64,000 nt of DNA, taken from assembly GCA_002898295.1 (NCBI GenBank), contig BEHX01000002.1:1-64000 (forward strand). Reading direction: 5' to 3'. The first letter of the stretch is position 1; each line of letters opens with the position of its first letter. Under the pieces are notes generated by a model. That model searched no databases and was not told where the DNA came from. It was given only the letters and a program-made list of their open reading frames with translations. The stretch is from a bacterium HR21. Its GTDB lineage: Bacteria > Bacteroidota > Ignavibacteria > Kapaibacteriales > HRBIN21. Shown piece after piece: positions 1-64,000 of the stretch. The translations under genes and the position numbers were made by a program.

Positions 1-94
1 GCCGACGCACGGCTTCCAACCCCTCCAGTACGCGAATGCTCTCCTCTGTATAGCCATCCGACTCCGGTCGGTTCTGCTGCAGCTCGGTGTCCAT
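1..94 (-). CDS. gyrB: DNA gyrase subunit B (or ParE), N-terminal fragment cut by window edge
   Basis: Only the first 31 codons are inside the window; the rest lies beyond the left edge. The ATG at 94 is preceded by an AGGAG ribosome site at about 5 bases. The translation contains YTEESIRVLEGLEAVRR, the conserved block that precedes the ATPase domain of the GyrB/ParE type IIA topoisomerase subunit, which uses ATP to drive strand passage by the GyrA-containing complex. GyrB rather than ParE is inferred from the DUF721 gene just upstream, a common neighbour of gyrB. The gene appears to be the last visible member of a minus-strand run that includes an ABC permease and a TonB receptor. The 63 bases before it show no obvious promoter. 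Confidence 0.8.
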   Translation of the reverse strand, partial: MDTELQQNRPESDGYTEESIRVLEGLEAVRR

Positions 95-157
95 CGCTCC
101 TGTAGTTGCTCCGTGAGACGGGTTTCCCTGACGCGGATAGAGACGTCCAGGAGTGCC

Positions 158-445
158 TTATCGGATAACGAGTTTGCGCACAAGCTCGTGTCCCAGGCGC
201 TCATTGAGCCGTCTCCGAAGCTCCTCACAGCGAAGCTGCAGTTCAAGACGCCAGGCCGGGACGCTAACCTCCACGATGAGCTCGCCTGCGGCGAAGTGCC
301 GGAGTGTGCTCACACGAGCTGCCGGCGTCCCCACAACCTCTGCCCACAGCTCGGGCAGACGTGCCAACAGCAGCGCTTCTTCGAGCCCAGACTCTTTCAG
401 GAAGTGCTGGAGCAGCGCTGACAGCCGTTGCGGTTCCCTCTCCAT
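158..445 (-). CDS. DUF721 / DciA-like protein
   Basis: A 95-residue protein matching the DUF721 (DciA-like) family in size, charge pattern and context. The N-terminal part is helical (LSALLQHFLKESGLEE). A W-x-E-V-VG motif (LWAEVVGTPAARVS) follows, then an L-x-V-x-V-xx-xxW strand pattern (ELIVEVSVPAWRLELQL), both typical of the family. DciA proteins in many bacteria help load the replicative DnaB helicase; whether this short form does so is inference. It starts 3 bases after the permease stop, with a GGTGAG ribosome site, and lies 63 bases before gyrB. The replication-related neighbour supports the assignment. Confidence 0.75.
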   Translation of the reverse strand: MEREPQRLSALLQHFLKESGLEEALLLARLPELWAEVVGTPAARVSTLRHFAAGELIVEVSVPAWRLELQLRCEELRRRLNERLGHELVRKLVIR

Positions 446-448
446 CGC

Positions 449-1528
449 TCACCGTTCGCCGAAAGCACCGAGCATCTGCAGACCGTGTGCGGCTCTCCGG
501 AGAAGCCCGGCTGTCATTGCCACAGTCAGGAGCTCCCCGGCGAGCATCCATCGACTGGCTTCCCCTTCCGTCCAGAACGCAGCGACCGGCACCCAGAGGG
601 GAAGTACCGTCAGAAGGAGAATGCCACCCTGCCCACCCCACGACGCCAGCACCGTCCCTGCAAACAAGAGGAAGAGCACAAGCGTGACCATGCCGTGCAG
701 CTGTGCCTCATTGCGTGCCCACACTGCCAGAGCAAGCCCGAGCGAGACCAGAAACGCATATCCCAGCACTCCAGGGATGAGCACCTCTGGAAGCGGCATC
801 CTCGCAGCCGTCCAGCCCAGAAGCCCGAGAAGGAGGAGCTGCAAGATTCCCTGCACGACCACACTGAGGAATTTCCCCAGCACCAGCTCCCAAGCACTGA
901 CAATGCTCAGCAAGAATTCCGCCACCCGACTCAGGTGCTCTTCCGTGGCAATGCGCGCTGACCAGACAAACGCTGTCCCCAGCACGAGCATCCCGAGCAC
1001 GGCAATCGTCTGCCGCAGTAGGCGCTCGCGCGAAAGCTCGCTCACAATCCAGTGCTCCCGGAACACCACCGTCTGCCCCTCCGGCAGGGCGCGGTGCCAG
1101 AGAACCGCGCCCCGGAACTCGCCCTCCAGCCGCTGTAAGAGCTCCCGGATCCCTGCAGCAGAGGATGTCCGCGCCCAGAGCTGCACAGAGATACCGGCTG
1201 TCTCAGGCTGAAGCCACAGCAGAGCTCGCCATTCTCCGGTCCGCACACGTTCAAGCAAGCGGGATAGCGCCACAGTATCCTCGGGCATCAGCGGATAGAG
1301 CATCCCGTGCCCACTCTCTGCCAAGAGGTGCTGGAGCCGGCGCAACCACTGCCCCGTTCCATCCCAGACAGCGACGATCGCAGAAGCCCGGCTCTGGTCT
1401 TCCCGTGGAATTCCCCACACAATGGCAGCACCGACCAACAGCGGCAGCCAGAGGCTCAGGACAAAGCTCCATTGCCGCCACTGCTGTTTCCACTCCCAGA
1501 GGCTTATCCGCAGCAGGCGCGCCAGCAT
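449..1528 (-). CDS. ABC-2 type transporter permease
   Basis: A 359-residue membrane protein with the layout of ABC-2 family permeases. There is one N-terminal membrane segment (about residues 20-40). A soluble extracytoplasmic region of about 135 residues follows. A C-terminal block of five or six hydrophobic segments starts near residue 178 and includes the long stretches around LGMLVLGTAFVWSA and GILQLLLLGLLGWTA. Such permeases work with a cytoplasmic ATPase. No ATPase gene is visible here, so the partner must lie elsewhere and the substrate is unknown. It sits 3 bases after the TonB receptor and 3 bases before the DUF721 gene, so it is very probably co-transcribed with both. NatB- or gliding-type (GldF-like) exporters share this layout, but I cannot choose between them. 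Confidence 0.7.
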   Translation of the reverse strand: MLARLLRISLWEWKQQWRQWSFVLSLWLPLLVGAAIVWGIPREDQSRASAIVAVWDGTGQWLRRLQHLLAESGHGMLYPLMPEDTVALSRLLERVRTGEWRALLWLQPETAGISVQLWARTSSAAGIRELLQRLEGEFRGAVLWHRALPEGQTVVFREHWIVSELSRERLLRQTIAVLGMLVLGTAFVWSARIATEEHLSRVAEFLLSIVSAWELVLGKFLSVVVQGILQLLLLGLLGWTAARMPLPEVLIPGVLGYAFLVSLGLALAVWARNEAQLHGMVTLVLFLLFAGTVLASWGGQGGILLLTVLPLWVPVAAFWTEGEASRWMLAGELLTVAMTAGLLRRAAHGLQMLGAFGER

Positions 1529-1531
1529 CGC

Positions 1532-3781
1532 TCACCATGCGCCCGAAAGTTGCAGGAGCAATTGCCGTGGTGCAGCAACCGTACCCGGCACCTCGGTGTA
1601 GTAGTAGTCGAGTGCATTGCGGAGGCTCAGCGTCAGCGTCCCCGGTACACTGACCAAGCGCTGTCCCAGAAGCGTCAGACGCACATCCAGGACGTGTATC
1701 GGCACCCGCACGTCTGCATTCCGAATAAACCCGAGATTGACCAGCTCTTCATCCACCCGCTCCACCCGGCTCTGGTAGCGGTACTCCAGCTGCAGCTCCG
1801 CCCATGGCAGCACAAGCGTCCAGCGGGTTGAGAGCTGGCGCCGGGAGCGGTAGCGCAGCCAATCATTGCGGGTCAGATCACGCGGCTCCAGCAGCGTCAG
1901 CCCACCATCCCAGCCCAGAATCCCCGCAGGCGCCCAGGACGTGACCGGTCCCAACCAGGTTCCCAGCGTGAACTCCAGCCCTTGGACACGAGCCCGCGTG
2001 ATGTTGACAAACTGGATAGCGATTGCCTCATTGACCCGGCGGAATTGCGGCTCGATGAAGCCGTAGAAGTCCGAGCGGAAGAATGCAAGATCCGCAAACA
2101 GCGGGAAGCGCCAGCCACCCAGGGATAGCCACGCTGTGTCCATGACCCCGAGCTCGGCACTCCAGCCCCGCTCGGGCTGCAAGTCAGGGTTTGCCTGCAC
2201 GGTAAAGCCGGCTGCCCGCACCGTGGCAAATCGTTCGGCAACGGTGGGAGCACGGAAGGCACGCCCGAGATTTGCCCGAAACTGCGGACCAAACCAGCTG
2301 GCATAGGTCAGCCCCAGCCGCGGGCTGACCTCAACGCGCCGCGGTACACCTTCGGTCCGTTCCCAGTCAAGGCGGATGCCGACAGTAAGCCCTACCGGGC
2401 GCACCGCTCCAAGCTCAAGCTGCCCGTAGAGTGCCCCAATGACCTGCTGACGCCTGCCGTAGAGGATGGAGTTAACCAGATTGGCAAGTGCGTGGACGCC
2501 ACCGGTGACGACCACAGACGAGCGCAGCTGCCAGTTCCCCTGCCATTCGGCGGAAAGCGAGGTAGCCTTCGACTGCGGCAGGGAGTCCGTATTCCCCGCG
2601 GGGTCTCGGTTCTCAAAGTCCGTCCGATAGAGTCCAAGCCGAAGCACACTGCTGTGCACAGCGCTCCAGAGTTGCTGCCACTGGAGCGCGAAGAGTTCTT
2701 TCCGGGAACGCACACGCTGGGCACTGTCAGGATTGCCAGGCCAGAGGGCTTGACGGAGACTCTTCCAGTAAATCCAATTGCCCCGATCGTCATCGGTGTA
2801 GTTCCCAAGGAAGGTAAGCACGGTACGGCTCGACAGCGTCCAGCGTGCCTTGCCGAAGAGGTACCACCGCCGGGAATCCCCAGCCGAGCGGTAGCCGCCA
2901 TCGGAGACTGCCCCGGCACCGAGCATAACCCCGACCGGTCCCAGGCGCCGCGCATAGCTGAAGTCACCTCCGCCCATCCCTCGCTGTCCGATATCCCACT
3001 GGGCAAAGCGCGGACGGGCGTAAAGCCCACCGTAGAGCCGAAAACGATACTGCCCTTCCTCCGGAGGCTCACGTGTCAAGACATTGACCACCCCACCGAG
3101 AGCTGCCGTACCATACAGCGCTGAGGCTGCCCCTTTGAGGACCTCGACACGCTCGATGGAGAATAGCGGCAGAGCATCGTACTTCATCTCCCCGCCATCA
3201 CCCGAGAGCAGTGGGATGCCATCCAGCAAGAGCAACGTCCGGGAGCCCACCCCAAAGGCAAAGCCAGACGACCCGCGAATGCTGACCTGGTCCCGATTGA
3301 CTGCGACGCCGGGTAGAGTCCGCAGCACCTCATCGAGGCGGTTGAAGCTGCGCTCTTGGATCTGCCGGGCTTCCACAACAGTGATGCTCACCGGTGCCTC
3401 CTGCATACTCTGTGCCCGCTTCGCTGCGGTAACCACAACCTCACCGAACCCGACGGGCTGCGGCTCCAAAGCGATGGTCAGCCGGAGTGTATCACCAGCG
3501 GTCAGGTGAATCCTCTGCCGGAAGTGCCGGTATCCCACCAGAGAGACCCTGAGCAGATGCTCTCCCGGGGGAACTCCCCGGATGCGAAAGGAGCCTGACT
3601 GAGCACTCACAGCCCCAAGGAGCGTTCCCTCAATCCGCACTGTTGCCCCGCTGAGAGGCTCCCCGGTTGGGGCTTCGACAACTCTGCCCTCAAGCACTGC
3701 CGATGCTTGTGCTCGAAGCAGCCCGGATGATCCCACCGCGGCACAAACTCCAAGCACGACAATCCGTAAAGCAGGCAGCAT
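1532..3781 (-). CDS. TonB-dependent outer-membrane receptor with carboxypeptidase-regulatory-like N-domain
   Basis: A 749-residue outer-membrane receptor that imports a scarce ligand using TonB energy. A signal peptide ending near LLRAQA is followed by a carboxypeptidase-regulatory-like beta-sandwich (residues about 28-110; LEGRVVEAPTGEPLSGATV). The plug domain follows (about 115-235; EVLRTLPGVAVNRDQVSIRG, LLLLDGIPLLSG, IERVEVLKGAASALYGTAAL). The remaining 500 residues are the 22-strand barrel, ending with a terminal strand QLLLQLSGAW that closes in an aromatic residue. No STN domain is seen, so it is unlikely to signal to an anti-sigma factor. It lies 2 bases after a lipoprotein gene and 3 before an ABC permease, which suggests one envelope operon. 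The ligand cannot be told from sequence; vitamin B12, siderophore or metal complexes are possible. Confidence 0.93.
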   Translation of the reverse strand: MLPALRIVVLGVCAAVGSSGLLRAQASAVLEGRVVEAPTGEPLSGATVRIEGTLLGAVSAQSGSFRIRGVPPGEHLLRVSLVGYRHFRQRIHLTAGDTLRLTIALEPQPVGFGEVVVTAAKRAQSMQEAPVSITVVEARQIQERSFNRLDEVLRTLPGVAVNRDQVSIRGSSGFAFGVGSRTLLLLDGIPLLSGDGGEMKYDALPLFSIERVEVLKGAASALYGTAALGGVVNVLTREPPEEGQYRFRLYGGLYARPRFAQWDIGQRGMGGGDFSYARRLGPVGVMLGAGAVSDGGYRSAGDSRRWYLFGKARWTLSSRTVLTFLGNYTDDDRGNWIYWKSLRQALWPGNPDSAQRVRSRKELFALQWQQLWSAVHSSVLRLGLYRTDFENRDPAGNTDSLPQSKATSLSAEWQGNWQLRSSVVVTGGVHALANLVNSILYGRRQQVIGALYGQLELGAVRPVGLTVGIRLDWERTEGVPRRVEVSPRLGLTYASWFGPQFRANLGRAFRAPTVAERFATVRAAGFTVQANPDLQPERGWSAELGVMDTAWLSLGGWRFPLFADLAFFRSDFYGFIEPQFRRVNEAIAIQFVNITRARVQGLEFTLGTWLGPVTSWAPAGILGWDGGLTLLEPRDLTRNDWLRYRSRRQLSTRWTLVLPWAELQLEYRYQSRVERVDEELVNLGFIRNADVRVPIHVLDVRLTLLGQRLVSVPGTLTLSLRNALDYYYTEVPGTVAAPRQLLLQLSGAW

Positions 3782-3783
3782 CG

Positions 3784-4275
3784 TCAGGGAAACGGCTGTG
3801 GAGGCAAGCGCTCGAAATCAACCTGGATGTTCACGTTCGGATATACCCCGCCAGGCTCGACCCAGAGACTATCCGGACGATAGGACACGGTGTCCCGCGT
3901 GTAGACACCGATCACCCGCCAGTGGCGGAAGATGTCCGGACCGTACTGCTGGGCAACGATGATGTAGCGGAATACCATCGGTGGCTGAGGGACGGTGATC
4001 TCGTACGAGGCACGCTCCACAGACGGCGCTGCCGGCAGGCGTTCGGAGAACAGCGCTCGCCCGCCGAGCACTTCCTCCAGCACATTGGTCGGTGGGTAAA
4101 CCTGGAAGGCAACGACACGGAGATCGAGCAAGCTATCCGGTGGGGGCCAGGGTCCACGGAACCAGACCGTTCCGGAAATCTTCGCTTCTACCGGCACCAT
4201 CGCCGGGTCTAATCCGCCGGTGCAGCCGCAGAGTCCAAGCGCCAGGAGCGCCCCAGCACAACCCTTCCCCCACAT
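3784..4275 (-). CDS. small lipoprotein, unknown function
   Basis: A 163-residue protein with a lipoprotein signal peptide: hydrophobic segment LLALGLCGC with the acylated cysteine at about residue 18. The mature part contains a predicted beta-sandwich (KISGTVWFRGPWPPPDSLLD, then alternating strands to residue 155). It resembles small envelope lipoproteins with carbohydrate-binding-like or transthyretin-like folds, but I recognise no named family. The TonB receptor starts 2 bases after its stop, so the two are almost certainly co-expressed and may act on the same ligand. A promoter-like TATTTTCG lies 29 bases upstream, inside the end of the kinase gene. Function is unknown. Confidence 0.7.
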   Translation of the reverse strand: MWGKGCAGALLALGLCGCTGGLDPAMVPVEAKISGTVWFRGPWPPPDSLLDLRVVAFQVYPPTNVLEEVLGGRALFSERLPAAPSVERASYEITVPQPPMVFRYIIVAQQYGPDIFRHWRVIGVYTRDTVSYRPDSLWVEPGGVYPNVNIQVDFERLPPQPFP

Positions 4276-4297
4276 TGCTTTCCCGGATAGGACAGCG

Positions 4298-6085
4298 CTA
4301 TGGCGAAAATACGGGCTTTGACAGTCCCAGCCCCGGGGTGATCAAGCCCAACTCAACGGCACGGCGGAGGTCTATCTGCAGCGGGAGTATTACCTCCACT
4401 CGTGTCCCTGCCGGAGAGCCCACCGGAGAGTGTTTATCCACGATACGCACCTGGAATCCTCCGCCCAGCTGGTGGCTGAGTAGCCGCAGCCGCTCCTGCG
4501 TCAGGCGCAAGCCCATGCCCGCGGATTTCCCAGTTTCCCCCCGTCCTACCCCGTCATCCTCGATGGCGCACAGGACACATTCCGGGCAGGACTCAACTCG
4601 AATGGCGACGTTCCCGCACCCTCCACGCGGTGCCAAGCCGTGCTTGAGGGCATTCTCAACCAGCGGCTGCAGCAACAGCGAGGGACACCACACCTCCTCA
4701 GGCTCTACCTCAGGGGTAACCTCTACCGCGTACGCGAATGCCTTCTGCCACCGCAGATGCTCCAGACGCAAGTACAGCTCTACCGTCTCCAGCTCTGCCT
4801 GCAAGGGAACAAGCCCCTGCTGGGAATTATCCAGAATACGGCGGGTAAGCGCGGCAAAGAGCTGCACAAACTGCTGGGCAGCTTCCAGTTCCTGCCGGAG
4901 AAGGAGGCTCTGGAGAGACATCAAGGCGTTGAAGAGGAAGTGCGGATTCATCTGGGCTTGGAGTGCCCGGTACTGCCACTCGACGAGCTGCCGGCGGAGC
5001 TCTTCCTGTTCCCGGCGGGAGCGTTCCAGCTCGTAGCGTGTCTGCACCTGTGTCAATGCTTGCTGCGTGCGTTCATCGAGGAGCTGCTCCAGGAGCGTGA
5101 TCGTCTGCCGCGCAAAGTGGAGGGCTCCGCTGATATCCTCTTCCGCCTGGCACAGGAGTGAAAACCACCGAGAGACTTCCAGCTGGAGAGCCGCTTCGTG
5201 GAGCTCTTCGGCAATAGAGAGTGCCTCACGCAGCACCTGGCGAGCGCGCTCGAGCTGCCCTTGGCGGTAGTAGAGCTCGCCCAAGTTTGTCAGGACGTAC
5301 CCCATACCGCGTCGATCGCCGACGCGACGGCGCAGCTCCAGCGATTGCCCATAGGCACGCTCTGCCTCCTCCTGGGCGCCCATCCGGGCATAGAGGTACC
5401 CCAACGTCGCATACGAGATTGCCAGCCCGTAGGTATCACCCTGCTGCTCTTTGAGGCGGGTGCTTGCCTGCTGGTAGTGCAGGGCGCGGGCAAATTCCCC
5501 GCGGGTTGCCAGAAGGAGTGCAGCGTTATTATATGCCCGAGCTAATGACTGGAGTGCCCCCTGCCGTTCTGCTTCGGCAATGACTTGCTCGAAGGTTTGC
5601 AGTGCCTGCTCGTGCCGCCCCAGCTCAGCAAGGACGATGCCCAGATTCTGGAGTGCTTTCAAGTACAGTGCCGGGAATTCACTGACTCCGCTCTCCAGTG
5701 CTTGCTGGAGCCATTCAAGCGCGCGAGCATGGTCGCCAACAGCATGGTAGGCGAGCGCCCCATTGACGAGGGCTGCGAGTGCCTTTTCCCGCTGTCCAAG
5801 CTGAGTGAAGAGCTCATGCGCTTGAGAGAACCACTGTTGGGCTTCCCCGTAGCGCCCCGCAAAGAGTGTTCCAATCCCAAGGAGACGACACGCTTCGGCC
5901 AAACCAGCATGGTAGCCACCCTGAAACGCCCGCTCGTACGCTCGCAGAGCGAAGTCGAGAGTCCGCGCCGGCTCCTCCTGTGAGGCAGCTTCCGCCAGCT
6001 GGTTCAGGTAGTCAACCGCTTCCTGCGCTGAAAGCTGCGCCAGACGCTGTTCTAGCTCGGTTTCTGTCGGGAAGACGCCTATCAT
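4298..6085 (-). CDS. soluble TPR-containing LytS-type sensor histidine kinase
   Basis: A 595-residue kinase of the His_kinase (LytS/YpdA) class. Residues about 30-330 form seven or eight tetratricopeptide repeats (for example LGTLFAGRYGEAQQWFSQA and LGELYYRQGQLERARQVL). A coiled coil follows (about 335-370), then the phosphoacceptor block with its histidine in MNPHFLFNALMSL. The ATP-binding lid has an N-box (LVENALKHGL) and G-boxes (DDGVGRGE, GMGL). There is no membrane segment, so it should sense a cytoplasmic signal or protein partner through the TPRs. It overlaps the upstream LytTR regulator by ATGA (4 bases), the classical arrangement of a cognate pair. The start at 6085 is fixed by that overlap. 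Confidence 0.93.
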   Translation of the reverse strand: MIGVFPTETELEQRLAQLSAQEAVDYLNQLAEAASQEEPARTLDFALRAYERAFQGGYHAGLAEACRLLGIGTLFAGRYGEAQQWFSQAHELFTQLGQREKALAALVNGALAYHAVGDHARALEWLQQALESGVSEFPALYLKALQNLGIVLAELGRHEQALQTFEQVIAEAERQGALQSLARAYNNAALLLATRGEFARALHYQQASTRLKEQQGDTYGLAISYATLGYLYARMGAQEEAERAYGQSLELRRRVGDRRGMGYVLTNLGELYYRQGQLERARQVLREALSIAEELHEAALQLEVSRWFSLLCQAEEDISGALHFARQTITLLEQLLDERTQQALTQVQTRYELERSRREQEELRRQLVEWQYRALQAQMNPHFLFNALMSLQSLLLRQELEAAQQFVQLFAALTRRILDNSQQGLVPLQAELETVELYLRLEHLRWQKAFAYAVEVTPEVEPEEVWCPSLLLQPLVENALKHGLAPRGGCGNVAIRVESCPECVLCAIEDDGVGRGETGKSAGMGLRLTQERLRLLSHQLGGGFQVRIVDKHSPVGSPAGTRVEVILPLQIDLRRAVELGLITPGLGLSKPVFSP

Positions 6086-6840
6086 GGACGCTGCCAGCCC
6101 TGAGTGAGGAATGCCAGCAAGGACGGGAAGCGCCGCCGCGAAACCGGCAGAGCATCGCCGGTAGTCAACAATACCATCCCTCCGCCGGCTTCCTCATCGC
6201 GCCGGATCTGCTTGACGTACTTCATATTGACCAGAAACGCCCGGTGGATGCGGAAGAACCCCGAGGGTGTCAGGAGCTCGTCCCAGTCCGCTAGAGGACG
6301 GGTGGTAAGCAGGCGCTCCGCCGTTGTGTAAATGCGGCTATAGCTCCCCTCGCTCTGGAGGTAGATGATGTCCCCCAGCGCCACAATCTGGTAGCCTTTC
6401 AGGATTGGCACCACCAGCCGTTGCTCGGCTTGGCTTGCCAAATTGCTCAGCAGGACTTCCAGGCGCTCTCTCTGCTGCTGGCGCTGCTGCCAGAGGCGCA
6501 TGACAGCCTCTCTGAGCTCGTCGGGATCGACAGGCTTGAGAAGGTAGTCCATTGCGCTCATCCGCAGCGCCTGGATCGCGTAGCGGTCGTAGGCGGTCAC
6601 GAAAATGACGGCGAAATCCCGTCGGGGCAGCGATTGCAGGAGCTGGAAGCCGCTTTCCCCGGGCATTTCGACATCGAGGAAGAGCACGTCTGGGCGAAGT
6701 TGCTGGAGCAGCAGGCGCGCCTGCGCTGCCGAATGTGCAGCCCCTTCTATCCGGAGAAGGTCACCGCACACCTGTTCCACCAGCACCCGAAGGGCTTCAA
6801 CAGCTGCCGGCTCGTCGTCCACTACCACCGCCCGAAGCAC
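6082..6840 (-). CDS. LytTR-family response regulator
   Basis: A transcriptional regulator paired with the TPR kinase. The receiver domain (residues 1-120) has the acidic pocket VVVDDEP, the phosphoacceptor Asp in DVLFLDVEMPGESG, the switch residues in IFVTAYDRYA and the conserved Lys in DYLLKPVDPDE. The C-terminal LytTR DNA-binding domain (about 150-250) is recognised by IVALGDIIYLQSEGSYSRIY and GFFRIHRAFLVNMKYV. I chose the GTG at 6840 because it follows a GGGGAG ribosome site at 9 bases and puts the receiver at the N-terminus (252 aa). In-frame ATGs at 6897 and 6954 would add unrelated residues. The gene follows sua5 with no promoter visible between them. Confidence 0.9.
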   Translation of the reverse strand: MLRAVVVDDEPAAVEALRVLVEQVCGDLLRIEGAAHSAAQARLLLQQLRPDVLFLDVEMPGESGFQLLQSLPRRDFAVIFVTAYDRYAIQALRMSAMDYLLKPVDPDELREAVMRLWQQRQQQRERLEVLLSNLASQAEQRLVVPILKGYQIVALGDIIYLQSEGSYSRIYTTAERLLTTRPLADWDELLTPSGFFRIHRAFLVNMKYVKQIRRDEEAGGGMVLLTTGDALPVSRRRFPSLLAFLTQGWQRP

Positions 6841-7045
6841 CGAAGCAGCTCCCCTGGTCCTCACCGACTGCTGCTTGACAAAGATACGCTGCTGCATCGG
6901 AATCCCAAGCACTGACTGCCATCCCTGCCCGCTTGTAGCTGTCCTTGCCGGCACTGGTTCCCATCACACTCCGGAATGGCGGGAAGGCGCACGGGAACAT
7001 GTCCGCCACACTGTTCCATTTCGGTTACACTGGGCACACACCGGC

Positions 7046-8032
7046 TCATGGTTGGGATTCCACCTCCTGCGCAGCAGCTTTCCGGAGACGGTCTGCCAGA
7101 GCCGGCTGTGAGCGAATTGCAGCCGTGTAGAGGACCAGCACGTGGGTACGCCCCTCGGTATCGCTGCGGCGGAATTCGGCATAGAGCGTCGCCGGCTGCA
7201 GCGGACGGATCGGGACAGGGAGAGCCAAGGGTGGAGCCTCTGCTGCTAACACCACAGGGTCTGCCGTCGGATGCTCCCGAAGCCAGTGCTGGAGCGCCTC
7301 CCAGGACGGCAGCAGCACAACCGCTGCTCGCGGCGCATAGTGGCGGTACTTCATGCCTGGGGATGGAACAGCGCCTTGTACCGGTCCACGCCAGTACTCT
7401 ACCGGCATTCCGAGCACCGCGCTGATCTCCTCTGCGGTGATCGCTCCTGGACGCAGAATACGCGGTGGCTGCGCGAGCACATCGAGAACAGTTGACTCCA
7501 GCCCGATTTCGCACCTTCCCCCATCGAGGACAGCAGCGATGCTCCCTGCCAGATCCTGCAGAACGTGCTCTGCACACGTCGGGCTTGGACGTCCCGAGCG
7601 ATTCGCCGAAGGAGCAGCAATGGGCTCGCCGACCAAGCCGAGGAGCTCCAGCGCCACAGGATGCCGGGGCATGCGGACAGCGACGGTATCCAGCCCAGCA
7701 GAAACCACGGCAGGGACCCGCGGATGCCGCCGCAGCACAACCGTCAGCGGTCCCGGGAAGAATCGCTCCGCCAGTCGCCAGAAGCCTTCAGGAATGGCAA
7801 CAGCAACCTGCTCAACGTCCGCCAGCACGCCAATGTGAACGATCAGCGGATTATCTACCGGACGCTCCTTGACGGCGAAGATGCGCTGCACACACGCCTC
7901 GCAGAACACCCGTGCTCCCAGCCCATAGACGGTTTCGGTCGGGAAGGCAACTAACTCCCCGGCACGCACGAGAGCAGCCGCGCGGACAAGCGCTGTAGCA
8001 TCACGGCGGGGGTCAAGGAGCAGCGTTCGCAC
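7046..8032 (-). CDS. sua5: Sua5-type threonylcarbamoyl-AMP synthase
   Basis: A 328-residue enzyme that makes threonylcarbamoyl-AMP from threonine, bicarbonate and ATP, the first step of the universal t6A37 tRNA modification. The YrdC domain fills residues 1-200, with the diagnostic AFPTETVYGLGA, the nucleotide-binding KERPVDNPLIVH, and SANRSGRPSPT. The extra Sua5 C-terminal domain (about 215-320; SPGMKYRHYAPRAAVVLL) marks the long Sua5 form rather than the short TsaC. The start is GTG at 8032, overlapping the end of the HAD gene by 20 bases, so the two are translationally linked. It is followed by the two-component pair. Confidence 0.95.
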   Translation of the reverse strand: MRTLLLDPRRDATALVRAAALVRAGELVAFPTETVYGLGARVFCEACVQRIFAVKERPVDNPLIVHIGVLADVEQVAVAIPEGFWRLAERFFPGPLTVVLRRHPRVPAVVSAGLDTVAVRMPRHPVALELLGLVGEPIAAPSANRSGRPSPTCAEHVLQDLAGSIAAVLDGGRCEIGLESTVLDVLAQPPRILRPGAITAEEISAVLGMPVEYWRGPVQGAVPSPGMKYRHYAPRAAVVLLPSWEALQHWLREHPTADPVVLAAEAPPLALPVPIRPLQPATLYAEFRRSDTEGRTHVLVLYTAAIRSQPALADRLRKAAAQEVESQP

Positions 8033-8774
8033 GGTCTGAATCCTGCAGCTGAGGAATCAAATCCGGGACCTCGCGCCAGCTATAGGCGATGCAGTCCGCC
8101 GAAGTGCGTTCCGGCGGCGGGAATTCACTCTCCGGATCCCCGAGGAAGAGAATCGCCTGCATCCCTAGCCGCTTCGCGCCACGGACATCTGTCTCTTCCA
8201 GGTCACCAATGTGGAGCGCTTCCTCAGGACGTGCCCGGAGTTCGTCCAACACCGTCAGATACGCTCGGGGATGCGGCTTGGCAACCCCGGTCTCGTCACT
8301 GAAGCTATACGCAGAGAAGAGTTCTGCCAGCCCATAGCGGCGAAGCAGCTCCCGCAAGACACAGCCGGGAGAAAATGCCGTGTCGGAAATGAGCGCAAGC
8401 CGATAGCGCTCCGCCAGCTGGGGCAAGATCTCCCGCACTGCCGGCAACAGCGGTGGCGGGACTGCAAGTACCCCTTCGGCAAGCTCTTCGGCAAGCTGCT
8501 CAATGAGACGTGGCTCTTCGGGCATACCCAGAGAACGCCAGACAACAGCTGCAAGCTCCCGCGGGACCGGCGTCCGATGCTGCCCACGCCACAGCGCATT
8601 GTAGTAGCGCCACGCCTCCCGGAATGCCATCGCAATCTCATCATCGGAGAGCTCCCTGCCCAGCCGCTCGGCATAGCGCCGAACACTCCGCTGCCGTTCC
8701 GCCTGGCGCTGTGTATTCCCAGCAGCCCCGACCAGGGTATTCCACAGGTCAACGGTAATGACCCGCACTGCCAT
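8013..8774 (-). CDS. HAD-superfamily hydrolase
   Basis: A 253-residue haloacid-dehalogenase-fold protein. Motif I is ITVDLWNTLVG: the nucleophile Asp is present, but the usual second acid is a Trp, as in dehalogenase-like members that carry an aromatic there. Motif II is LALISDTAF. Motif III/IV are in GVAKPHPRAYL and LHIGDLEETDVRGAKRLGM. A four-helix cap lies at residues about 15-85. The longer open frame up to 9041 is unlikely: its extra 89 residues are antisense to the secD leader and lack family similarity, and the ATG at 8774 begins exactly at the family's first strand. A promoter-like TATTTTTG lies 27 bases upstream. The substrate is unknown. Confidence 0.85.
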   Translation of the reverse strand: MAVRVITVDLWNTLVGAAGNTQRQAERQRSVRRYAERLGRELSDDEIAMAFREAWRYYNALWRGQHRTPVPRELAAVVWRSLGMPEEPRLIEQLAEELAEGVLAVPPPLLPAVREILPQLAERYRLALISDTAFSPGCVLRELLRRYGLAELFSAYSFSDETGVAKPHPRAYLTVLDELRARPEEALHIGDLEETDVRGAKRLGMQAILFLGDPESEFPPPERTSADCIAYSWREVPDLIPQLQDSDRANAAP

Positions 8775-8800
8775 TGCCGCCACAGCTACGCTGCGACGCA

Positions 8801-8808
8801 CAAAAATA
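8801..8808 (-). promoter_or_regulatory. putative Bacteroidota -7 promoter element for the HAD-sua5-two-component operon
   Basis: TATTTTTG on the minus strand, a full match to TAnnTTTG, 27 bases before the HAD start. The expected -33 TTG is not evident. Confidence 0.5.
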
Positions 8809-8856
8809 CCGAACCCGGGCTGCGTCTTCTCTGTCCAGAGCCGCGCTGGAAAGCCG

Positions 8857-8864
8857 TATTTTCG
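8857..8864 (+). promoter_or_regulatory. putative -7 promoter element for secD-secF-purA
   Basis: TATTTTCG, one mismatch from TAnnTTTG, 41 bases before the proposed secD start in the 131-base divergent gap. Confidence 0.4.
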
Positions 8865-8905
8865 CGCCGCTGTATCGGTTGTTCCACACCGGAAAGGGTC
8901 TTCCA

Positions 8906-10954
8906 GTGCCGCCGAAGCGTCTACGTCAGCTGTGGGGAAAGTGGGCATTGCTGATTCTGCCACTGGGACTGGGTCTTTACATCCTCTACCCCACCTACCG
9001 AGCCTGGACCCTGGAAAACCGCAAGGCAGCGCTGCAGGCAAGTGGGGACTCAGTCCAGCTGGCAGAATTCGACCAGCTCTACGGTGCTGCCCTGCAGAAC
9101 GCCAAGCAAAACGCTCTGAAGCTCGGATTGGACCTGCGGGGCGGCATGTACGTGACGCTCGAAGTTGACGTGGTCAAGCTCCTGGAAGAGGCTGCCGAAC
9201 GGGAAGCTATTGACGACCTCTTCCGGCAAGTGCTGGAAGCAACCCGCCAGGAAGCCGAGCGCAGCGATGAGCCCGTGTTGAGCATCTTCCTCCGGCACTT
9301 CGACCGGATTGCCCGTCCACAAGGGCGGTCGCTCATCTCCTACTACGACGTCGGCGACCTGCGGGAGATTAGCGAAGAGAAGATCCTCGAACGCCTCCAA
9401 CGGAACATCGACGACGCCATCAACCAGGCACAGGAGGTCATCCGCCAGCGCGTGGATAAGTACGGCGTTGCCGAAGCCAATATCCAGAAACAAGGTACCC
9501 GACGCTTGGTGCTGGAGCTGCCAGGCGTCACGAACGAAGCCGAAATGCGCCAACTGCTGCAGACGACCGCGCGGCTGGAATTCAAACTCGTACGCAATAA
9601 CGAAGAAGCTGTCCGCGCCTTCTCCGCCATTGACCAGTACCTCAAACGCCAGCGAAGTGGACAGAGCCACTCTCTGACACCTCCCGACACGCTCCAGGCA
9701 CAACCGGCTGCTCCCGACACCCTCCAGTCCGATACAGTACGCTCCACCTCCGACACCACGACTGACCCCTATGCCGGGCTCTCCGACGAAGAGCGCCAAC
9801 GCCGCTTCAAAGAGGACTTCCCCTTCACCTCGCTGTTTGTCACCTACTACATCCAGAACGAGCGCTTCGTCCCCGTTGATTATCGCCGCGGCGAGTTCCC
9901 TGAGGGCGAGTACTTCTTCCAAATCCCCAAGGCAAACCTGGCTGAGTTCGAAACCATCCTCGCGCGCCCGGATGTCCAACGCCTCATCCCCGCAGAGTAC
10001 GAAGTCGCGCTCAGCGCCAAACCCGATGAACGTCTGCAGCGCCAAGGGTACGAGATTTACACTCTCTACGTGCTCAAGCGCGAGCCGGAGCTGACCGGCG
10101 ACGTCATCACCGATGCCCGAGCCACCTTCGATCCAACAACGCATGCCCCTATCGTGCTCATGGACATGAATACCGAAGGGGCAGAGCGCTGGGCACGCAT
10201 CACCGGGGCAAATGTGGGGAAGAAAATCGCCATCGTGCTCGATGGGCGAGTGTACTCTGCTCCCGTTGTCCAGACCAAAATCACCGGCGGGCGTTCTCAA
10301 ATCACGGGCATGAGCAGCGTGCAGGAAGCTCACCTTCTGGAAATCGTGCTCAAAGCCGGCGCACTCAAAGCTCCGGTGAAAATCATCGAAGAGCGTATCG
10401 TTGGACCTTCACTCGGGGAGGACTCCATTCGACGTGGGCTTCTGGCCAGTGTAGTTGCCTTCCTGCTCGTTGTGCTCTTCATGGTCGGGTACTACACCGC
10501 CGGTGGAGCGGTCGCTGTCTTTGCCCTGCTGGTCAACGTTGTGCTGATCCTCGCCTTACTCTCTGCCTTCAAAGGGACCCTGACGCTGCCGGGAATTGCT
10601 GGCATTATCCTGACGATGGGCATGGCAGTGGATGCCAACATCCTCATCTTCGAACGTATCCGAGAAGAGCTCCGGCGCGGACGCTCGCTCCGCACCGCCG
10701 TTGACGAGGGGCACAAGCGAGCGCTCTCAGCCATTCTGGACAGCAACATTACAACCTTCATCACGGGGCTGATCCTCTACTTCTTCGGCACCGGACCCAT
10801 TCAGGGCTTTGCCATCACGCTCATGATCGGCATCTTGACAACCCTCTTCACGGCACTGATCGTCGCCCGTGCCTTTATTGAAATCCTGATGGCATACGAC
10901 ATCCACCTCACCTACGGACTGCCCCGCAAGTGGCTGGTTGCACCAACGAGCTAA
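8906..10954 (+). CDS. secD: protein translocase subunit SecD
   Basis: SecD works with SecF in the inner membrane to complete export of proteins through SecYEG using proton-motive force. The N-terminal membrane segment (WALLILPLGLGLYILY) is followed by the signature GLDLRGGMYVTLEVD, a long periplasmic domain, and five C-terminal membrane helices with the conserved GMAVDANILIFERIREELRRG. I place the start at GTG 8906 because GGAAAGG precedes it at a good distance and the product (682 aa) then begins just before the first helix. The open frame extends upstream to 8774 but the added residues look like leader. A low-complexity Asp/Thr/Ser/Pro insert (about residues 255-290) is unusual and probably a surface loop. 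secF follows after 9 bases. Confidence 0.96.
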   Translation: MPPKRLRQLWGKWALLILPLGLGLYILYPTYRAWTLENRKAALQASGDSVQLAEFDQLYGAALQNAKQNALKLGLDLRGGMYVTLEVDVVKLLEEAAEREAIDDLFRQVLEATRQEAERSDEPVLSIFLRHFDRIARPQGRSLISYYDVGDLREISEEKILERLQRNIDDAINQAQEVIRQRVDKYGVAEANIQKQGTRRLVLELPGVTNEAEMRQLLQTTARLEFKLVRNNEEAVRAFSAIDQYLKRQRSGQSHSLTPPDTLQAQPAAPDTLQSDTVRSTSDTTTDPYAGLSDEERQRRFKEDFPFTSLFVTYYIQNERFVPVDYRRGEFPEGEYFFQIPKANLAEFETILARPDVQRLIPAEYEVALSAKPDERLQRQGYEIYTLYVLKREPELTGDVITDARATFDPTTHAPIVLMDMNTEGAERWARITGANVGKKIAIVLDGRVYSAPVVQTKITGGRSQITGMSSVQEAHLLEIVLKAGALKAPVKIIEERIVGPSLGEDSIRRGLLASVVAFLLVVLFMVGYYTAGGAVAVFALLVNVVLILALLSAFKGTLTLPGIAGIILTMGMAVDANILIFERIREELRRGRSLRTAVDEGHKRALSAILDSNITTFITGLILYFFGTGPIQGFAITLMIGILTTLFTALIVARAFIEILMAYDIHLTYGLPRKWLVAPTS

Positions 10955-10963
10955 GTTGCCTCA

Positions 10964-11932
10964 ATGGAATTCTTCACAAAGGCTAACATTGACTTCCTCG
11001 GAAAGCGCCGGGTTTTCCTGGTGCTCTCTCTGGTGTTTAACATCGTCGGCATCCTCGTTACGGCGATGTTCGGGCTAGAGTACGGCATCGACTTCGAGGG
11101 TGGCACAGAGATCGCCGTCCAAATCCAGCCCCCGCCCGAGGTTGGAGAAATCCGCGCAGCAATCGGTGCAGCAGGCTTCCACGGAGCGGAAATCAAGTCG
11201 TACGGACGTCCAAATCAGTTCCTCATCCGGGTCAAGGAAAGCTCAGGGCAGACGGAGCCCTCGACAGCTATCTTGACGGCTCTCCGTGAGCGCTTCCAGG
11301 ACCGGCAGCTGACACTGCTCAAGTCCGACAAGGTCGGACCCAAAATCGGGGCTGAAATGCGCCTCAATGCCGCCATTGCTGTTGTGATCTCCATCGTCGC
11401 CATTCTCCTTTACATCGCCTTCCGCTTCGAGTTCATCTACGGACTGGGAGCCACGGTAGCCCTGGTGCATGACGTCATCGTCGCTATCTCTGCCATCGCT
11501 ATTGTCCACCACCTTGGACTCTTGCGCATTGAGGTCAACCAGTCCGTCCTGGCAGCGCTCCTGACAGTGGTCGGATTCTCCGTCAACGACACCGTCATCA
11601 TCTTCGACCGCATTCGGGAAAACCGGGAACGCCACAAGGGCATGAATCTCATCAAGCTGATGAACCTGAGCATCAATGAGACCCTGAGTCGGACAATCAA
11701 CACCGTGCTGACTGTCGTGTTGGTTCTCTTGGCGCTCCTCATTCTGGGCGGCGAAGTCCTGCAGGGATTTGCCTTCACAATGCTTGTGAGCATCCTCACA
11801 GGAACGTACTCCTCCATTTACATTGCCAGCGCCTTCGTCATCTGGTTCCTGGAGAAAGTGCGCAAAGTGGACCTGGAGGGTGAGTATCGCCGCCTCAAGG
11901 AGCTGGAGCGGCAAGCTGCTGTGCAGACGTAA
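10964..11932 (+). CDS. secF: protein translocase subunit SecF
   Basis: The 322-residue partner of SecD in the Sec accessory complex. It shows the first membrane helix (VFLVLSLVFNIVGILVTAMF), the SecF signature YGIDFEGGTEIAVQ, a small periplasmic domain, and five further membrane helices. The family motif VGFSVNDTVIIFDRIRENRE is present. It starts 9 bases after secD and is followed 26 bases later by purA on the same strand, so the three are probably one transcript. Length and motifs are ordinary for the family. Confidence 0.97.
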   Translation: MEFFTKANIDFLGKRRVFLVLSLVFNIVGILVTAMFGLEYGIDFEGGTEIAVQIQPPPEVGEIRAAIGAAGFHGAEIKSYGRPNQFLIRVKESSGQTEPSTAILTALRERFQDRQLTLLKSDKVGPKIGAEMRLNAAIAVVISIVAILLYIAFRFEFIYGLGATVALVHDVIVAISAIAIVHHLGLLRIEVNQSVLAALLTVVGFSVNDTVIIFDRIRENRERHKGMNLIKLMNLSINETLSRTINTVLTVVLVLLALLILGGEVLQGFAFTMLVSILTGTYSSIYIASAFVIWFLEKVRKVDLEGEYRRLKELERQAAVQT

Positions 11933-11958
11933 GTTCTCTCATCGAGGCTCTCCCTCCC

Positions 11959-13233
11959 GTGCCCGTCACCGTTGTCGTCGGCGCCCAATGGGGTGATGAA
12001 GGCAAGGGCAAGATTGTGGACGTCTTGGCCCGCGATGCTGATATCGTTGCTCGCTACCAGGGAGGAGCAAACGCCGGGCACACGGTGACCTATCGCGGGC
12101 AGCGCCTGGTCCTGCATTTGATTCCCTCCGGGATTCTCCATCCCCACGTTCGCTGCGTCATCGGCAATGGCGTTGTCATTGACCCGGTTGCCTTCCGCGA
12201 GGAAGTCCAGATGCTGGAGGAGCTGGGCATTGAGACACGCGGACGGCTCTACATCAGCAACCGGGCGCACCTGATTATGCCCTACCACAAGCTGCTCGAC
12301 CATGTCCAGGAACAAACCAGTCCTCAGCCAATTGGGACAACCGGTCGCGGTATTGGTCCGGCCTACATCGACAAATTCCGCCGCACGGGCATCCGCATTG
12401 TTGATTTGCTCTATCGGGAGGTCTTCGCGGCAAAACTCCGAGCAAATCTGCAGGAGAAGAACACCTTGTTGCGCACGCTCTACAACGCCGAAGAGCTCGA
12501 CGTCGAGGCTATTGTGCAGGAATACCTGGACTTCGATGCCTTCATCGATCCGTACGTCACCGATACGGCTGCCCTCTTGGCAGAGGCTCTGCAACAGGGC
12601 AAACGCATCATTGCCGAAGGAGCGCAGGGTGCCCTCTTGGACATTGACCACGGAACGTATCCGTACGTGACCAGCTCGAACCCAACCAGCGGTGGCGCCT
12701 GTACCGGTTTGGGCATTCCCCCGACAGCAATCACCACCATCATCGGCGTGGCAAAGGCATACACCACTCGGGTCGGGCACGGTCCCTTCCCGACCGAGGT
12801 AACAGGGGAGCTGAGCGAACGTCTCCGCCGCTTCGGTGGGGAATTTGGCGCCACTACAGGACGCCCACGCCGCTGTGGATGGCTGGATTTGGTAGCGCTG
12901 CGGTACTCCGTCATGGTCAATGGCATCACAGAGCTTGCCCTCACGAAGTTGGATGTCTTGAGCTCCTTCGCTGAAATCCCCGTCTGCGTTGGCTACCGCA
13001 TTGGGGAAAAGCGTCTGCGCTTCTTCCCCCCGGACTGCCCGACGTTGGAACGCGTTGAGCCCGAGTACGTCGTCTTTCCCGGCTGGCAGCGACCGCTCAA
13101 TGGGATTGACCGCATCGAGCTCCTCCCCGATGCAGCACGCCGCTACATTGGCTTCATTGAAGACTTCCTCGGCATCCCTGTGCGTATGCTCTCACTGGGT
13201 CCGGACCGTGAGGAAACGCTCATCTGTCCGTAG
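11959..13233 (+). CDS. purA: adenylosuccinate synthetase
   Basis: A 424-residue enzyme that joins aspartate to IMP using GTP, the first committed step of AMP synthesis. Diagnostic blocks are GAQWGDEGKGKIVD (GTP P-loop with catalytic Asp), GGANAGHTV (catalytic His), GTTGRGIGPAYIDK, and GAQGALLDIDHGTYPYVTSS. The GTP base-recognition region is ALTKLDVLSSF near residue 330. Translation starts at GTG 11959; the very next residues (PVTVVVGAQ) are the family's first strand. Its 3' end overlaps the oppositely oriented polX by 14 bases. Confidence 0.97.
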   Translation: MPVTVVVGAQWGDEGKGKIVDVLARDADIVARYQGGANAGHTVTYRGQRLVLHLIPSGILHPHVRCVIGNGVVIDPVAFREEVQMLEELGIETRGRLYISNRAHLIMPYHKLLDHVQEQTSPQPIGTTGRGIGPAYIDKFRRTGIRIVDLLYREVFAAKLRANLQEKNTLLRTLYNAEELDVEAIVQEYLDFDAFIDPYVTDTAALLAEALQQGKRIIAEGAQGALLDIDHGTYPYVTSSNPTSGGACTGLGIPPTAITTIIGVAKAYTTRVGHGPFPTEVTGELSERLRRFGGEFGATTGRPRRCGWLDLVALRYSVMVNGITELALTKLDVLSSFAEIPVCVGYRIGEKRLRFFPPDCPTLERVEPEYVVFPGWQRPLNGIDRIELLPDAARRYIGFIEDFLGIPVRMLSLGPDREETLICP

Positions 13234-14938
13234 CTTCCTGCCGAGCGCAGAGCTTCTGGAACTGCTCCAGCGACAACGTGTTGACCACCTGTTCCGGCGG
13301 GAATAGAGCCTTGCGAGCCAGCATGATACCGAGCTCGGTGTACTCCAGTTCAGCAACGGTGTGGGCATCGGGATTGACGGCAATCAGCAGTCCCCGGTCT
13401 TGCCACCGCCGCAGGACTTCCCAGGACACGTCGAAGCGGTAGGGCTGTGCATTGAGTTCAACAATCTTCCCCAGCCGGAGCGCTGTCTCCAGCACCGCGT
13501 CGAGATCGAGCTCGTAGGGCGCCCGCGCCAAGAGCAAGCGTCCTGTAGCGTGCCCGAGAATCTGCACAGCGGGGTGCTCTAAAGCCCGCAGAATCCGTGC
13601 TGTCATCTCGTGGCGCGACTGCCTGAAGTGGGAATGCACGGAGGCAACGACAAGCTCGAGCTGCTGCAGGACCTCGTCGGGGTAGTCCAGCGTGCCATCG
13701 GGGCGAATATCTACTTCAGCGCCTTTCAGGATGCGGATGCCAAGATTTTCGGCATTGAGGCGCTCTATTTCCCGATGTTGCTGGGCAAGGCGGTCACGGT
13801 CCAGCCCTCCAGCGTAGTAGGCTGCGGGGCTGTGGTCACAGATGGCAATGTAGCGATAGCCCAGCTTCTTGGCTGCCAGCGCCATGTCCCGGATGGAGGC
13901 TTTGCCATCGCTCCACCTCGAGTGCACGTGGAGCATTCCCTGGAAATCCGACCGGGAGACCAACGGTGGCACTCCCTGCTGGCGAATACGGGCAAGGAGC
14001 GTTGCCTCTTCCCGAATCTCCGGCGGAATGACCGGAAGCTGCAGCAGTGCGAAGAGCTCCTCCTCTGTCCGGGTAGGCACGCGAGTGCCCTGCCGGAAAA
14101 GTCCGTGCGGCGTAGGCTCAAAACCCCGGGCACGGAACTCCTCCCAAAGGGCTGCCACGAAGGCATCCGAGCCCGTGGTCACCAGGAGCATCCATCCGAC
14201 GTTGTCCGTGGAAGTGAGCTCCAGACGGATACGGACTCCTCGCTCGCCGCGGGTAGTCAAGCGGGACTCAGCCTCTTCAGTGACGGTTGGGAGCTCCTTG
14301 CGGAGCGTTTTGCGGAGGCGTTCCAGCTGAGGGGTAACCACAAGGAAGGCAAGCTCCTCGACCGTCTCTGCGAAGCGACGAAGGGTCCCTGTTGGGATCA
14401 CCGCTGTCACATCGGGCAGCGCCAGCAACCGTTCCCGCCACTGCTGAGCCTCCTGCAAGGCTACATGGAGATGGAGCCGAAAGCGAGACTGTTTCCACTG
14501 CTGAATCGCACCCAGCAGCGCTTGCTCCGTTTTGCTCCCAAACCCTTTGAGTGCAGCAACCCGGTGTTCTCGACATGCCTGCTCAAGCTCCTCGATGCTC
14601 GTAATGCCGAGCTGCTCATAGAGCTGACGAGCACGCCGAGGACCGACCGCGGGAAGCTGCGTCAGCTCCAGCAAGCCTTCAGGCAATTGCCTCCGGAGAC
14701 GCTCGTAAAGGGAGATAGTGCCCGTTGTGACATACTCCCGGATTGCTTCCTCCAGCGAAGGTCCAATGCCGGGCAGCTCCCGCAACTTCCCCTCAGCAAC
14801 AGCACGGCGGACATCGACTTCGTACTCCCGCAAGGTACGGGCAGCCCGGGCATACGCCTGGGCTTTGAAAGGATTCTCCCCACTGAGCTCGAGCAGGAGA
14901 GCCAGCTCTTCGAGCAACTCCAAAAGCCGAAGGTCCAT
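13220..14938 (-). CDS. PolX-family protein with intact PHP domain but degenerate nucleotidyltransferase site
   Basis: A 572-residue protein with bacterial PolX layout. The helix-hairpin-helix segments (ELPGIGPSLEEAI, QLPAVGPRRARQL, LKGFGSKTEQALL) occupy residues about 1-150. The palm region is about 155-290. A C-terminal PHP phosphoesterase domain (about 330-560) keeps its metal ligands in HVHSRWSDGKAS, ICDHSPAAYY, KGAEVDI, VASVHSHF, LGHATGR and NPDAHT. In the palm, the family motif with the first two catalytic aspartates (GDxD) reads EELAFLV, giving Glu195 and Ala197. The third Asp (VRVDLR in relatives) reads VRIRLEL, Arg238. DNA polymerase activity is therefore unlikely, whereas the PHP nuclease (3'-5' exonuclease/AP endonuclease in relatives) may remain. 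It follows an outer-membrane protein gene by 36 bases. Confidence 0.9.
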   Translation of the reverse strand: MDLRLLELLEELALLLELSGENPFKAQAYARAARTLREYEVDVRRAVAEGKLRELPGIGPSLEEAIREYVTTGTISLYERLRRQLPEGLLELTQLPAVGPRRARQLYEQLGITSIEELEQACREHRVAALKGFGSKTEQALLGAIQQWKQSRFRLHLHVALQEAQQWRERLLALPDVTAVIPTGTLRRFAETVEELAFLVVTPQLERLRKTLRKELPTVTEEAESRLTTRGERGVRIRLELTSTDNVGWMLLVTTGSDAFVAALWEEFRARGFEPTPHGLFRQGTRVPTRTEEELFALLQLPVIPPEIREEATLLARIRQQGVPPLVSRSDFQGMLHVHSRWSDGKASIRDMALAAKKLGYRYIAICDHSPAAYYAGGLDRDRLAQQHREIERLNAENLGIRILKGAEVDIRPDGTLDYPDEVLQQLELVVASVHSHFRQSRHEMTARILRALEHPAVQILGHATGRLLLARAPYELDLDAVLETALRLGKIVELNAQPYRFDVSWEVLRRWQDRGLLIAVNPDAHTVAELEYTELGIMLARKALFPPEQVVNTLSLEQFQKLCARQEATDR

Positions 14939-14974
14939 TGCCTCAAATGCACCGGCGCTTGCGTAAGAGGTACT

Positions 14975-15727
14975 CTACGGAACACGCAGACGGTACTGGA
15001 GCAAAAGCGCAACCACCACAATCGGGACGTAACTCTCCTGTGTTTCGGTCAGTTTGACCGGGGTCAGCAGCTCTCCCCGCTCCGGACGGCGCCCGAAGAG
15101 GTTGAGCACACCGAAGCCCACATTTGCCCGGAAATACCACGGATCGGACAGCTCTCCGCCGATCCCGACGCGTGCAACAATCCCGAACCGATGTACGGGC
15201 TCGGGTGGCTTGCTGATCAGCGTGTCGAGTCGCTCTATCACCCGCCCCTGCCGGGTATCCACCTGCTCGTAGGTGTAACGTCCGCGGGAGACCACACTCC
15301 AGCGTGGTTCCAGACTCAGAAAGGCATATCCCCGCGCCAGGGGAAAACGAACTGGCACGTACTCCAGCACCGCTGCAACAGTGGTCACCGTCTGGCGATA
15401 GCTCAGGTAGATGTCCACAACACGCAAGCGGAAGCGCTGCAGCCCTTCGAAGTACGTCTGCTCTATGCCCAGCCCAAAGCGCCAGGCAGCAGAGAGTGGA
15501 TGCAGGAGGTGGAAAGTCACCCCGGGCTGCACCCCAGCAAACCCAGCACCGAGTGCACCTTGCGCAGTGTCACGTGAAATGATAGCACTCCGCGCCGGAT
15601 TATTGCCCACCAGCCACGTTGTTGCCAGACCGCTAGTGAATTCCACCACTGCTTGCGCGTGAACAACACAGGGGACGAACACGCCGACCAGAATCTCCCG
15701 GACCCGCATTCTCGGGAAGCGCCTCAT
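14975..15727 (-). CDS. predicted outer-membrane beta-barrel protein
   Basis: A 250-residue exported protein. The signal peptide (arginine-rich start, then ILVGVFVPCVVHAQA) is followed by alternating strands with aromatic girdles, a C-terminal strand VVALLLQYRLRV, and no other hydrophobic segment. This is the pattern of a small outer-membrane barrel of about 10-12 strands. I recognise no named family. The ATG at 15727 overlaps the TGA of the upstream glycosyltransferase by ATGA, which decides the start over the longer frame to 15886; an ATG at 15709 is the alternative. It is followed 36 bases later by the PolX gene. Function is unknown. Confidence 0.65.
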   Translation of the reverse strand: MRRFPRMRVREILVGVFVPCVVHAQAVVEFTSGLATTWLVGNNPARSAIISRDTAQGALGAGFAGVQPGVTFHLLHPLSAAWRFGLGIEQTYFEGLQRFRLRVVDIYLSYRQTVTTVAAVLEYVPVRFPLARGYAFLSLEPRWSVVSRGRYTYEQVDTRQGRVIERLDTLISKPPEPVHRFGIVARVGIGGELSDPWYFRANVGFGVLNLFGRRPERGELLTPVKLTETQESYVPIVVVALLLQYRLRVP

Positions 15728-16674
15728 AGGCGTTCGACAATGTTGTAGTTCCCGTGCGCCAGAGAGCCTTTGACCACTAGCTCTCCGAGCAACCCCAGGG
15801 AGACCAATTGCACCCCGACGATGATGAGCCCCAAGCCGAAAAAGAGCAGCGGGCGATTGCTCAGTGCTGTCCGCCCAAGCCACCACTCCACGACCAGGTA
15901 GGCATCTACCAGTAACCCTGCCACAACGAACACAATGCCCAGGGTCCCGAAGAGGTGGAGTGGACGCCGGAGGAAGCGGGTTGTGAAGATGAAGGTCAGC
16001 AAGTCCAGAAATCCCTTCACGAAGCGGCTGGCACCGAACTTGGAACGCCCGTACTTACGGGGATGGTGGCGCACCGGGAGCTCCGTTACCCGAAAGCCTT
16101 CCCAGTGAGCCAGCGCCGGGATGTAACGGTGCATCTCTCCGTAAATCTGCAGCGTTTTGACCACCTCGCTGCGGTAAGCTTTGAGTCCGCAGTTGAAATC
16201 ATGGAGCCGGAGTCCGCTGACTAGAGACACTACGGCGTTGAACAGCCGAGACGGCAGCGTCTTACTCAGCGGGTCCTGTCGGTGCCGCTTCCAGCCTGAA
16301 ACCAAATCGTAGCCCTCCTCGAGCTTGGCAAGGAGCCGTGGAATCTCTTCGGGCTCATCTTGGAGATCAGCGTCGAGCGTGACCACATAGCGCCCCTGCG
16401 CCTCGGCAAAGCCTACCGCAAGGGCTGCTGACTTGCCGTAGTTCCGCCGAAAGCGAATCCCATGCACCCGCGGATTCTCTTGCGCAAAGCGCCGCACGAC
16501 CTGAAAGGACCCGTCGGTGGAGCCATCGTCAATGAGCCAGATCTCATACGCCTGTCCTGCAATCTGCTCAGCAACAGCGATCAGGCGGGGCAGGAGCTCG
16601 GGTAAAGACTCCGCCTCGTTGTAGAAGGGGACAACGAGCGAGAGTAGACAGGGATCGTGCGGCACCCTCTCCAT
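15724..16674 (-). CDS. family 2 glycosyltransferase, polyprenyl-phosphate sugar transferase type
   Basis: A 316-residue membrane-anchored glycosyltransferase of the DPM1/GtrB/ArnC group, which moves a sugar from a nucleotide carrier to undecaprenyl phosphate at the cytoplasmic face. Signatures are VVPFYNEAESLPELL, the first Asp motif in IWLIDDGSTDGS, the metal-binding VVTLDADLQDEPEEIP, and RRNYGKSAAL. Two C-terminal membrane segments (LFGTLGIVFVVAGLLVDAYL and PLLFFGLGLIIVGVQLVSLG) match GtrB-like enzymes. It starts 3 bases after the lipoprotein stop and overlaps the next gene by ATGA. The substrate sugar is not evident. Confidence 0.92.
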   Translation of the reverse strand: MERVPHDPCLLSLVVPFYNEAESLPELLPRLIAVAEQIAGQAYEIWLIDDGSTDGSFQVVRRFAQENPRVHGIRFRRNYGKSAALAVGFAEAQGRYVVTLDADLQDEPEEIPRLLAKLEEGYDLVSGWKRHRQDPLSKTLPSRLFNAVVSLVSGLRLHDFNCGLKAYRSEVVKTLQIYGEMHRYIPALAHWEGFRVTELPVRHHPRKYGRSKFGASRFVKGFLDLLTFIFTTRFLRRPLHLFGTLGIVFVVAGLLVDAYLVVEWWLGRTALSNRPLLFFGLGLIIVGVQLVSLGLLGELVVKGSLAHGNYNIVERL

Positions 16675-16677
16675 CGT

Positions 16678-17391
16678 TTACGGTGACTGCTTGAGAGCTT
16701 TCAATGCAGCGCGCAGGTTGTTGTCAATCTGGCTCTTGAGCCGAGGGTCCCGCGGATCGAGAATGGTATTGCCCTCTCTAAAAGCCTGCTGAGGCTCAAA
16801 GCGGAGCAGGAGCTGTAACACCTCGCCGGCAGCAACAGGTGCGGGAGGCTCCAGCGTAAGAGCAACGTTGGCTGTGATATCGCTTCGGTAGATAAACGGG
16901 ACAGCGCTGTCCCCAACGAAAACCGTGCCCTCGATGAGGAGGCTGGGTCGGTCCGCGGTAGCAAAGTCCCGGAAGAGCGAGTCGGCAGCGTACCGCGCTG
17001 CTTCCGAATCGCTGAAGCGGTGGAACTCCAGTTTAAGCCAGCGATATGTCCCGGCAGGAATTTCCGCCCAGCCGAGAAGTTGGACCGCAGCATTGAACAC
17101 CGCGACAAATGGACCCACCTTCACATCCCGTCCCCCCGTGAGCGTGTCGTCGCCCGCCGCGTGGAGCTTGAGGCGTTTCAAGAGAAGGCGCACCCGCTCA
17201 ATCCGGAGCGAATCCACCGGAGAATGCCCCTGCGGCTTAACCCCGTGGAACGCGGCTGCACGGACTGTGGTCAAACCCAACTGTGTGCGGATCTGTACAG
17301 TGCTCCCCGGTGAGCTTGCCTCCTCCGAACACCCTAGCAGCAGCCCAAGCAGGAACAATATAGAAGCACCGCCTCGAAAAGCTGTCCTCAT
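16678..17391 (-). CDS. lipoprotein, possibly DUF4382-like
   Basis: A 237-residue lipoprotein with signal peptide SILFLLGLLLGCSEE, the lipid-modified Cys near residue 21. The mature part is predicted all-beta with a mid-protein segment (WAEIPAGTYRWLKLEF) like that in DUF4382 domains, which are common in Bacteroidota lipoproteins; this assignment is tentative. I use the ATG at 17391 because the longer frame to 17451 places 20 charged residues before the signal peptide and crosses the promoter-like TATTTTTG at 17419-17426. It heads the operon lipoprotein, glycosyltransferase, outer-membrane protein, PolX. Confidence 0.65.
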   Translation of the reverse strand: MRTAFRGGASILFLLGLLLGCSEEASSPGSTVQIRTQLGLTTVRAAAFHGVKPQGHSPVDSLRIERVRLLLKRLKLHAAGDDTLTGGRDVKVGPFVAVFNAAVQLLGWAEIPAGTYRWLKLEFHRFSDSEAARYAADSLFRDFATADRPSLLIEGTVFVGDSAVPFIYRSDITANVALTLEPPAPVAAGEVLQLLLRFEPQQAFREGNTILDPRDPRLKSQIDNNLRAALKALKQSP

Positions 17392-17418
17392 TTGTCCATC
17401 CCGGCTTGGAAACTGGTG

Positions 17419-17426
17419 CAAAAATA
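17419..17426 (-). promoter_or_regulatory. putative -7 promoter element for the lipoprotein-GT2-OMP-polX operon
   Basis: TATTTTTG on the minus strand, 28 bases before the lipoprotein ATG at 17391. Full match to TAnnTTTG; no clear -33 TTG. Confidence 0.5.
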
Positions 17427-17467
17427 GCGCATCCTGGAGCACGAGAGCCATGCGCCTGCATTCAGCG

Positions 17468-17475
17468 TAATTTTG
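17468..17475 (+). promoter_or_regulatory. putative -7 promoter element for the amidotransferase-nuoLMN operon
   Basis: TAATTTTG, a full match to TAnnTTTG, 31 bases before the amidotransferase ATG and back-to-back with the minus-strand element at 17419-17426. Confidence 0.5.
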
Positions 17476-17506
17476 CCCTCTGGCACGTGCTGCAGAGAGC
17501 TTCTCA

Positions 17507-18409
17507 ATGTGTCGCTTTGTTGCCTACATCGGACCCCCGGTCTTAGCCGAGGACCTGCTCTATAAGCCGAAGCACTCTCTGATCCGCGCCCAGACTATCC
17601 ATGCGGAGGAAATGTCCATCACCGTCAATGGGGATGGTTTCGGTGTTGGCTGGTACGTCCCAGAGCTGGACAACGAACCGTGTGTCTTCCGGAGCATCAA
17701 ACCCGCGTGGAGTGATTTGAACTTGCGCAACCTGGCACGCAAGATCTATTCCCCACTGATCTTCGCGCATGTCCGGGCTGCTTCACCGGGTTTCATGGTC
17801 GAGGAAGTCAATTCCCATCCGTTCTGGTGTGGGCGCTTGATGTTCATGCACAACGGCGTCGTAGGAGGCTTCCGGGCAATTCGGCGCAAGCTCCTGCGCC
17901 AGCTCAATGACACAGCCTACGACGCCATCATGGGGTCAACAGACTCTGAGCACCTCTTCGGGCTACTGCTCAACTCTATCCGCGACCCCTTCGGAGAGGT
18001 CAGCTGTGAAGAGCTCGTGGAGGCTCTCTGGACAATGCTCTACGAACTGAGTCGCCTCCTCATCGAAGCCAATGTCCGAGAACACTCGTATCTGAACCTC
18101 TGCGTGACAAACGGGACCTCACTTGTGGCGACACGCTACACCACGAATCCGAATACGCAGCCAGCAACGCTCTACTACATGTACGGTCGGCGCTACTACT
18201 GCAGCGGCGACTGGTGCGGGATGGAGCCTACGTACGGACACCCCTCCGCCGTGGTGATCGCCTCCGAACCTTTCACCGGAAGCCATTCGGACTGGATCAA
18301 GGTAGAGCGCAATACGATGATGGTCGTGGACGAGACACTACGCATCCAGTTCTATCCCATCGAGCTCCCCTTCGAACGCTTCGTAACCGAAGAGGTGGAA
18401 ACACTGTGA
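17507..18409 (+). CDS. class II glutamine amidotransferase (EgtC/YafJ-like)
   Basis: A 300-residue Ntn-hydrolase of the glutamine amidotransferase class II group. After removal of Met, Cys2 in MCRFVAYIG is the catalytic nucleophile. Further substrate-pocket blocks are NGDGFGVGWYVPE, FAHVRAASPG, NSHPFWCGRLMFMHNG (Asn/Gly oxyanion region) and STDSEHLFGLLL. Stand-alone members such as EgtC hydrolyse a gamma-glutamyl bond (ergothioneine pathway), and others have no known role; no ergothioneine genes are visible here. It lies only 11 bases before nuoL, so it is probably co-transcribed with the Complex I genes, an unusual neighbour. Confidence 0.9.
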   Translation: MCRFVAYIGPPVLAEDLLYKPKHSLIRAQTIHAEEMSITVNGDGFGVGWYVPELDNEPCVFRSIKPAWSDLNLRNLARKIYSPLIFAHVRAASPGFMVEEVNSHPFWCGRLMFMHNGVVGGFRAIRRKLLRQLNDTAYDAIMGSTDSEHLFGLLLNSIRDPFGEVSCEELVEALWTMLYELSRLLIEANVREHSYLNLCVTNGTSLVATRYTTNPNTQPATLYYMYGRRYYCSGDWCGMEPTYGHPSAVVIASEPFTGSHSDWIKVERNTMMVVDETLRIQFYPIELPFERFVTEEVETL

Positions 18410-18420
18410 AGGAGCCTGCC

Positions 18421-20382
18421 ATGGACTTTCTCATCGCCGCCATCCCCTTGTTCCCCTTACTGGGGTTCATGCTCCTGGGAATTTCCGGACGGTGGTGGCG
18501 CTCAGAAAAGCTCATCGGTGCTGTGGGAAGCGGCGCTGTTGGGATTTCCTTCCTGCTCAGCCTCATCGTGCTGAGCCGGCTCCTCCAGTCTCCGGAAACC
18601 GAACGCGTGCATACAACAACACTCTACCGTTGGATTGCTGCCGGGACATTTCAGGTTGATATCGCCTTCCAGGTTGACCCACTCTCCCTTGTCTTCACGC
18701 TGGTGGTGACAGGGGTCGGCTTCCTCATCCACGTTTATTCCATCGGCTACATGCATGGAGACCGAGGCTTCTGGCGCTTTTTCGCCTACCTGAACCTGTT
18801 CATCTTCATGATGCTCGTGCTGGTCCTTTCCAACAACGTGCTGCTGACCTTCGTTGGCTGGGAAGGGGTTGGACTGTGCTCATACCTGCTCATTGGCTTC
18901 TGGTACGACCGCCCCTTCGCTGGGGTAGGCATCCTGTGGACAACCGATGCCGGGCGCAAAGCCTTCATCATGAATCGCATCGGGGATGTCGGGATGCTCG
19001 TGGCGATGTTCCTGCTGGTCAAACAGTTCGGAACGCTGGAGTATACCGCCATCACGACGCAGGCTGCTGCTACTCTGCCGGTTGGGTCGGAGGTAGCTAC
19101 GGCAGTCACCCTACTTCTGTTCTTAGCCTGCACGGGGAAATCGGCACAGATTCCGCTGGCGACCTGGCTTCCCGATGCCATGGCGGGTCCGACCCCGGTC
19201 TCCGCACTCATCCATGCTGCCACGATGGTCACCGCAGGGGTATTTCTCGTTGCCCGCCTCTCACCGCTTTTCGCTCTGGCGCCGGCAACGATGACGCTTA
19301 TCACCCTCATTGGAGCACTCACAGCCCTGACCGCTGCGACGATCGGACTGGTGCAGACAGATATCAAAAAAGTCCTGGCATACTCCACGGTGAGCCAGCT
19401 CGGCTTTATGTTCACTGCCGCGGGTGTGGGTGCCTTCTCGGCGGCAGTGTTCCATGTCGTGACTCATGCCTTCTTCAAGGCACTGCTCTTCCTGGGTGCC
19501 GGAGCAGTCATCCACGCACTGCATGAGCAGCAGGATATTCGGCTCATGGGGGGTCTGAAGCGGCATATGCCCACCACATACCGCACGTTTCTCATTGCTG
19601 CCTTGGCAATTGCCGGCATTCCTCCGCTGAGCGGCTTTTTCTCCAAAGACGCCATCCTCTGGAATGTCTTCGAGGGCGCTGGCGCTATAGGATGGCTGGT
19701 ACTGGCAGCAGCGGCGTTCTGCACTGCTTTCTACTCTTTTCGGCTCATCGGGCTTGTCTTTCACGGCGAGGAACGCTTTGACCGGCACCGCATCCATCCG
19801 CACGAAGCCCCTCCTGTTATGCGCATCCCATTGGTCATCCTGGCGTGCCTCTCCGTGGTGGGCGGTCTCCTGGGAATTCCCTATGCCCTGCTTCCCATCG
19901 GGACAAACCCCAATGTGCTGGAGAGGTGGCTGGAACCGGTCTTTGCCCCGGCACTGTCTCTGCTGGGGAAGGTACCCGTTTTGACCGTCCACTGGGAGGA
20001 GTACCTTGCCATGTTGGTGGCAACGGGCATCAGCGCAGCTGGCATCGTGCTGGCATGGCGTCTGTTCGTCCTGCGGGGCATTGCAGGCGAACGGCTCCTG
20101 GAACAGCGGCTTGGAGCGGTCTATACCCTCCTGTGGCGGAAGTACTACCTCGACGAGGCATACCAGAAAGGGGTCGTAGAACCGGTCGAGCAGCTCTCCG
20201 AGCGCGTCCTCTGGCGTATTCTGGACGTTGGCGTCATTGATGGCTTTGTCAACGGCATTGCTCTCGTGGTTGGACGCTTCGGAGCGGTTCTCCGCCGCCT
20301 CCAGACGGGGATCGCACAGACATACGCCATGCTGATGCTTGCTGGGATTCTGGCGTTGCTCTCGTGGTTAGTGCTCTTCTGA
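18421..20382 (+). CDS. nuoL: NADH-quinone oxidoreductase subunit L
   Basis: The largest antiporter-like subunit of Complex I membrane arm, with a long lateral helix coupling quinone reduction to proton pumping. Recognised by VGWEGVGLCSYLLIGFWY, GKSAQIPLATWLPDAMAGPTP.. (Lys and helix-breaking Pro), STVSQLGFMFTAAG, and HAFFKALLFLGAGAVIH. The ATG at 18421 (653 aa) follows a GGAG site; the open frame continues back to 18214 inside the amidotransferase gene but those residues are shadow. nuoM follows after 16 bases. The other nuo genes (A-K) are not in the window, so the operon is split. Confidence 0.97.
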   Translation: MDFLIAAIPLFPLLGFMLLGISGRWWRSEKLIGAVGSGAVGISFLLSLIVLSRLLQSPETERVHTTTLYRWIAAGTFQVDIAFQVDPLSLVFTLVVTGVGFLIHVYSIGYMHGDRGFWRFFAYLNLFIFMMLVLVLSNNVLLTFVGWEGVGLCSYLLIGFWYDRPFAGVGILWTTDAGRKAFIMNRIGDVGMLVAMFLLVKQFGTLEYTAITTQAAATLPVGSEVATAVTLLLFLACTGKSAQIPLATWLPDAMAGPTPVSALIHAATMVTAGVFLVARLSPLFALAPATMTLITLIGALTALTAATIGLVQTDIKKVLAYSTVSQLGFMFTAAGVGAFSAAVFHVVTHAFFKALLFLGAGAVIHALHEQQDIRLMGGLKRHMPTTYRTFLIAALAIAGIPPLSGFFSKDAILWNVFEGAGAIGWLVLAAAAFCTAFYSFRLIGLVFHGEERFDRHRIHPHEAPPVMRIPLVILACLSVVGGLLGIPYALLPIGTNPNVLERWLEPVFAPALSLLGKVPVLTVHWEEYLAMLVATGISAAGIVLAWRLFVLRGIAGERLLEQRLGAVYTLLWRKYYLDEAYQKGVVEPVEQLSERVLWRILDVGVIDGFVNGIALVVGRFGAVLRRLQTGIAQTYAMLMLAGILALLSWLVLF

Positions 20383-20398
20383 GGACAGGTGTGGCAGC

Positions 20399-22030
20399 AT
20401 GGAATTTCTCCTGGTTGCTCTGCTGGCAGTGCCTCTGCTCGGGTTCGGTACTGTTCTGCTGATCCCACGCGAACGGCTTGGTTGGATTCAGGGAGTAAGC
20501 CTGGGAAGCAGTGTGCTCACGCTCTTGCTCGCCATTGGGATCTGGCTTGGATTTCATCCCGAGAAGCCCGGCTTCCAATACGTGGTCTCGGTGCGCTGGA
20601 TTGACTCGCTCGATATCGGCTTCCGTATCGGAGTTGACGGGGTCTCGCTCCTGCTGGTCCTGTTGACTGCCTTCCTGATGCCTCTGGCGCTGCTGGCATC
20701 GCTGGAGCCTATCCGGCACCGGCAGAAGGAGTACTACGCCATGATGCTGTTGCTGGAGACGGCGATGCTGGGCGTCTTCGTGGCGCTGGACACGTTCCTG
20801 TTCTACGTCTTCTGGGAGCTGGTGCTCATCCCGATGTACTTCATCATCGGCATCTGGGGTGGGCGCAACCGCGTGTACGCCGCACTGAAGTTCTTCCTCT
20901 ACACACTGGTCGGCTCCTTATTGATGCTGGTCGCCATTGTCTGGCTGGGGGTCTACGCTGAACAGCATGCGGGCGGATTTACCGCAGACTACGAACGGCT
21001 GCGACAGCTTGCCCCCACAATCCCGCTCGAGTTGCAGCGCTGGCTCTTCTGGGCGTTTGCGCTCTCGTTCTGCATCAAAGTTCCGCTCTTCCCCCTCCAT
21101 ACCTGGCTTCCCGACGCACACGTTGAGGCACCCACTGCCGGCTCGGTCATCCTGGCGGGCGTCCTGCTGAAGATGGGCACCTACGGTCTGGTCCGCTTCA
21201 ATCTGGAGCTCTTTCCGCAAGCCAGTTTTCAGTACGCCACGCTCCTGGCATGGCTCGGGGTTGTCGGGATCCTCTACGGAGCGCTGGTAGCTTTCGCACA
21301 GACAGATATGAAGAAGCTCATCGCCTACTCTTCGGTCAGCCATCTGGGCTTCATCGTCTTGGGGATTTTCTCCATGACTGTGGAGGGCTTGCAGGGTGCA
21401 CTCATCCAAATGGTCAATCACGGGCTCTCCACCGGGATGCTCTTCCTCTGTGTCGGGCTCCTCTACGAACGGCGGCACACTCGAGAACTGGCTGAGTTCG
21501 GAGGGCTGGCACGGGTCATGCCTCTTTTCGCCGTTCTCCTCCTGCTAGCAGTGCTTTCCTCCGTTGGGCTGCCGGGTTTGAACGGCTTCGTTGGAGAATT
21601 TCTCAGCCTGCTCGGGGCAGCACGCTCGCGGTTTTTAGACAATTTCCTGCTGGTTGTGCTGGGAGCCTGCGGCGTCATTTTCGCTGCGGCATACCTGCTG
21701 AAGTTCTACCACAGCCTGATGTTTGGCGAGGCACGCAATCCGGAAAACTATCACCTGCGGGACCTCACCTGGAGTGAGCGCCTCCAGCTTGTGCCGCTGG
21801 TGCTGCTATTCATCTGGATCGGCGTCTATCCCCACACGTTCCTCAACACCAGCGAACTGGCGCTGCGGGGTCTGGTAGCGAAGTTAGAACAGCTCCGCTT
21901 CGGCGTGACCAACATCTCGGTTCCGCCTTCCACGCCGGCTCCGGAGAGACAGCCGCCTGCAACACCGGCACCTGAGCCGCAGAAACTCCTGGAAGAGCAG
22001 CTCCGTCGGATGCCTCCGCCGCGCCCATGA
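20399..22030 (+). CDS. nuoM: NADH-quinone oxidoreductase subunit M with proline-rich C-terminal tail
   Basis: A 543-residue antiporter-like proton-pumping subunit of Complex I. Motifs are FWELVLIPMYFIIGIWGG (conserved Glu), FCIKVPLFPLHTWLPDAHVE.. (pumping Lys), QTDMKKLIAYSSVSHLGFI and NHGLSTGMLFLCVG. The last 45 or so residues form an extra Pro/Ala/Glu-rich tail (SVPPSTPAPERQPPATPAPE and on) beyond the normal family end, probably cytoplasmic and disordered. Its stop overlaps the next gene's start by ATGA. It sits between nuoL and a lipoprotein gene that separates it from nuoN. Confidence 0.96.
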   Translation: MEFLLVALLAVPLLGFGTVLLIPRERLGWIQGVSLGSSVLTLLLAIGIWLGFHPEKPGFQYVVSVRWIDSLDIGFRIGVDGVSLLLVLLTAFLMPLALLASLEPIRHRQKEYYAMMLLLETAMLGVFVALDTFLFYVFWELVLIPMYFIIGIWGGRNRVYAALKFFLYTLVGSLLMLVAIVWLGVYAEQHAGGFTADYERLRQLAPTIPLELQRWLFWAFALSFCIKVPLFPLHTWLPDAHVEAPTAGSVILAGVLLKMGTYGLVRFNLELFPQASFQYATLLAWLGVVGILYGALVAFAQTDMKKLIAYSSVSHLGFIVLGIFSMTVEGLQGALIQMVNHGLSTGMLFLCVGLLYERRHTRELAEFGGLARVMPLFAVLLLLAVLSSVGLPGLNGFVGEFLSLLGAARSRFLDNFLLVVLGACGVIFAAAYLLKFYHSLMFGEARNPENYHLRDLTWSERLQLVPLVLLFIWIGVYPHTFLNTSELALRGLVAKLEQLRFGVTNISVPPSTPAPERQPPATPAPEPQKLLEEQLRRMPPPRP

Positions 22031-23106
22031 GTCTCCCGGCTGTGCTCTTGGCAAGTCTCGTCCTGCTCAGTCTGGCTCTGGAGGGATGCGGCGAACCGAC
22101 CGCGTCCCGCCCAGAGATTACAGGTCGCCACGGTGTCTACGTTCTCTGCGAAGGACTCTGGGGACAGAATAATGCCACGCTGGCACGCATCGAGCTGCCC
22201 GAGGGGCGCATTATCCCTGATGTCCTGGCGGGGACAGGCATGCAGCTGGGTGATGTGGGCAACGACATGAGGCTGCGCGGAGATACGCTCTACGTGGTCG
22301 TCTCTGGCTCCCGTAGTATTGAGTGCTTCCGCGCCAGCACCGCCGAATGGCTCGGACGCATCCGCCTGTCTGAGAACCTCTATCCCCGGCAGCTCTGCAT
22401 TGTCAACGATACTCTCGGCTTAGTCACCGACCTCTACGGTGATGCGGTGACCGCCGTCCATCTCCAGCGCTTTCAGGAGCTGCCCGTGCGGTATCCTGTC
22501 GGACCAGCACCGGAGGGGATTGCTGCCTTTGGAGACTACGTCTTCGTTGCCAATTCGGGATACGGTGACTACCGGGCTGCGGAACCGAAGGCAGGGACGG
22601 TCTCGGTGCTCTCGCTCCAGCGCGGGACAGAGATTGCTACTTTACCAGCGGGTCCGAATGTCGTCACTGTCGTGCTGCATCCCTGGAGGCAGTACCTCTA
22701 CGCCGTGTATCTCCATCTGCCGAGCCTATGGCAAGCCGACTCGCTCGGGGGAGTTGTTGAGTACGAGCTGCCCTCGCTGCAGCGCCGGCGCAGCTGGCGG
22801 CTCCCCGTGGGCAGCTATGACGTTGCCTGGTCTTCCCGCGCAGACACCCTCTTGCTGCTGGGGAACGGCGGTATTTGGGGAATTGCAACCACTGCTCAGG
22901 AAGCTGTTCCGCAGCTGGTGTGGCGCAATCCTCAACCGCAGTTCGATGCCTGGTACACGATCGCTGTTGATGGTAGCGGCGATATCTGGATCGGGAATGC
23001 CCGCTCCTTTACCGTTGCCGGCGAGGTGCTTCGGCTCCGCCCTGGCGTGGGCATTCTCCAGCGCTTCCCGGTCGGTCTCAACCCCGGAGCGCTGCTCTTC
23101 TTCTGA
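22027..23106 (+). CDS. beta-propeller lipoprotein, YncE/DUF5074-like (BtuG-type)
   Basis: A 359-residue protein with signal peptide LLASLVLLSLALEGCGE, likely lipid-modified at Cys21 although the residue at -2 (Glu) is atypical. The mature part consists of repeated four-stranded blades (YVLCEGLWGQNNATLARIEL, GDTLYVVVSGSRSIECF, PEGIAAFGDYVFVANSGYGD and others) that match the DUF5074/YncE beta-propeller group. In Bacteroides, BtuG of this type is a surface vitamin B12 binder next to a TonB receptor. Here no such receptor is adjacent; instead it is inserted between nuoM and nuoN with an ATGA overlap. Its ligand and any link with Complex I are unknown. Confidence 0.75.
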   Translation: MSLPAVLLASLVLLSLALEGCGEPTASRPEITGRHGVYVLCEGLWGQNNATLARIELPEGRIIPDVLAGTGMQLGDVGNDMRLRGDTLYVVVSGSRSIECFRASTAEWLGRIRLSENLYPRQLCIVNDTLGLVTDLYGDAVTAVHLQRFQELPVRYPVGPAPEGIAAFGDYVFVANSGYGDYRAAEPKAGTVSVLSLQRGTEIATLPAGPNVVTVVLHPWRQYLYAVYLHLPSLWQADSLGGVVEYELPSLQRRRSWRLPVGSYDVAWSSRADTLLLLGNGGIWGIATTAQEAVPQLVWRNPQPQFDAWYTIAVDGSGDIWIGNARSFTVAGEVLRLRPGVGILQRFPVGLNPGALLFF

Positions 23107-23130
23107 AGTCACACGGAGCTGGGAGATGCA

Positions 23131-24555
23131 ATGGAAGTTGTCAGCCAGCTGTATGCGGCTGCGCCGGTTGTCCTCATCGGGTTACTGGCACCGAGCGTCA
23201 TGCTCCTGGATGCCCTGATTCGGCAGAGTTCCCGGATCAGCTTCTGGACTAGCCTTGGAGGATTGCTCGCGGTTGCAGGGACAGGACTCCTGACACTGCC
23301 GGCGTCGGGCAAGGTCTTCCGCGGCATGCTCCAGACCGGTGGGACTGCTGCCCTCTTCGACACCCTGCTTGCCATTGCTGGAATCCTCACGCTCCTGGCA
23401 GCTCGCCCGTACCTGCAACGGGAAGGACGTGAGTATGACGAGTTCTACACACTCCTTCTCTTCGCCCTTGCCGGGGCTATCATCGTAGCACACGCTGCAC
23501 ATTTGCTCGTTTTCTTCCTGGGCATCGAGCTGATGTCCGTCGCCTTCTATGCTCTGGCGGGCTACTTCCGGACGCAACTGCGCTCAGTGGAGGCAGCACT
23601 CAAGTACTTCCTCCTCGGGGCATTTGCCACAGGCTTCCTCCTCTACGGTATCGCGATGGTCTATGGGAGCAGCGGCGCTTTGGGATATGAGACAATTCAG
23701 GCTCAGTTGCAGCATGGGACAGCCTTGCCAACGCTTCTCTTGATCGGCACAGGACTGCTCGTGGTCGGGATCGGCTTCAAGATCGCCATTGTACCGTTCC
23801 ACCAGTGGGTTCCCGACGTATACCAAGGAGCACCGACCGTGGTGACGGCGTTCATGAGTACGGTTGGGAAAGCAGCTGTCATCGTGGCGTTAGTGCCTCT
23901 CTTCCAGGCACTTCAGCCCGCTATTGGGACCAAGCTCCAAGCAGCTCTTGCGGTTCTCTCGGCAGCAACCATCCTCTTGGGCAACATCATTGCTGTGGTC
24001 CAGAGCAACATCAAGCGGATGCTTGCATACTCCTCGATTGCCCACGCCGGCTACCTCCTGATGGGGCTCGTCGCGCAATCCGAGCGCGGTTGGGCAGGGA
24101 TGCTCTTCTATGCGGCAGCGTATCTCTTCATGCAGCTAGGTGCCTTCATCGTGGTAGCAATCGTGGAGCGGGAAAACGAGCAGCGGCTGGAACTGAGCGA
24201 TTACGCCGGACTGAGCCGCCAGCATCCCGTGCTGGCAGCCTTGATGGCGGTGCTCCTCTTTTCCCTGACAGGGCTCCCACCCTTTGCCGGCTTTTTCGGC
24301 AAGTACTACCTCTTCACGGCAGCAATTGAAGCGGGATACACCTGGCTTGCCATCGTTGCTGTGATAGGAACGATGATTTCGGCGTACTTCTACCTTGGCG
24401 TGCTCGTGGCAATGTACTTCCGCGAGCCACGCGAAGCCCTTGTCCCTGTCCACGGTGGAACAGCCACAGCATCGCTCTGGCTGAGCACTGCGGTGGTTCT
24501 GGCATTGGGGATCTTCCCCAGCTCCTTGCTGCAGCTACTGGAACGCTTCCTCTGA
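23131..24555 (+). CDS. nuoN: NADH-quinone oxidoreductase subunit N
   Basis: A 474-residue third antiporter-like subunit of Complex I. Diagnostic segments are FFLGIELMSVAFYALAGYFR, GFKIAIVPFHQWVPDVYQGA (pumping Lys), QSNIKRMLAYSSIAHAGYLL and LTGLPPFAGFFGKYYLF. About fourteen hydrophobic helices are evenly spaced. It starts 24 bases after the propeller lipoprotein gene. The 3' end overlaps the minus-strand yraN by 21 bases. Confidence 0.96.
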   Translation: MEVVSQLYAAAPVVLIGLLAPSVMLLDALIRQSSRISFWTSLGGLLAVAGTGLLTLPASGKVFRGMLQTGGTAALFDTLLAIAGILTLLAARPYLQREGREYDEFYTLLLFALAGAIIVAHAAHLLVFFLGIELMSVAFYALAGYFRTQLRSVEAALKYFLLGAFATGFLLYGIAMVYGSSGALGYETIQAQLQHGTALPTLLLIGTGLLVVGIGFKIAIVPFHQWVPDVYQGAPTVVTAFMSTVGKAAVIVALVPLFQALQPAIGTKLQAALAVLSAATILLGNIIAVVQSNIKRMLAYSSIAHAGYLLMGLVAQSERGWAGMLFYAAAYLFMQLGAFIVVAIVERENEQRLELSDYAGLSRQHPVLAALMAVLLFSLTGLPPFAGFFGKYYLFTAAIEAGYTWLAIVAVIGTMISAYFYLGVLVAMYFREPREALVPVHGGTATASLWLSTAVVLALGIFPSSLLQLLERFL

Positions 24556-24912
24556 ACCGAAAGCATTGCGATAGAGCCGGATTACCGGCGGCGTCCTGCG
24601 GAAGTCAAGGGCAACAACATCGAAGCGGCACGGGACATCGGTGATGCCATGGAGGCTCATGTACGCCTGAGCAGCCCGCACCAGGAAGCGCCGCTTGCGA
24701 GCCGTGATGTGTTCCTCCGGAACGCCGAAGCGAGCTGACGAACGCGCCTTGACCTCCACAAACACGAGCGTCTCCCCATCGTAGGCAATCATATCCAGCT
24801 CCCCAAAGCGCCCAACGCGCACGTTCCGAGCAACGATGCGGTAGCCCAACGCCTCCAAGTATCGAGCAGCTACCTGTTCTGCCTCCCGCCCACGGCGCAC
24901 GCTCGCTGACAT
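24535..24912 (-). CDS. yraN: YraN/UPF0102 family protein (endonuclease-like fold)
   Basis: A 125-residue protein of the UPF0102 family, which has the PD-(D/E)xK nuclease-like fold; cellular role is uncertain. The N-terminal helix (GREAEQVAARYLEALGYRI) is followed by the core RVGRFGELDMIAYDGETLVFVEVKARSSARFG, where GELDMI and FVEVK hold the acidic and lysine residues of the putative catalytic site. The C-terminal helix FLVRAAQAYM is also typical. It is transcribed alone, between nuoN and the divergent regulator. No -7 promoter match is seen in its 121-base upstream gap. Confidence 0.9.
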   Translation of the reverse strand: MSASVRRGREAEQVAARYLEALGYRIVARNVRVGRFGELDMIAYDGETLVFVEVKARSSARFGVPEEHITARKRRFLVRAAQAYMSLHGITDVPCRFDVVALDFRRTPPVIRLYRNAFGSEEAFQ

Positions 24913-24934
24913 TCGCCTGGTATCAGCATTGCAC

Positions 24935-24942
24935 TATTTTTG
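24935..24942 (+). promoter_or_regulatory. putative -7 promoter element for the NarL-type regulator
   Basis: TATTTTTG, a full match to TAnnTTTG, 92 bases before the regulator's ATG at 25034, which would leave a leader of roughly 85 bases. Confidence 0.4.
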
Positions 24943-25033
24943 CTGTGGCAGACGAAGGAATCGCTACTGGAGTGAAACCGCGGATAGCAAGCGAGTGTAC
25001 TACAGCACGGGTTTCCTCTCCGCACCACACTCT

Positions 25034-25750
25034 ATGCGACGCTACATTGAGAAATCAGCCGCCGGCACTCGCCTCTCGCACGAGAGCATTCGCGTCGTGG
25101 TAGCAGACGACCACGAGGTGGTTCGCGTTGGGCTCCGGCACCTTCTCAGCCGGCACCCCACGATCGAGGTCGTCGGTGAAGCCGCCACAGGGGAGGAAGC
25201 CATTGCTCTGGCACGGCACCATCGTCCCGACGTCGTGCTGCTGGACATCGTAATGCCCCGGTGCAACGGGATTGAGGCGGCGAAAATTCTCCGCTCCATC
25301 CTCCCGGAAACCCGTGTTGTCATTCTCACCTCGTACGAAGATGCCTTCCACGTCGAGCAAGCTCTCCGAGCTGGAGCCCATGGCTACTTGACCAAAAACA
25401 TGCGCCCGGAGGAACTCGTGGAGGCAATCACCGCCGTCGTTGCCGGCGAACAGGTTTTCAGTCCGACAATCCTCGCCTTTGTCCAGGACCTCGACATTGC
25501 ACACCTGCCTGGCTCCCTTGAGCAGCCTCTGGTTCGCCTCACTCCGCAGGAGGGTCGCGTCCTCCAGCTCATTGCCGAAGGGCTCACCACCAAGGAGATC
25601 GCCCACCGCTTGGGGATTAGTCCCCGAACGGTGGAAACCCATCGCGCCCACCTCATGGAGAAGCTCCGTGCCCGTAACATCGCCGCACTGGTTCGCTTCG
25701 CCCTCCTCAATGCCGATTACCTCGCCCGGCTCCAGGAACAGGGAGGCTGA
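25034..25750 (+). CDS. NarL/FixJ-type response regulator (orphan)
   Basis: A 238-residue transcriptional regulator. The receiver domain (residues about 18-135) has VVVADDHEVVRVG, the phosphoacceptor in DVVLLDIVMPRCNG, VILTSYEDA and the Lys in GYLTKNMRPEE. The C-terminal LuxR-type helix-turn-helix (about 170-230) reads LTPQEGRVLQLIAEGLTTKE, then LGISPRTVETHRAHLMEKL. No histidine kinase is adjacent. I prefer the ATG at 25034; the open frame extends back to a TTG at 24929, which would overlap the promoter-like element. It precedes the large T9SS protein gene by 38 bases, which it may control (inference). Confidence 0.93.
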   Translation: MRRYIEKSAAGTRLSHESIRVVVADDHEVVRVGLRHLLSRHPTIEVVGEAATGEEAIALARHHRPDVVLLDIVMPRCNGIEAAKILRSILPETRVVILTSYEDAFHVEQALRAGAHGYLTKNMRPEELVEAITAVVAGEQVFSPTILAFVQDLDIAHLPGSLEQPLVRLTPQEGRVLQLIAEGLTTKEIAHRLGISPRTVETHRAHLMEKLRARNIAALVRFALLNADYLARLQEQGG

Positions 25751-25788
25751 CCCCAGCGGGAAAGTTCGTAATTTCCGCTGCCATTTGC

Positions 25789-28700
25789 ATGGCACCGACT
25801 GCAATGGTGCGGTTCCGACCCCTACTTCTCTGCGCTGTCTGCTCGCTCTGGGCACAGCCTCCTGCCGAGCGCCCCTCGATGTTCGCCGGAACCCACTTTT
25901 TCCTCGGCTTTATGGAAAACGAAATCGAGCGGGGTTCTTCCCTACGCCTCCAGCTAAGCATCGCCGCACGGGCTCCCACAACAGTTCGGGTCCGTTTCCC
26001 CACCGAGTCACAAGAGCGCATCTACCGGCTGAATGCAGGAGAGTACCGCTGGATTGCTGTTCCTCCCGAGCTGGAGGTCCGCACCCGGGAGCAACCGGTC
26101 GCCTCTGCCATTGAAATCCGCTCCGATGCCCCTATCGTGGTCTATGCCTTCAGCAGCCAAGCAACGACAACCGACGCCTACACAGCCATCCCGGTAGTCA
26201 ATTGGGGCACAGAGTACCGGATTCTGTCTTTCCCCAACGACGCTTACACGCCGCGTCCTGGGGATACAACGATCAACCGCCTGCGCGACCTCATCTTGCG
26301 CCGCAGTGAGTGGATGGTTATCGCCGCTTACGACTCCACCGTTGTGACTTTCGTCCCGCGTGTCCGCACCGCTGGTGGCAAAGCTGCCGGCATTCCACAC
26401 ACCGTCGTCCTCAACCGCGGGGAGTGCTACCTGGTCCAGTCCGATTCCACCCCGAAAGGGCTCGGCGACATGACAGGAACACTGGTGCAGAGTTCGAAAC
26501 CCATCGGGGTGCTCTCCGGGCACGTGCGTGTCTCGCTCCCGCTCAATCTTCCCCCTGAGGCTGACACGAAGGACCACCTGGTGGAAATGCTCCCTGCCCT
26601 CCCCAGCGTTGGGAAACGATACATCAGCACGCCTTTCGCCATTGGTACAGGCGATTGGTTCCGCGCCGTTGCCCTCTTCCCACAGACGCAGCTGAAACTG
26701 ACACGGGCTACAGGCTCTATTGTCCAGACCACGCTGCAGAACGCCGGCGATGGAGCAGACTTCCCTGCAGAAGCTGCGCCGATCCTCTGGGAAGCAGACA
26801 AGCCCTTCCTGCTGGTACAGCTGATGTACTCAGCTGTCACCGGTGGACCACAGGCGCTGGTGAATCCCTATGTGAGTTTCGACCCCTGCATGGTCCTTGT
26901 TCCACCCCTGGAGCAGTACGTCCAGCAAGCCCATTTCTTCGTTCCCGACACAAGTCTTGCCGGCTTCAATCAATTCAAGCGCCACTGGATCAATGTAGTC
27001 GTCAGCGCTGAGGCGTTGGCATCGCTGCAGCTCAATGGGACGCCTCTGTCGCAGCGCGCCCCACAGCTGCTCACCCAGCAACTCCCGTGGACTATCAACG
27101 GGATGCGCTACCACTGGGTGCAGTTGCCCGTTTCTCCCGGCATGGTCGCTGAACTTCGCTGCTCGCAAGGCGAGTTTGCCGGCATCCTCTATGGAACCGG
27201 CTACGTGGACTCCTACGCTCTGGTCCTGGGAAGCGGGCTGCTACCACCGGGGACAAGCGATGCCCGCGCCCCGGAGCTGCTTCCCCAGCCCGGGACCTGT
27301 GGGGAAATCACGCTCTCCTGCAGCGATACTGGCTCCGGTATCGCCTGGATTGAGCCTCTACCGGACAGCACCTGGAACTACACCTGGGACTACGTTCAGC
27401 CGAGCCGTACGGAAGCCATTCTCTCTGCCCGACCCGTAGACCTGTCCCGAGACGGGCAGCTCACTGTTGAGATTCGAGACAATGCAGGAAACCGGCGGTG
27501 GTATCGCCACCAGTACTGGGCACCGCGCCTTTCCTGGCAGCCGACCCTGGTGCAGTTCCTCGGTGTCGGACCGAGCGAAACCCGCTGCCAGTCCGTGCTC
27601 CTGACAAACACCGGACGCGACACGCTGCGAATCACCGCACTGCGTGTGCAAGACGTGCGGCTCTCCCTCCAAGCGTCACCGCCCTTCAGGATAGCTCCCG
27701 GTAACTCGGTTCCCATCCAGCTCTGCTTCCGCCCAAACGGCACAGTGGCACCGCTTGTGGATAGCATTTGGGTGATCACCGAGTGTGCTCTCTCCTTCTC
27801 CATCCCTGTGGAAGCCACTGTCGACTCCGCGGGGTTGCTGGCTCGCGGGTGCTCGGTCGGCGCCGTACTCGTCGGCGAGGAAGGGGAATGCCAGCTCCGG
27901 TGGATCAACACAGGGAATCGCCCAGTGGTCATCCGTGCGGCACAGGCACGTCGAAGTGTACCGGCATTTCTCCTGGACACCGCTGGTCTTTTCCCTCGTA
28001 CTCTTGCTGCCGGGGACACACTCTGGCTGCGGGTCCGCTTCCAACCACCGTACCGTGGGGTCTTCCAGGACACGGTCGTGCTGGAGACAACACCGCTGAC
28101 CTCTGCCGGTGCCTGGGTTGACGGACGGGGTATCGCCCCGGAAGTCCACAGTGCCCAGCTCGACTGGGGACGACGGCGAGTCGGTACACGCTCGGACTCC
28201 CTCTTGCCGCTTGTCAACGTTGGCGATGCTCCCACACAGCTCTCTATCCTCGCCGATGACAATGTCCCTGAGCTTGGACACGGGCTTCCCCTTCGGACAA
28301 CTCTTGCCCCCGGGGATACTCTCTGGATTCCCCTCTGGTTTACCCCGACACAGCGGCAGTACTATATCCGACGGGTAACCCTCGAGAGCTCCTGGCGTCT
28401 CCATCCCCCAATTCAGCTCACCCTGACAGGCGAAGGCAGTGCACCGGAGCTTCAAGCTACGGCTGTTGACTTCGACACCCTACAGCTTGGGACCTGGCGG
28501 GATACGGTCGCACTCCTCCTCCGCGCTGCTGGGAATGAAGCGGCTGTGCTCGACAGCATCTGGCTCGACGGTCCCGAAGCCGCCGCGTTCGTTGTCCTGT
28601 CCCCTCCGGCATTGCCTCAACGCCTTCCCCCGGGAAGCTCACTTTCCCTCCCGCTGCGCTTCCAGCCGCAGAGAGTCGGGCTCCACCGAGCATGGCTGGT

Positions 28701-29847
28701 GTTTCGCCACAACGGGAAGCCTCCGTCTGCCAGTGATACTCTCCACGTTCTCCTCCTCGGCTACGGGCAAGCCCCACCGCCGGTGGACACGTTCACAGCT
28801 CGATGGGACACCCGAGTCGAGGCACCCAATGCTGTGCCTGCCTGTGAGGATTTCTCCGTACGGCTTTGCGTGCGGAATTCGGGCAATACCGTTCTGTTCT
28901 GCTCGGGCGTGCAGCTCCAGGGTGCTCCTCTGTCCGCCGTAGAGCCGCCTCTGCCGCAGCAGCTCTCACCAGGCGACTCCCTCTGCTTTTCTCTGCGCCT
29001 GGCTGGGATACCGGCAGGGCAGACAGTGCTCATGCTCCAGCTACAGCTGCGTTCGGAGTACGTTTTCCAAGACACGCTCCACACGGCGGAATTCCTCTGG
29101 ACACAGCGGCTCTTGGTGCAGGCACAGCCACACCCATGGCGCATTGAGCACATTGATACCCTCGTGCTCCAGCCTGGTGAGCAGGGGAGCGTGACCATTA
29201 CGGGCACACTCTCGAGTGTTGCCGGGAGTACCCCTGCTGGAAGTCTCTGCCTGCGGGTACCGCCCAACTGGCGTCTGAATGCTGCCGGCGCCGAGTACAC
29301 CGTCTTCGACGAGCGCGGACAATCTCAGCAAGGCATCATTGATGCTGCAGCGGAGTATTCCTGGGGGATCTGTCTGCACGTCGTGGGATTGCCACTTGCA
29401 CGAGCAGCCGCATGGCAGCTCCGGCTCCCCGTGGGAGCCTTCGTCGGGGCGGAGGAGCGTGCCCCTATTTCTCTGCGCATTGAGCCGGATTCACCGGACT
29501 GCGTGGTCGGAGACAGTGCGCTGGGAGAGTTGTTCCTGACCGGTCTCTGCGCTGCCCGCCTCCGCCCTGTGCTCCTCCGCCCACTGCCGGCGGTGCACAT
29601 CCTCCGCTTGATGCCCCAGCCTGCCTCTGAGGAACTCCTCGTGGAGCTGGAAAGCTCGGCAGAGACTGCCGCGCTCATTCAGCTGGTCAACCTCCGGGGT
29701 GAACTCCTCGCTGAGTGGAGCGTGCAGCTCGAAGAGGGGGTGGCTTTACGTAAATTTGCCCTCGCGTCTGTACCTCCAGGCGTCTACTGTCTGCGCCTGA
29801 ACGCGGCAGGCAGTCGCGAGCAGCGTCTACTTGTCATACAGCGATAG
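25789..29847 (+). CDS. large secreted protein: IgGFc-binding-like N-domain, choice-of-anchor repeats, T9SS sorting domain
   Basis: A 1352-residue exported protein. A signal peptide (MVRFRPLLLCAVCSLWAQ; start at 25789 or the in-frame ATG 25804) precedes an IgGFc-binding-like region (about 30-480) with VVYAFSSQATTTDAYTAIPV, GTEYRILSFP and HLVEMLPALPSVGKRY. A short Ig-like unit ending near DNAGNRRW follows. Several immunoglobulin-like choice-of-anchor units come next (about 590-1030; for example LRWINTGNRPVVI, LLPLVNVGDAPTQLSI). The C-terminal 80 residues (LRLMPQPASEELLVELES through GVYCLRLNAAGS) are a type A T9SS sorting domain. The protein should cross the outer membrane by T9SS and be attached to the surface. 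A related N-domain occurs in the gene at 38678-41047. Its ligand is unknown. Confidence 0.85.
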   Translation: MAPTAMVRFRPLLLCAVCSLWAQPPAERPSMFAGTHFFLGFMENEIERGSSLRLQLSIAARAPTTVRVRFPTESQERIYRLNAGEYRWIAVPPELEVRTREQPVASAIEIRSDAPIVVYAFSSQATTTDAYTAIPVVNWGTEYRILSFPNDAYTPRPGDTTINRLRDLILRRSEWMVIAAYDSTVVTFVPRVRTAGGKAAGIPHTVVLNRGECYLVQSDSTPKGLGDMTGTLVQSSKPIGVLSGHVRVSLPLNLPPEADTKDHLVEMLPALPSVGKRYISTPFAIGTGDWFRAVALFPQTQLKLTRATGSIVQTTLQNAGDGADFPAEAAPILWEADKPFLLVQLMYSAVTGGPQALVNPYVSFDPCMVLVPPLEQYVQQAHFFVPDTSLAGFNQFKRHWINVVVSAEALASLQLNGTPLSQRAPQLLTQQLPWTINGMRYHWVQLPVSPGMVAELRCSQGEFAGILYGTGYVDSYALVLGSGLLPPGTSDARAPELLPQPGTCGEITLSCSDTGSGIAWIEPLPDSTWNYTWDYVQPSRTEAILSARPVDLSRDGQLTVEIRDNAGNRRWYRHQYWAPRLSWQPTLVQFLGVGPSETRCQSVLLTNTGRDTLRITALRVQDVRLSLQASPPFRIAPGNSVPIQLCFRPNGTVAPLVDSIWVITECALSFSIPVEATVDSAGLLARGCSVGAVLVGEEGECQLRWINTGNRPVVIRAAQARRSVPAFLLDTAGLFPRTLAAGDTLWLRVRFQPPYRGVFQDTVVLETTPLTSAGAWVDGRGIAPEVHSAQLDWGRRRVGTRSDSLLPLVNVGDAPTQLSILADDNVPELGHGLPLRTTLAPGDTLWIPLWFTPTQRQYYIRRVTLESSWRLHPPIQLTLTGEGSAPELQATAVDFDTLQLGTWRDTVALLLRAAGNEAAVLDSIWLDGPEAAAFVVLSPPALPQRLPPGSSLSLPLRFQPQRVGLHRAWLVFRHNGKPPSASDTLHVLLLGYGQAPPPVDTFTARWDTRVEAPNAVPACEDFSVRLCVRNSGNTVLFCSGVQLQGAPLSAVEPPLPQQLSPGDSLCFSLRLAGIPAGQTVLMLQLQLRSEYVFQDTLHTAEFLWTQRLLVQAQPHPWRIEHIDTLVLQPGEQGSVTITGTLSSVAGSTPAGSLCLRVPPNWRLNAAGAEYTVFDERGQSQQGIIDAAAEYSWGICLHVVGLPLARAAAWQLRLPVGAFVGAEERAPISLRIEPDSPDCVVGDSALGELFLTGLCAARLRPVLLRPLPAVHILRLMPQPASEELLVELESSAETAALIQLVNLRGELLAEWSVQLEEGVALRKFALASVPPGVYCLRLNAAGSREQRLLVIQR

Positions 29848-29856
29848 GGGATGACG

Positions 29857-30708
29857 ATGCGGTACGTGCTCCTCCTGCTCGGCGGGCTCTCTGCAGGAAT
29901 CATCTCGACATGGGCTCAGCTGGAGCCGAGCCCTCTGGCGCCGGAAGTTGTGCCTCCGCGCATCTTCATCGGTCCTGCAGCAGGCTACAACCGGAGCTTC
30001 CATACGGCAAATATCGCCTCCTTTGCTACGCAGACGGAGTGCCCTGTCTTCGAGCGTGGTTCCGCAAACGGCTTCTTCCTTGGAGTAACGGCAGAGTATA
30101 TCCTGGGCGACCCGAGGACATCACGCTCGTCGGTTATCATGCGGATTATGTTCAACAACCTGCCTACCTCCTTTGAAGTCGCCGGAGATAACTACCCGAG
30201 CCGGCTGACGGCAACCATTGACGGACGCGACACGCAGGTGGTCATCAACACTTCGACCCGTCACGTGGCGGAGGTTTCCTACTACACGCTCGACGCCGAG
30301 CTCCTCTACCGGCTCGACATCGGGGAACTGCCTGTCGGGGTCGTCGTCGGACCTACGTTCGGCTTCCCGATCCGAGGAACCTTCCAACAGCGCTACGAAC
30401 TGACCAGCCCGGACTACGTGGACATTGGTGGTCGGCGTTACATCCCTGTCTTCGCTCGGGATACAACCGACCCAACGCTGCGCTATACGAACAATGACCG
30501 AACAATCATCGTCAAAGATGGCGACATCGAGGCGCGAACAGGCTTCCGGCTGGGCATCAAAGCCGGGCTGCAGTATGAGCTGACCGTCGGACGCTGGCGG
30601 GTGCTGCCGGGTATCTTCTACACCTTCGGCGTCACGAAGGTTACCTCCCGGGAAAACTGGCGGGTCAATGCACTGCAGATGGGCGTTGACTTCCGGACGG
30701 CATTCTGA
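29857..30708 (+). CDS. outer-membrane beta-barrel protein, partner of the T9SS protein
   Basis: A 283-residue predicted outer-membrane barrel. A signal peptide (YVLLLLGGLSAGIISTWAQ) is followed by alternating strands (FIGPAAGYNRSFHTANIASF, GVVVGPTFGFPIRG, TGFRLGIKAGLQYELTVG) and a closing strand WRVNALQMGVDFR. AGGGG lies 7 bases before the ATG at 29857, and directly abuts the earlier ATG at 29851, so 29857 is preferred. It follows the large T9SS gene after a few bases and is followed by a terminator. The closing strand resembles the C-terminal strand of the fused protein at 38678-41047 (WRLNQLGMRLGVLYR), suggesting related barrels. Function is unknown. Confidence 0.75.
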   Translation: MRYVLLLLGGLSAGIISTWAQLEPSPLAPEVVPPRIFIGPAAGYNRSFHTANIASFATQTECPVFERGSANGFFLGVTAEYILGDPRTSRSSVIMRIMFNNLPTSFEVAGDNYPSRLTATIDGRDTQVVINTSTRHVAEVSYYTLDAELLYRLDIGELPVGVVVGPTFGFPIRGTFQQRYELTSPDYVDIGGRRYIPVFARDTTDPTLRYTNNDRTIIVKDGDIEARTGFRLGIKAGLQYELTVGRWRVLPGIFYTFGVTKVTSRENWRVNALQMGVDFRTAF

Positions 30709-30740
30709 GACGGCAGACCCTTACACTGTCTGTATTTCTG

Positions 30741-30780
30741 GGCTTCGGTAGCACAAGCTGCCGAAGCCTTCTTTCCGTTT
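30741..30780 (+). terminator. rho-independent-type terminator after the T9SS/OMP operon
   Basis: An inverted repeat GGCTTCGGTAGC / GCTGCCGAAGCC (11 of 12 pairs plus a G-U wobble, 4-base loop) spans 30741-30768 and is followed by TTCTTTCCGTTTTC. It lies 33 bases after the OMP stop and 15 bases before the HIT gene. It is the clearest terminator I found in the window. Confidence 0.75.
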
Positions 30781-30795
30781 TCGCACGAGGGCAGC

Positions 30796-31296
30796 ATGGA
30801 ACGCTTGTGGGCACCGTGGCGGTCGCAGTACGTCTCCTCTGTGGCTGACCCAAGCCAGGAAGGAACTTCGTGCTTCCTGTGTGAGGCAATCGGGAGTGAC
30901 CCCGGGTATGATCGTGAACTTTACATTGTCGCCCGTTGGGAGCGCTGCTTTGCAATCTTGAATCGGTATCCGTACAACAGCGGGCATGTCATGGTTGCCC
31001 CAATCCGCCACGTTGGGGAACTTCAGGAACTGACCGAGGAGGAACTCTGCGACCTTATGCGCAAGACCCGGGACATTGTCTCTGCCCTGCAGCGGGCATT
31101 TTCCCCGCACGGCTTCAACATCGGACTCAATCTCGGGCGAGCTGCCGGTGCTGGATTACCCGAGCACCTGCATATCCACATTGTGCCCCGATGGCACGGG
31201 GACACAAACTTCCTGCCCGTAACGGCTGATGTCAAGGTGGTCTCCCATGCTCTGGAGGATGTCTACGAGCTGCTCCACGGAGAGCTCCGCCAATAA
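30796..31296 (+). CDS. HIT-family nucleotide hydrolase/transferase
   Basis: A 166-residue histidine-triad protein of the Ap4A-phosphorylase/Fhit-like branch, which acts on nucleoside polyphosphates or AMP conjugates. The N-terminal WAPWRSQYV and CFLCEAI (zinc-type Cys pair) precede RYPYNSGHVMVAPIRHVGEL. The catalytic triad HLHIHIVPRW is at about residue 137. Its 3' end overlaps the rsmA start by 38 bases. It begins directly after the terminator at 30741-30780, so it is the first gene of the HIT, rsmA, PAP2, DegT, GT4 run; its own promoter is not obvious. Confidence 0.93.
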   Translation: MERLWAPWRSQYVSSVADPSQEGTSCFLCEAIGSDPGYDRELYIVARWERCFAILNRYPYNSGHVMVAPIRHVGELQELTEEELCDLMRKTRDIVSALQRAFSPHGFNIGLNLGRAAGAGLPEHLHIHIVPRWHGDTNFLPVTADVKVVSHALEDVYELLHGELRQ

Positions 31297-32131
31297 GCTC
31301 ACCCCGCGCAAGCGCTGGGGGCAGCACTTCCTGCGGGATGAGCGCCTTGCTCGCCGGATTGTGGAACTTCTCGCATGCCAGCCCGGGGAAACAGTGCTGG
31401 AGGTCGGTCCCGGAACGGGCGCATTGACCGAACATCTCCTCCGGCTTCCTATCCGCCTGGTTGCGGTCGAGCTCGACGAGCGTTGCCTTGCCCTGCTGCG
31501 AGAGCGCTTTCCCGAATCCGCATTCCCACAGGCTCGGTTCGTACACGGGGACATTTTGGAATACGACCTTGCGGGGTATGCCCAGCAGGTTCTCGAACAG
31601 ACGGGCAAGAAGCTTGTGGTCATCGGCAACCTGCCGTACAACATTAGCTCTCCGCTCCTTTTTCGGCTCTTCGACACTGCTCGGCTGCTCTCACGGGCAG
31701 TCCTGATGGTACAGCGGGAACTCGCCCAGCGGCTGGTGGCGCCGCCGGGGACAAAAGAGTACGGCATTCTCCGCCTTGCCTGCTGGGTGGTTGCCGAGGC
31801 ACGGCTCTGCTTCCATGTCCCCGCCTGGGCATTCCAGCCAGCACCGGAGGTAACCTCCACTGTTGTCTCCCTCCGCTTTCGTCCCGATGCTTGGAGTGGG
31901 GATACCTTCCAGCGTTTCCGACGCTTCCTGCAGGCTGCCTTCGGCAAACGGCGGAAACAATTGCACAATGCCCTTGAAGACTACGTCGCCTCCCTCCTCC
32001 ACCGTTCTGCCGGAGAAGTGCTCCAGAAGGCAGGGATTGCACCTGAACGGCGCGCCGAAGAGCTCAGCCCGGAGGAGCTCATTGGTCTCTACCGTCTCCT
32101 GGAAGCAGAGCGCCTCGATGGTTGTGCCTGA
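31259..32131 (+). CDS. rsmA: 16S rRNA (adenine1518-N6/adenine1519-N6)-dimethyltransferase
   Basis: RsmA (KsgA) dimethylates two adjacent adenines in helix 45 of 16S rRNA with SAM. The 290-residue product shows the family start KRWGQHFLRDERLARRIVEL, SAM motif LEVGPGTGALTEHLL, the acidic VAVELDERC, and the catalytic IGNLPYNISSPLLF. The C-terminal helical domain (about 215-290) is complete. The ATG at 31259 lies within the HIT gene (38-base overlap); an in-frame upstream Met is also possible. The stop overlaps the PAP2 gene start by 14 bases. Confidence 0.96.
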   Translation: MSTSCSTESSANKLTPRKRWGQHFLRDERLARRIVELLACQPGETVLEVGPGTGALTEHLLRLPIRLVAVELDERCLALLRERFPESAFPQARFVHGDILEYDLAGYAQQVLEQTGKKLVVIGNLPYNISSPLLFRLFDTARLLSRAVLMVQRELAQRLVAPPGTKEYGILRLACWVVAEARLCFHVPAWAFQPAPEVTSTVVSLRFRPDAWSGDTFQRFRRFLQAAFGKRRKQLHNALEDYVASLLHRSAGEVLQKAGIAPERRAEELSPEELIGLYRLLEAERLDGCA

Positions 32132-33119
32132 AGCGGTCCGGCAGCTACGACCCCCGGTGCCTGCTCGCCTCCGCCGCTGGCGTTGGTATGGGCACGATCT
32201 CTATACGCTGGCTCTCCTGGGCATCTACAGCATCCTGGGGATCGCCTTCTACCCCGCTGTGGAGAAGGCATCGGCATGGTTGCTCCTCAATGCTGTCGTT
32301 GCCATGGTTATCGTCGGACTGGCATGGGCAGACCGACCCGGCTCTCCTCGCTGGGTTCGGCTCCTCCACTGGCTCTACATCGCCCCGGTCATTTACCTCA
32401 TGTACCAGGAGGTGCATGCCTATGTCCCCGCAGTCAACCCACGACTCTATGACGAGCTGCTGATCGCCTGGGACCTTGCACTCTTTGGGACACATCCGAC
32501 ACACTGGCTTGCTCGCTTCGCCCACCCACTGCTGACCGAGTACCTTCAGACTGCCTACATGCTCTTCTACTTCCTGCCGCTGATTCACGGGGCAGAACTT
32601 CTCTGGCGGCGGCGCTTCCACGACGCTGCTGAGCTGGCTCGCCTGATGGCGTTCGGCTTCTACGTGTCGTACCTGTGCTACTTTGTTCTTCCGGCAATTG
32701 GACCACGCTTTACCCTGCACGACTTCCGCCAGCTAGATCAGGAGCTGCCCGGACTGTGGCTTACCCCACGATGGCGGGCATATATCAACGCGGGAGGCGG
32801 CATTCCTCCCGGTGCTCCGGATCCAGAAAAGCACGTCCACCGAGATTGCATGCCGAGCGGGCACACCATGATGACCCTGCTCAACCTGCTCCTAGCATTC
32901 CGCTTCCGTTCTCGAACACGCTGGCTACTGGCAGTAGCAGGAATGAGCCTCATCGTGGCAACCGTCTACCTCCGCTACCACTACGTCGTTGACCTCCTTG
33001 CCGGAGCACTCTGCACCCTCGGGGTGCTCTGGCTGGAGCCGCGTCTCCACCGGCTCTTGCGCCGAGTTGGTTGGATCCAAGATCACCTCGATGGTCGCCT
33101 GGAAGGTCGAACGGTGTAA
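32118..33119 (+). CDS. PAP2-superfamily membrane phosphatase / inositol-phosphorylceramide-synthase-like
   Basis: A 333-residue integral membrane protein with about seven hydrophobic helices. The phosphatase motifs are in the C-terminal half: CMPSGHTMMT (the PSGH core, His acting as proton donor) and RYHYVVDLLAG (catalytic His plus Asp). Such enzymes release or transfer phosphate groups on lipids; the size and layout resemble the AUR1/inositol-phosphorylceramide-synthase-like branch. The start ATG at 32118 (in-frame with the longer frame to 31863) gives a product starting just before the first helix. It overlaps rsmA by 14 bases and the aminotransferase gene by 29, so it is part of one translationally coupled run. 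Confidence 0.85.
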   Translation: MVVPEAVRQLRPPVPARLRRWRWYGHDLYTLALLGIYSILGIAFYPAVEKASAWLLLNAVVAMVIVGLAWADRPGSPRWVRLLHWLYIAPVIYLMYQEVHAYVPAVNPRLYDELLIAWDLALFGTHPTHWLARFAHPLLTEYLQTAYMLFYFLPLIHGAELLWRRRFHDAAELARLMAFGFYVSYLCYFVLPAIGPRFTLHDFRQLDQELPGLWLTPRWRAYINAGGGIPPGAPDPEKHVHRDCMPSGHTMMTLLNLLLAFRFRSRTRWLLAVAGMSLIVATVYLRYHYVVDLLAGALCTLGVLWLEPRLHRLLRRVGWIQDHLDGRLEGRTV

Positions 33120-34206
33120 CCTGCGGCGTCAGACCGAGGAGCTGCTCCCGGAGCTGCTCCGCGCAGCTGAGGAAGTTCTACGCAGCGGGGTGTATATCCT
33201 TGGACCGCAACTGGAAGCCTTCGAGCAGGAATTTGCCCGCTGGCTTGGTCGGCGCTTCGCCTACGGGGTAGCCTCAGGCACAGAAGCCCTAGCACTGGCG
33301 CTGCTTGCCGTAGGCGTGCGTCCCGGTGACGAAGTGATCACCACGCCATTTACGGCAATCCCAACCATTGCGGCAATCGCTATGGTTGGGGCGCGTCCAG
33401 TTTTCGTGGATATCGAGCCCGACACCTACACGCTCAATCCCGAACTGCTGCCGAGAGCGATCTCTGCGCGCACGCGAGCACTTGTGCCGGTCCATCTCTT
33501 TGGACACTGCGCCGAGATGGAACCGATTCTGGCAATTGCCCGCTCGGCAGGCATTCCCGTCATCGAGGATGCAGCCCAAGCCCACGGGAGTCTCTACCAC
33601 GGCAGACCTGCAGGGACGTTCGGAACCATCGGCTGCTTCAGCTTCTACCCCACGAAGAATCTCGGAGCATACGGCGATGCCGGTGCCGTTGTCACCGACG
33701 AGGAAGAACTCGCTCACCGCCTTCGCCTCCTGCGCAACTATGGGCAGGTATCTCCTTACCGGAGCGTGCTTCCGGGCTATAACAGCCGTCTCGACGAGCT
33801 CCAGGCAGCCTTCCTGCGAGTCAAACTCTCCTACCTGGAGCGCTGGAACCAACGCCGGCAACAGCTGGCACAGCTCTACCGGCGTTCTCTGACCATCCCT
33901 GAGATTCACCATCCAACCGTTCGCCCCGGACACTGCCCGAACTGGCATCTCTACGTTGTCCGCGCGGAACGGCGCGACGAGCTCTGGCGCTACCTTGAAG
34001 CAAACGGCATCCAGGCCAATGTGTACTACCCTCTCCCGGCTCACCTCCAGCCTGCATACGCACACTTAGGCTACCGGGAAGGCGATTTCCCTGAAGCCGA
34101 ACGGGCAGCCCGGCAGGTCTTAGCGCTGCCGATGTATCCGGAGCTTACAGAGGAAGAAATCGAGCAGGTTGCCTTGACGATCTGTCGTTTCTACGGATAC
34201 GTGTAG
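33091..34206 (+). CDS. DegT/DnrJ/EryC1-family PLP aminotransferase
   Basis: A 371-residue sugar aminotransferase-type enzyme, usually converting a keto-sugar nucleotide to an amino sugar with glutamate as donor. It has the substrate/cofactor block VASGTEALALALLAVGVRPG and GDEVITTPFTAIPTIAAI. The PLP-binding Asp and stacking site are near IPVIEDAAQAHGS, and the Schiff-base Lys is in SFYPTKNLGAYGDAG. The ATG at 33091 lies 29 bases inside the PAP2 gene; the longer frame to 32989 is shadow. A glycosyltransferase follows 5 bases later. A second enzyme of the same family is at 58298-59494. Confidence 0.93.
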   Translation: MVAWKVERCNLRRQTEELLPELLRAAEEVLRSGVYILGPQLEAFEQEFARWLGRRFAYGVASGTEALALALLAVGVRPGDEVITTPFTAIPTIAAIAMVGARPVFVDIEPDTYTLNPELLPRAISARTRALVPVHLFGHCAEMEPILAIARSAGIPVIEDAAQAHGSLYHGRPAGTFGTIGCFSFYPTKNLGAYGDAGAVVTDEEELAHRLRLLRNYGQVSPYRSVLPGYNSRLDELQAAFLRVKLSYLERWNQRRQQLAQLYRRSLTIPEIHHPTVRPGHCPNWHLYVVRAERRDELWRYLEANGIQANVYYPLPAHLQPAYAHLGYREGDFPEAERAARQVLALPMYPELTEEEIEQVALTICRFYGYV

Positions 34207-34211
34207 GCTCC

Positions 34212-35378
34212 ATGCGGTGGGCTTTGCTGGCACAAGTATGGGTAGATGACCCCACCGTGGTTGTCTCAGGGTCGAACGTGCAAGTTTACTACATTGCTCA
34301 AGAGCTGGCCCGACGTGGGGAGGATGTTCTGGTTCTCTTGTCTGGGCATCCAACAGCGTGGGAACGGACGGAGGGAAAGCTCACGCTGATCTCGCTGCCT
34401 GCTTGCGGCAGGGGTCTCCGAGGCTGGTTTCACCCACGCTGGATGCGCCGAGCCGAAGACATCCTGCGAGCATTTGCCCCGGATGTGCTCTACCAGCGAG
34501 GGAAGTTACCCGAAAGTGTACTGGCAGCCCGATATAGCCGCCGGCACGATGCGCTTTTTGTCTGGTGCAGTAACGCCGACAATAGCGCCCGCCGCTGGAA
34601 GTTCGTGCGCAAACGACTGCGATACCGCCGCTCTCCCTGGTGGTTACTGCCGGCACGGCTCCTGGAAGCCGCCGCGGCAGATTTCGCCATCCAACGGGCA
34701 ATACGCTCAGCTGGATTAGTCCTTGCCCAGACCCGCTACCAGCGAGAAACCCTCCGTGCCGTCCTTGGGAAAGAGCCGCAGCTTCTCGGCTCGGGGCATC
34801 CTCTGCCTCCGCCCCCTCCCGAACGCACAGAGCTTCCCCCCGTAGTGCTCTGGTTAGCAAATCTCACACCGATGAAACAGCCGCTGGTCTTCGTCCGCAT
34901 AGCACACCGGCTTCAGCACTGCAACGCCCACTTTCTGATGGCAGGGGCTGCCCCGAACGGAACGCTTCGGGCAACTGTTGAGCATGCGGCACGCCAGCTG
35001 GCGAATTTCTCTTACTTCGGTCCGGTCTCTTTCCGAGATACGGCAGCACTCTTCGCCCGTGCCTCGCTCTTTGTGCTGACCTCCGAATTCGAATTCGAAG
35101 GAATCCCCAACACAGTCATCCAGGCATGTCTCCACGGGGTACCCACTCTCAGTTTACGGAATGATCCCGATGAACTCATCCGCACACACCGCATCGGGGA
35201 GGTTGCTGAAGACGAAGCCGCTCTTGCCGCCGCTGTAGAGCAATGGCTCTCCGACCCTGCTGGTCGGCGCGAAGCTGGTCAGCGTGCGTATCTGCTTGCG
35301 CGCTCCCAGTTCGATATCCACCGTGTGGTAGACCGCCTACAAGAGCTGGTCCGAGGAGCCCTCCGAGGGAGAGCCTGA
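34212..35378 (+). CDS. family 4-type glycosyltransferase
   Basis: A 388-residue GT-B enzyme that adds a sugar from a nucleotide donor. The N-terminal acceptor domain starts with WALLAQVWVDDPTVVVSGSN. The C-terminal donor domain starts near PPVVLWLANLTPMKQPLVFV (the LWLANLTPMK loop) and contains ASLFVLTSEFEFEGIPNTVI, where the ExFEGxPxxxIQA-like motif binds the nucleotide sugar. It follows the DegT gene by 5 bases; the pair probably makes and transfers an amino sugar. Its 3' end overlaps speE by 42 bases. Confidence 0.88.
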   Translation: MRWALLAQVWVDDPTVVVSGSNVQVYYIAQELARRGEDVLVLLSGHPTAWERTEGKLTLISLPACGRGLRGWFHPRWMRRAEDILRAFAPDVLYQRGKLPESVLAARYSRRHDALFVWCSNADNSARRWKFVRKRLRYRRSPWWLLPARLLEAAAADFAIQRAIRSAGLVLAQTRYQRETLRAVLGKEPQLLGSGHPLPPPPPERTELPPVVLWLANLTPMKQPLVFVRIAHRLQHCNAHFLMAGAAPNGTLRATVEHAARQLANFSYFGPVSFRDTAALFARASLFVLTSEFEFEGIPNTVIQACLHGVPTLSLRNDPDELIRTHRIGEVAEDEAALAAAVEQWLSDPAGRREAGQRAYLLARSQFDIHRVVDRLQELVRGALRGRA

Positions 35379-36239
35379 CGCTAATAGGCGCTGGACAAAG
35401 ACGGGTAAAGCGAAAACAGCCCGATGGAGTCCGGGGTCGTAGTAGTGGAGCGTGCCTTGAAGATTCCGATACCGCTGCCAGGCATCCTCCGGGACGAAAT
35501 CGTCAACGGGGTCCCACCGCTTCGAGGCGAGCGTGAAGGACCACAGCCCCGTTGGATAGGTCGGGATCGGCGCCAGATACGAGGCAACATGCGCAAAAAG
35601 CGGGCGCAGTAGGCGATGAACCCGGGGCAATGTCTCCCGATAGACCGGATGCAGGGGGGATTCAGACTGGAGCGCCAAGACTCCCTCCGCTGTCACGATG
35701 CGGCAGCAGTGCCGGTAGAAGGCTTCGTCGAAAAGTCCGCCAGCGATTCCGACGGGATCCGTTGAATCTACGAAGATCGCATCGTAGCTCGCATCGGGTG
35801 CCTGCGCTACGAACTGCGCACCATCTCGGTAGTAGATGCACACCCGAGGGTCCATCAGTGCTGCACTGAGTGCCGGGAAAAATTCCCGGGCAACAGCAAC
35901 CACCTCGGCATCGATCTCCACCAGGTCAACATGTTCCAGCGAAGGGTGACGCAGGATTTCCCGGACTGTGCCTCCATCTCCTCCGCCAATGACCAGCACA
36001 CGCCGCGGCTGCGGCAGGAGGAATAGAGCAGGATGGACAAGCATTTCGTGGTAGATGAACTCGTCCCACTCTGTGACCATCACCGCACCATCCAGCAGGA
36101 GCATGCGCCCGACGGCACGGGATTCCACGACAGTAATCCGCTGGTAAGAGCTGCGGCGGTCACAGAGGATGTTCTCGATATCTGTCGTAAAGCCAGCGTG
36201 CGCGGTATAGTACTCAGCGTAGCGGAACTCTCCGCCCAC
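35337..36239 (-). CDS. speE: spermidine synthase
   Basis: A 300-residue aminopropyltransferase that moves the aminopropyl group from decarboxylated SAM to putrescine. Motifs are the lead-in YAEYYTAHAGFTT, the substrate loop VGRMLLLDGAVMVTEWDE, the cofactor-binding VLVIGGGDGGTVREILRH, the acidic VEIDAEVV, and FVDSTDPVGIAGGLFDEAF (catalytic Asp region). It lies 47 bases after speD and 42 bases overlap the glycosyltransferase on the other strand. Together with speA at 54850-56751 this gives the arginine-to-spermidine path except for agmatine conversion to putrescine. Confidence 0.95.
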   Translation of the reverse strand: MGGEFRYAEYYTAHAGFTTDIENILCDRRSSYQRITVVESRAVGRMLLLDGAVMVTEWDEFIYHEMLVHPALFLLPQPRRVLVIGGGDGGTVREILRHPSLEHVDLVEIDAEVVAVAREFFPALSAALMDPRVCIYYRDGAQFVAQAPDASYDAIFVDSTDPVGIAGGLFDEAFYRHCCRIVTAEGVLALQSESPLHPVYRETLPRVHRLLRPLFAHVASYLAPIPTYPTGLWSFTLASKRWDPVDDFVPEDAWQRYRNLQGTLHYYDPGLHRAVFALPVFVQRLLASGSPSEGSSDQLL

Positions 36240-36286
36240 GGGATTCCCGTCGTTGATGGGACATGTCCAGAGCCGGGGAAGACCCC

Positions 36287-36685
36287 TTATGGCAGAGCAG
36301 GCTCCTCGGTCGGGAGCGGTTTATGCCGCACAGGCTCGCGGAAGAGCCCCCGCTTGAGCTCCATCGAGGAGCTGCTCTGCGCCCGGAGTTCCCGGCGGAG
36401 GTAGTCCGCGATAATCCACGGATCGATGCGCTCCCCACACGTGAAGACATCAACAGCGGCATAGCCGTACTCAGGCCACGTGTGGATGGAGACGTGCGAT
36501 TCGGCAATGACCACCACTCCGCTGACCCCGTGAGGACTGAAGGTATGGAAGGTGTCGGAGACAATCGTGGCGCCCGAGCGGCGCGTTGCCTCTACCAGAA
36601 TCTCCCGAATGCGCTGCTCAGAATTGAGCACTTCGGGATCGCACTGGTAGAGCTCGATGAGCACCTGTCTTCCGAGTGCCTGCAT
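36287..36685 (-). CDS. speD: S-adenosylmethionine decarboxylase proenzyme (short bacterial type)
   Basis: A 132-residue proenzyme that self-cleaves at the Glu-Ser bond in AESHVSIHTWPEYGYAA to make a pyruvoyl cofactor, then supplies decarboxylated SAM for spermidine. Further family motifs are the N-terminal VLIELYQCDPEVL and FTCGERIDPW. The ATG at 36685 begins the family's usual N-terminus (MQALGRQ); the ATG at 36721 would add 12 unconserved residues. The 5' region upstream is unusually long and untranslated; see the leader entry. Confidence 0.95.
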   Translation of the reverse strand: MQALGRQVLIELYQCDPEVLNSEQRIREILVEATRRSGATIVSDTFHTFSPHGVSGVVVIAESHVSIHTWPEYGYAAVDVFTCGERIDPWIIADYLRRELRAQSSSSMELKRGLFREPVRHKPLPTEEPALP

Positions 36686-36900
36686 CGCTACCCCTCCATG
36701 CTGTTGCACCCCCTGCTCCATACCCGGGAGCAGAGCATATCATTGTGCTGAAGTAGCCAGCACAACCGCAGCCCTGGCAGGTGAAGGGGAGTGGGACGCC
36801 GGAAGACAGTCCACGAGCGTGGAACAGCTTGTGACATCCCAACGTCAAGTCTCAACCTGCCAGCCGCTAGCGCATGGGCAACACTGCCCAATATGACAAA

Positions 36901-36933
36901 CAGCACCGCTGCCTGCGGAGGTCAACGGTGCTG
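36901..36933. repeat. 8-bp inverted repeat in speD leader
   Basis: CAGCACCG (36901-36908) and CGGTGCTG (36926-36933), perfect complements with a 17-base loop. On the minus strand it lies within 15 to 40 bases of the predicted speD transcription start, so it could form an early hairpin. Confidence 0.5.
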
Positions 36934-36945
36934 CTCAAAGGCACG

Positions 36946-36953
36946 CGAAAATA
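36946..36953 (-). promoter_or_regulatory. putative -7 promoter element for speD-speE
   Basis: TATTTTCG on the minus strand, one mismatch from TAnnTTTG, about 260 bases before the speD ATG. Confidence 0.35.
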
Positions 36954-37001
36954 CAGAGCCTCCGGGAGACAGCGAGGCTTTGCCACCGCAGATACCTCTT
37001 G

Positions 37002-37018
37002 CCCCCTGCAGGAGGGGG
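37002..37018. repeat. perfect hairpin between the speD leader and the tRNA promoter
   Basis: CCCCCT, loop GCAGG, AGGGGG. It has no T-run after it on either strand and lies just upstream of the tRNA-Gln promoter; its role is unclear. Confidence 0.4.
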
Positions 37019-37025
37019 AAAGCTG

Positions 37026-37033
37026 TAATTTTG
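37026..37033 (+). promoter_or_regulatory. putative -7 promoter element for tRNA-Gln
   Basis: TAATTTTG, a full match to TAnnTTTG, ending 10 bases before the tRNA 5' end. The position fits a transcript start at or just before the tRNA. A TTG at 36999-37001 is a possible but rather distant -33 box. Confidence 0.6.
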
Positions 37034-37043
37034 TACGCCTCAT

Positions 37044-37115
37044 TGGGGCGTCGCCAAGCGGTAAGGCAGCGGCCTTTGGAGCCGCCATGCGTAGGTTCGA
37101 ATCCTACCGCCCCAG
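37044..37115 (+). tRNA. tRNA-Gln (anticodon TTG)
   Basis: A full cloverleaf is readable. The acceptor TGGGGCG pairs with CGCCCCA, and the D arm is GCC..GGC. The anticodon stem is GCGGC/GCCGC with loop CTTTGGA, giving anticodon TTG. The T arm is GTAGG-TTCGAAT-CCTAC. The U1-A72 pair and discriminator G are typical of bacterial tRNA-Gln. The CCA end is not encoded (the next bases are CATG). It lies 27 bases before prs, so it is probably processed from the prs-rplY transcript or read together with it. Confidence 0.95.
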
Positions 37116-37142
37116 CATGCTGTGGGGAGCCTCGAAGAGTCC

Positions 37143-38081
37143 ATGGAAGAGCTCAAAATCGTCGCAGGGCGCTCAAACCCTGCTCTCGCAGAGCGAATTG
37201 CGGAGGCTCTGGGGCGACCGCTGGCACAGGTTACTATTCGCAACTTCAGCGATGGCGAAATCTGGGTCAAGTATGAGGAGAACATCCGGGGCGTGGACCT
37301 CTTCATTATCCAGTCCACCTTCGCCCCGGCGGACAATCTGCTGGAGCTCCTCATCCTGATTGATGCCGCACGGCGTGCCTCGGCGCGCCGAATCACAGCT
37401 GTTATCCCCTACTTCGGTTACGCCCGGCAAGACCGCAAAGACCAGCCCCGAGTCTCCATCACAGCAAAGCTTGTCGCGAACCTCATTGCGGGAGCAGGTG
37501 CAGACCGCGTCATCACTATGGACCTGCATTCGCCGCAAATCCAAGGCTTCTTCGATATCCCGCTGGACCACCTCTACGCCTCCACCATGCTCATCAAAGC
37601 CCTCTGGGAGGAGCACTTGGACAATGTGGCTGTCGTCGCCCCAGACGTAGGCAGTGCCCGCCTTGCTCGCTCGTACGCCAAACGACTCGACGCGGACTTG
37701 GTGCTCGTTGACAAGCGACGCCCGACACACAACGTCGCCGAAGTCCTCACAGTCATCGGCGACGTCGCTGGTAAAAACGCCGTCATCGTCGACGACATCA
37801 TTGACACCGGTGGCACTTTCGTCCAGTGTGCCGAAGCGCTCAAGCGTGCCGGTGCCCGCCAGGTCATCGGTGCCTGCACCCATCCGGTGCTCTCCGGTAA
37901 CGCCATCGAGCGCATCGAGCAGTGCAGCGCTATCTCCCATATCTATGTCACAGACACGATCCCGCTTCGGCGTCCTTCCCCGAAGTTGCGGGTCATCTCT
38001 GTTGCCCATCTGTTTGCCGAAGCAATCGTGCGGACGCACGAAAACACCTCTATCAGCTCTCTGTTTGAAATTGTGCGATAA
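37143..38081 (+). CDS. prs: ribose-phosphate pyrophosphokinase
   Basis: A 312-residue enzyme that makes PRPP from ribose 5-phosphate and ATP for nucleotide, histidine and tryptophan synthesis. Recognised by the N-terminal IVAGRSNPALAERIAEALG, the ATP loop FGYARQDRKDQPR, the metal/PRPP region VITMDLHSPQIQGFF, and the PRPP-binding VIVDDIIDTGGTF. The ATG at 37143 starts the family's first residues (MEELKIVAG); a GTG at 37122 in frame is less likely. It is followed by rplY after 15 bases. tRNA-Gln, prs and rplY in this order are seen in other FCB genomes. Confidence 0.97.
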   Translation: MEELKIVAGRSNPALAERIAEALGRPLAQVTIRNFSDGEIWVKYEENIRGVDLFIIQSTFAPADNLLELLILIDAARRASARRITAVIPYFGYARQDRKDQPRVSITAKLVANLIAGAGADRVITMDLHSPQIQGFFDIPLDHLYASTMLIKALWEEHLDNVAVVAPDVGSARLARSYAKRLDADLVLVDKRRPTHNVAEVLTVIGDVAGKNAVIVDDIIDTGGTFVQCAEALKRAGARQVIGACTHPVLSGNAIERIEQCSAISHIYVTDTIPLRRPSPKLRVISVAHLFAEAIVRTHENTSISSLFEIVR

Positions 38082-38096
38082 TCTCCCGAGGCAGCG

Positions 38097-38681
38097 ATGG
38101 CAGAAACCCTCAGCCTGACCGTTCAACGGCGTCCCAGCGGGCGTGCGGCAGCACGCGCGCTCCGTCGCCAAGGGTTTGTCCCCGGAATCCTCTACGGCAG
38201 CGGTATCACTCCTATCCCGATTGCTGCACGGCTCCACGGACTACGTGCTGTTCTCACCTCCCGGGGGACCCACGTTATCCGGCTCTCCATCGAAGGCGAG
38301 GCACAGACCTATGAGTGCGTCCTCAAAGATACCGCCTTCGACCCCGTGACCGATGTTCCCATCCACTTCGACCTCCAGCTGGTGACAGCTAACCGCCCGG
38401 TGGAGGTCGAGGTCCCCGTTGTCCTGACAGGAACCCCCGTTGGGGTCACCAAAGGGGGGATTCTGGAGCACTTCATCCATGCTCTGCGCATTGAATGCCT
38501 TCCCAAAGATCTCCCCGAACACATTCCCATTGACATCTCGGGGCTTGAGATTGGGCAATCGCTCCACGTCCGGGACCTCTCCTTCCCCACCTTCCGCATC
38601 CTGGAACACCCGGATACTGTGATCGTCACCGTGGTAGCTCCCAAGGTATCGGCGGAAGAAACCGCTGAAGGTGCCGGCTAG
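38097..38681 (+). CDS. rplY: 50S ribosomal protein L25 (CTC/TL5 form)
   Basis: A 194-residue two-domain L25 (general stress protein CTC type) that binds 5S rRNA. The N-terminal L25 domain (about 1-90) has RRPSGRAAARALRRQGFVPG and ILYGSG. The C-terminal TL5-type beta domain (about 95-185) contains VEVPVVLTGTPVGVTKGG, ILEHFIHALRIECLPKDLPE and IPIDISGLEIGQSLHVRDL. The length matches the long form. It ends on a CTAG shared with the opposing gene's stop, a 4-base overlap. Confidence 0.96.
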   Translation: MAETLSLTVQRRPSGRAAARALRRQGFVPGILYGSGITPIPIAARLHGLRAVLTSRGTHVIRLSIEGEAQTYECVLKDTAFDPVTDVPIHFDLQLVTANRPVEVEVPVVLTGTPVGVTKGGILEHFIHALRIECLPKDLPEHIPIDISGLEIGQSLHVRDLSFPTFRILEHPDTVIVTVVAPKVSAEETAEGAG

Positions 38682-41047
38682 CGCCACCAGCGATAGAGCA
38701 CCCCAAGGCGCATGCCCAGCTGGTTGAGCCGCCAGCGCCCAACAGTAACCAAATCCGATAGCCCCAGCCGGTAAAACGCCTCGACCAGGAATGACCAGCT
38801 CGTGGTGAGAGGATAGGAGAGCCCTGCGCCGAGCGCCGCACTGCCATAGAAGGCACGCAACCCGGAAAAGGTGCCCACAGACTCCTCAAACTCCGGTGTC
38901 TGCGTTTGGCTGTACACATACCCAGGCGGCTGGAGAATGCGCCGCTGCAGCGTAATGGCACTCCCGAGCCGAACGTGGAGGACAAGCTCTCCCTGAAGAT
39001 AGAGTCTCCCGAGACCAAACCACAGAGCGCTGATTCCAACCCCGAGATACGGCGCCTTCAAGGTCAACAGGCGTTCTTCCTGGAAATTCGTCACACTCCC
39101 ATCGGACTGGCGCACTCGCCGCAGCACAGTATCTGGCGCTGCCAGCGTGCCTCCGTATAGTTCCAGGCTCACCCGAGCCGCTAGCCCCCAGTCCGGCGAA
39201 AGCCGTATCCCAGCCAAAACTCCACCAATACCTGCCCATCCAGTCGCATCACGGAAAACCCCGTCCATCGGCGGGAGATTTCCCGCCCGCGGTACCGCCG
39301 CACGGTGGTGTACATTGGCAAGCTGGAGGTACCCACCTGCAAACCACAGCCGAACCGCAGGCACACACTCTGGATACTCTCCGTCACAGAGCACAAACAG
39401 GAAGCTCTCTTCCCGCAGATCATACGTATAGCAGAGCGTGACCACCGACCGATTACCCGCCACATCGGTGAGCGCCAGCACCGCATAGCCGGAACTCTTG
39501 GGATTGACTGGTGCAAAGGATGCCTCCGCCCGCAACATCCCCGGTGTAATCAGCGGGAGCCTGCCCTGCAAGTTTTCACTGCGGAGAATCCGAACCTCGG
39601 ACAAGCCACGGTCCAACGGACGATCGTCGCGCATGACTACCTCAACTCGATCCCGCTGCTGGGAAATCTCCGCAATCGGCGGCAAGACATCTTGCTGTTG
39701 CTCCACCGCGCGGAAGGCTTGCCCGACAGGATTCCCATACGCATCGTAGGAATCCGCGCCATAGCCGAAGCCATACGCGTACAAGCCAAATGGTTCATCT
39801 GCTTCTACCACATGGGAACCGTACGGGATTTCAATCTGGGCAATGGCATAGGAGCTTTTCCCGACCGGCTCGAAATTCGCCCGAATCGGCGCTCCATCGA
39901 ATCGCAGAGAGCTAACTGCCGAAAGCGGTACTACGAGGTTGAGGAAATGGCGCCATTCGCCCTGAACGGGAGTGGCAAAGCGATATGACGGCAGGAACTG
40001 CTGGCTCGGGGTCAAGAGCAGCATCATCGGATCGCCAACAGAATCCCCGTTCTGGTAGCCCTCAGAAAACTGCGCCAGCAAGATGGGCTTGTCTGCCGTG
40101 ATTTGCACGTTCTCGGTGAAGGTCTGCTCCCAAAACTCGCCGGCACCGAGGCGGAGTATTGGGCGGTCGTTGATGAAAACTTGCGTGTTTGGATAGTGCG
40201 CCACTACACGGACGACATAGCGCGAGCGCCACCGCAATTTGCCCACGTAGTAATGGCGTCCCCAACTCTGCACCGGCGGGAGTTGCTCGACCAAATGGTT
40301 GCACGCCGGAACGGTAAGCGGCACATAGGCGCAGACATGCCCGCTGAAGACCGCCACCGGGCGTGAGGCTCGAATATGCAGCCCGGTAAGATCCGCCGGC
40401 TCCCCGGAGGAAGGTCCCCAAACCTGATAGACCTCACCGCGATTGAGCACAATACGCCGGGGGCTTAGAAACTCCTCGTTGACCCGAGTTCCCAACTCCT
40501 TAGCTCTCTGCACAAAGGGCTCAGGCGGAGAGAGTATAACTTCGGTGCTATCAGCTGTCCCAACGATAGCGATCTGCGGCACGAAAGCAGCCGAAAGCCG
40601 CGGATAGCACACCGCGCGGTATTCCGTTCCCAATGCCGTCAAGGGAAGCGCCATGTAGGTATCCGTGCTCTGCCGACGACGGTTCAGGGCGTAGACAGCT
40701 ACCGGGGTATCTGCCTGGATATGGACGGCTCTGACCTCCACCTGATCCGAGCTGCGCAGTTCCGCAGCTGGCGGGATAGCAAGAGGCACCACCGTCCGTG
40801 CAGGCAGCTGAAGCAGCGTGTCGAACCCAAGCCCGGGGATCGTCACGCGAACCAGTGCCTCCCATCGGCTGGTCAGGAAGAGCATGAGCGTGAGGACCTC
40901 GTTCCCACTCTCCTCGTGGTTACGCTGGAAGCAGAGCCAGAATTCCCGTCCCTCCGAGCTGATCTCTGCTCGAAGGCTCGGGGCAAGACCCCCTACGAGC
41001 ACGCCCACCAGGAGAGCACGGAAAGCGCGCAACGCATGCAGGCTCAT
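38678..41047 (-). CDS. fusion protein: IgGFc-binding-like N-domain joined to an outer-membrane beta-barrel
   Basis: A 789-residue exported protein. A signal peptide (LLVGVLVGGLAPSLRA) precedes an IgGFc-binding-like region (about 28-480). It parallels the protein at 25789: VAVYALNRRRQSTDTYMALP, GTEYRAVCYP, VAVFSGHVCAYVPL, HLVEQLPPVQSWGRHYYV. A short Ig-like unit ending near DVAGNRSVVTL follows. After a Cys-containing link (VLCDGEYPECVPAV) come about 210 residues of alternating strands ending WRLNQLGMRLGVLYRWWR, the pattern of an outer-membrane barrel. There is no T9SS tail. The ATG at 41047 overlaps the upstream stop by ATGA; an ATG 9 bases earlier is possible. The barrel probably anchors the adhesin-like domain. 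Confidence 0.8.
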   Translation of the reverse strand: MSLHALRAFRALLVGVLVGGLAPSLRAEISSEGREFWLCFQRNHEESGNEVLTLMLFLTSRWEALVRVTIPGLGFDTLLQLPARTVVPLAIPPAAELRSSDQVEVRAVHIQADTPVAVYALNRRRQSTDTYMALPLTALGTEYRAVCYPRLSAAFVPQIAIVGTADSTEVILSPPEPFVQRAKELGTRVNEEFLSPRRIVLNRGEVYQVWGPSSGEPADLTGLHIRASRPVAVFSGHVCAYVPLTVPACNHLVEQLPPVQSWGRHYYVGKLRWRSRYVVRVVAHYPNTQVFINDRPILRLGAGEFWEQTFTENVQITADKPILLAQFSEGYQNGDSVGDPMMLLLTPSQQFLPSYRFATPVQGEWRHFLNLVVPLSAVSSLRFDGAPIRANFEPVGKSSYAIAQIEIPYGSHVVEADEPFGLYAYGFGYGADSYDAYGNPVGQAFRAVEQQQDVLPPIAEISQQRDRVEVVMRDDRPLDRGLSEVRILRSENLQGRLPLITPGMLRAEASFAPVNPKSSGYAVLALTDVAGNRSVVTLCYTYDLREESFLFVLCDGEYPECVPAVRLWFAGGYLQLANVHHRAAVPRAGNLPPMDGVFRDATGWAGIGGVLAGIRLSPDWGLAARVSLELYGGTLAAPDTVLRRVRQSDGSVTNFQEERLLTLKAPYLGVGISALWFGLGRLYLQGELVLHVRLGSAITLQRRILQPPGYVYSQTQTPEFEESVGTFSGLRAFYGSAALGAGLSYPLTTSWSFLVEAFYRLGLSDLVTVGRWRLNQLGMRLGVLYRWWR

Positions 41048-41817
41048 TTCACACACATCACCGGAAGGAGGTAGACGCCGCCGGACTCCGTTACCATCTG
41101 CACGACATAGCCGCCGCTGGCAACTTCCCAGGGCGGGAAACGGAAGCGCAGCGTGTAGGTCCCCATCCGCGGGACTTCAACGGCGGAGGGCTCCACTGGG
41201 ATTTCCTTGCCCGAAAGAGAAAAGATCCGGAACGCAACCCGCCCCGAGCGAGCAACACTATAGCGAAGGACAAGCTCCTCCCGAAAGGGATTTGCAGCCC
41301 CCACCCACACCCCTTCCATTCCCACCGGCTCCACAGGAGGTCCCCCCAGAATGCGGATGCGTCCCCCGCGTCCGCTGACCGAGAGCGGAGTCCCATTGCC
41401 GAGGAGCTCCAGAGGAGAAATCCAGGCAAGCGTATCCCGCCCTGCCAGCACTTCAAGCTCCAACCAGGCAAAGACCCCGCGGTACTCTCCGATCTCAACA
41501 GAGGGCGTGCAGATCAGCTCCAGTCGCCCCGTATCGCCAGAGAGCAGCGTATCGTGGAAGCTCAGCGTAGAGCAGAAGCCCGACAGTGAATCAGGGAAAG
41601 CTCTCAGCATGCGCAATCGGTGAGCGCTGTAGAGGAGCACGAGCTTCAACGGGGCGGAGTTCTCCACAAGGTGCAGCTGGCTCCAGACCGGGAGTATTGC
41701 CCGTTGCCCCTGCCAGAGGGCTGTGTCCGGCACCACGATTGTCGACTCCGCCAGCACAGCGGGACAGCACCCAAGGATGCCAGCCAGGACAGAGAGGTAT
41801 CGGCACGCACACACCAC
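41044..41817 (-). CDS. secreted protein with T9SS sorting domain
   Basis: A 257-residue exported protein. A signal peptide (LSVLAGILGCCPAVLAES) is followed by a beta-rich body (residues about 25-170; resembling cohesin-type or Ig-like sandwiches, for example LPVWSQLHLVENSAPLKLVL). The C-terminal 80 residues (GAANPFREELVLRYSVARSG through ASGGYVVQMVTESGGVYLLP) form a type A T9SS sorting domain. The start is GTG at 41817 after GGGGGAAG. It overlaps the following fusion-protein gene by ATGA. The pair probably acts together at the cell surface; function unknown. Confidence 0.75.
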   Translation of the reverse strand: MVCACRYLSVLAGILGCCPAVLAESTIVVPDTALWQGQRAILPVWSQLHLVENSAPLKLVLLYSAHRLRMLRAFPDSLSGFCSTLSFHDTLLSGDTGRLELICTPSVEIGEYRGVFAWLELEVLAGRDTLAWISPLELLGNGTPLSVSGRGGRIRILGGPPVEPVGMEGVWVGAANPFREELVLRYSVARSGRVAFRIFSLSGKEIPVEPSAVEVPRMGTYTLRFRFPPWEVASGGYVVQMVTESGGVYLLPVMCVK

Positions 41818-41842
41818 AATCTTCCCCCGAGGCTATGGCGAA

Positions 41843-41850
41843 CAAAATTA
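41843..41850 (-). promoter_or_regulatory. putative -7 promoter element for the T9SS protein and fusion-protein operon
   Basis: TAATTTTG on the minus strand, 26 bases before the GTG start at 41817. Confidence 0.55.
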
Positions 41851-41905
41851 CCAAAGCTCTTGCAGCTCGTATGCCAGCGCGCCTTAGAAGGGCTTGCCAG
41901 CTCCG

Positions 41906-41913
41906 TATATTTG
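41906..41913 (+). promoter_or_regulatory. putative -7 promoter element for the yceD-rpmF-fab operon
   Basis: TATATTTG, a full match to TAnnTTTG, 33 bases before the yceD ATG at 41946 in the same divergent gap as the element at 41843-41850. Confidence 0.55.
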
Positions 41914-41945
41914 CAGTCCGAGTAGCGAACCGCAGCTGCCCGACC

Positions 41946-42467
41946 ATGGCATCCGCGCTTTCTATCCGCATTCAGGGGCTCCGTGACGGTCACTACGAGA
42001 TTTTCCTGACCGCCCCAGCAGAGAGTATCGCTGATATGGCACCGGAGTTCTTCGGTGAGATAACGTTGACGGGGACACTGGAAAAGGTCGGACGCCGCTA
42101 CACGTTCGTCGGTGTTGCCCGCTGCCAGGCACATCTCATCTGCGACCGCACATTGGAGGAGTACACCGAATGGGTCGAAGCCGAAATCGAAGTTGCCTAC
42201 CTTGCCGATACAGACCTCTACCTCTTGCGGCAGGGAGAGCAGCGTGACCGCACCTACGAGCTGCAGGTCATTCGCGAAGACGACACGCACATTGACCTTG
42301 CCGAAGAGGTACGGCAAGAGCTAGCGGTTCACCTGCCGATGAAGCGCATTGCTCCGGCATACCGGGATATTCCCTTCGAGCAGCTCTACCCGCAGTACGC
42401 AGCACCCCCGGCAGTGGAGGATGAACGCTGGGCTCCGCTGCGCCATTTGTTGAACAAACCGGAGTAA
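41946..42467 (+). CDS. yceD: DUF177 / YceD family protein
   Basis: A 173-residue cytoplasmic protein of the DUF177 family, found next to rpmF across bacteria and linked with 23S rRNA metabolism in some reports. Typical blocks are FFGEITLTGTLEKVGRRYTF, ARCQAHLICDRTLEEY (the Cys pair that is conserved in the family) and the acidic LYLLRQGE. The ATG at 41946 follows the promoter-like element; the open frame extends upstream to 41586 but those residues are antisense to the T9SS gene. rpmF starts 8 bases after the stop. Confidence 0.85.
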   Translation: MASALSIRIQGLRDGHYEIFLTAPAESIADMAPEFFGEITLTGTLEKVGRRYTFVGVARCQAHLICDRTLEEYTEWVEAEIEVAYLADTDLYLLRQGEQRDRTYELQVIREDDTHIDLAEEVRQELAVHLPMKRIAPAYRDIPFEQLYPQYAAPPAVEDERWAPLRHLLNKPE

Positions 42468-42475
42468 ATCGAGCG

Positions 42476-42649
42476 ATGCCGAACCCGAAACGCCGCCATT
42501 CCCGCTCACGGCGAGACAAACGCCGGACACATTACAAACATCCCCAGCTGACCGTGGAAAGCTGCCCTCAGTGTGGAGAAGCCAAAGAGCCCCACCGAGC
42601 TTGCCCTTCCTGCGGGTTCTATCGAGGTCGGAAAGTGCTCGCGCTGTGA
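42476..42649 (+). CDS. rpmF: 50S ribosomal protein L32
   Basis: A 57-residue ribosomal protein of the zinc-binding L32 type. The start MPNPKRRHSRSRRDKRRTHY is the family's basic N-terminus, and the two Cys pairs CPQCG and CPSCG bind zinc. It sits 8 bases after yceD and its TGA overlaps the plsX ATG (TGATG). The order yceD, rpmF, plsX, fabH is widely conserved. Confidence 0.97.
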   Translation: MPNPKRRHSRSRRDKRRTHYKHPQLTVESCPQCGEAKEPHRACPSCGFYRGRKVLAL

Positions 42650-43677
42650 TGCCCACACGCCCGCTTCGAATCGCTCTCGATGTGATGGGCGGGGATTTCG
42701 CCCCGGCTCATGAACTGCTCGGCGCCGTCCAAGCTCTGGCAGAACTGCGTCGTCACGGTGTGGAAATCCTCTTAGTCGGGCATCGGGAGCGCGTCCGCGA
42801 GGTTGCTCAGCGCTTCCATGTGAGCCTCGACCGCTTGCCGCTTCTGCATGCTGAAGAGGTCATCACGATGGAGGATGACCCGACCAGCGCCGTCCGGCAT
42901 AAGCGCAACTCTTCCCTTGTCTTCAGTATCGAGCTGCATGCCCGCGGCGAGGTGGACGCCGTTGTCTCCACAGGAAACACCGGTGCTGTGGTAACTGCTG
43001 CCACGCTACTTCTGGGAAAGGTTTCCGGCGTCTCTCGTCCGACCATCGGGACACTGGTCCCCACGGAGCGGCATCATCCATCTATCCTGCTGGATGTCGG
43101 CGCAAACGTAGACTGCAAACCCCGCCACTTCTATGAATTTGCCCTCATGGGCAGTGTCTACGCCCGGGAGCTGCTCGGCATTGAGCGCCCGCGGGTTGCG
43201 CTGCTCAATATCGGCGAGGAGGAAAGCAAGGGCACGAGCACGCTTCGTGAAGCCTACCGACTCCTGAAGAGTCACTGCCCGAACTTCATCGGCAATGTTG
43301 AGGGGCGGGATATCCTGCGCGGGGCTGCCGATGTAGTTGTCTGCGACGGCTTCGTGGGCAACATTCTGCTGAAGTTCGGGGAAAGTCTTGCCGCTGCGTG
43401 GCGAGCACGGCTCCGCTCGCTGGCAAGTCGGGACCTATGGCGACGCGTGTTCTTGTGGTTCTTCCGCCCAACGCTGCGGCGTCTACTGCGAGAATTTGAC
43501 TACCAGAGTTACGGCGGGGTCCCCCTGCTGGGCGTCCGAGGAGTTGTCATTGTCGGACACGGACGCTCAAGCCCTGTTGCAATCCGCAACATGCTCTTGC
43601 GAGCGCACGAAGCCATCCAGCGCGCTCTGGTCCAGCGCCTGGAAGCCGCCCTCCAGGTCAACCCCATCAGTGCCTAA
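42649..43677 (+). CDS. plsX: phosphate acyltransferase PlsX
   Basis: A 342-residue enzyme that converts acyl-ACP to acyl-phosphate for the first step of phospholipid synthesis with PlsY. Recognised by RIALDVMGGDFAPAHELLGA, the RHKRNSSLV loop, VVSTGNTGAVVTAAT, DVGANVDCKP and FIGNVEGRDILRG. The start ATG overlaps the rpmF stop as TGATG, fixing the N-terminus; the longer frame to 42571 is inside rpmF in another frame. fabH follows 15 bases later. Confidence 0.97.
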   Translation: MPTRPLRIALDVMGGDFAPAHELLGAVQALAELRRHGVEILLVGHRERVREVAQRFHVSLDRLPLLHAEEVITMEDDPTSAVRHKRNSSLVFSIELHARGEVDAVVSTGNTGAVVTAATLLLGKVSGVSRPTIGTLVPTERHHPSILLDVGANVDCKPRHFYEFALMGSVYARELLGIERPRVALLNIGEEESKGTSTLREAYRLLKSHCPNFIGNVEGRDILRGAADVVVCDGFVGNILLKFGESLAAAWRARLRSLASRDLWRRVFLWFFRPTLRRLLREFDYQSYGGVPLLGVRGVVIVGHGRSSPVAIRNMLLRAHEAIQRALVQRLEAALQVNPISA

Positions 43678-43692
43678 AGCTGGAGGATTCCC

Positions 43693-44691
43693 ATGCCGCG
43701 CGCAGCGATCACTTCGGTTGGACACTATGTGCCCGAAACCGTTTACCCCAACAGCTACTTCGAGCAGTACCTGGACACCAGTGACGCCTGGATCGTGGAG
43801 CGAACCGGTATCCGGGAACGCCGATTTGCCTGCAACGGGGCAACATCCGATCTGATCATCCCTGCCGCCCGTCAATGCTTGGAACGCCGGGGCATCTCGG
43901 CAGAAGACATCGATTGCATCATCGTTGCTACGGTCACGCCCGACTACTTCTTCCCCAGCACCGCTGCTGTGGTCCAGCGCAAACTCGGTGCAACTCGGGC
44001 ATGGGGCTTTGACCTCTCGGCAGCCTGTTCGGGCTTCATCTACGCCCTGGTGGTAGCGGCAAAGCTGGTCGAGGCTGGATTCTCCCGCCGACTGCTGCTC
44101 TGCGGCGCCGATAAGATGAGCTCTATTGTCAACTTTGACGACCGCGCAACCGCTGTGCTCTTCGGTGACGGCGGGGGAGTTGTCTTACTGGAGCCGTCCG
44201 ACAATCCTGATGTCGGCGTGCTGGATGCGGTTCTCTACATGAATGGCGAGGGTGGGCAATACCTCTACATGCCTGCCGGCGGAAGCGCAAAGCCGCCCTC
44301 GCTGGAGACGGTCCAGAACAAAGAGCACTACGTCTTCCAGGAAGGGCGCACGGTCTTCAAAGAAGCTGTCATTCGCATGGCGGAAGTAACCCTGCAGATC
44401 ATGGAGCGCAATGGGCTGCGTGCCGAAGACATCGCTTGGCTCGTGCCCCATCAGGCGAATCTGCGCATCATTACAGCAACGGCTGAACGTATGGGACTGA
44501 GCATGGACAAGGTCATGGTCAATATTGACCGATACGGCAACACCACCGCCGCTACGATCCCCTTGTGCCTCTCGGAGTGGTACCAGGCAGGGAAACTCGA
44601 TTACGGCGATCGGCTTATCCTGGTTAGCTTTGGCGCTGGCTATACCTGGGGGGCTGTCTACCTGCGTTGGAGTCTCCCGAAGCCGGACTAG
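43693..44691 (+). CDS. fabH: beta-ketoacyl-ACP synthase III
   Basis: A 332-residue enzyme that starts fatty-acid chains by condensing an acyl-CoA with malonyl-ACP. The catalytic Cys is in SAACSGFIYAL, the His in WLVPHQANLRI and the Asn in RYGNTTAATI. The early substrate-binding segment TDAWIVERTGIRERR (here SDAWIVERTGIRERR) is also standard. The ATG follows a GGAGG site. It lies between plsX and fabD. Confidence 0.97.
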   Translation: MPRAAITSVGHYVPETVYPNSYFEQYLDTSDAWIVERTGIRERRFACNGATSDLIIPAARQCLERRGISAEDIDCIIVATVTPDYFFPSTAAVVQRKLGATRAWGFDLSAACSGFIYALVVAAKLVEAGFSRRLLLCGADKMSSIVNFDDRATAVLFGDGGGVVLLEPSDNPDVGVLDAVLYMNGEGGQYLYMPAGGSAKPPSLETVQNKEHYVFQEGRTVFKEAVIRMAEVTLQIMERNGLRAEDIAWLVPHQANLRIITATAERMGLSMDKVMVNIDRYGNTTAATIPLCLSEWYQAGKLDYGDRLILVSFGAGYTWGAVYLRWSLPKPD

Positions 44692-44693
44692 CG

Positions 44694-45635
44694 ATGCGGG
44701 CGTGGCTCTTTCCTGGGCAGGGCTCTCAGTACGTGGGCATGATTCGGGACCTCGTCGAGGCATTCCCGAGCGCCCGGGAGCTGCTCGAGCGCGCAGAGTC
44801 TCTGCTGGGCTTTCCGCTCGGCACCCTCTGCTTCAACGGACCGGACGAGCAGCTCCGGCAGACGCAGTACACACAGCCTGCGCTCTTCGTACACGAAGCC
44901 ATCCTCGTTGAGCTCCTCCGAGATGTCCTTCCCGCCGATGCTGTTGCCGGACACTCGGTGGGAGAGTATGCAGCCTTCTATGCCGCCGGCGTTCTCTCCT
45001 TCGAGGATGCTGTACGCCTGGTCCGGCTCCGTGGGCAGCTCATGGCTGACGCAGGCTCGCACTCCCCAGGTATGATGGCTGCAGTCATCGGTTTGGAGGA
45101 CGAGCGTGTCGAGGCGCTCTGCGCTGAGCTCTCCCAGAGCAATGGGATTGTTGTGGCTGCCAACTACAATGCTCCCGGACAACTTGTCATCTCCGGCTCT
45201 GCCGAGTTGGTTCGCATAGCCGCCGAACGCCTCCGCGCCGCTGGGGCACTCAAAGTCCTGGAGTTGCCTGTCAGCGGAGCTTTCCACTCCCCGCTGATGG
45301 AGCCTGCTCGGGAGCGCCTGGCAGAAGCCATTCAGCAAACTCCCTTCCAGCGTGCGAGGATCCCAATCTACTGCAACGTCTCGGCCGAGCCTCTTCAGGA
45401 ACCAGACCAGCTGCGACACGCCCTGATTGCTCAACTGACTTCGCCCGTACGCTGGAAACAAACGCTGCAGCGGCTCTATGCCGATGGAGTCCGGGAATTC
45501 GTCGAGGTCGGTCCGGGCAAAGTCCTGCAGGGGCTTGTCAAGCGAACGCTTTCCGGAGTCAGCATCCGGGGCATTGATACTGCCGAAGACGTGCGACGCA
45601 TATGGGCAGACTCATCCTATGAGCCGACGTCTTGA
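44694..45635 (+). CDS. fabD: malonyl-CoA-ACP transacylase
   Basis: A 313-residue enzyme that loads malonyl groups onto ACP. The GQGSQYVGM oxyanion motif near the N-terminus, the nucleophile Ser in VAGHSVGEYAAF, the Arg in VRLRGQLMADAG and the His in VSGAFHSPLMEPA are all present. The ATG at 44694, 2 bases after the fabH stop, matches the family start MRAWLFPGQG. The 3' end overlaps fabG by 17 bases. Confidence 0.96.
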   Translation: MRAWLFPGQGSQYVGMIRDLVEAFPSARELLERAESLLGFPLGTLCFNGPDEQLRQTQYTQPALFVHEAILVELLRDVLPADAVAGHSVGEYAAFYAAGVLSFEDAVRLVRLRGQLMADAGSHSPGMMAAVIGLEDERVEALCAELSQSNGIVVAANYNAPGQLVISGSAELVRIAAERLRAAGALKVLELPVSGAFHSPLMEPARERLAEAIQQTPFQRARIPIYCNVSAEPLQEPDQLRHALIAQLTSPVRWKQTLQRLYADGVREFVEVGPGKVLQGLVKRTLSGVSIRGIDTAEDVRRIWADSSYEPTS

Positions 45636-46368
45636 AGGGCTTGTCGCGCTGGTCACCGGCGGAAGTCGGGGTATCGGCGAAGCGATTGTGCGCCGCTTCG
45701 TTCGCGAAGGAGCGTTCGTCTACGCAACCTACCATACCGGCGCAGACCGCGCCCGACACATCGAAGACGAACTCAATCGCGACGGTCGTTGCGTGATCTT
45801 CCTACCCGCTGATGTGACACGGGAAGAGGATGCGGAACGCTGCTGCGCCCACATTCAGCAGGAAAGCCAGCGCCTGGATATCCTGGTCAACAACGCCGGG
45901 ATTACCGCTGACCAACTCTTGGTCCGGATGAGCACCGAGCAGTGGGATCGCGTCCTGAATACCAACCTCCGTGGTGCCTTCCTCTGGACACGAGCAGCAG
46001 TCCGTCTGATGTTGCCTCGCCGCTCCGGACGGATCATCAACATCGGCTCCGTTGTCGGTATCATGGGCAATGTGGGGCAAGCAAACTACGCGGCGGCGAA
46101 GGCTGGTCTGATTGGGCTGACCCGGGCTCTGGCAAGGGAATTGGCGTCGCGCAATATTTTAGTAAACTGCGTCGCGCCTGGTTACGTGGAAACAGCCATG
46201 ACGGCTCAGCTCCCCGAACAGCAACAGCATGCCCTCCGGCAGGCAATCCCACTGGGGCGTGTTGCTTCGGCAGAGGAAATCGCTGCCGTGGTCGCATTCC
46301 TGGCCTCACCAGAGGCATCGTACATCACAGGGCAGACAATCGTGGTGGACGGCGGACTCTCGCTCTGA
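45619..46368 (+). CDS. fabG: 3-oxoacyl-ACP reductase
   Basis: A 249-residue short-chain dehydrogenase that reduces 3-oxoacyl-ACP with NADPH in each elongation cycle. The cofactor motif is ALVTGGSRGIGEA; the catalytic triad lies in INIGSVVGIMGN (Ser) and NYAAAKAGLIG (Tyr and Lys). The NNAG segment (ILVNNAGITAD) and the C-terminal SYITGQTIVVDGGLSL are typical. The ATG at 45619 overlaps fabD by 17 bases; the frame continues upstream but that is fabD sequence in another frame. Confidence 0.97.
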   Translation: MSRRLEGLVALVTGGSRGIGEAIVRRFVREGAFVYATYHTGADRARHIEDELNRDGRCVIFLPADVTREEDAERCCAHIQQESQRLDILVNNAGITADQLLVRMSTEQWDRVLNTNLRGAFLWTRAAVRLMLPRRSGRIINIGSVVGIMGNVGQANYAAAKAGLIGLTRALARELASRNILVNCVAPGYVETAMTAQLPEQQQHALRQAIPLGRVASAEEIAAVVAFLASPEASYITGQTIVVDGGLSL

Positions 46369-46428
46369 GCCCGCCGCGCCACCTGGAAGAAGTCGGTGGT
46401 TCCATCAAGTTGTGGAGGATACGCAACA

Positions 46429-46686
46429 ATGACGGTCGAACAGCGTGTTCGCGACATCATCGTCCGGAAGCTCGGCGTGGAAGAATCCCAGGTCACTCTC
46501 GAAGCATCCTTCATGCATGACCTGGGGGCTGACTCGCTCGACATCGTGGAGCTGATCATGGAGTTCGAGCGGGAATTCAACCTCACCATCGAGGACTCCG
46601 ACGCGGAGCAGATCCGGACCGTTGGAGACGCAGTCCGCTATATCGAACAGCGACTCGCCGAGCAGGGTAGTGGGTCTGGCGGATAA
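46429..46686 (+). CDS. acpP: acyl carrier protein
   Basis: An 85-residue ACP that carries growing acyl chains on a phosphopantetheine arm. The attachment Ser is in [16 protein letters not shown], and the acidic four-helix pattern is complete. A short Gly/Ser tail (EQGSGSGG) is added at the C-terminus. The ATG at 46429 follows a strong GGAGG site. It lies between fabG (60 bases upstream) and fabF (11 bases downstream), a conserved order. Confidence 0.97.
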
Positions 46687-46697
46687 CCTATCGGGGC

Positions 46698-47960
46698 ATG
46701 GCACAGCAGCATCGACGCCGAGTCGTTGTCACGGGCATGGGAGCAGTGACTCCCATTGGGAACAGCGTTGAGGAATTCTGGCGCGCGATGATGGAAGGGC
46801 GCAGCGGTGCTGCTCCTATCACGCGCTTTGACGCCTCGCAGTTCGACACCCGCTTTGCCTGCGAGGTCAAAAACTACGACCCGCTCCTCCACATGAGCCG
46901 CAAGGACATCCAGCGGATGGACCTCTTCGCGCAGTTTGCCATGTCTGCAACCGTCATGGCGGTTGAAGACGCCGGGCTGGATTTCAGCCGGCTCAATCCC
47001 TACCGAGTCGGGGTCGTGGTTGGTTCTGGCGTAGGCGGGATGTGGACGTACCACGAGCAACAGCAGCGGCTCTTCGAGCGCAACGGGAAGCCTGACCGCA
47101 TCTCGCCGTACTTCGTCCCCATGTTCATCGTGGACATTGTCCCAGGGCTCATTGCCATCCGCTATGGGCTCAAAGGACCGAACTACAGCACGGTCTCTGC
47201 CTGCGCGACCTCCGCGCATGCCATTGCTGATGGCATGATGCTCATCGAGCGCGGGCTGGCTGATGTAGTCATCGTCGGGGGCAGCGAAGCGGCCATCTGC
47301 CCGATGGGTATTGCCGGCTTCAATGCAATGAAAGCTCTCTCTACACGGAACGATTCGCCCCAGACTGCCAGCCGCCCCTTCGATGCTGAGCGGGACGGCT
47401 TCGTCATGGGCGAAGGCGCCGGCATCTTGGTCTTGGAAGCTCTCGATCACGCCATTCGCCGCGATGCTCCGAAAATCTACGCTGAGCTCAAGGGCTTCGG
47501 GCTCAGCGATGATGCCTACCACATCACCCAGCCCATCCCGAATGGCGAAGGAGCAATCCTGTCCATGCGCTGGGCGCTGGAAGATGCCGGTCTGCAGCCA
47601 ACCGATATCGACTACATCAACGCCCACGGGACCTCGACACCGTACAACGATAAAACCGAAACGCTGGCAATCAAAACCGTCTTCGGTGAGCATGCGTATC
47701 GGCTCGCTGTCAGCTCCACGAAATCCATGACTGGGCATCTGCTGGGAGCTGCCGGCGCGGTGGAAGCCATCGCCACCGTGCTGGCAATCGCCCACCAGAC
47801 GCTGCCGCCGACGATCAACTACCGCACCCCTGACCCCGAGTGCGATCTCTTCTACGTTCCCAATACCCCTGTGCAGCGGCGTGTCCGCGCCGCCCTCAGC
47901 AACGCCTTTGGCTTCGGCGGCCATAATGTTACGCTCTGCTTTGCGGAATTTCAAGAGTAG
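46698..47960 (+). CDS. fabF: beta-ketoacyl-ACP synthase II
   Basis: A 420-residue elongating ketosynthase. The catalytic Cys is in [14 protein letters not shown], the two His in [11 protein letters not shown] and [17 protein letters not shown], and the Lys lies in the latter block. The N-terminal [16 protein letters not shown] and C-terminal [13 protein letters not shown] are typical. The 3' end overlaps rnc by 35 bases. A long reverse-strand open frame over it is a shadow. Confidence 0.97.
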
Positions 47961-48792
47961 CCTACACAGAGCGCTCGATGCTCTCCGGCGCTGGCTCTGC
48001 CCGCAAGAGCGCTCCCCTATTGAGCAGGTGCACTCCCGGCTCTTCCCGCCAATAGGGACGCTTTCGCGCGCATCCAAGCAGGAGCTGGAACAGAGGCTCG
48101 GTTTCCCTATCCGCAAAGCCCCGTACTATGAGCAAGCCCTGCTGCATCGTTCGGCGCTGCACCGGTTTGCCCGCCCGGGAGTTGTCTCAAACGAACGCTT
48201 GGAATTCCTCGGCGATGCCCTCCTCGGTTTCCTGACAGCGGAGTACCTCTTCGAACGCTACCCCGAACTTCCAGAGGGGGAGCTAACCAAGATGCGAACG
48301 TGGCTAGTCAATCGGCGGACCTTGGCAATTTGTGCCCGCAAACTCACTCTGGAACGCTGGCTGACTGCCAGCCCCAGCGCCCGCCATGCTATCGAACGTG
48401 GCAGCGACGCTCCCCTGGCTGATGCCCTCGAAGCGCTCATTGCCGCTGTCTACCTTGACCACGGTCTGGAGGCTGCCCGCGCTCTTGTACGGGACCGCTT
48501 ACTTCCCATCGCCGAGGAGGAACATCTCCTGCAAGACACCAACTACAAGAGCCTGCTGCTGGAGTACCTCCAAGCCCGCGGCGAAGCTCCCCCCCAGTAC
48601 AGGGTTCTCTCCGAACGTGGACCAGCACATGCCAAGGAGTTCGTCGTCGGTGTCTACGTGGGCGAGCACTGCCTCGGCGTTGGGAGAGGTCGCAGCAAGA
48701 AAGAGGCCGAGCAGCACGCTGCCCGCAAAGCCTTGATGGAGCTGGAACGTGTAAACACAGACACAGACCACGATGGAGCCCCTCATCTTTGA
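47926..48792 (+). CDS. rnc: ribonuclease III
   Basis: A 288-residue double-strand-specific RNase that processes rRNA and mRNAs. The RNase III signature [20 protein letters not shown] includes the metal-binding Glu and Asp. The second metal motif lies in [16 protein letters not shown] double-stranded-RNA-binding domain (about 205-275; [14 protein letters not shown] to [16 protein letters not shown]) completes it. There is an N-terminal extension of about 45 residues before the nuclease domain ([19 protein letters not shown]). The ATG at 47926 lies inside fabF by 35 bases. gcvPB overlaps its end by 20 bases. Confidence 0.96.
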
Positions 48793-50257
48793 GAAGAGCC
48801 AACCGGGACGGCGAGCATTCTCGCTCCCCCCGCTGGACGTCCCTGAACAGCCACTGGACGAACTGCTCCCGGCACACCTCCTGCGACACCAGCCGGCACT
48901 ACTCCCTGAGGTGAGCGAACCAGAACTGCTGCGACACTACGTCCGCCTGTCGCAGCTCAACTATTCGGTCGATACGGGCTTCTATCCCCTGGGGTCCTGT
49001 ACGATGAAGTACAACCCGAAGCTCAACGAGCGCGTCGCTGCCCTGGAAGGCTTCCGGCACGCGCACCCGCTGCAACCGGAGGAGACCGTCCAGGGACTGC
49101 TCCAGCTCATGGACGAGCTGGCAGAGGCGCTCAAGAGCATCACGGGGCTTGCTGCCGTCTCGCTCCAGCCCGCAGCGGGCGCACACGGCGAACTGACCGG
49201 CATCTTGATGATCCGCGCCTATCACCTCGACCGTGGAGAAGCTCAGCGACGGAAAATTCTCATCCCCGACTCTGCCCACGGCACTAATCCCGCTTCAGCA
49301 GCCATGGTGGGCTTTGAAGTAGTCACCATCCGCTCCAATAGCGCTGGACGCATCGATCTGGGTGAATTAGAACGCCACCTGGGCGATGACGTCGCCGCCC
49401 TCATGCTGACTAACCCGAACACACTCGGTATCTTCGAGCGGGACATCCTCACCATCGAGCGCCTCGTTCACCAGGCAGGTGCCCTCCTCTACATGGACGG
49501 GGCAAATCTCAATGCCCTCATCGGGCTTGTCCGCCCCGGCGATATGGGCGTGGATTGCCTCCATGTCAATCTGCACAAGACCTTCTCCACCCCACACGGT
49601 GGGGGAGGACCCGGAGCAGGTCCTGTCTGTGTCAGCGACCGCCTTGCCCCGTACCTGCCTGTGCCGCGCATCGTTCGCCGCGGTGAGCGCTATGCCTTGG
49701 ACTGGGACGCCCCGAAGAGCATTGGACGTGTCCACAGCTTCTTCGGCAACGTCGGGATGTTCATCCGCGCGTATGCGTACATCCGCATGCTGGGCGCGGA
49801 CGGCATCCAGCGCGTCAGCCGCGATGCGATTCTCAACGCGAACTACCTCCTGAGCCGTATCCGGCACGTCTACCAACAGCCGTACCCAGAGACGCCCATG
49901 CACGAGTTCGTGGTCTCCGCCGCTGCTTTCAAGCGCTTCGGCGTGCGCACGATGGATATCGCCAAGCGCTTGCTCGACTATGGATTCCATGCGCCCACGG
50001 TCTACTTCCCCCTCATCGTCCCGGAAGCCCTGCTGATTGAGCCGACGGAGACAGAAACCAAGCAGACGCTGGACGCTTTTGCCGATGCCCTGCTTTCCAT
50101 CGCCCGGGAAGCAGAAACAGAGCCGGAACTCCTGCGTTCTGCTCCCCATCGGACTCCGGTGCGTCGCCTCAACGATGCCCTGGCAGCCCGCCTGCTCAAC
50201 GTTGCCTGGAACGGACAGGCAAAACACGAAACCGTCCCGTCAGCACCGTCCTCCTGA
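48773..50257 (+). CDS. gcvPB: glycine dehydrogenase (decarboxylating) subunit 2, P-protein beta
   Basis: A 494-residue C-terminal half of the two-part glycine cleavage P-protein, which decarboxylates glycine and passes the aminomethyl group to the lipoyl H-protein. Motifs are [41 protein letters not shown], and the PLP Lys in [18 protein letters not shown]. The partner subunit 1 and the H- and T-proteins are not in the window. It overlaps rnc by 20 bases and its TGA overlaps the next ATG (TGATG), so it rides on the fab operon. Confidence 0.96.
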
Positions 50258-50847
50258 TGAGTTCTCCCGAAGCTCTCGCCGAACACCGATGGCAGGCACT
50301 TGTGCGGGCATACTATGCCCTCCACGCCCCCGAGACCGATACTCAAGCCCGCCTGGAAGCCGCTCGTTGGCGCAGTGCTCATCGTGACTTCTACGACACC
50401 TTCCTCGCTCAGCTGGAAGAGGTACGCCGCGCTGCGTCGGTGGCACTCCAGCACGCCTGGGCTCCGTACTCTCACTTCCCCGTCGGGGCAGCACTGCTCT
50501 GTACCGATGGCACAATCTGGCACGGTTGCAACGTGGAATGTAGCAGTTACGGACTGACGCTCTGCGCCGAACGCGTAGCCCTGGGAGCAGCCGTGGCGAA
50601 CGGACGCCGAGACTTCGTCCTGCTGGTCCTACTGACCGATACCGATACCCCTGTTGCCCCTTGCGGTGCGTGCCGGCAATTACTCCATGACTTCACCCCT
50701 CAGCTCCTCATCCTCGCCGAAGGCATACGGCAAGGGCGCACCGCTCTCTGGTTCCTCTCCCAGCTCCTCCCAGATCCCTTCTCCGGCAAGGATATTTGGG
50801 AGCGCTACCGGAGGAGCACCACTGCCCTGACCCACCGCGAAGAGTGA
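50257..50847 (+). CDS. cdd: cytidine deaminase with N-terminal extension
   Basis: A 196-residue zinc deaminase that converts cytidine or deoxycytidine to uridine forms for pyrimidine salvage. The catalytic His/Cys-type motif reads TLCAERVALGAAV (here Cys-Ala-Glu with the catalytic Glu), and the other zinc ligands are in APCGACRQLL. The early NVECSSYGLTLCAER segment is typical of the tetrameric form. The first 55 residues, predicted helical, extend beyond the usual 130-residue core. The ATG overlaps the gcvPB stop (TGATG). The 3' end overlaps the opposing T9SS gene by 43 bases. Confidence 0.93.
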   Translation: MSSPEALAEHRWQALVRAYYALHAPETDTQARLEAARWRSAHRDFYDTFLAQLEEVRRAASVALQHAWAPYSHFPVGAALLCTDGTIWHGCNVECSSYGLTLCAERVALGAAVANGRRDFVLLVLLTDTDTPVAPCGACRQLLHDFTPQLLILAEGIRQGRTALWFLSQLLPDPFSGKDIWERYRRSTTALTHREE

Positions 50848-53800
50848 CCACTCTCGACCACCAACCAGTAGACCCCGCTGGGAAGCCCCTCGACAGACAG
50901 CTCCACCGTTCCTTCAGCCACCCGAACCCCAAGCACAGAGTAGAGTGCCGAGCGTACTGCCCAAGGTTCCGGAAGCACAATCTGCACACGCTGTGGTGCC
51001 TCCGGCGAGGGAAGCCATCGTAATTGAAGCGGGGTCAGCTCCTCTGAACGAACACCCACCCGAATCTGGAGCCGACCAGGAGCACTTGTATCGCTTCCGC
51101 AGCGGTTCCAGACCACACACTGATATAGCCCCGTATCGGCTACCGTTGCCGCCAGGATGCAGAAGTTTGTGTCTGTCGCCCCGGGAATGGGGACGCCGTT
51201 TTTGAGCCACTGATACCGACGGCTTGTTCCCCCCTCAGCACTGATTGAGAAACACGCCCGTTGTCCCGCCTCCACGCTGACATCCTCCGGCATACGCGCA
51301 ATGCGCGGGCGTTCTTCGACCAGGACAGTTGTTGCCCGGCTGCTCAGCTCCGGAGGACAGCTCCCGCGGACCCGCACCGTATACTGCCCCGCCTGCCCAA
51401 GACCAGTGATAGGGAGACGCAGCACTGCTTGCTGCGCGCCGGCAATGGGAGCATTACCCCGATACCACTGGTATGTGAGCGAATCCCCCGAGGCAGAAAC
51501 CTGGAGCACAAGGGTGTCTCCCACGCAGAGGCGGACCGTATCCGGTGGCTGCTGTGTAATGCTGGGAGGCTGTGCAATGGTGAAGGCGGAATCGCTCGCA
51601 TCGGAAAGCCCTGAGGCAACGTGGACGATACGCAGCCAGTAGCGCCCCGAAGGCTGTGTTGCGGGAACCGTCCACATGTACGTTGTGGTGCCTGCAACGG
51701 TTGCAATAGGTGTCCATTCCTGATGGTTTGCGCTGATCTCGATGCGAAACGTGTCCCCTGGCTGCGTGTTCGAGGTGTTCCAGGAAACGGTAACAGCGGC
51801 TCCCGCGCAGAAACGCTCCCCACCCCGCGGGGAGAAGAGCGTCAGAGTTGCCCGCACAAACTTCACCACGAAGGCATCCCAGCCCCCACCAGCGGTGTTC
51901 TGAAAGCCCTCAGCGGCGCGGCACAGCTCAGCAGAGTTCGTCTCCCCAGCAAGGTAGAAATCTCCCCGAGCATCCATAACGGCAGCCAGTGGACGCTCAT
52001 CCCGCGGCGAGCCCAGGAAAGTGCTGTAGCTGAGCTCGTACGGCAACAGATCGGGGAAGACCGTGATGAAGATGTCCTGCCCCCCGATCGGACGCGAGCT
52101 ATGCGCATCGGGAGTGACGGGAAAGTTTGCCGAGCGGGTCCACCCAATTACGATCGGAGCGTTGTTGAATTCCACCACAGCCCGCGGCTCATCATCGGCA
52201 GAGCCGCCAAGGAAGCTCGAATAGAGAAGAGCACCTGTCCCCAAGCCCTGGCTGGTGAAGCGACACAGAAATCCATCCGCGCCACCTGCCAACTGCCTCT
52301 GGTACGGTACTGCTGTGACGGGGAAATTCGAGGAGCGCGTAACGCCAACGACCCACACCTCTCCATTGTCCCGGGCAATAATCCCGGTTGCGTAGTCCTC
52401 TTGATCCCCGCCAAGGAACGTGCAGTACTGCAGTGTCGCGCTCGTCGGACGGAACTTCGCCACGAAAGCATCCCGAGTCCCACCGTTGTAGTCTCGGTCG
52501 TAGGGGCGATTGCCCGGGTTTTGAAACGTAGGGACAGGGTAGTTTGGGAAGTTCGACGAAGAGGTCTCGCCACAGAGGTACGTGTAGCCTTCGGGGTCGG
52601 TGTAGACAGACCAGGCTGACTCGTTATCAGAGCCTCCCAGGAAAGTGGAGAAACTCAGCGAGGCGCCTGTATTGCTGACCGCTGTTAGGAAGACATCCCA
52701 GTTACCGGCATACGTCCGCTGATAGGCTCCGGAGACTGTCGGGTAATCTGAGGACTGCGTCCGCCCTGCCAGGACAACGATCCCATCCCGGCGCACCGAG
52801 CCCGTGGTGGCAATATCATCGCTACTACCCCCGACGTACGTAGACCAGCGGAGCTGGGAGCCTTGCGCTGTCAGCCGTGTCACGAACAGATCCATCCCGC
52901 CCCGCAATTGCTGTTGGTAAGGATTGCGCACGGGAAAATCCGGGGAATTCGTCGAGCCGCCCACCAGAATCTCGCCGCTGGACTCAACCCCGACGACAGC
53001 TGGGAGATCTGAACCACTGCCCCCAAGGTAGGTAGCAAACAGCAGCCGGCGCAGTGTCGGGTCCAGCTTGAGCACAACGACATCGGCCAAGCCATTGTAA
53101 GTCGTATCGTAGGCGCCCGGGGTCATCCGGAAGCTGAGCTCTTCTGCCTGCACAACGGTCAGAATCGAGCCATCGGAGAGGCGCTGGAGCGCCGGTGCCC
53201 GCTCATCGGCGGCGGTGCCAATGCAGGTAGCATACACAATGGGGTCAATGACGAGAGGATAGCGCATGTCGTAGCCTTCCAGTGCGAAGCGGAGGCGATA
53301 TGCTCCCGCCCCAGCTGCTTCCAGCACGAAGCGGACGGGGATCTCCACGCGCTGCTCCCCGATCTCCTGGTACGCCCGCAAGGCTGAGTGGACAACAACC
53401 GGTCCGTATGCCCCGTATAGGCGGAGCTCATCGCCCTGGAGAGCAACAAGGGCACGCTCAGCCCCTCGCAGCCGCACGCGCAGTTGCGCAGGATCTGCAC
53501 CGGGACGCACAACGAAGTCGTACCGAGGTCCCTCGGGCATTGCCCATAGCCGCAAGGTAACCCCAGGGTAGAGCTCCACCAGCTCCACCATCCGGGCAAC
53601 AGGAACATCGTGGTGCCAGTTCTCAGCAGAGCGCCCGCGGATGAAGTGGAGCACTGTCGGCTCTGCCAGCTGAATTCGTCCCAGCGCCGGCATAGCCCCT
53701 TCGAACTCCAGCCAGACAACGTGCCCCCGTCGGTGGATACGCCTCTGCCCTGGGTTGTCGTACCTATCTGGCAGGAATTCGACCCACTGCTCATAGGCAT

Positions 53801-53981
53801 CGAAGACAAGCGCTGTGGGGAGAACCCCAACGGTCAATCCAGCTTTGGCATAGAGGTACAGGCACGGCAGCTCCCACTGCCCACGGTTCTCGACGAATCC
53901 CTCTGTCCATCGCAGAGGGAATGCCCCAGCTATTGAGGCACCCCAGACCGCTATGCCCAGCAGTAGGCTACGCCACCCCAT
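50805..53981 (-). CDS. large T9SS-secreted protein with SBBP repeats and Ig-like domains
   Basis: A 1058-residue exported protein. Signal peptide LLLGIAVWGASIAGA precedes an N-terminal region beginning FVENRGQWELP, typical of the DUF7948 domain that heads SBBP proteins (about 25-235). Six or more SBBP beta-propeller repeats follow (about 250-720), each with a F-x-T-[FY]-[LV]-GG core (FATYLGGSGSD, WSTYVGGSSDD, FSTFLGGSDNE and others). Then come a fibronectin/Ig-type unit (about 730-815) and two Ig-like domains (about 820-985; SLTYQWYRGNAPI, SRRYQWLKNGVPI). The C-terminal 75 residues (LRWLPSPEAP to GLPSGVYWLVVES) are a T9SS sorting domain. Likely surface-attached; function unknown. It follows the OMP gene by 29 bases. 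Confidence 0.88.
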   Translation of the reverse strand: MGWRSLLLGIAVWGASIAGAFPLRWTEGFVENRGQWELPCLYLYAKAGLTVGVLPTALVFDAYEQWVEFLPDRYDNPGQRRIHRRGHVVWLEFEGAMPALGRIQLAEPTVLHFIRGRSAENWHHDVPVARMVELVELYPGVTLRLWAMPEGPRYDFVVRPGADPAQLRVRLRGAERALVALQGDELRLYGAYGPVVVHSALRAYQEIGEQRVEIPVRFVLEAAGAGAYRLRFALEGYDMRYPLVIDPIVYATCIGTAADERAPALQRLSDGSILTVVQAEELSFRMTPGAYDTTYNGLADVVVLKLDPTLRRLLFATYLGGSGSDLPAVVGVESSGEILVGGSTNSPDFPVRNPYQQQLRGGMDLFVTRLTAQGSQLRWSTYVGGSSDDIATTGSVRRDGIVVLAGRTQSSDYPTVSGAYQRTYAGNWDVFLTAVSNTGASLSFSTFLGGSDNESAWSVYTDPEGYTYLCGETSSSNFPNYPVPTFQNPGNRPYDRDYNGGTRDAFVAKFRPTSATLQYCTFLGGDQEDYATGIIARDNGEVWVVGVTRSSNFPVTAVPYQRQLAGGADGFLCRFTSQGLGTGALLYSSFLGGSADDEPRAVVEFNNAPIVIGWTRSANFPVTPDAHSSRPIGGQDIFITVFPDLLPYELSYSTFLGSPRDERPLAAVMDARGDFYLAGETNSAELCRAAEGFQNTAGGGWDAFVVKFVRATLTLFSPRGGERFCAGAAVTVSWNTSNTQPGDTFRIEISANHQEWTPIATVAGTTTYMWTVPATQPSGRYWLRIVHVASGLSDASDSAFTIAQPPSITQQPPDTVRLCVGDTLVLQVSASGDSLTYQWYRGNAPIAGAQQAVLRLPITGLGQAGQYTVRVRGSCPPELSSRATTVLVEERPRIARMPEDVSVEAGQRACFSISAEGGTSRRYQWLKNGVPIPGATDTNFCILAATVADTGLYQCVVWNRCGSDTSAPGRLQIRVGVRSEELTPLQLRWLPSPEAPQRVQIVLPEPWAVRSALYSVLGVRVAEGTVELSVEGLPSGVYWLVVESGHSSRWVRAVVLLR

Positions 53982-54010
53982 GATGCCCTCGGAGGCTATG
54001 GAACAGATGC

Positions 54011-54850
54011 TTACTCAGTGCCAACCCACCGGAGCCCGAACCCAAAACTCCGCGAGGGATGCGGGAACGGGCGTGCTAGGTCATCGAAGAGCTGCTCTCC
54101 GTAGCCGAAGAGCGCAATCGGGAGCGCACCGAGCGTGATGCCCAGCTCCCCACGGTATTCGTGCCGCACTACTACCGGCGCTTGGAAAAGCGCCAGCCGA
54201 TACGCTACAGACCCAAAACTACGCAAATGTCCCAGATGTGCGACGAGGCTTGCGCGCACAGCCAGAGATCCTCGCAGACGCTGCCACCGGAGCTCATCTG
54301 TTCCCCGAACGCGGTAATCCTGGGCAATCACGAACCCGTACACCCGCCCTTCCAGCACGGCTCTCCATCCTCTGCCCCAGCCAGAGCGGTACTGCGCCCC
54401 TGCGAAGGGTCCGTGGAGAATCAGGACACGCTTTGTCGGCTGGTATCCAGCTACAGGCTCGTCAGTATCAGGAGGGTCGGCATTGTCAATTTCGTGCTTG
54501 CAGAAGTGCAGTAGCCCACCGTAGAATTTCCATCGGGAACGTTGCCACAGGAGGACGAGCTGTTCCTCCCACCGTGCCCCACGGGGATTGAACCCAATGT
54601 CGTTGAGCGAGTTCGCCTGCAGGAGATGGCTGGCAATGCCGACAAGCCAGAGGCTATCGCGTAGCTGCACTAGTGGCAGAGAGAGTGCCAGGACAACGAC
54701 CCAAGCTCTCTCATCATCGGCGGAGCGGAATCCGCGGTGGAGGAGTGCTGTAACCCCGTTGGGCGTATAGCTGTGATGAGCTGTCACAAGCTCCTGGGCA
54801 CAAAGCTCCAGAGAGCCCAGACCGAGCAGGAAGATGCCCCAGCAGCGCAT
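54011..54850 (-). CDS. predicted outer-membrane protein
   Basis: A 279-residue exported protein with signal peptide GIFLLGLGSLELCAQE. The mature part is a run of alternating strands (WVVVLALSLPLVQLRDSLWL, WKFYGGLLHFCKHEID, YRSGWGRGWRAVLEGRVYGF) ending FGFGLRWVG, consistent with an outer-membrane barrel. The HxCKHxIDN-type segment (HFCKHEIDNADPPD) is a distinctive feature. I recognise no named family. The ATG at 54850 overlaps the speA stop (TAATG), which fixes the start over the longer frame to 54955. The SBBP gene lies 29 bases downstream. Confidence 0.65.
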   Translation of the reverse strand: MRCWGIFLLGLGSLELCAQELVTAHHSYTPNGVTALLHRGFRSADDERAWVVVLALSLPLVQLRDSLWLVGIASHLLQANSLNDIGFNPRGARWEEQLVLLWQRSRWKFYGGLLHFCKHEIDNADPPDTDEPVAGYQPTKRVLILHGPFAGAQYRSGWGRGWRAVLEGRVYGFVIAQDYRVRGTDELRWQRLRGSLAVRASLVAHLGHLRSFGSVAYRLALFQAPVVVRHEYRGELGITLGALPIALFGYGEQLFDDLARPFPHPSRSFGFGLRWVGTE

Positions 54851-56751
54851 TATTCCAAGTACGTGTAGCCGTAGAGCCCAGACCGGTAGATTGCCAAGAA
54901 TTCCCGTCCTTCCTGCAGGGAAATGCGCCCCTCTTTGACTGCCGAGCTCACCCACGCCTCCATCGTGCGCACCAAGCGTTTGGGGTTGAACTGCACGTAG
55001 CCGAGCACATCGGCAACTGTCTCTCCATCGACAACTTGCTCGATGCGGAATCCTTCCTCGTCCACGCGGATGTGCACCGTGTTTGTATCGCCAAAGAGAT
55101 TGTGGAGGTCGCCCAGAATCTCCTGGTAGGCGCCTACCAGGAAAACCCCGAGGTAGTAGGGTTCATTCGGGCGCAGCTCGTGGACCGGGAGGTACGAACA
55201 GAGGCTTCGGGCACAGACGAAACGATCCAGATGCCCATCGGAATCGCAGGTGATGTCCTGGAGTGTCGCAATCCGCGTCGGGCGCTCGGCAAGGCGATGG
55301 ATCGGCATGACGGGAAAGAGCTGATCCACAGCCCAGGCATCTGGCAGGGACTGGAAGAGCGAGAAATTGGCAAAGTACTTATCCGCCAGCATACGCGGCA
55401 GGAAGCGCAGCTCCTCAGGTGGGTGTTTCATCTCCTGACTGAGCTGGTAAACCTGGCGGGCAACCGTCCAGAAGAGGCGCTCGCCGAGTGCACGCGTACG
55501 CAAGTCCACCAAGCCTACGTTGAATAGCTCCAGGAGTTGCTCCCGATACTGCTGGGCATCGTGCCATGCCTCCAGCATCGTGCGGGAAGACAACGTCTGC
55601 AGCAACTCGTGGAGGTCATGCACCAGGGGATGGACTTCCCCTTCGGGGAGCGGTTCTGCATCGTTCCACTGGGGAAGAGCCGCCGCTTCCAAGACGTTGA
55701 AGATGAGCACGGAATGGTGTGCGGTCAACGCCCGCCCGGCTTCTGTGATGACATGCGGGTGCGGCAAACCATGCCGCGCCGCTGCTTCGCCCAACGCCGA
55801 AATGACATCGTTGGCGTACTCCTGGATTGAGTAGTTGGCGCTGCTCGGTGCCGAAGAGCGTGTCCCGTCGTAGTCAACGCCTAGACCTCCACCGACGTCT
55901 ACAAACTCGATGGGGTAGCCCATGAGGCGAAGCTGAACGTAGAACTGTGCGGCTTCGCGCAGGGCGTTCTTGATGCGCCGGATATTCGTAATCTGGCTCC
56001 CGAGGTGGAAGTGGATAAGCCGGATACTGGCGGTAAGGTTGCGGGCACTGGCAAAGTCGAGTGCTTCCAATAGCTCACTGGAGCTGAGCCCAAATTTGCT
56101 CTGGTCTCCGGCTGATTCCTCCCAGCGTCCACTGCCAGAGCTGGCAAGCTTGATGCGAATCCCCAGGTTTGGGCAGACGCGGACTCGCTCGGCAATCTCA
56201 GCAATGAGGTGCAGCTCATTGAGCTTTTCTACAACGAGAAAGACCTGCTTGCCCATTTTCTGCGCCAGCAGGGCAAGCTCGATGAAGTCGCTGTCCTTGT
56301 AGCCGTTGCAAATGATGAGGGCTTCCGGATTATCCATAATCCCGAGCACAGCGTGGAGCTCCGGCTTGGAGCCAGCTTCCAAGCCAACGTTAAAATTGCG
56401 CCCGGCACGCACGATTTCTTCCACCACCGGTCGCTGCTGGTTGACCTTGATCGGATACACGTTGTAGTAGTGCCCCTGGTAGCCGTACTCTGCTGCCGCC
56501 TGCTGGAAACAGCTCCAGAGCTTTTCGATACGGTCTCCCAAAATATCCAGAAAGCGCACCAGCACCGGTGGGGTAATATCCCGGAGCAGCAGCTCATCCA
56601 TGAGTTCCTTGAGGTCTACAGCAGCTGCCCGGTCCTTGCGGGGACGCACCACCACGTGACCGCGCTCGTTGATGCTGAAGTACCCCGCCCCCCAGCCGCT
56701 CACATTGTAGAGCTCGAGAGCGTCTTCGACATTCCACGGTCGCATGTACAT
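54850..56751 (-). CDS. speA: biosynthetic arginine decarboxylase
   Basis: A 633-residue PLP enzyme that makes agmatine from arginine, the first step of polyamine synthesis. Family blocks are LYNVSGWGAGYFSINERGHV, the PLP Lys in YPIKVNQQRPVVEEI, EAGSKPELHAVL, IRLIHFHLGSQITNIR and the C-terminal active-site region around VCARSLCSYLPVHEL. The ATG at 56751 follows AGGAG and starts the family N-terminus. An alternative ATG at 56802 overlaps the malQ stop by ATGA. The downstream OMP gene starts in a TAATG overlap. The rest of the path is at 35337-36685; agmatine-to-putrescine enzymes are not in the window. Confidence 0.96.
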   Translation of the reverse strand: MYMRPWNVEDALELYNVSGWGAGYFSINERGHVVVRPRKDRAAAVDLKELMDELLLRDITPPVLVRFLDILGDRIEKLWSCFQQAAAEYGYQGHYYNVYPIKVNQQRPVVEEIVRAGRNFNVGLEAGSKPELHAVLGIMDNPEALIICNGYKDSDFIELALLAQKMGKQVFLVVEKLNELHLIAEIAERVRVCPNLGIRIKLASSGSGRWEESAGDQSKFGLSSSELLEALDFASARNLTASIRLIHFHLGSQITNIRRIKNALREAAQFYVQLRLMGYPIEFVDVGGGLGVDYDGTRSSAPSSANYSIQEYANDVISALGEAAARHGLPHPHVITEAGRALTAHHSVLIFNVLEAAALPQWNDAEPLPEGEVHPLVHDLHELLQTLSSRTMLEAWHDAQQYREQLLELFNVGLVDLRTRALGERLFWTVARQVYQLSQEMKHPPEELRFLPRMLADKYFANFSLFQSLPDAWAVDQLFPVMPIHRLAERPTRIATLQDITCDSDGHLDRFVCARSLCSYLPVHELRPNEPYYLGVFLVGAYQEILGDLHNLFGDTNTVHIRVDEEGFRIEQVVDGETVADVLGYVQFNPKRLVRTMEAWVSSAVKEGRISLQEGREFLAIYRSGLYGYTYLE

Positions 56752-56798
56752 GGCTCCTCGCACTGCAGGACTGCCCGTGTTGACGAACGACATCCACC

Positions 56799-58301
56799 TC
56801 ATGGTAGCGCACTCCGTCCGTAGAGTGTGGAGAGTTCTGCCAGGGAAGACCACTGTCTCATGTGCGGCATGCCCGGGGGAAGACGCCAGCGCCAATTGCC
56901 GTGCAGCGTCCCTGGGCGATTCAGCTGTGCCTCTGCTCCCAGCGCACAGAGGTCTTGCGCCGCAACTACAACCAGCCACGCTGCCGATTGGAGCGCCAGG
57001 CGGAGGAATTCACGGGAAACATTCTCTTCGCGCACTCTCCTCCCGCAATACCGAGCAACGCTGCGGCGGACTTCCTCGGGCTGTTGCGTAAACCAGCCCC
57101 GTACCGGTGGTGTGTCGTGGAGACTGGTGTAAGCGACGCAGTCCATGCTATACCGGTGCGGAGCATGAGGGCTCCGCTCCGGATGCGGGAAAGCAAAGAG
57201 CAACACCCGCATGGTTGGGAGCTCAAACCGTTGGCGCAGCAACTCAACTTCTGGCGTAATGGTTCCGAGGTCTTCCGGCAAGAACGGCAGTGGCATCCAC
57301 CGACGCTGGAGCGCGTGTAGGAGCTCCTCCCCCGGCGATGGCAGCCAGACGCCCCGGGCAGCAGTGCCCGATCCCCGAGGAACTGCCCAGCAAGCGGCGT
57401 ATCCCCGGAAATGGTCCAGCCGGAGCCAGCGTACGAAGCGCATCACATGCGCCACCCGCTGACACCACCAGCGGAAGTGCTCCCTGCGATGGGTCTCCCA
57501 GCGGTACAGTGGATGCCCCCATAGCTGCCCTTCCGGATTGAACACATCGGGCGGTGCCCCGCTGAGGTATTCCGGACACCCATCGTCGGCAAGCAGGAAG
57601 TATTCCGGGTATGCCCAGACCTCCGCACTGTCGTAGGCCACAAAGAGCGGCATATCCCCGATGAGCTCCACCCCATGCTCACAACACCATTGCCGCAGCA
57701 ACTCCAGCTGACGGAAGAAGAGGAACTGTACCCAGCGGTGGAAGTGCAACCGCCGCGCACAGCGCCGCTGAAGCTCCCTGAGCAGCCCTGGATGGTAGCG
57801 CCGATACGGCGCCTCCCATTGGCTCCACGGCATCCCACGGTGCATCTCCCGCAGGGAAGCAAAGCACGCCCAAACGTCAAGCCATTCGCTCTGGTCTTCA
57901 CAGAAGCTCTCGAACTCTGTCCAGAGTACATGCCTCCGCGGCAGCCGCTCAAAACACTCCTGCAAAAGCCCCTGGCGCTCCTCCATGAGCTGCTCGTAGT
58001 CAATCCGGGGTGTATACGGGCGTAGGCGCTCGAGCTCCGCTCGTCCGCAGATACCCTCCCGCAAGAGCAGCTCCGGACTGATCCAGAGCGGGTTCCCTGC
58101 AAACGCCGAGAGAGCGTTGTAAGGCGAGTTATCCAGTCCCGGAGTTGTCGGTCCCCACGGCAGAATCTGCCAGTAGCGGATGCCGGCAGCTGCCAGCTGA
58201 CGGACAAACGCATGCGCTGCCGGACCCAAATCCCCGATGGCAAAGCGCGACGGCAACGCGGAAACCGGCAGCGCAACTGCGACACTTCGCACCGGGCTCA
58301 T
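56799..58301 (-). CDS. malQ: 4-alpha-glucanotransferase
   Basis: A 500-residue family 77 enzyme that transfers glucan chains between alpha-1,4-linked sugars in glycogen or maltodextrin use. Typical segments are FAIGDLGPAAHAFVRQL, YWQILPWGPTTPGLDNSPYN, the nucleophile Asp in LRLDHFRGYAACWAVP, the acid/base Glu in LPFLPEDLGTITPEV, and HDTPPVRGW (third acid). The ATG at 58301 overlaps the aminotransferase stop by ATGA. No other glycogen gene is visible nearby, so its position between an aminotransferase and speA is unusual. speA follows after its stop with an overlapping or short leader. Confidence 0.95.
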   Translation of the reverse strand: MSPVRSVAVALPVSALPSRFAIGDLGPAAHAFVRQLAAAGIRYWQILPWGPTTPGLDNSPYNALSAFAGNPLWISPELLLREGICGRAELERLRPYTPRIDYEQLMEERQGLLQECFERLPRRHVLWTEFESFCEDQSEWLDVWACFASLREMHRGMPWSQWEAPYRRYHPGLLRELQRRCARRLHFHRWVQFLFFRQLELLRQWCCEHGVELIGDMPLFVAYDSAEVWAYPEYFLLADDGCPEYLSGAPPDVFNPEGQLWGHPLYRWETHRREHFRWWCQRVAHVMRFVRWLRLDHFRGYAACWAVPRGSGTAARGVWLPSPGEELLHALQRRWMPLPFLPEDLGTITPEVELLRQRFELPTMRVLLFAFPHPERSPHAPHRYSMDCVAYTSLHDTPPVRGWFTQQPEEVRRSVARYCGRRVREENVSREFLRLALQSAAWLVVVAAQDLCALGAEAQLNRPGTLHGNWRWRLPPGMPHMRQWSSLAELSTLYGRSALP

Positions 58302-59494
58302 CGCAGAGTCCGGAAGAAGGCAGCAATACAACTCACCACCGCCTCTTGCTGCTCGGGCGTCAGTTCGGGATAGATCGGCAGGGCAAGAACCTCTGCTGCC
58401 AACCGTTCAGCGACGGGGAAATCTCCTTCCCGATACGCTAAGCCCTCGAACGCTGGCTGCCGATGGAGCGGGATGGGGTAATAGACCTCCGTGCCAATCC
58501 CACAGTCGGTCAGGTAGCGCCGCAGCGCATCACGGTGCTGCACTCGCACGACATATTGGTGGTAGACATGCGGGACCTCGGTCTGCCCTGCGTAGAGCTC
58601 CGCTGGCAAGAGGACATGGTCAGACGGTGCGAATTCCGCCGTGCCGGGCGCCTGCGCCAGCCCATAGCAGCGAAAGAGCTCGGCGTAGTGTTGGGCATGT
58701 GCTCGGCGGCGTGCATTCCACTGCGGCAGATGCCGCAGCTTGACTCGCAGAACAGCTGCGTGGAGAGCATCCATGCGGAAATTCCCGCCGACGAGCTTGT
58801 GAAGGTAGCGCTGTTCCATGCCGTGATTGCGCAGCAGGCGGAGCTGCCGGGCAAGCTCATCGTAGCGGGTTACTACCATCCCCGCATCGCCCCAAGCGCC
58901 CAGGTTCTTCGTGGGATAGAAGGAAATGCAGGCGCACATGCCGAAGTGCCCAATTCCTCTGCCATCACGGTACTGTGCTCCAAAGGCTTGGGCAGCGTCT
59001 TCGATGAGCGCAATGCCACGCTGCTGGCAGAGCTCGGCAATGCGCTCAGAGTCTGGGGCAATCTGCCCGTAGAGGTGCACCAGGATAACCGCCCGCGTCC
59101 GGGGTGTTAGTCGGCGCTCGACTTCCTCGGCTCGCAATCCGAAGCCGAGCGGTTCCACATCAGCAAAGACCGGGCGGGCAGCAAGCCGTGCAACAACTCC
59201 TGCGGTCGCGAAAAAAGTCCAGGTCGGGACGATGACCTCATCGCCCGGACCAATCCCAAGTGCCATCAAAGCCATGAGCAACGCATCTGTCCCGCTGGAG
59301 ACGGCAACAGCATGGGGCAGGCGCAGGTACGCTGCACACTCCTGCTCGAGCGCTTCTACCTCTGGACCGAGAATAAACTGCTGTGTGCGGACAACTCGCT
59401 GGAGCGCTTCCTCGAGCTCCTCGTGCAGTGCCTCGTGCTGGGCTGCCAGATTCACGAAGGGGACGGTAAGCCGGACGCCTCCTGGTGTGTCCAT
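58298..59494 (-). CDS. DegT/DnrJ/EryC1-family PLP aminotransferase (second copy)
   Basis: A 398-residue sugar-type aminotransferase. It has VSSGTDALLMALMALGIGPG, GDEVIVPTWTFFATAGV, the PLP contact LIEDAAQAFGAQ, the Schiff-base Lys in SFYPTKNLGAWGDAG, and a YYPIPLHRQPAF segment typical of the family. The ATG at 59494 lies 43 bases inside the end of the bi-domain oxidoreductase gene. malQ follows with an ATGA overlap. Next to a Gfo/Idh/MocA-type oxidoreductase it resembles the oxidase/aminotransferase pairs (WbpB/WbpE type) that make amino sugars, though this is inferred from context. It is clearly similar to the enzyme at 33091-34206. Confidence 0.93.
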   Translation of the reverse strand: MDTPGGVRLTVPFVNLAAQHEALHEELEEALQRVVRTQQFILGPEVEALEQECAAYLRLPHAVAVSSGTDALLMALMALGIGPGDEVIVPTWTFFATAGVVARLAARPVFADVEPLGFGLRAEEVERRLTPRTRAVILVHLYGQIAPDSERIAELCQQRGIALIEDAAQAFGAQYRDGRGIGHFGMCACISFYPTKNLGAWGDAGMVVTRYDELARQLRLLRNHGMEQRYLHKLVGGNFRMDALHAAVLRVKLRHLPQWNARRRAHAQHYAELFRCYGLAQAPGTAEFAPSDHVLLPAELYAGQTEVPHVYHQYVVRVQHRDALRRYLTDCGIGTEVYYPIPLHRQPAFEGLAYREGDFPVAERLAAEVLALPIYPELTPEQQEAVVSCIAAFFRTLR

Positions 59495-61638
59495 TGGGGT
59501 TGGAGCATCTCTTCCACATCCACCCATGTTCCCCGGCGGAGTGCCTCTTCAATGGCAAAAGTAGTTGCCGTCACTGCTCGGAGCTGCTCGTACGGTATTG
59601 GGAATGGCGTGCCCGAGCGAAGCGCCTGCAGGAAAAGCTGCATCTCTTCCCGATGCCCCTTCGAGCCATCGTATCGCCGTACGCTCCGGTGTCGTCCGTG
59701 CAGGAATTCCACTCGGCGGAAGTCCTCCATACGGGCAACACGCCCCTGGCAGAAGACCTCGCAGAACTCCTTCCCCATCGCAGAAGCCCCATTTGTCAGG
59801 TAGAGCAGAGTCCCCACAGAGCCATCCTGGAAGCGGAGGATCGCACTGATGCTTTCCCCTGCGTCCGGCTCTGGCAATTGGAGCGAGGCTGCTGTCACGG
59901 CAACAGGGAGCGAATCGGTCAGAAACACCATGCAGTCGATGAAATGGCACGCTTCCCCGATGATGCGTCCGCCCTGCCGGGGGTCTCGGAGCCAGTGGTC
60001 GCGGGGAAGTTCCCCTGCATTGACTCGGTAGAGGATCGCCATCGGTGTACTGCGCCCGTGGAAAAACGCTTTGATGTCTCGGAACACCGCGCTGAAGCGC
60101 CGATTGAAGCCCACAAAGAGAGCCCCTCCACGGCGGGCAAGCTCCTGGTCGATCTGATGGAGCTCCTCCGGGGTGATGGCGAGCGGCTTTTCCACAAAAA
60201 TCGGCTTGCCTGCCTGGAGAGCACACAGCACATAGGCGGCATGCGAATCGTGGCGGCTGGCACAGACAATGGCATCAACCTCGGGATGGGCTATGACCTC
60301 CCCGCCCTGCGTAGTAACGAGGGAGAATCCAAAGCGCTCGCCGACCGCTCGTGCCGAGGCTGGGGTTGCATTTGCCAGTGCGATGAATTCCGCTCCCGCC
60401 TGTTTCAGCGCTGGCAGGAGGTACGCTTGGGCAAAGCTGCCCGCTCCAATCACCCCGAGCCGGACTGCGCCGGAACGCTGCCGAGGCGTCTGCAACACCA
60501 CCGATCGACGGGGCGGTTTCTCTGCGCCGGGATATTCCAACACAATGCCAATGACCCGTTCCTGCCCGCGACGGAGAAGCTCGTATGCGTCCGCTGCCTG
60601 CTCCAAAGGGAAGCGGTGGGTTGTCAGCACATCGGTCCGCACTCTCCCGGCGGCAAGCAGCTGGAGGAAGGCTTCCATATTGCGCTGTTCGGTCCAGCGG
60701 ACGTAGGCAAGTGGGTAGTCGTGCCCCCGCTCTTCGTACTCAGGGTCATAGCGTCCAGGTCCGTAGCTCGTTGCAATCCGCAGCTCGAGCTCTTTCTCGT
60801 AGAACGGCTGTCGGGGGATATCCATCCCCACGGCGCCGACGACGACAATCCGCCCGCGCTTGCGCGCCGCTCCAATCGCCAGCTCAATAGGCTGGTTGCT
60901 GGGGGTAGCAGCAGTGATGATGACAGCGTCTACCCCGACATTGCCTGTCCACTTCTGGAGGTCGGCAACTGCTTCCCAGGTGTTCAGAAGTACCCGCTCG
61001 CAGCCCAACTGTTGCGCCAGCCGGAAGGTGGATTCCTCTCTATCCATCCCCGCCACACGACACCCAGCGGCCTGCAGCAGCTCGACGGTCAGCAGCCCGA
61101 GGAGCCCCAAGCCAATGACGAGCACGCTCTCTCCGAGTCGCACATCGGCTTGCCGCACCCCATTCAGCGCAATTGCTCCCAGCGTGGTATACGCGGCTGC
61201 CTCCAGCGTCACCTCATTCGGCACCCGAGCAACAAGACGGCGCGGGACGGCGATGTACTCGGCGTGGACGGCGTACCCTGCACCAGCGCAGGCAACCCGA
61301 TCCCCTGGAGCGAACTCCGGCACCCGAGATTCAACGACGATCCCAGCAGCACTGTAGCCCAGCGCCTTGTACGCATCGAGCCGCGCCCGGACTTTCTCCA
61401 CAGTAGCCCGCAGACCTTCACGGCGGAAGGTCTGCCATACTTGACGCACCAGGTCAGGGCGCCGGAACGCTTTGCCCAGCAGCGATGCCCGCGCCGTGGC
61501 AATACTTGCACGCTCGGTACCAGCGCTGATAAGCGAGTAAGCCGTGCGTACCAAAACCCCCTCGGGGAAGCACTCCGGTACCGGCACTTCCACAAGGTGG
61601 ATCTCCCCCGTGCGCTGGTGTTGCAGAACTTGTAGCAT
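59452..61638 (-). CDS. bi-domain oxidoreductase: zinc-type MDR dehydrogenase fused to Gfo/Idh/MocA
   Basis: A 728-residue protein in two enzyme halves. The N-terminal half (residues about 1-355) is a medium-chain dehydrogenase/reductase with GYSAAGIVVESRVPEFAPGD, AYTTLGAIALNGVRQADVR and the NAD-binding SVLVIGLGLLGLLTVELL. The C-terminal half (about 390-715) is a Gfo/Idh/MocA oxidoreductase with LGVIGAGSFAQAYLLPAL, the catalytic Lys in FVEKPLAITPEEL and FVGFNRRFSAVFRD. Such fusions occur in exopolysaccharide clusters. It starts 5 bases after rplS and overlaps the DegT gene by 43 bases. The substrate is not known. A long reverse frame mirrors it and is a shadow. Confidence 0.92.
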   Translation of the reverse strand: MLQVLQHQRTGEIHLVEVPVPECFPEGVLVRTAYSLISAGTERASIATARASLLGKAFRRPDLVRQVWQTFRREGLRATVEKVRARLDAYKALGYSAAGIVVESRVPEFAPGDRVACAGAGYAVHAEYIAVPRRLVARVPNEVTLEAAAYTTLGAIALNGVRQADVRLGESVLVIGLGLLGLLTVELLQAAGCRVAGMDREESTFRLAQQLGCERVLLNTWEAVADLQKWTGNVGVDAVIITAATPSNQPIELAIGAARKRGRIVVVGAVGMDIPRQPFYEKELELRIATSYGPGRYDPEYEERGHDYPLAYVRWTEQRNMEAFLQLLAAGRVRTDVLTTHRFPLEQAADAYELLRRGQERVIGIVLEYPGAEKPPRRSVVLQTPRQRSGAVRLGVIGAGSFAQAYLLPALKQAGAEFIALANATPASARAVGERFGFSLVTTQGGEVIAHPEVDAIVCASRHDSHAAYVLCALQAGKPIFVEKPLAITPEELHQIDQELARRGGALFVGFNRRFSAVFRDIKAFFHGRSTPMAILYRVNAGELPRDHWLRDPRQGGRIIGEACHFIDCMVFLTDSLPVAVTAASLQLPEPDAGESISAILRFQDGSVGTLLYLTNGASAMGKEFCEVFCQGRVARMEDFRRVEFLHGRHRSVRRYDGSKGHREEMQLFLQALRSGTPFPIPYEQLRAVTATTFAIEEALRRGTWVDVEEMLQPQWTHQEASGLPSPS

Positions 61639-61643
61639 CCACT

Positions 61644-62036
61644 TCAGGAGCTGTAGCGGAGCTTCTGCCGGATGCGCTTCTCGGACATCTCGCGGATGAA
61701 GTAAATCCGTGCACGCCGCACCCGTCCACGACGGAGCACCCTGACGCTCTCAATGACGGGGGAATACAGCGGGAAAATCCGCTCAACCCCAACCCCATGC
61801 GAAATCTTCCGCACGCAGAACGTCGTGCTCGGTCCCTGCCCACGCTTGTACATAACGATGCCCTGGAAGTGCTGAATCCGCTCTTTATCCCCTTCAACCA
61901 CGCGAATGGCAACATCGACGAAGTCGCCGGGACCGAACTCTTCGATCTGTGCTTGCTCACCGGCAGCTGTCCGCCGAAGCTCTTCCCCTTCGGCTTTGAG
62001 CATCTCCTCGACCAGCATCATCTTCGGCGAAGACAT
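61644..62036 (-). CDS. rplS: 50S ribosomal protein L19
   Basis: A 130-residue ribosomal protein at the subunit interface. Blocks include [40 protein letters not shown] and [20 protein letters not shown], and the C-terminal [15 protein letters not shown]. The ATG at 62036 begins a normal N-terminus; the longer frame to 62075 overlaps the promoter-like TAATTTTG. Although rplS usually follows trmD, here it is followed 5 bases later by the bi-domain oxidoreductase, so it leads a mixed operon reaching at least to the SBBP gene. Confidence 0.97.
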
Positions 62037-62072
62037 GGCACACTCCCTGCTGGGACACGGCTTCAAAGCATG

Positions 62073-62080
62073 CAAAATTA
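62073..62080 (-). promoter_or_regulatory. putative -7 promoter element for the rplS operon
   Basis: TAATTTTG on the minus strand, 37 bases before the rplS ATG at 62036; full match to TAnnTTTG. Confidence 0.55.
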
Positions 62081-62096
62081 CAGGTTACGGACGGCT

Positions 62097-63314
62097 CTAC
62101 CGATAAAGCAGGTAACGCTCCCGCCGCAGCTGGAAGGCTTCTACCCCTGCAGTCAGCCACGGTTGGAGATCCCCGGCACGACAGAGCGACTCGACGAACT
62201 CCCGCCGTCCGAGAACTCTCTCCAGCATTGTCCGACTCGCCGGGGACAACTCTCGGCAGATTGCCGGGAACAGATGCCGGAGCGCCTCTGCCACCTCAAT
62301 GAAGGCAGCGAACAGACGCCCGTCGTGACGCATCTCCGGCACCAGGAAAATCCCTCGGCAGAGCTGCTGCGCAAAGCGTCCATGACGTGGAACGAACTGG
62401 GTAACACCGACTCGCACGCCGAGCGCTCGAAGCACTCCCCGCAGTCGCTCGGCAAGGGTTTCCGCTGGGAAGTCAGGGGCACCCAGAAGCTGGAATGGCG
62501 TTGTAGTACTGATCCCGACACTCCAGAGTCCCATTTCTCCAAGCGCTCCCGTGATGACTGCTGCCCGGGCTGCTGTCGGGCTTGGGATGTTGGGCGAGGG
62601 CGGAAACCATGGCAAGCCTGTTTCTTCCCACACCATAGCTCGCCGCCACCCTCGCATGGGCACCACAGTCAACGAGCATCGGTGTAGCACGCCCTCTCCT
62701 GACCGCGACAGCCATCCCTCCCCGTTGAGCATTGCAGCAAGCTCCCCGAGCGTACACCCATGCCGGTACGGAATGGGAAGCATCCCGACGAAGGAGCGCA
62801 GCACTGTGTCCAGCACCGCTCCCTCTACCACCGTCCCTCCCAGCGGATTTGGACGGTCGAGCACGTAGACAGGAACTCCCCGCTGGGCACAAGCGTCCAT
62901 GACCAAGGCCAGGGTGCTCACGTACGTGTACGGGCGTATCCCCACGTCCTGGAGGTCCACCACCACCGCGTCTATCCCTCGGAAGAGCTCCTCCGAAGGG
63001 CGCCGTCGCGGTCCATAGAGCGAGTAGACAGGAAGCCCCATCAGAGTGTCATCGGGCACAGGTGCGCCAGCCGGGGCTGTTCCCCAGAACCCATGTTCTG
63101 GGGTCCAAAGAGCAGCAATGCGGAAGCTTTCGCGCAAGAGTTCCACACTCAAGCGCCCATCGGGGAGCCGAGCTGCAGCGTGAGTCAAAACCGCCAGGCT
63201 ACGCCCCCGCAGGCTATCCCGATAGAGCTCCACAAAGCGCTCTACCCCGAGTTGTACCCGCGCTGCGTGTGCTCCCACCGCACTGCAGAAGCCCAGCAGG
63301 AGAATCCAGCGCAT
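62097..63314 (-). CDS. namZ: NamZ-type exo-beta-N-acetylmuramidase (DUF1343, GH171)
   Basis: A 405-residue exported hydrolase of the DUF1343 family, whose B. subtilis member NamZ removes terminal MurNAc from peptidoglycan fragments. The signal peptide is ILLLGFCSAVGAHA. Family blocks are SLAVLTHAAARL, ALWTPEHGFWG, AVVVDLQDVGIRPYTYVSTL, VYVLDRPNPLGG, and GLPWFPPSPNIPSPTAA. It lies between xerD (6 bases upstream) and rplS (60 bases downstream, separated by a promoter-like element). It may act in wall recycling or turnover; peptidoglycan recycling genes are not visible here. Confidence 0.88.
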   Translation of the reverse strand: MRWILLLGFCSAVGAHAARVQLGVERFVELYRDSLRGRSLAVLTHAAARLPDGRLSVELLRESFRIAALWTPEHGFWGTAPAGAPVPDDTLMGLPVYSLYGPRRRPSEELFRGIDAVVVDLQDVGIRPYTYVSTLALVMDACAQRGVPVYVLDRPNPLGGTVVEGAVLDTVLRSFVGMLPIPYRHGCTLGELAAMLNGEGWLSRSGEGVLHRCSLTVVPMRGWRRAMVWEETGLPWFPPSPNIPSPTAARAAVITGALGEMGLWSVGISTTTPFQLLGAPDFPAETLAERLRGVLRALGVRVGVTQFVPRHGRFAQQLCRGIFLVPEMRHDGRLFAAFIEVAEALRHLFPAICRELSPASRTMLERVLGRREFVESLCRAGDLQPWLTAGVEAFQLRRERYLLYR

Positions 63315-63320
63315 GGGCTT

Positions 63321-64000
63321 TCATCCTCGAGGATGGAAGCTGCGGTGTACTTCCCGCAGATAGAAACGGTCCAGATGCGTGTAAATCTGCGTGGTCGTAA
63401 TACTGGCGTGTCCGAGCATCTCCTGTACGGCGCGCAGGTCTGCTCCCCCTTCCAGCAAATGGGTGGCAAAGCTGTGGCGCAGCGTATGGGGATGGACCCT
63501 CCGTGCAATTCCCGCACGTCGGGCTGCTTCCTGTACGATCTTCCAGACCGCCATCCGGGAAAGGGCTCCGCCGCGGGCATTCAGGAACACTCGATCCGTC
63601 GGGCGCCGGAGCAGAAGGGGACGGACCCGCCGGCAGTACTGCATGAGCCACTCAAGGGCATGCGCCCCGATTGGCACCAGACGCTCTTTGGCGCCCTTGC
63701 CCCGAACGCGCACCAACCCCTCCTCCACGAAGATGTCTCCGAGCCGCAGCTGACACAGCTCGCAGACCCGTACGCCACAACCGTAGAGCACCTCCAGAAT
63801 GGCTCGATCTCGGATCCCACGCGGAGTGCTGACATCTGGTTGCTGCAGGAGCCGCTCGACTTCCTCGACGCTGAGAACTTCGGGCAGTGGACGCTGACGG
63901 CGGGGGAGCACGAGCAATTCGGTGGGGTCTGCCGTCGTCTGCCCCACAAGAGTGAGAAACCGATAGAGCGCTCGCAGAGCCGCCACATACTGCGCCTGTG
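63321..64000 (-). CDS. xerD: tyrosine recombinase XerD, N-terminus cut by window edge
   Basis: The C-terminal 226 residues of a site-specific recombinase that resolves chromosome dimers at dif. Catalytic residues are all present: Arg in GVRVCELCQLRLGD, Lys in VRGKGAKERLVPIG, His-x-x-Arg in HPHTLRHSFATHLLEGGADLR.., the His in LGHASITTTQIYTHL and its Tyr. The end LREVHRSFHPRG is closer to XerD than to XerC endings. The reading frame is open to the right edge (QAQYVAALRALYRFL), so the N-terminal domain lies beyond it. NamZ follows 6 bases downstream. Confidence 0.93.
   Translation of the reverse strand, partial: QAQYVAALRALYRFLTLVGQTTADPTELLVLPRRQRPLPEVLSVEEVERLLQQPDVSTPRGIRDRAILEVLYGCGVRVCELCQLRLGDIFVEEGLVRVRGKGAKERLVPIGAHALEWLMQYCRRVRPLLLRRPTDRVFLNARGGALSRMAVWKIVQEAARRAGIARRVHPHTLRHSFATHLLEGGADLRAVQEMLGHASITTTQIYTHLDRFYLREVHRSFHPRG

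Follow-up and report, generated by a model that had tools for sequence, protein, structure and literature searches.

The speD gene of the bacterium HR21 is preceded by a long leader that is almost certainly a conserved, structured cis-regulatory RNA. Its conserved core directly abuts the start of speD in all 17 members found, which fall into a few lineages of Bacteroidota, and part of the core is complementary to the ribosome-binding site and first codons of the gene. On a model built from folding and complementarity, the leader probably acts in cis as a translational switch of speD, most likely as a riboswitch responding to a metabolite from the S-adenosylmethionine (SAM)/polyamine pathway. 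The window analysed here is the whole 64,000-nucleotide stretch of DNA that contains the gene.

A long leader upstream of speD

The start codon of speD occupies positions 36685-36683 on the minus strand of the window, and speE is the next gene after it (Table 1). The promoter-like element upstream of speD, TATTTTCG, has three exact copies in the window against 0.46 expected, and in an alignment of the six genomes of the genus T36953, A36952, T36949, T36948 and G36946 are invariant. This indicates that TATTTTCG is a conserved element and that, if it is used and transcription begins a few bases past it, the leader is about 255 nt long. A script scan of the window returned 18 such elements, 15 of which stand 14-112 nt ahead of an open reading frame (ORF) of at least 150 aa. 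The remaining three are that of speD, for which no ORF is listed because speD is shorter than 150 aa, one at 43110 (minus strand) with no ORF found, and TAGTTTTG at 54221 (minus strand). The last is separated by 232 nt from the first downstream ORF that reaches 150 aa and may mark another long leader. A preliminary description of this DNA had pointed to a long leader behind a promoter-like element, to the closeness of most other such elements to their genes, and to a perfect inverted repeat of 8 bp close to where the leader begins. All three observations hold; the repeat is CAGCACCG/CGGTGCTG (36926-36933 and 36901-36908) and forms hairpin P1.

The upstream neighbour of speD is a tRNA-Gln gene on the opposite strand, starting at 37044. 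This divergent gene has a similar promoter element, TAATTTTG (37026-37033, plus strand), which is conserved in the six genus genomes. A terminator scan found no terminator-like site between the speD promoter element and the ATG; its sole hit, at 36958-36970, lies upstream of the element. The folding of the speD leader surpassed that of all 200 dinucleotide shuffles (z = -3.76).

Table 1. Features of the speD leader and adjacent genes in the window, in the order of transcription.
Feature	Position	Strand	Remarks
Promoter-like element TATTTTCG of speD	36946..36953	-	TA..TT.G invariant in 6/6 genus genomes
Hairpin P1, genus-specific	36901..36933	-	Holds the 8-bp inverted repeat (part of repeat I5); different hairpins there in other lineages
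Hairpin P2, genus-specific	36876..36889	-
Conserved leader core through start codon	36683..36875	-	Covariance model R2, 164.9 bits, E 3.3e-36; window sequence is in the R2 training set
P0, 5′ strand GCGCU	36869..36873	-	Partner 36706-36710; 16/16 pair, hardly any variation
PA, 5′ strand	36855..36867	-	Partner within 36768-36782; 13 pairs, 4 with both-sided changes, 100% of cells paired
P4, 5′ strand	36834..36841	-	Partner 36792-36799; 8 pairs, 6 with both-sided changes, 99.2% paired
Loop GUCUUCCGG	36799..36807	-	Complementary to speD codons 4-7 (36667-36675); 15/15 loop-bearing members pair
Anti-Shine-Dalgarno segment, CUCCCCUUC in window, CUACCCUUC in most members	36783..36791	-	99.3% of cells paired with Shine-Dalgarno sequence and spacer
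Helix PB	36742..36766	-	Anchors, 16 sequences: GUUG/CAAU base fixed, upper pairs vary, pairing kept
Helix PC	36711..36735	-	Sequence differs among lineages, pairing kept
Shine-Dalgarno sequence and spacer GGAGGGGUAG	36688..36697	-
speD, S-adenosylmethionine decarboxylase	36287..36685	-	PF02675 2.5e-43; TIGR03330 4.6e-45
speE, polyamine aminopropyltransferase	35337..36239	-	NF002010 3.9e-98

A conserved core with covarying helices

The consensus fold of the six genus leaders (RNAalifold) contains 73 pairs, 15 of which show a both-sided change in at least one sequence. A covariance search of speD leaders had been proposed in the preliminary description, which took a lack of conserved structure among relatives as evidence against the idea; such structure was found. 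In an alignment of 16 sequences (A6), 99.6% of the cells in P0, PA, P4 and the pairing between the leader and the Shine-Dalgarno (SD) sequence are standard pairs, compared with only 40-53% when the partner strand is slid by 1-3 columns. Both-sided changes were seen in 10 pairs, four of them in PA and six in P4; shuffles gave 4.5, none of 500 reaching 10, whilst further pair types on A6 showed no excess (20 vs 22.1 in shuffles). P0 is nearly invariant, which leaves it little covariation support, and since both P0 and the SD pairing lack both-sided changes on A6, covariation proves neither of them. The conservation of G-U pairs, for example in P0, favours this strand. We dropped a 5′ GCACCCC as a candidate partner for P0, as it is missing from some genus members.

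Helices PB and PC were read by anchors, since MAFFT leaves them unaligned across clades. The strands of PC are CUCUGCUCC and GGAGCAGGG in the genus; Rhodothermus has UCCCCGUUUG and its partner, and one sequence from a third family has CCCCGCC and GGCGGGG.

Distribution of the leader and phylogeny of SpeD

The speD gene, the tRNA-Gln gene and the leader are present in all six genomes of the window's family, which comprises one genus. A covariance model built from the six genus leaders (R1) matched 7 of 123 genomes of the order, namely the six of the genus and one chance match, and 7 of 391 genomes of the class (five of the genus and two chance matches), so that neither the order nor the class search yielded a credible member beyond the genus. 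A sample of the phylum gave 8 of 395 genomes: the window's own and seven from two other families, Rhodothermus and a third family, at E values from 8.2e-22 to 2.0e-13. A pattern scan of genome contigs found 19 loci. R1 backs eight of these, in records named Candidatus Kapaibacterium, Candidatus Kapabacteria, Bacteroidota, Rhodothermus and KatS3mg041 and on one contig binned as Gloeomargarita; the other 11 have no support from R1 and were dropped.

A second model (R2), built from 16 core sequences, matched 10 of 244 genomes in the class of Rhodothermus, including a fourth lineage (G492, 1.2e-14), and 9 of 375 genomes of the phylum at E 0.001 or better. Among the R2 matches only G492 was new to the model, the others being in it already or coming from the same genomes. 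The 17 distinct members comprise six from the genus, seven Rhodothermus-like sequences, two from the third family, and the loci L032 and L095. Those carriers whose habitat can be judged presumably come from hot environments. Model matches at L019 (in our judgement lying in coding-like sequence), L021 (a P1-like hairpin only), L020 (15.9 bits) and, for R2, L096 (66 nt) were set aside as chance.

speD occurs in 80 of the 395 phylum genomes, and all nine phylum genomes matched by R2 are among those 80. Other speD leaders were inspected in two sets. In the first, of 24 loci, 21 leaders lack the conserved blocks; the remainder are two known carriers (L058 and L059) and one locus without a recognised start (L048). 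In the further set, of 14 loci, the 11 leaders inspected lack the element, and the start was not found in the other three. Where these leaders were searched with R2, one search of 24 sources matched only L095 and L096 and none of the leaders, and another gave three matches of at most 11.2 bits. In six loci from other Bacteroidota (L048, L049, L050, L056, L063 and L068) the open frame that contains the SpeD domain measures about 430-450 aa, which may reflect fusion to another enzyme.

We calculated a SpeD tree that includes 32 of 36 chosen loci (L010, L060, L074 and L075 are missing and L023 was not chosen) and in which long branches meet. A single clade (98/95) unites SpeD from 16 members; within it the genus falls, at weak support, among Rhodothermus-like sequences, and SpeD from two loci of the same order as the window (L005 and L006) is placed far from this clade. 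The simplest reading is that speD and speE were transferred together with the leader; differential loss is a possible alternative. The element and speD also occur at L032:564-813 (minus strand), on a contig from the bin of a cyanobacterium, Gloeomargarita sp. SKYG116, where SpeD falls in the Bacteroidota element clade; this placement reflects either a binning error or a transfer.

Complementarity to the start of speD

The anti-SD segment of most members, CUACCCUUC, is complementary to GGAGGG(G)UAG, which is the SD sequence and its spacer, and the CUCCCCUUC of the window has one mismatch in nine. G002 has lost both the UA of the leader and the usual spacer, and by our own reading the G492 leader, CUGCCCUCC, retains pairing at nine positions. 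Further upstream in the leader, GUCUUCC, in a loop that is absent from G004 and G492, pairs over nine columns with GGAAGAC or GGAAGGC in codons 4-7. Columns 89 and 247 hold a compensatory pair, G-C in 11 and A-U in 4 of 15 members, in which a leader base beside P4 and the third base of a Leu codon change together. When the codon pairing was included in the alignment (A7), both-sided changes in it affected 30 cells compared with 10.8 in shuffles (0 of 500 as high); counted as pairs, there was no excess, with 5 against a shuffle mean of 3.7 and 115 of 500 as high. The codon for Arg6 is AGA or AGG in all 16 aligned members, and these codons make up 4.6-7.4% of Arg codons in sampled genes. Of the two members without the loop, G492 has CGC as its Arg codon and G004 keeps AGG.

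Control genes rarely match the pairing that the leader makes with its own gene start. This comparison covered 15 of the 16 sequences (L023, nearly identical to L022, was omitted, and L032 was compared with the genes of another genome). Of 43 control genes, 0, 7, 1, 0, 0 and 0 did so in the six genus members; in six Rhodothermus members the number was between 0 and 4 out of 65, and each of the three other sequences had 3 out of 69. The SD part or the coding part taken alone was mostly unremarkable against control genes. In a shuffle test of 13 of the 17 members, 11 segments surpassed at least 97.8% of dinucleotide shuffles in pairing with the start region, whilst L002 (109/500) and L003 (49/500) were not exceptional. 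The leader window that pairs best with the start overlaps the segment in 10 of the 13, and lies elsewhere in L003, L026 and L095. GGAGG stands ahead of 1 of 43 other genes sampled in the window, of 4 among 65 Rhodothermus genes and of 13 among 69 third-family genes. The strong SD of speD is thus unusual in the window's genome; the phylum is described as naturally lacking SD sequences (PMC6847099).

Two proposed competing shapes and alternative explanations

We propose that the core can adopt two shapes. Shape 1 would be a four-way junction in which P0 closes PA (with P4 as its extension), PB and PC, ending just before the SD. In shape 2, the segment around the P4 3′ strand, GUCUUCC-(A/G)-GCAUC..CUACCCUUC, would pair with the start of speD, CUACCCUUC contacting GGAGGG(G)UAG, GUCUUCC contacting codons 4-7 and, in some members, GCAUC lying opposite the region around the AUG. 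We take this GCAUC contact, which falls short of full pairing in G005 and G004, to be incidental. Shape 2 would block ribosome entry. In nested folding, pairing of the start region competes with PA and P4. Unconstrained folding at 60 °C gives an SD–anti-SD probability above 0.6 in five of seven members tested (of the 17), and a value near zero for the window's own sequence, where the junction is favoured. When each shape was forced in all 17 members at 60 °C, subtracting the energy of the antisense shape from that of the junction gave values between -4.6 and +7.9 kcal/mol. Only four of the 17 forced junctions leave the whole SD stretch unpaired, so that release of the SD by the junction is to be taken as a model.

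On this model the shapes would switch in the cell, with translation as the controlled step, and a small molecule would stabilise the junction. If the folds are nested, the junction would leave the start region accessible and represent the ON state; if instead the start region pairs on an intact PA, as a pseudoknot, the same ligand would turn speD off. We infer a small-molecule ligand from the gene context, speD and speE, from which sensing of a polyamine or of SAM is plausible. The feedback element that the preliminary description envisaged here stands as far as a regulatory element is concerned, since every member lies directly upstream of speD and is able to pair with the start region; its sensing part keeps the standing of a plausible reading.

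A leader with no small-molecule pocket of its own might instead answer to ions (total polyamine, Mg2+) or to temperature. The start region is indeed paired in one shape and the judged carriers appear to be from hot habitats, yet the junction sequence (GCUAGCGGCUGG, GCGGUUG) is conserved far beyond the needs of pairing. Nor is the temperature trend of the SD–anti-SD probability uniform across the seven members, as a thermometer would lead one to expect: from 37 to 75 °C it stays above 0.9 in three, falls in two, rises in one and is near zero in one. We consider such a response unlikely. Control of speD by a protein bound at the junction, be it SpeD, SpeE or another RNA-binding protein, would also account for a conserved structured leader that occurs ahead of speD and nowhere else in the searched genomes. 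No tested feature suggests a protein, however, and the leader resembles no protein-binding leader in Rfam, which makes this account improbable.

That the sequence encodes a small upstream peptide, or an RNA separate from the mRNA, in place of a leader is more doubtful still. A tiny frame, AUG-YGC-UAG, does open the core in the six genus and seven Rhodothermus sequences, but its AUG is missing from the third family, L032 and L095, the distances between invariant blocks (88, 81, 70, 93, 92 and 89) differ by amounts that are not multiples of 3, and in every member the core continues without a break to the start codon of speD. That the leader has no function and has simply not yet diverged since a recent transfer of the speDE operon is the least credible reading. 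In its favour, the genus SpeD lies inside the Rhodothermus-like clade (with weak support inside a clade supported as a whole at 98/95), so that these sequences may have diverged more recently than the species did; against it, selection on structure is needed to explain the pairs changed on both sides in PA and P4 and the turnover of PB and PC with pairing kept.

Implications

Returning to the translational switch, we rate as evenly balanced the more specific proposal that the leader represents a new polyamine-pathway riboswitch class. This class, so far found in a small number of Bacteroidota lineages of which several are heat-loving, would apparently have moved with speDE and would act through an antisense arm on the ribosome-binding site, the start codon and the first codons. 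Its ligand could be a spermine- or thermospermine-type polyamine of the kind that Rhodothermus enzymes can produce, SAM or decarboxylated SAM. As an expression platform, an antisense arm extending into coding sequence would be unusual. If true, this would be an independent second case of such sensing ahead of speD, with no detectable relation to the spermidine riboswitch class of 2023 (13 examples), before which claims of polyamine riboswitches were unconvincing according to PMC10853860. It would operate in hosts with enzymes capable of forming spermine and thermospermine: when produced in E. coli, the two aminopropyltransferases of R. marinus both gave spermine, one making mainly spermidine and the other thermospermine too (PMC11107197). 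Rhodothermus marinus is an organism in which the leader can be tested at once, one strain having been genetically modified already (PMC5822342).

Comparison with known riboswitches

The preliminary description recognised no known SAM riboswitch in the leader, and Rfam agrees. Searched up to E 10, the window leader returned chance microRNA matches only and no SAM family. At gathering thresholds, the window and six loci gave tRNA alone, and up to E 5 nothing matched L022 and one chance match, to no SAM family, fell in L095. Among the matches listed in searches of the literature, outside subscription papers and bioRxiv, on speD/polyamine or Rhodothermus riboswitches and candidate structured RNAs, none describes the element in its title or the opening of its abstract.

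The spermidine riboswitch is a four-stem variant of SAM-I, with its examples in Gram-positive bacteria, that acts on transcription termination (PMC10853860). It and the speD leader both stand ahead of polyamine genes including speD and speE, and the pathway that it senses is the one also proposed here. In contrast, the speD leader has no match to Rfam or to SAM-I, occurs in Bacteroidota and is devoid of terminator-like sites from promoter to ATG.

Among translational riboswitches, SAM-III (the SMK box) works via pairing between the SD and an anti-SD, and its gene is metK. The speD leader likewise has an anti-SD complementary to the SD, a likeness that exists at the level of complementarity, but it matches no family, its core is much larger, its complementarity reaches into codons 4-7, and its gene is speD rather than metK. 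SAM-II and similar translational riboswitches are pseudoknotted. The speD leader might likewise form a pseudoknot involving the ribosome-binding site, but it has no Rfam match and its core is about 180-210 nt long with PA, P4, PB, PC and P0. The general trait of riboswitches, a conserved, structured, aptamer-like domain in the 5′ leader, is present here in four lineages.
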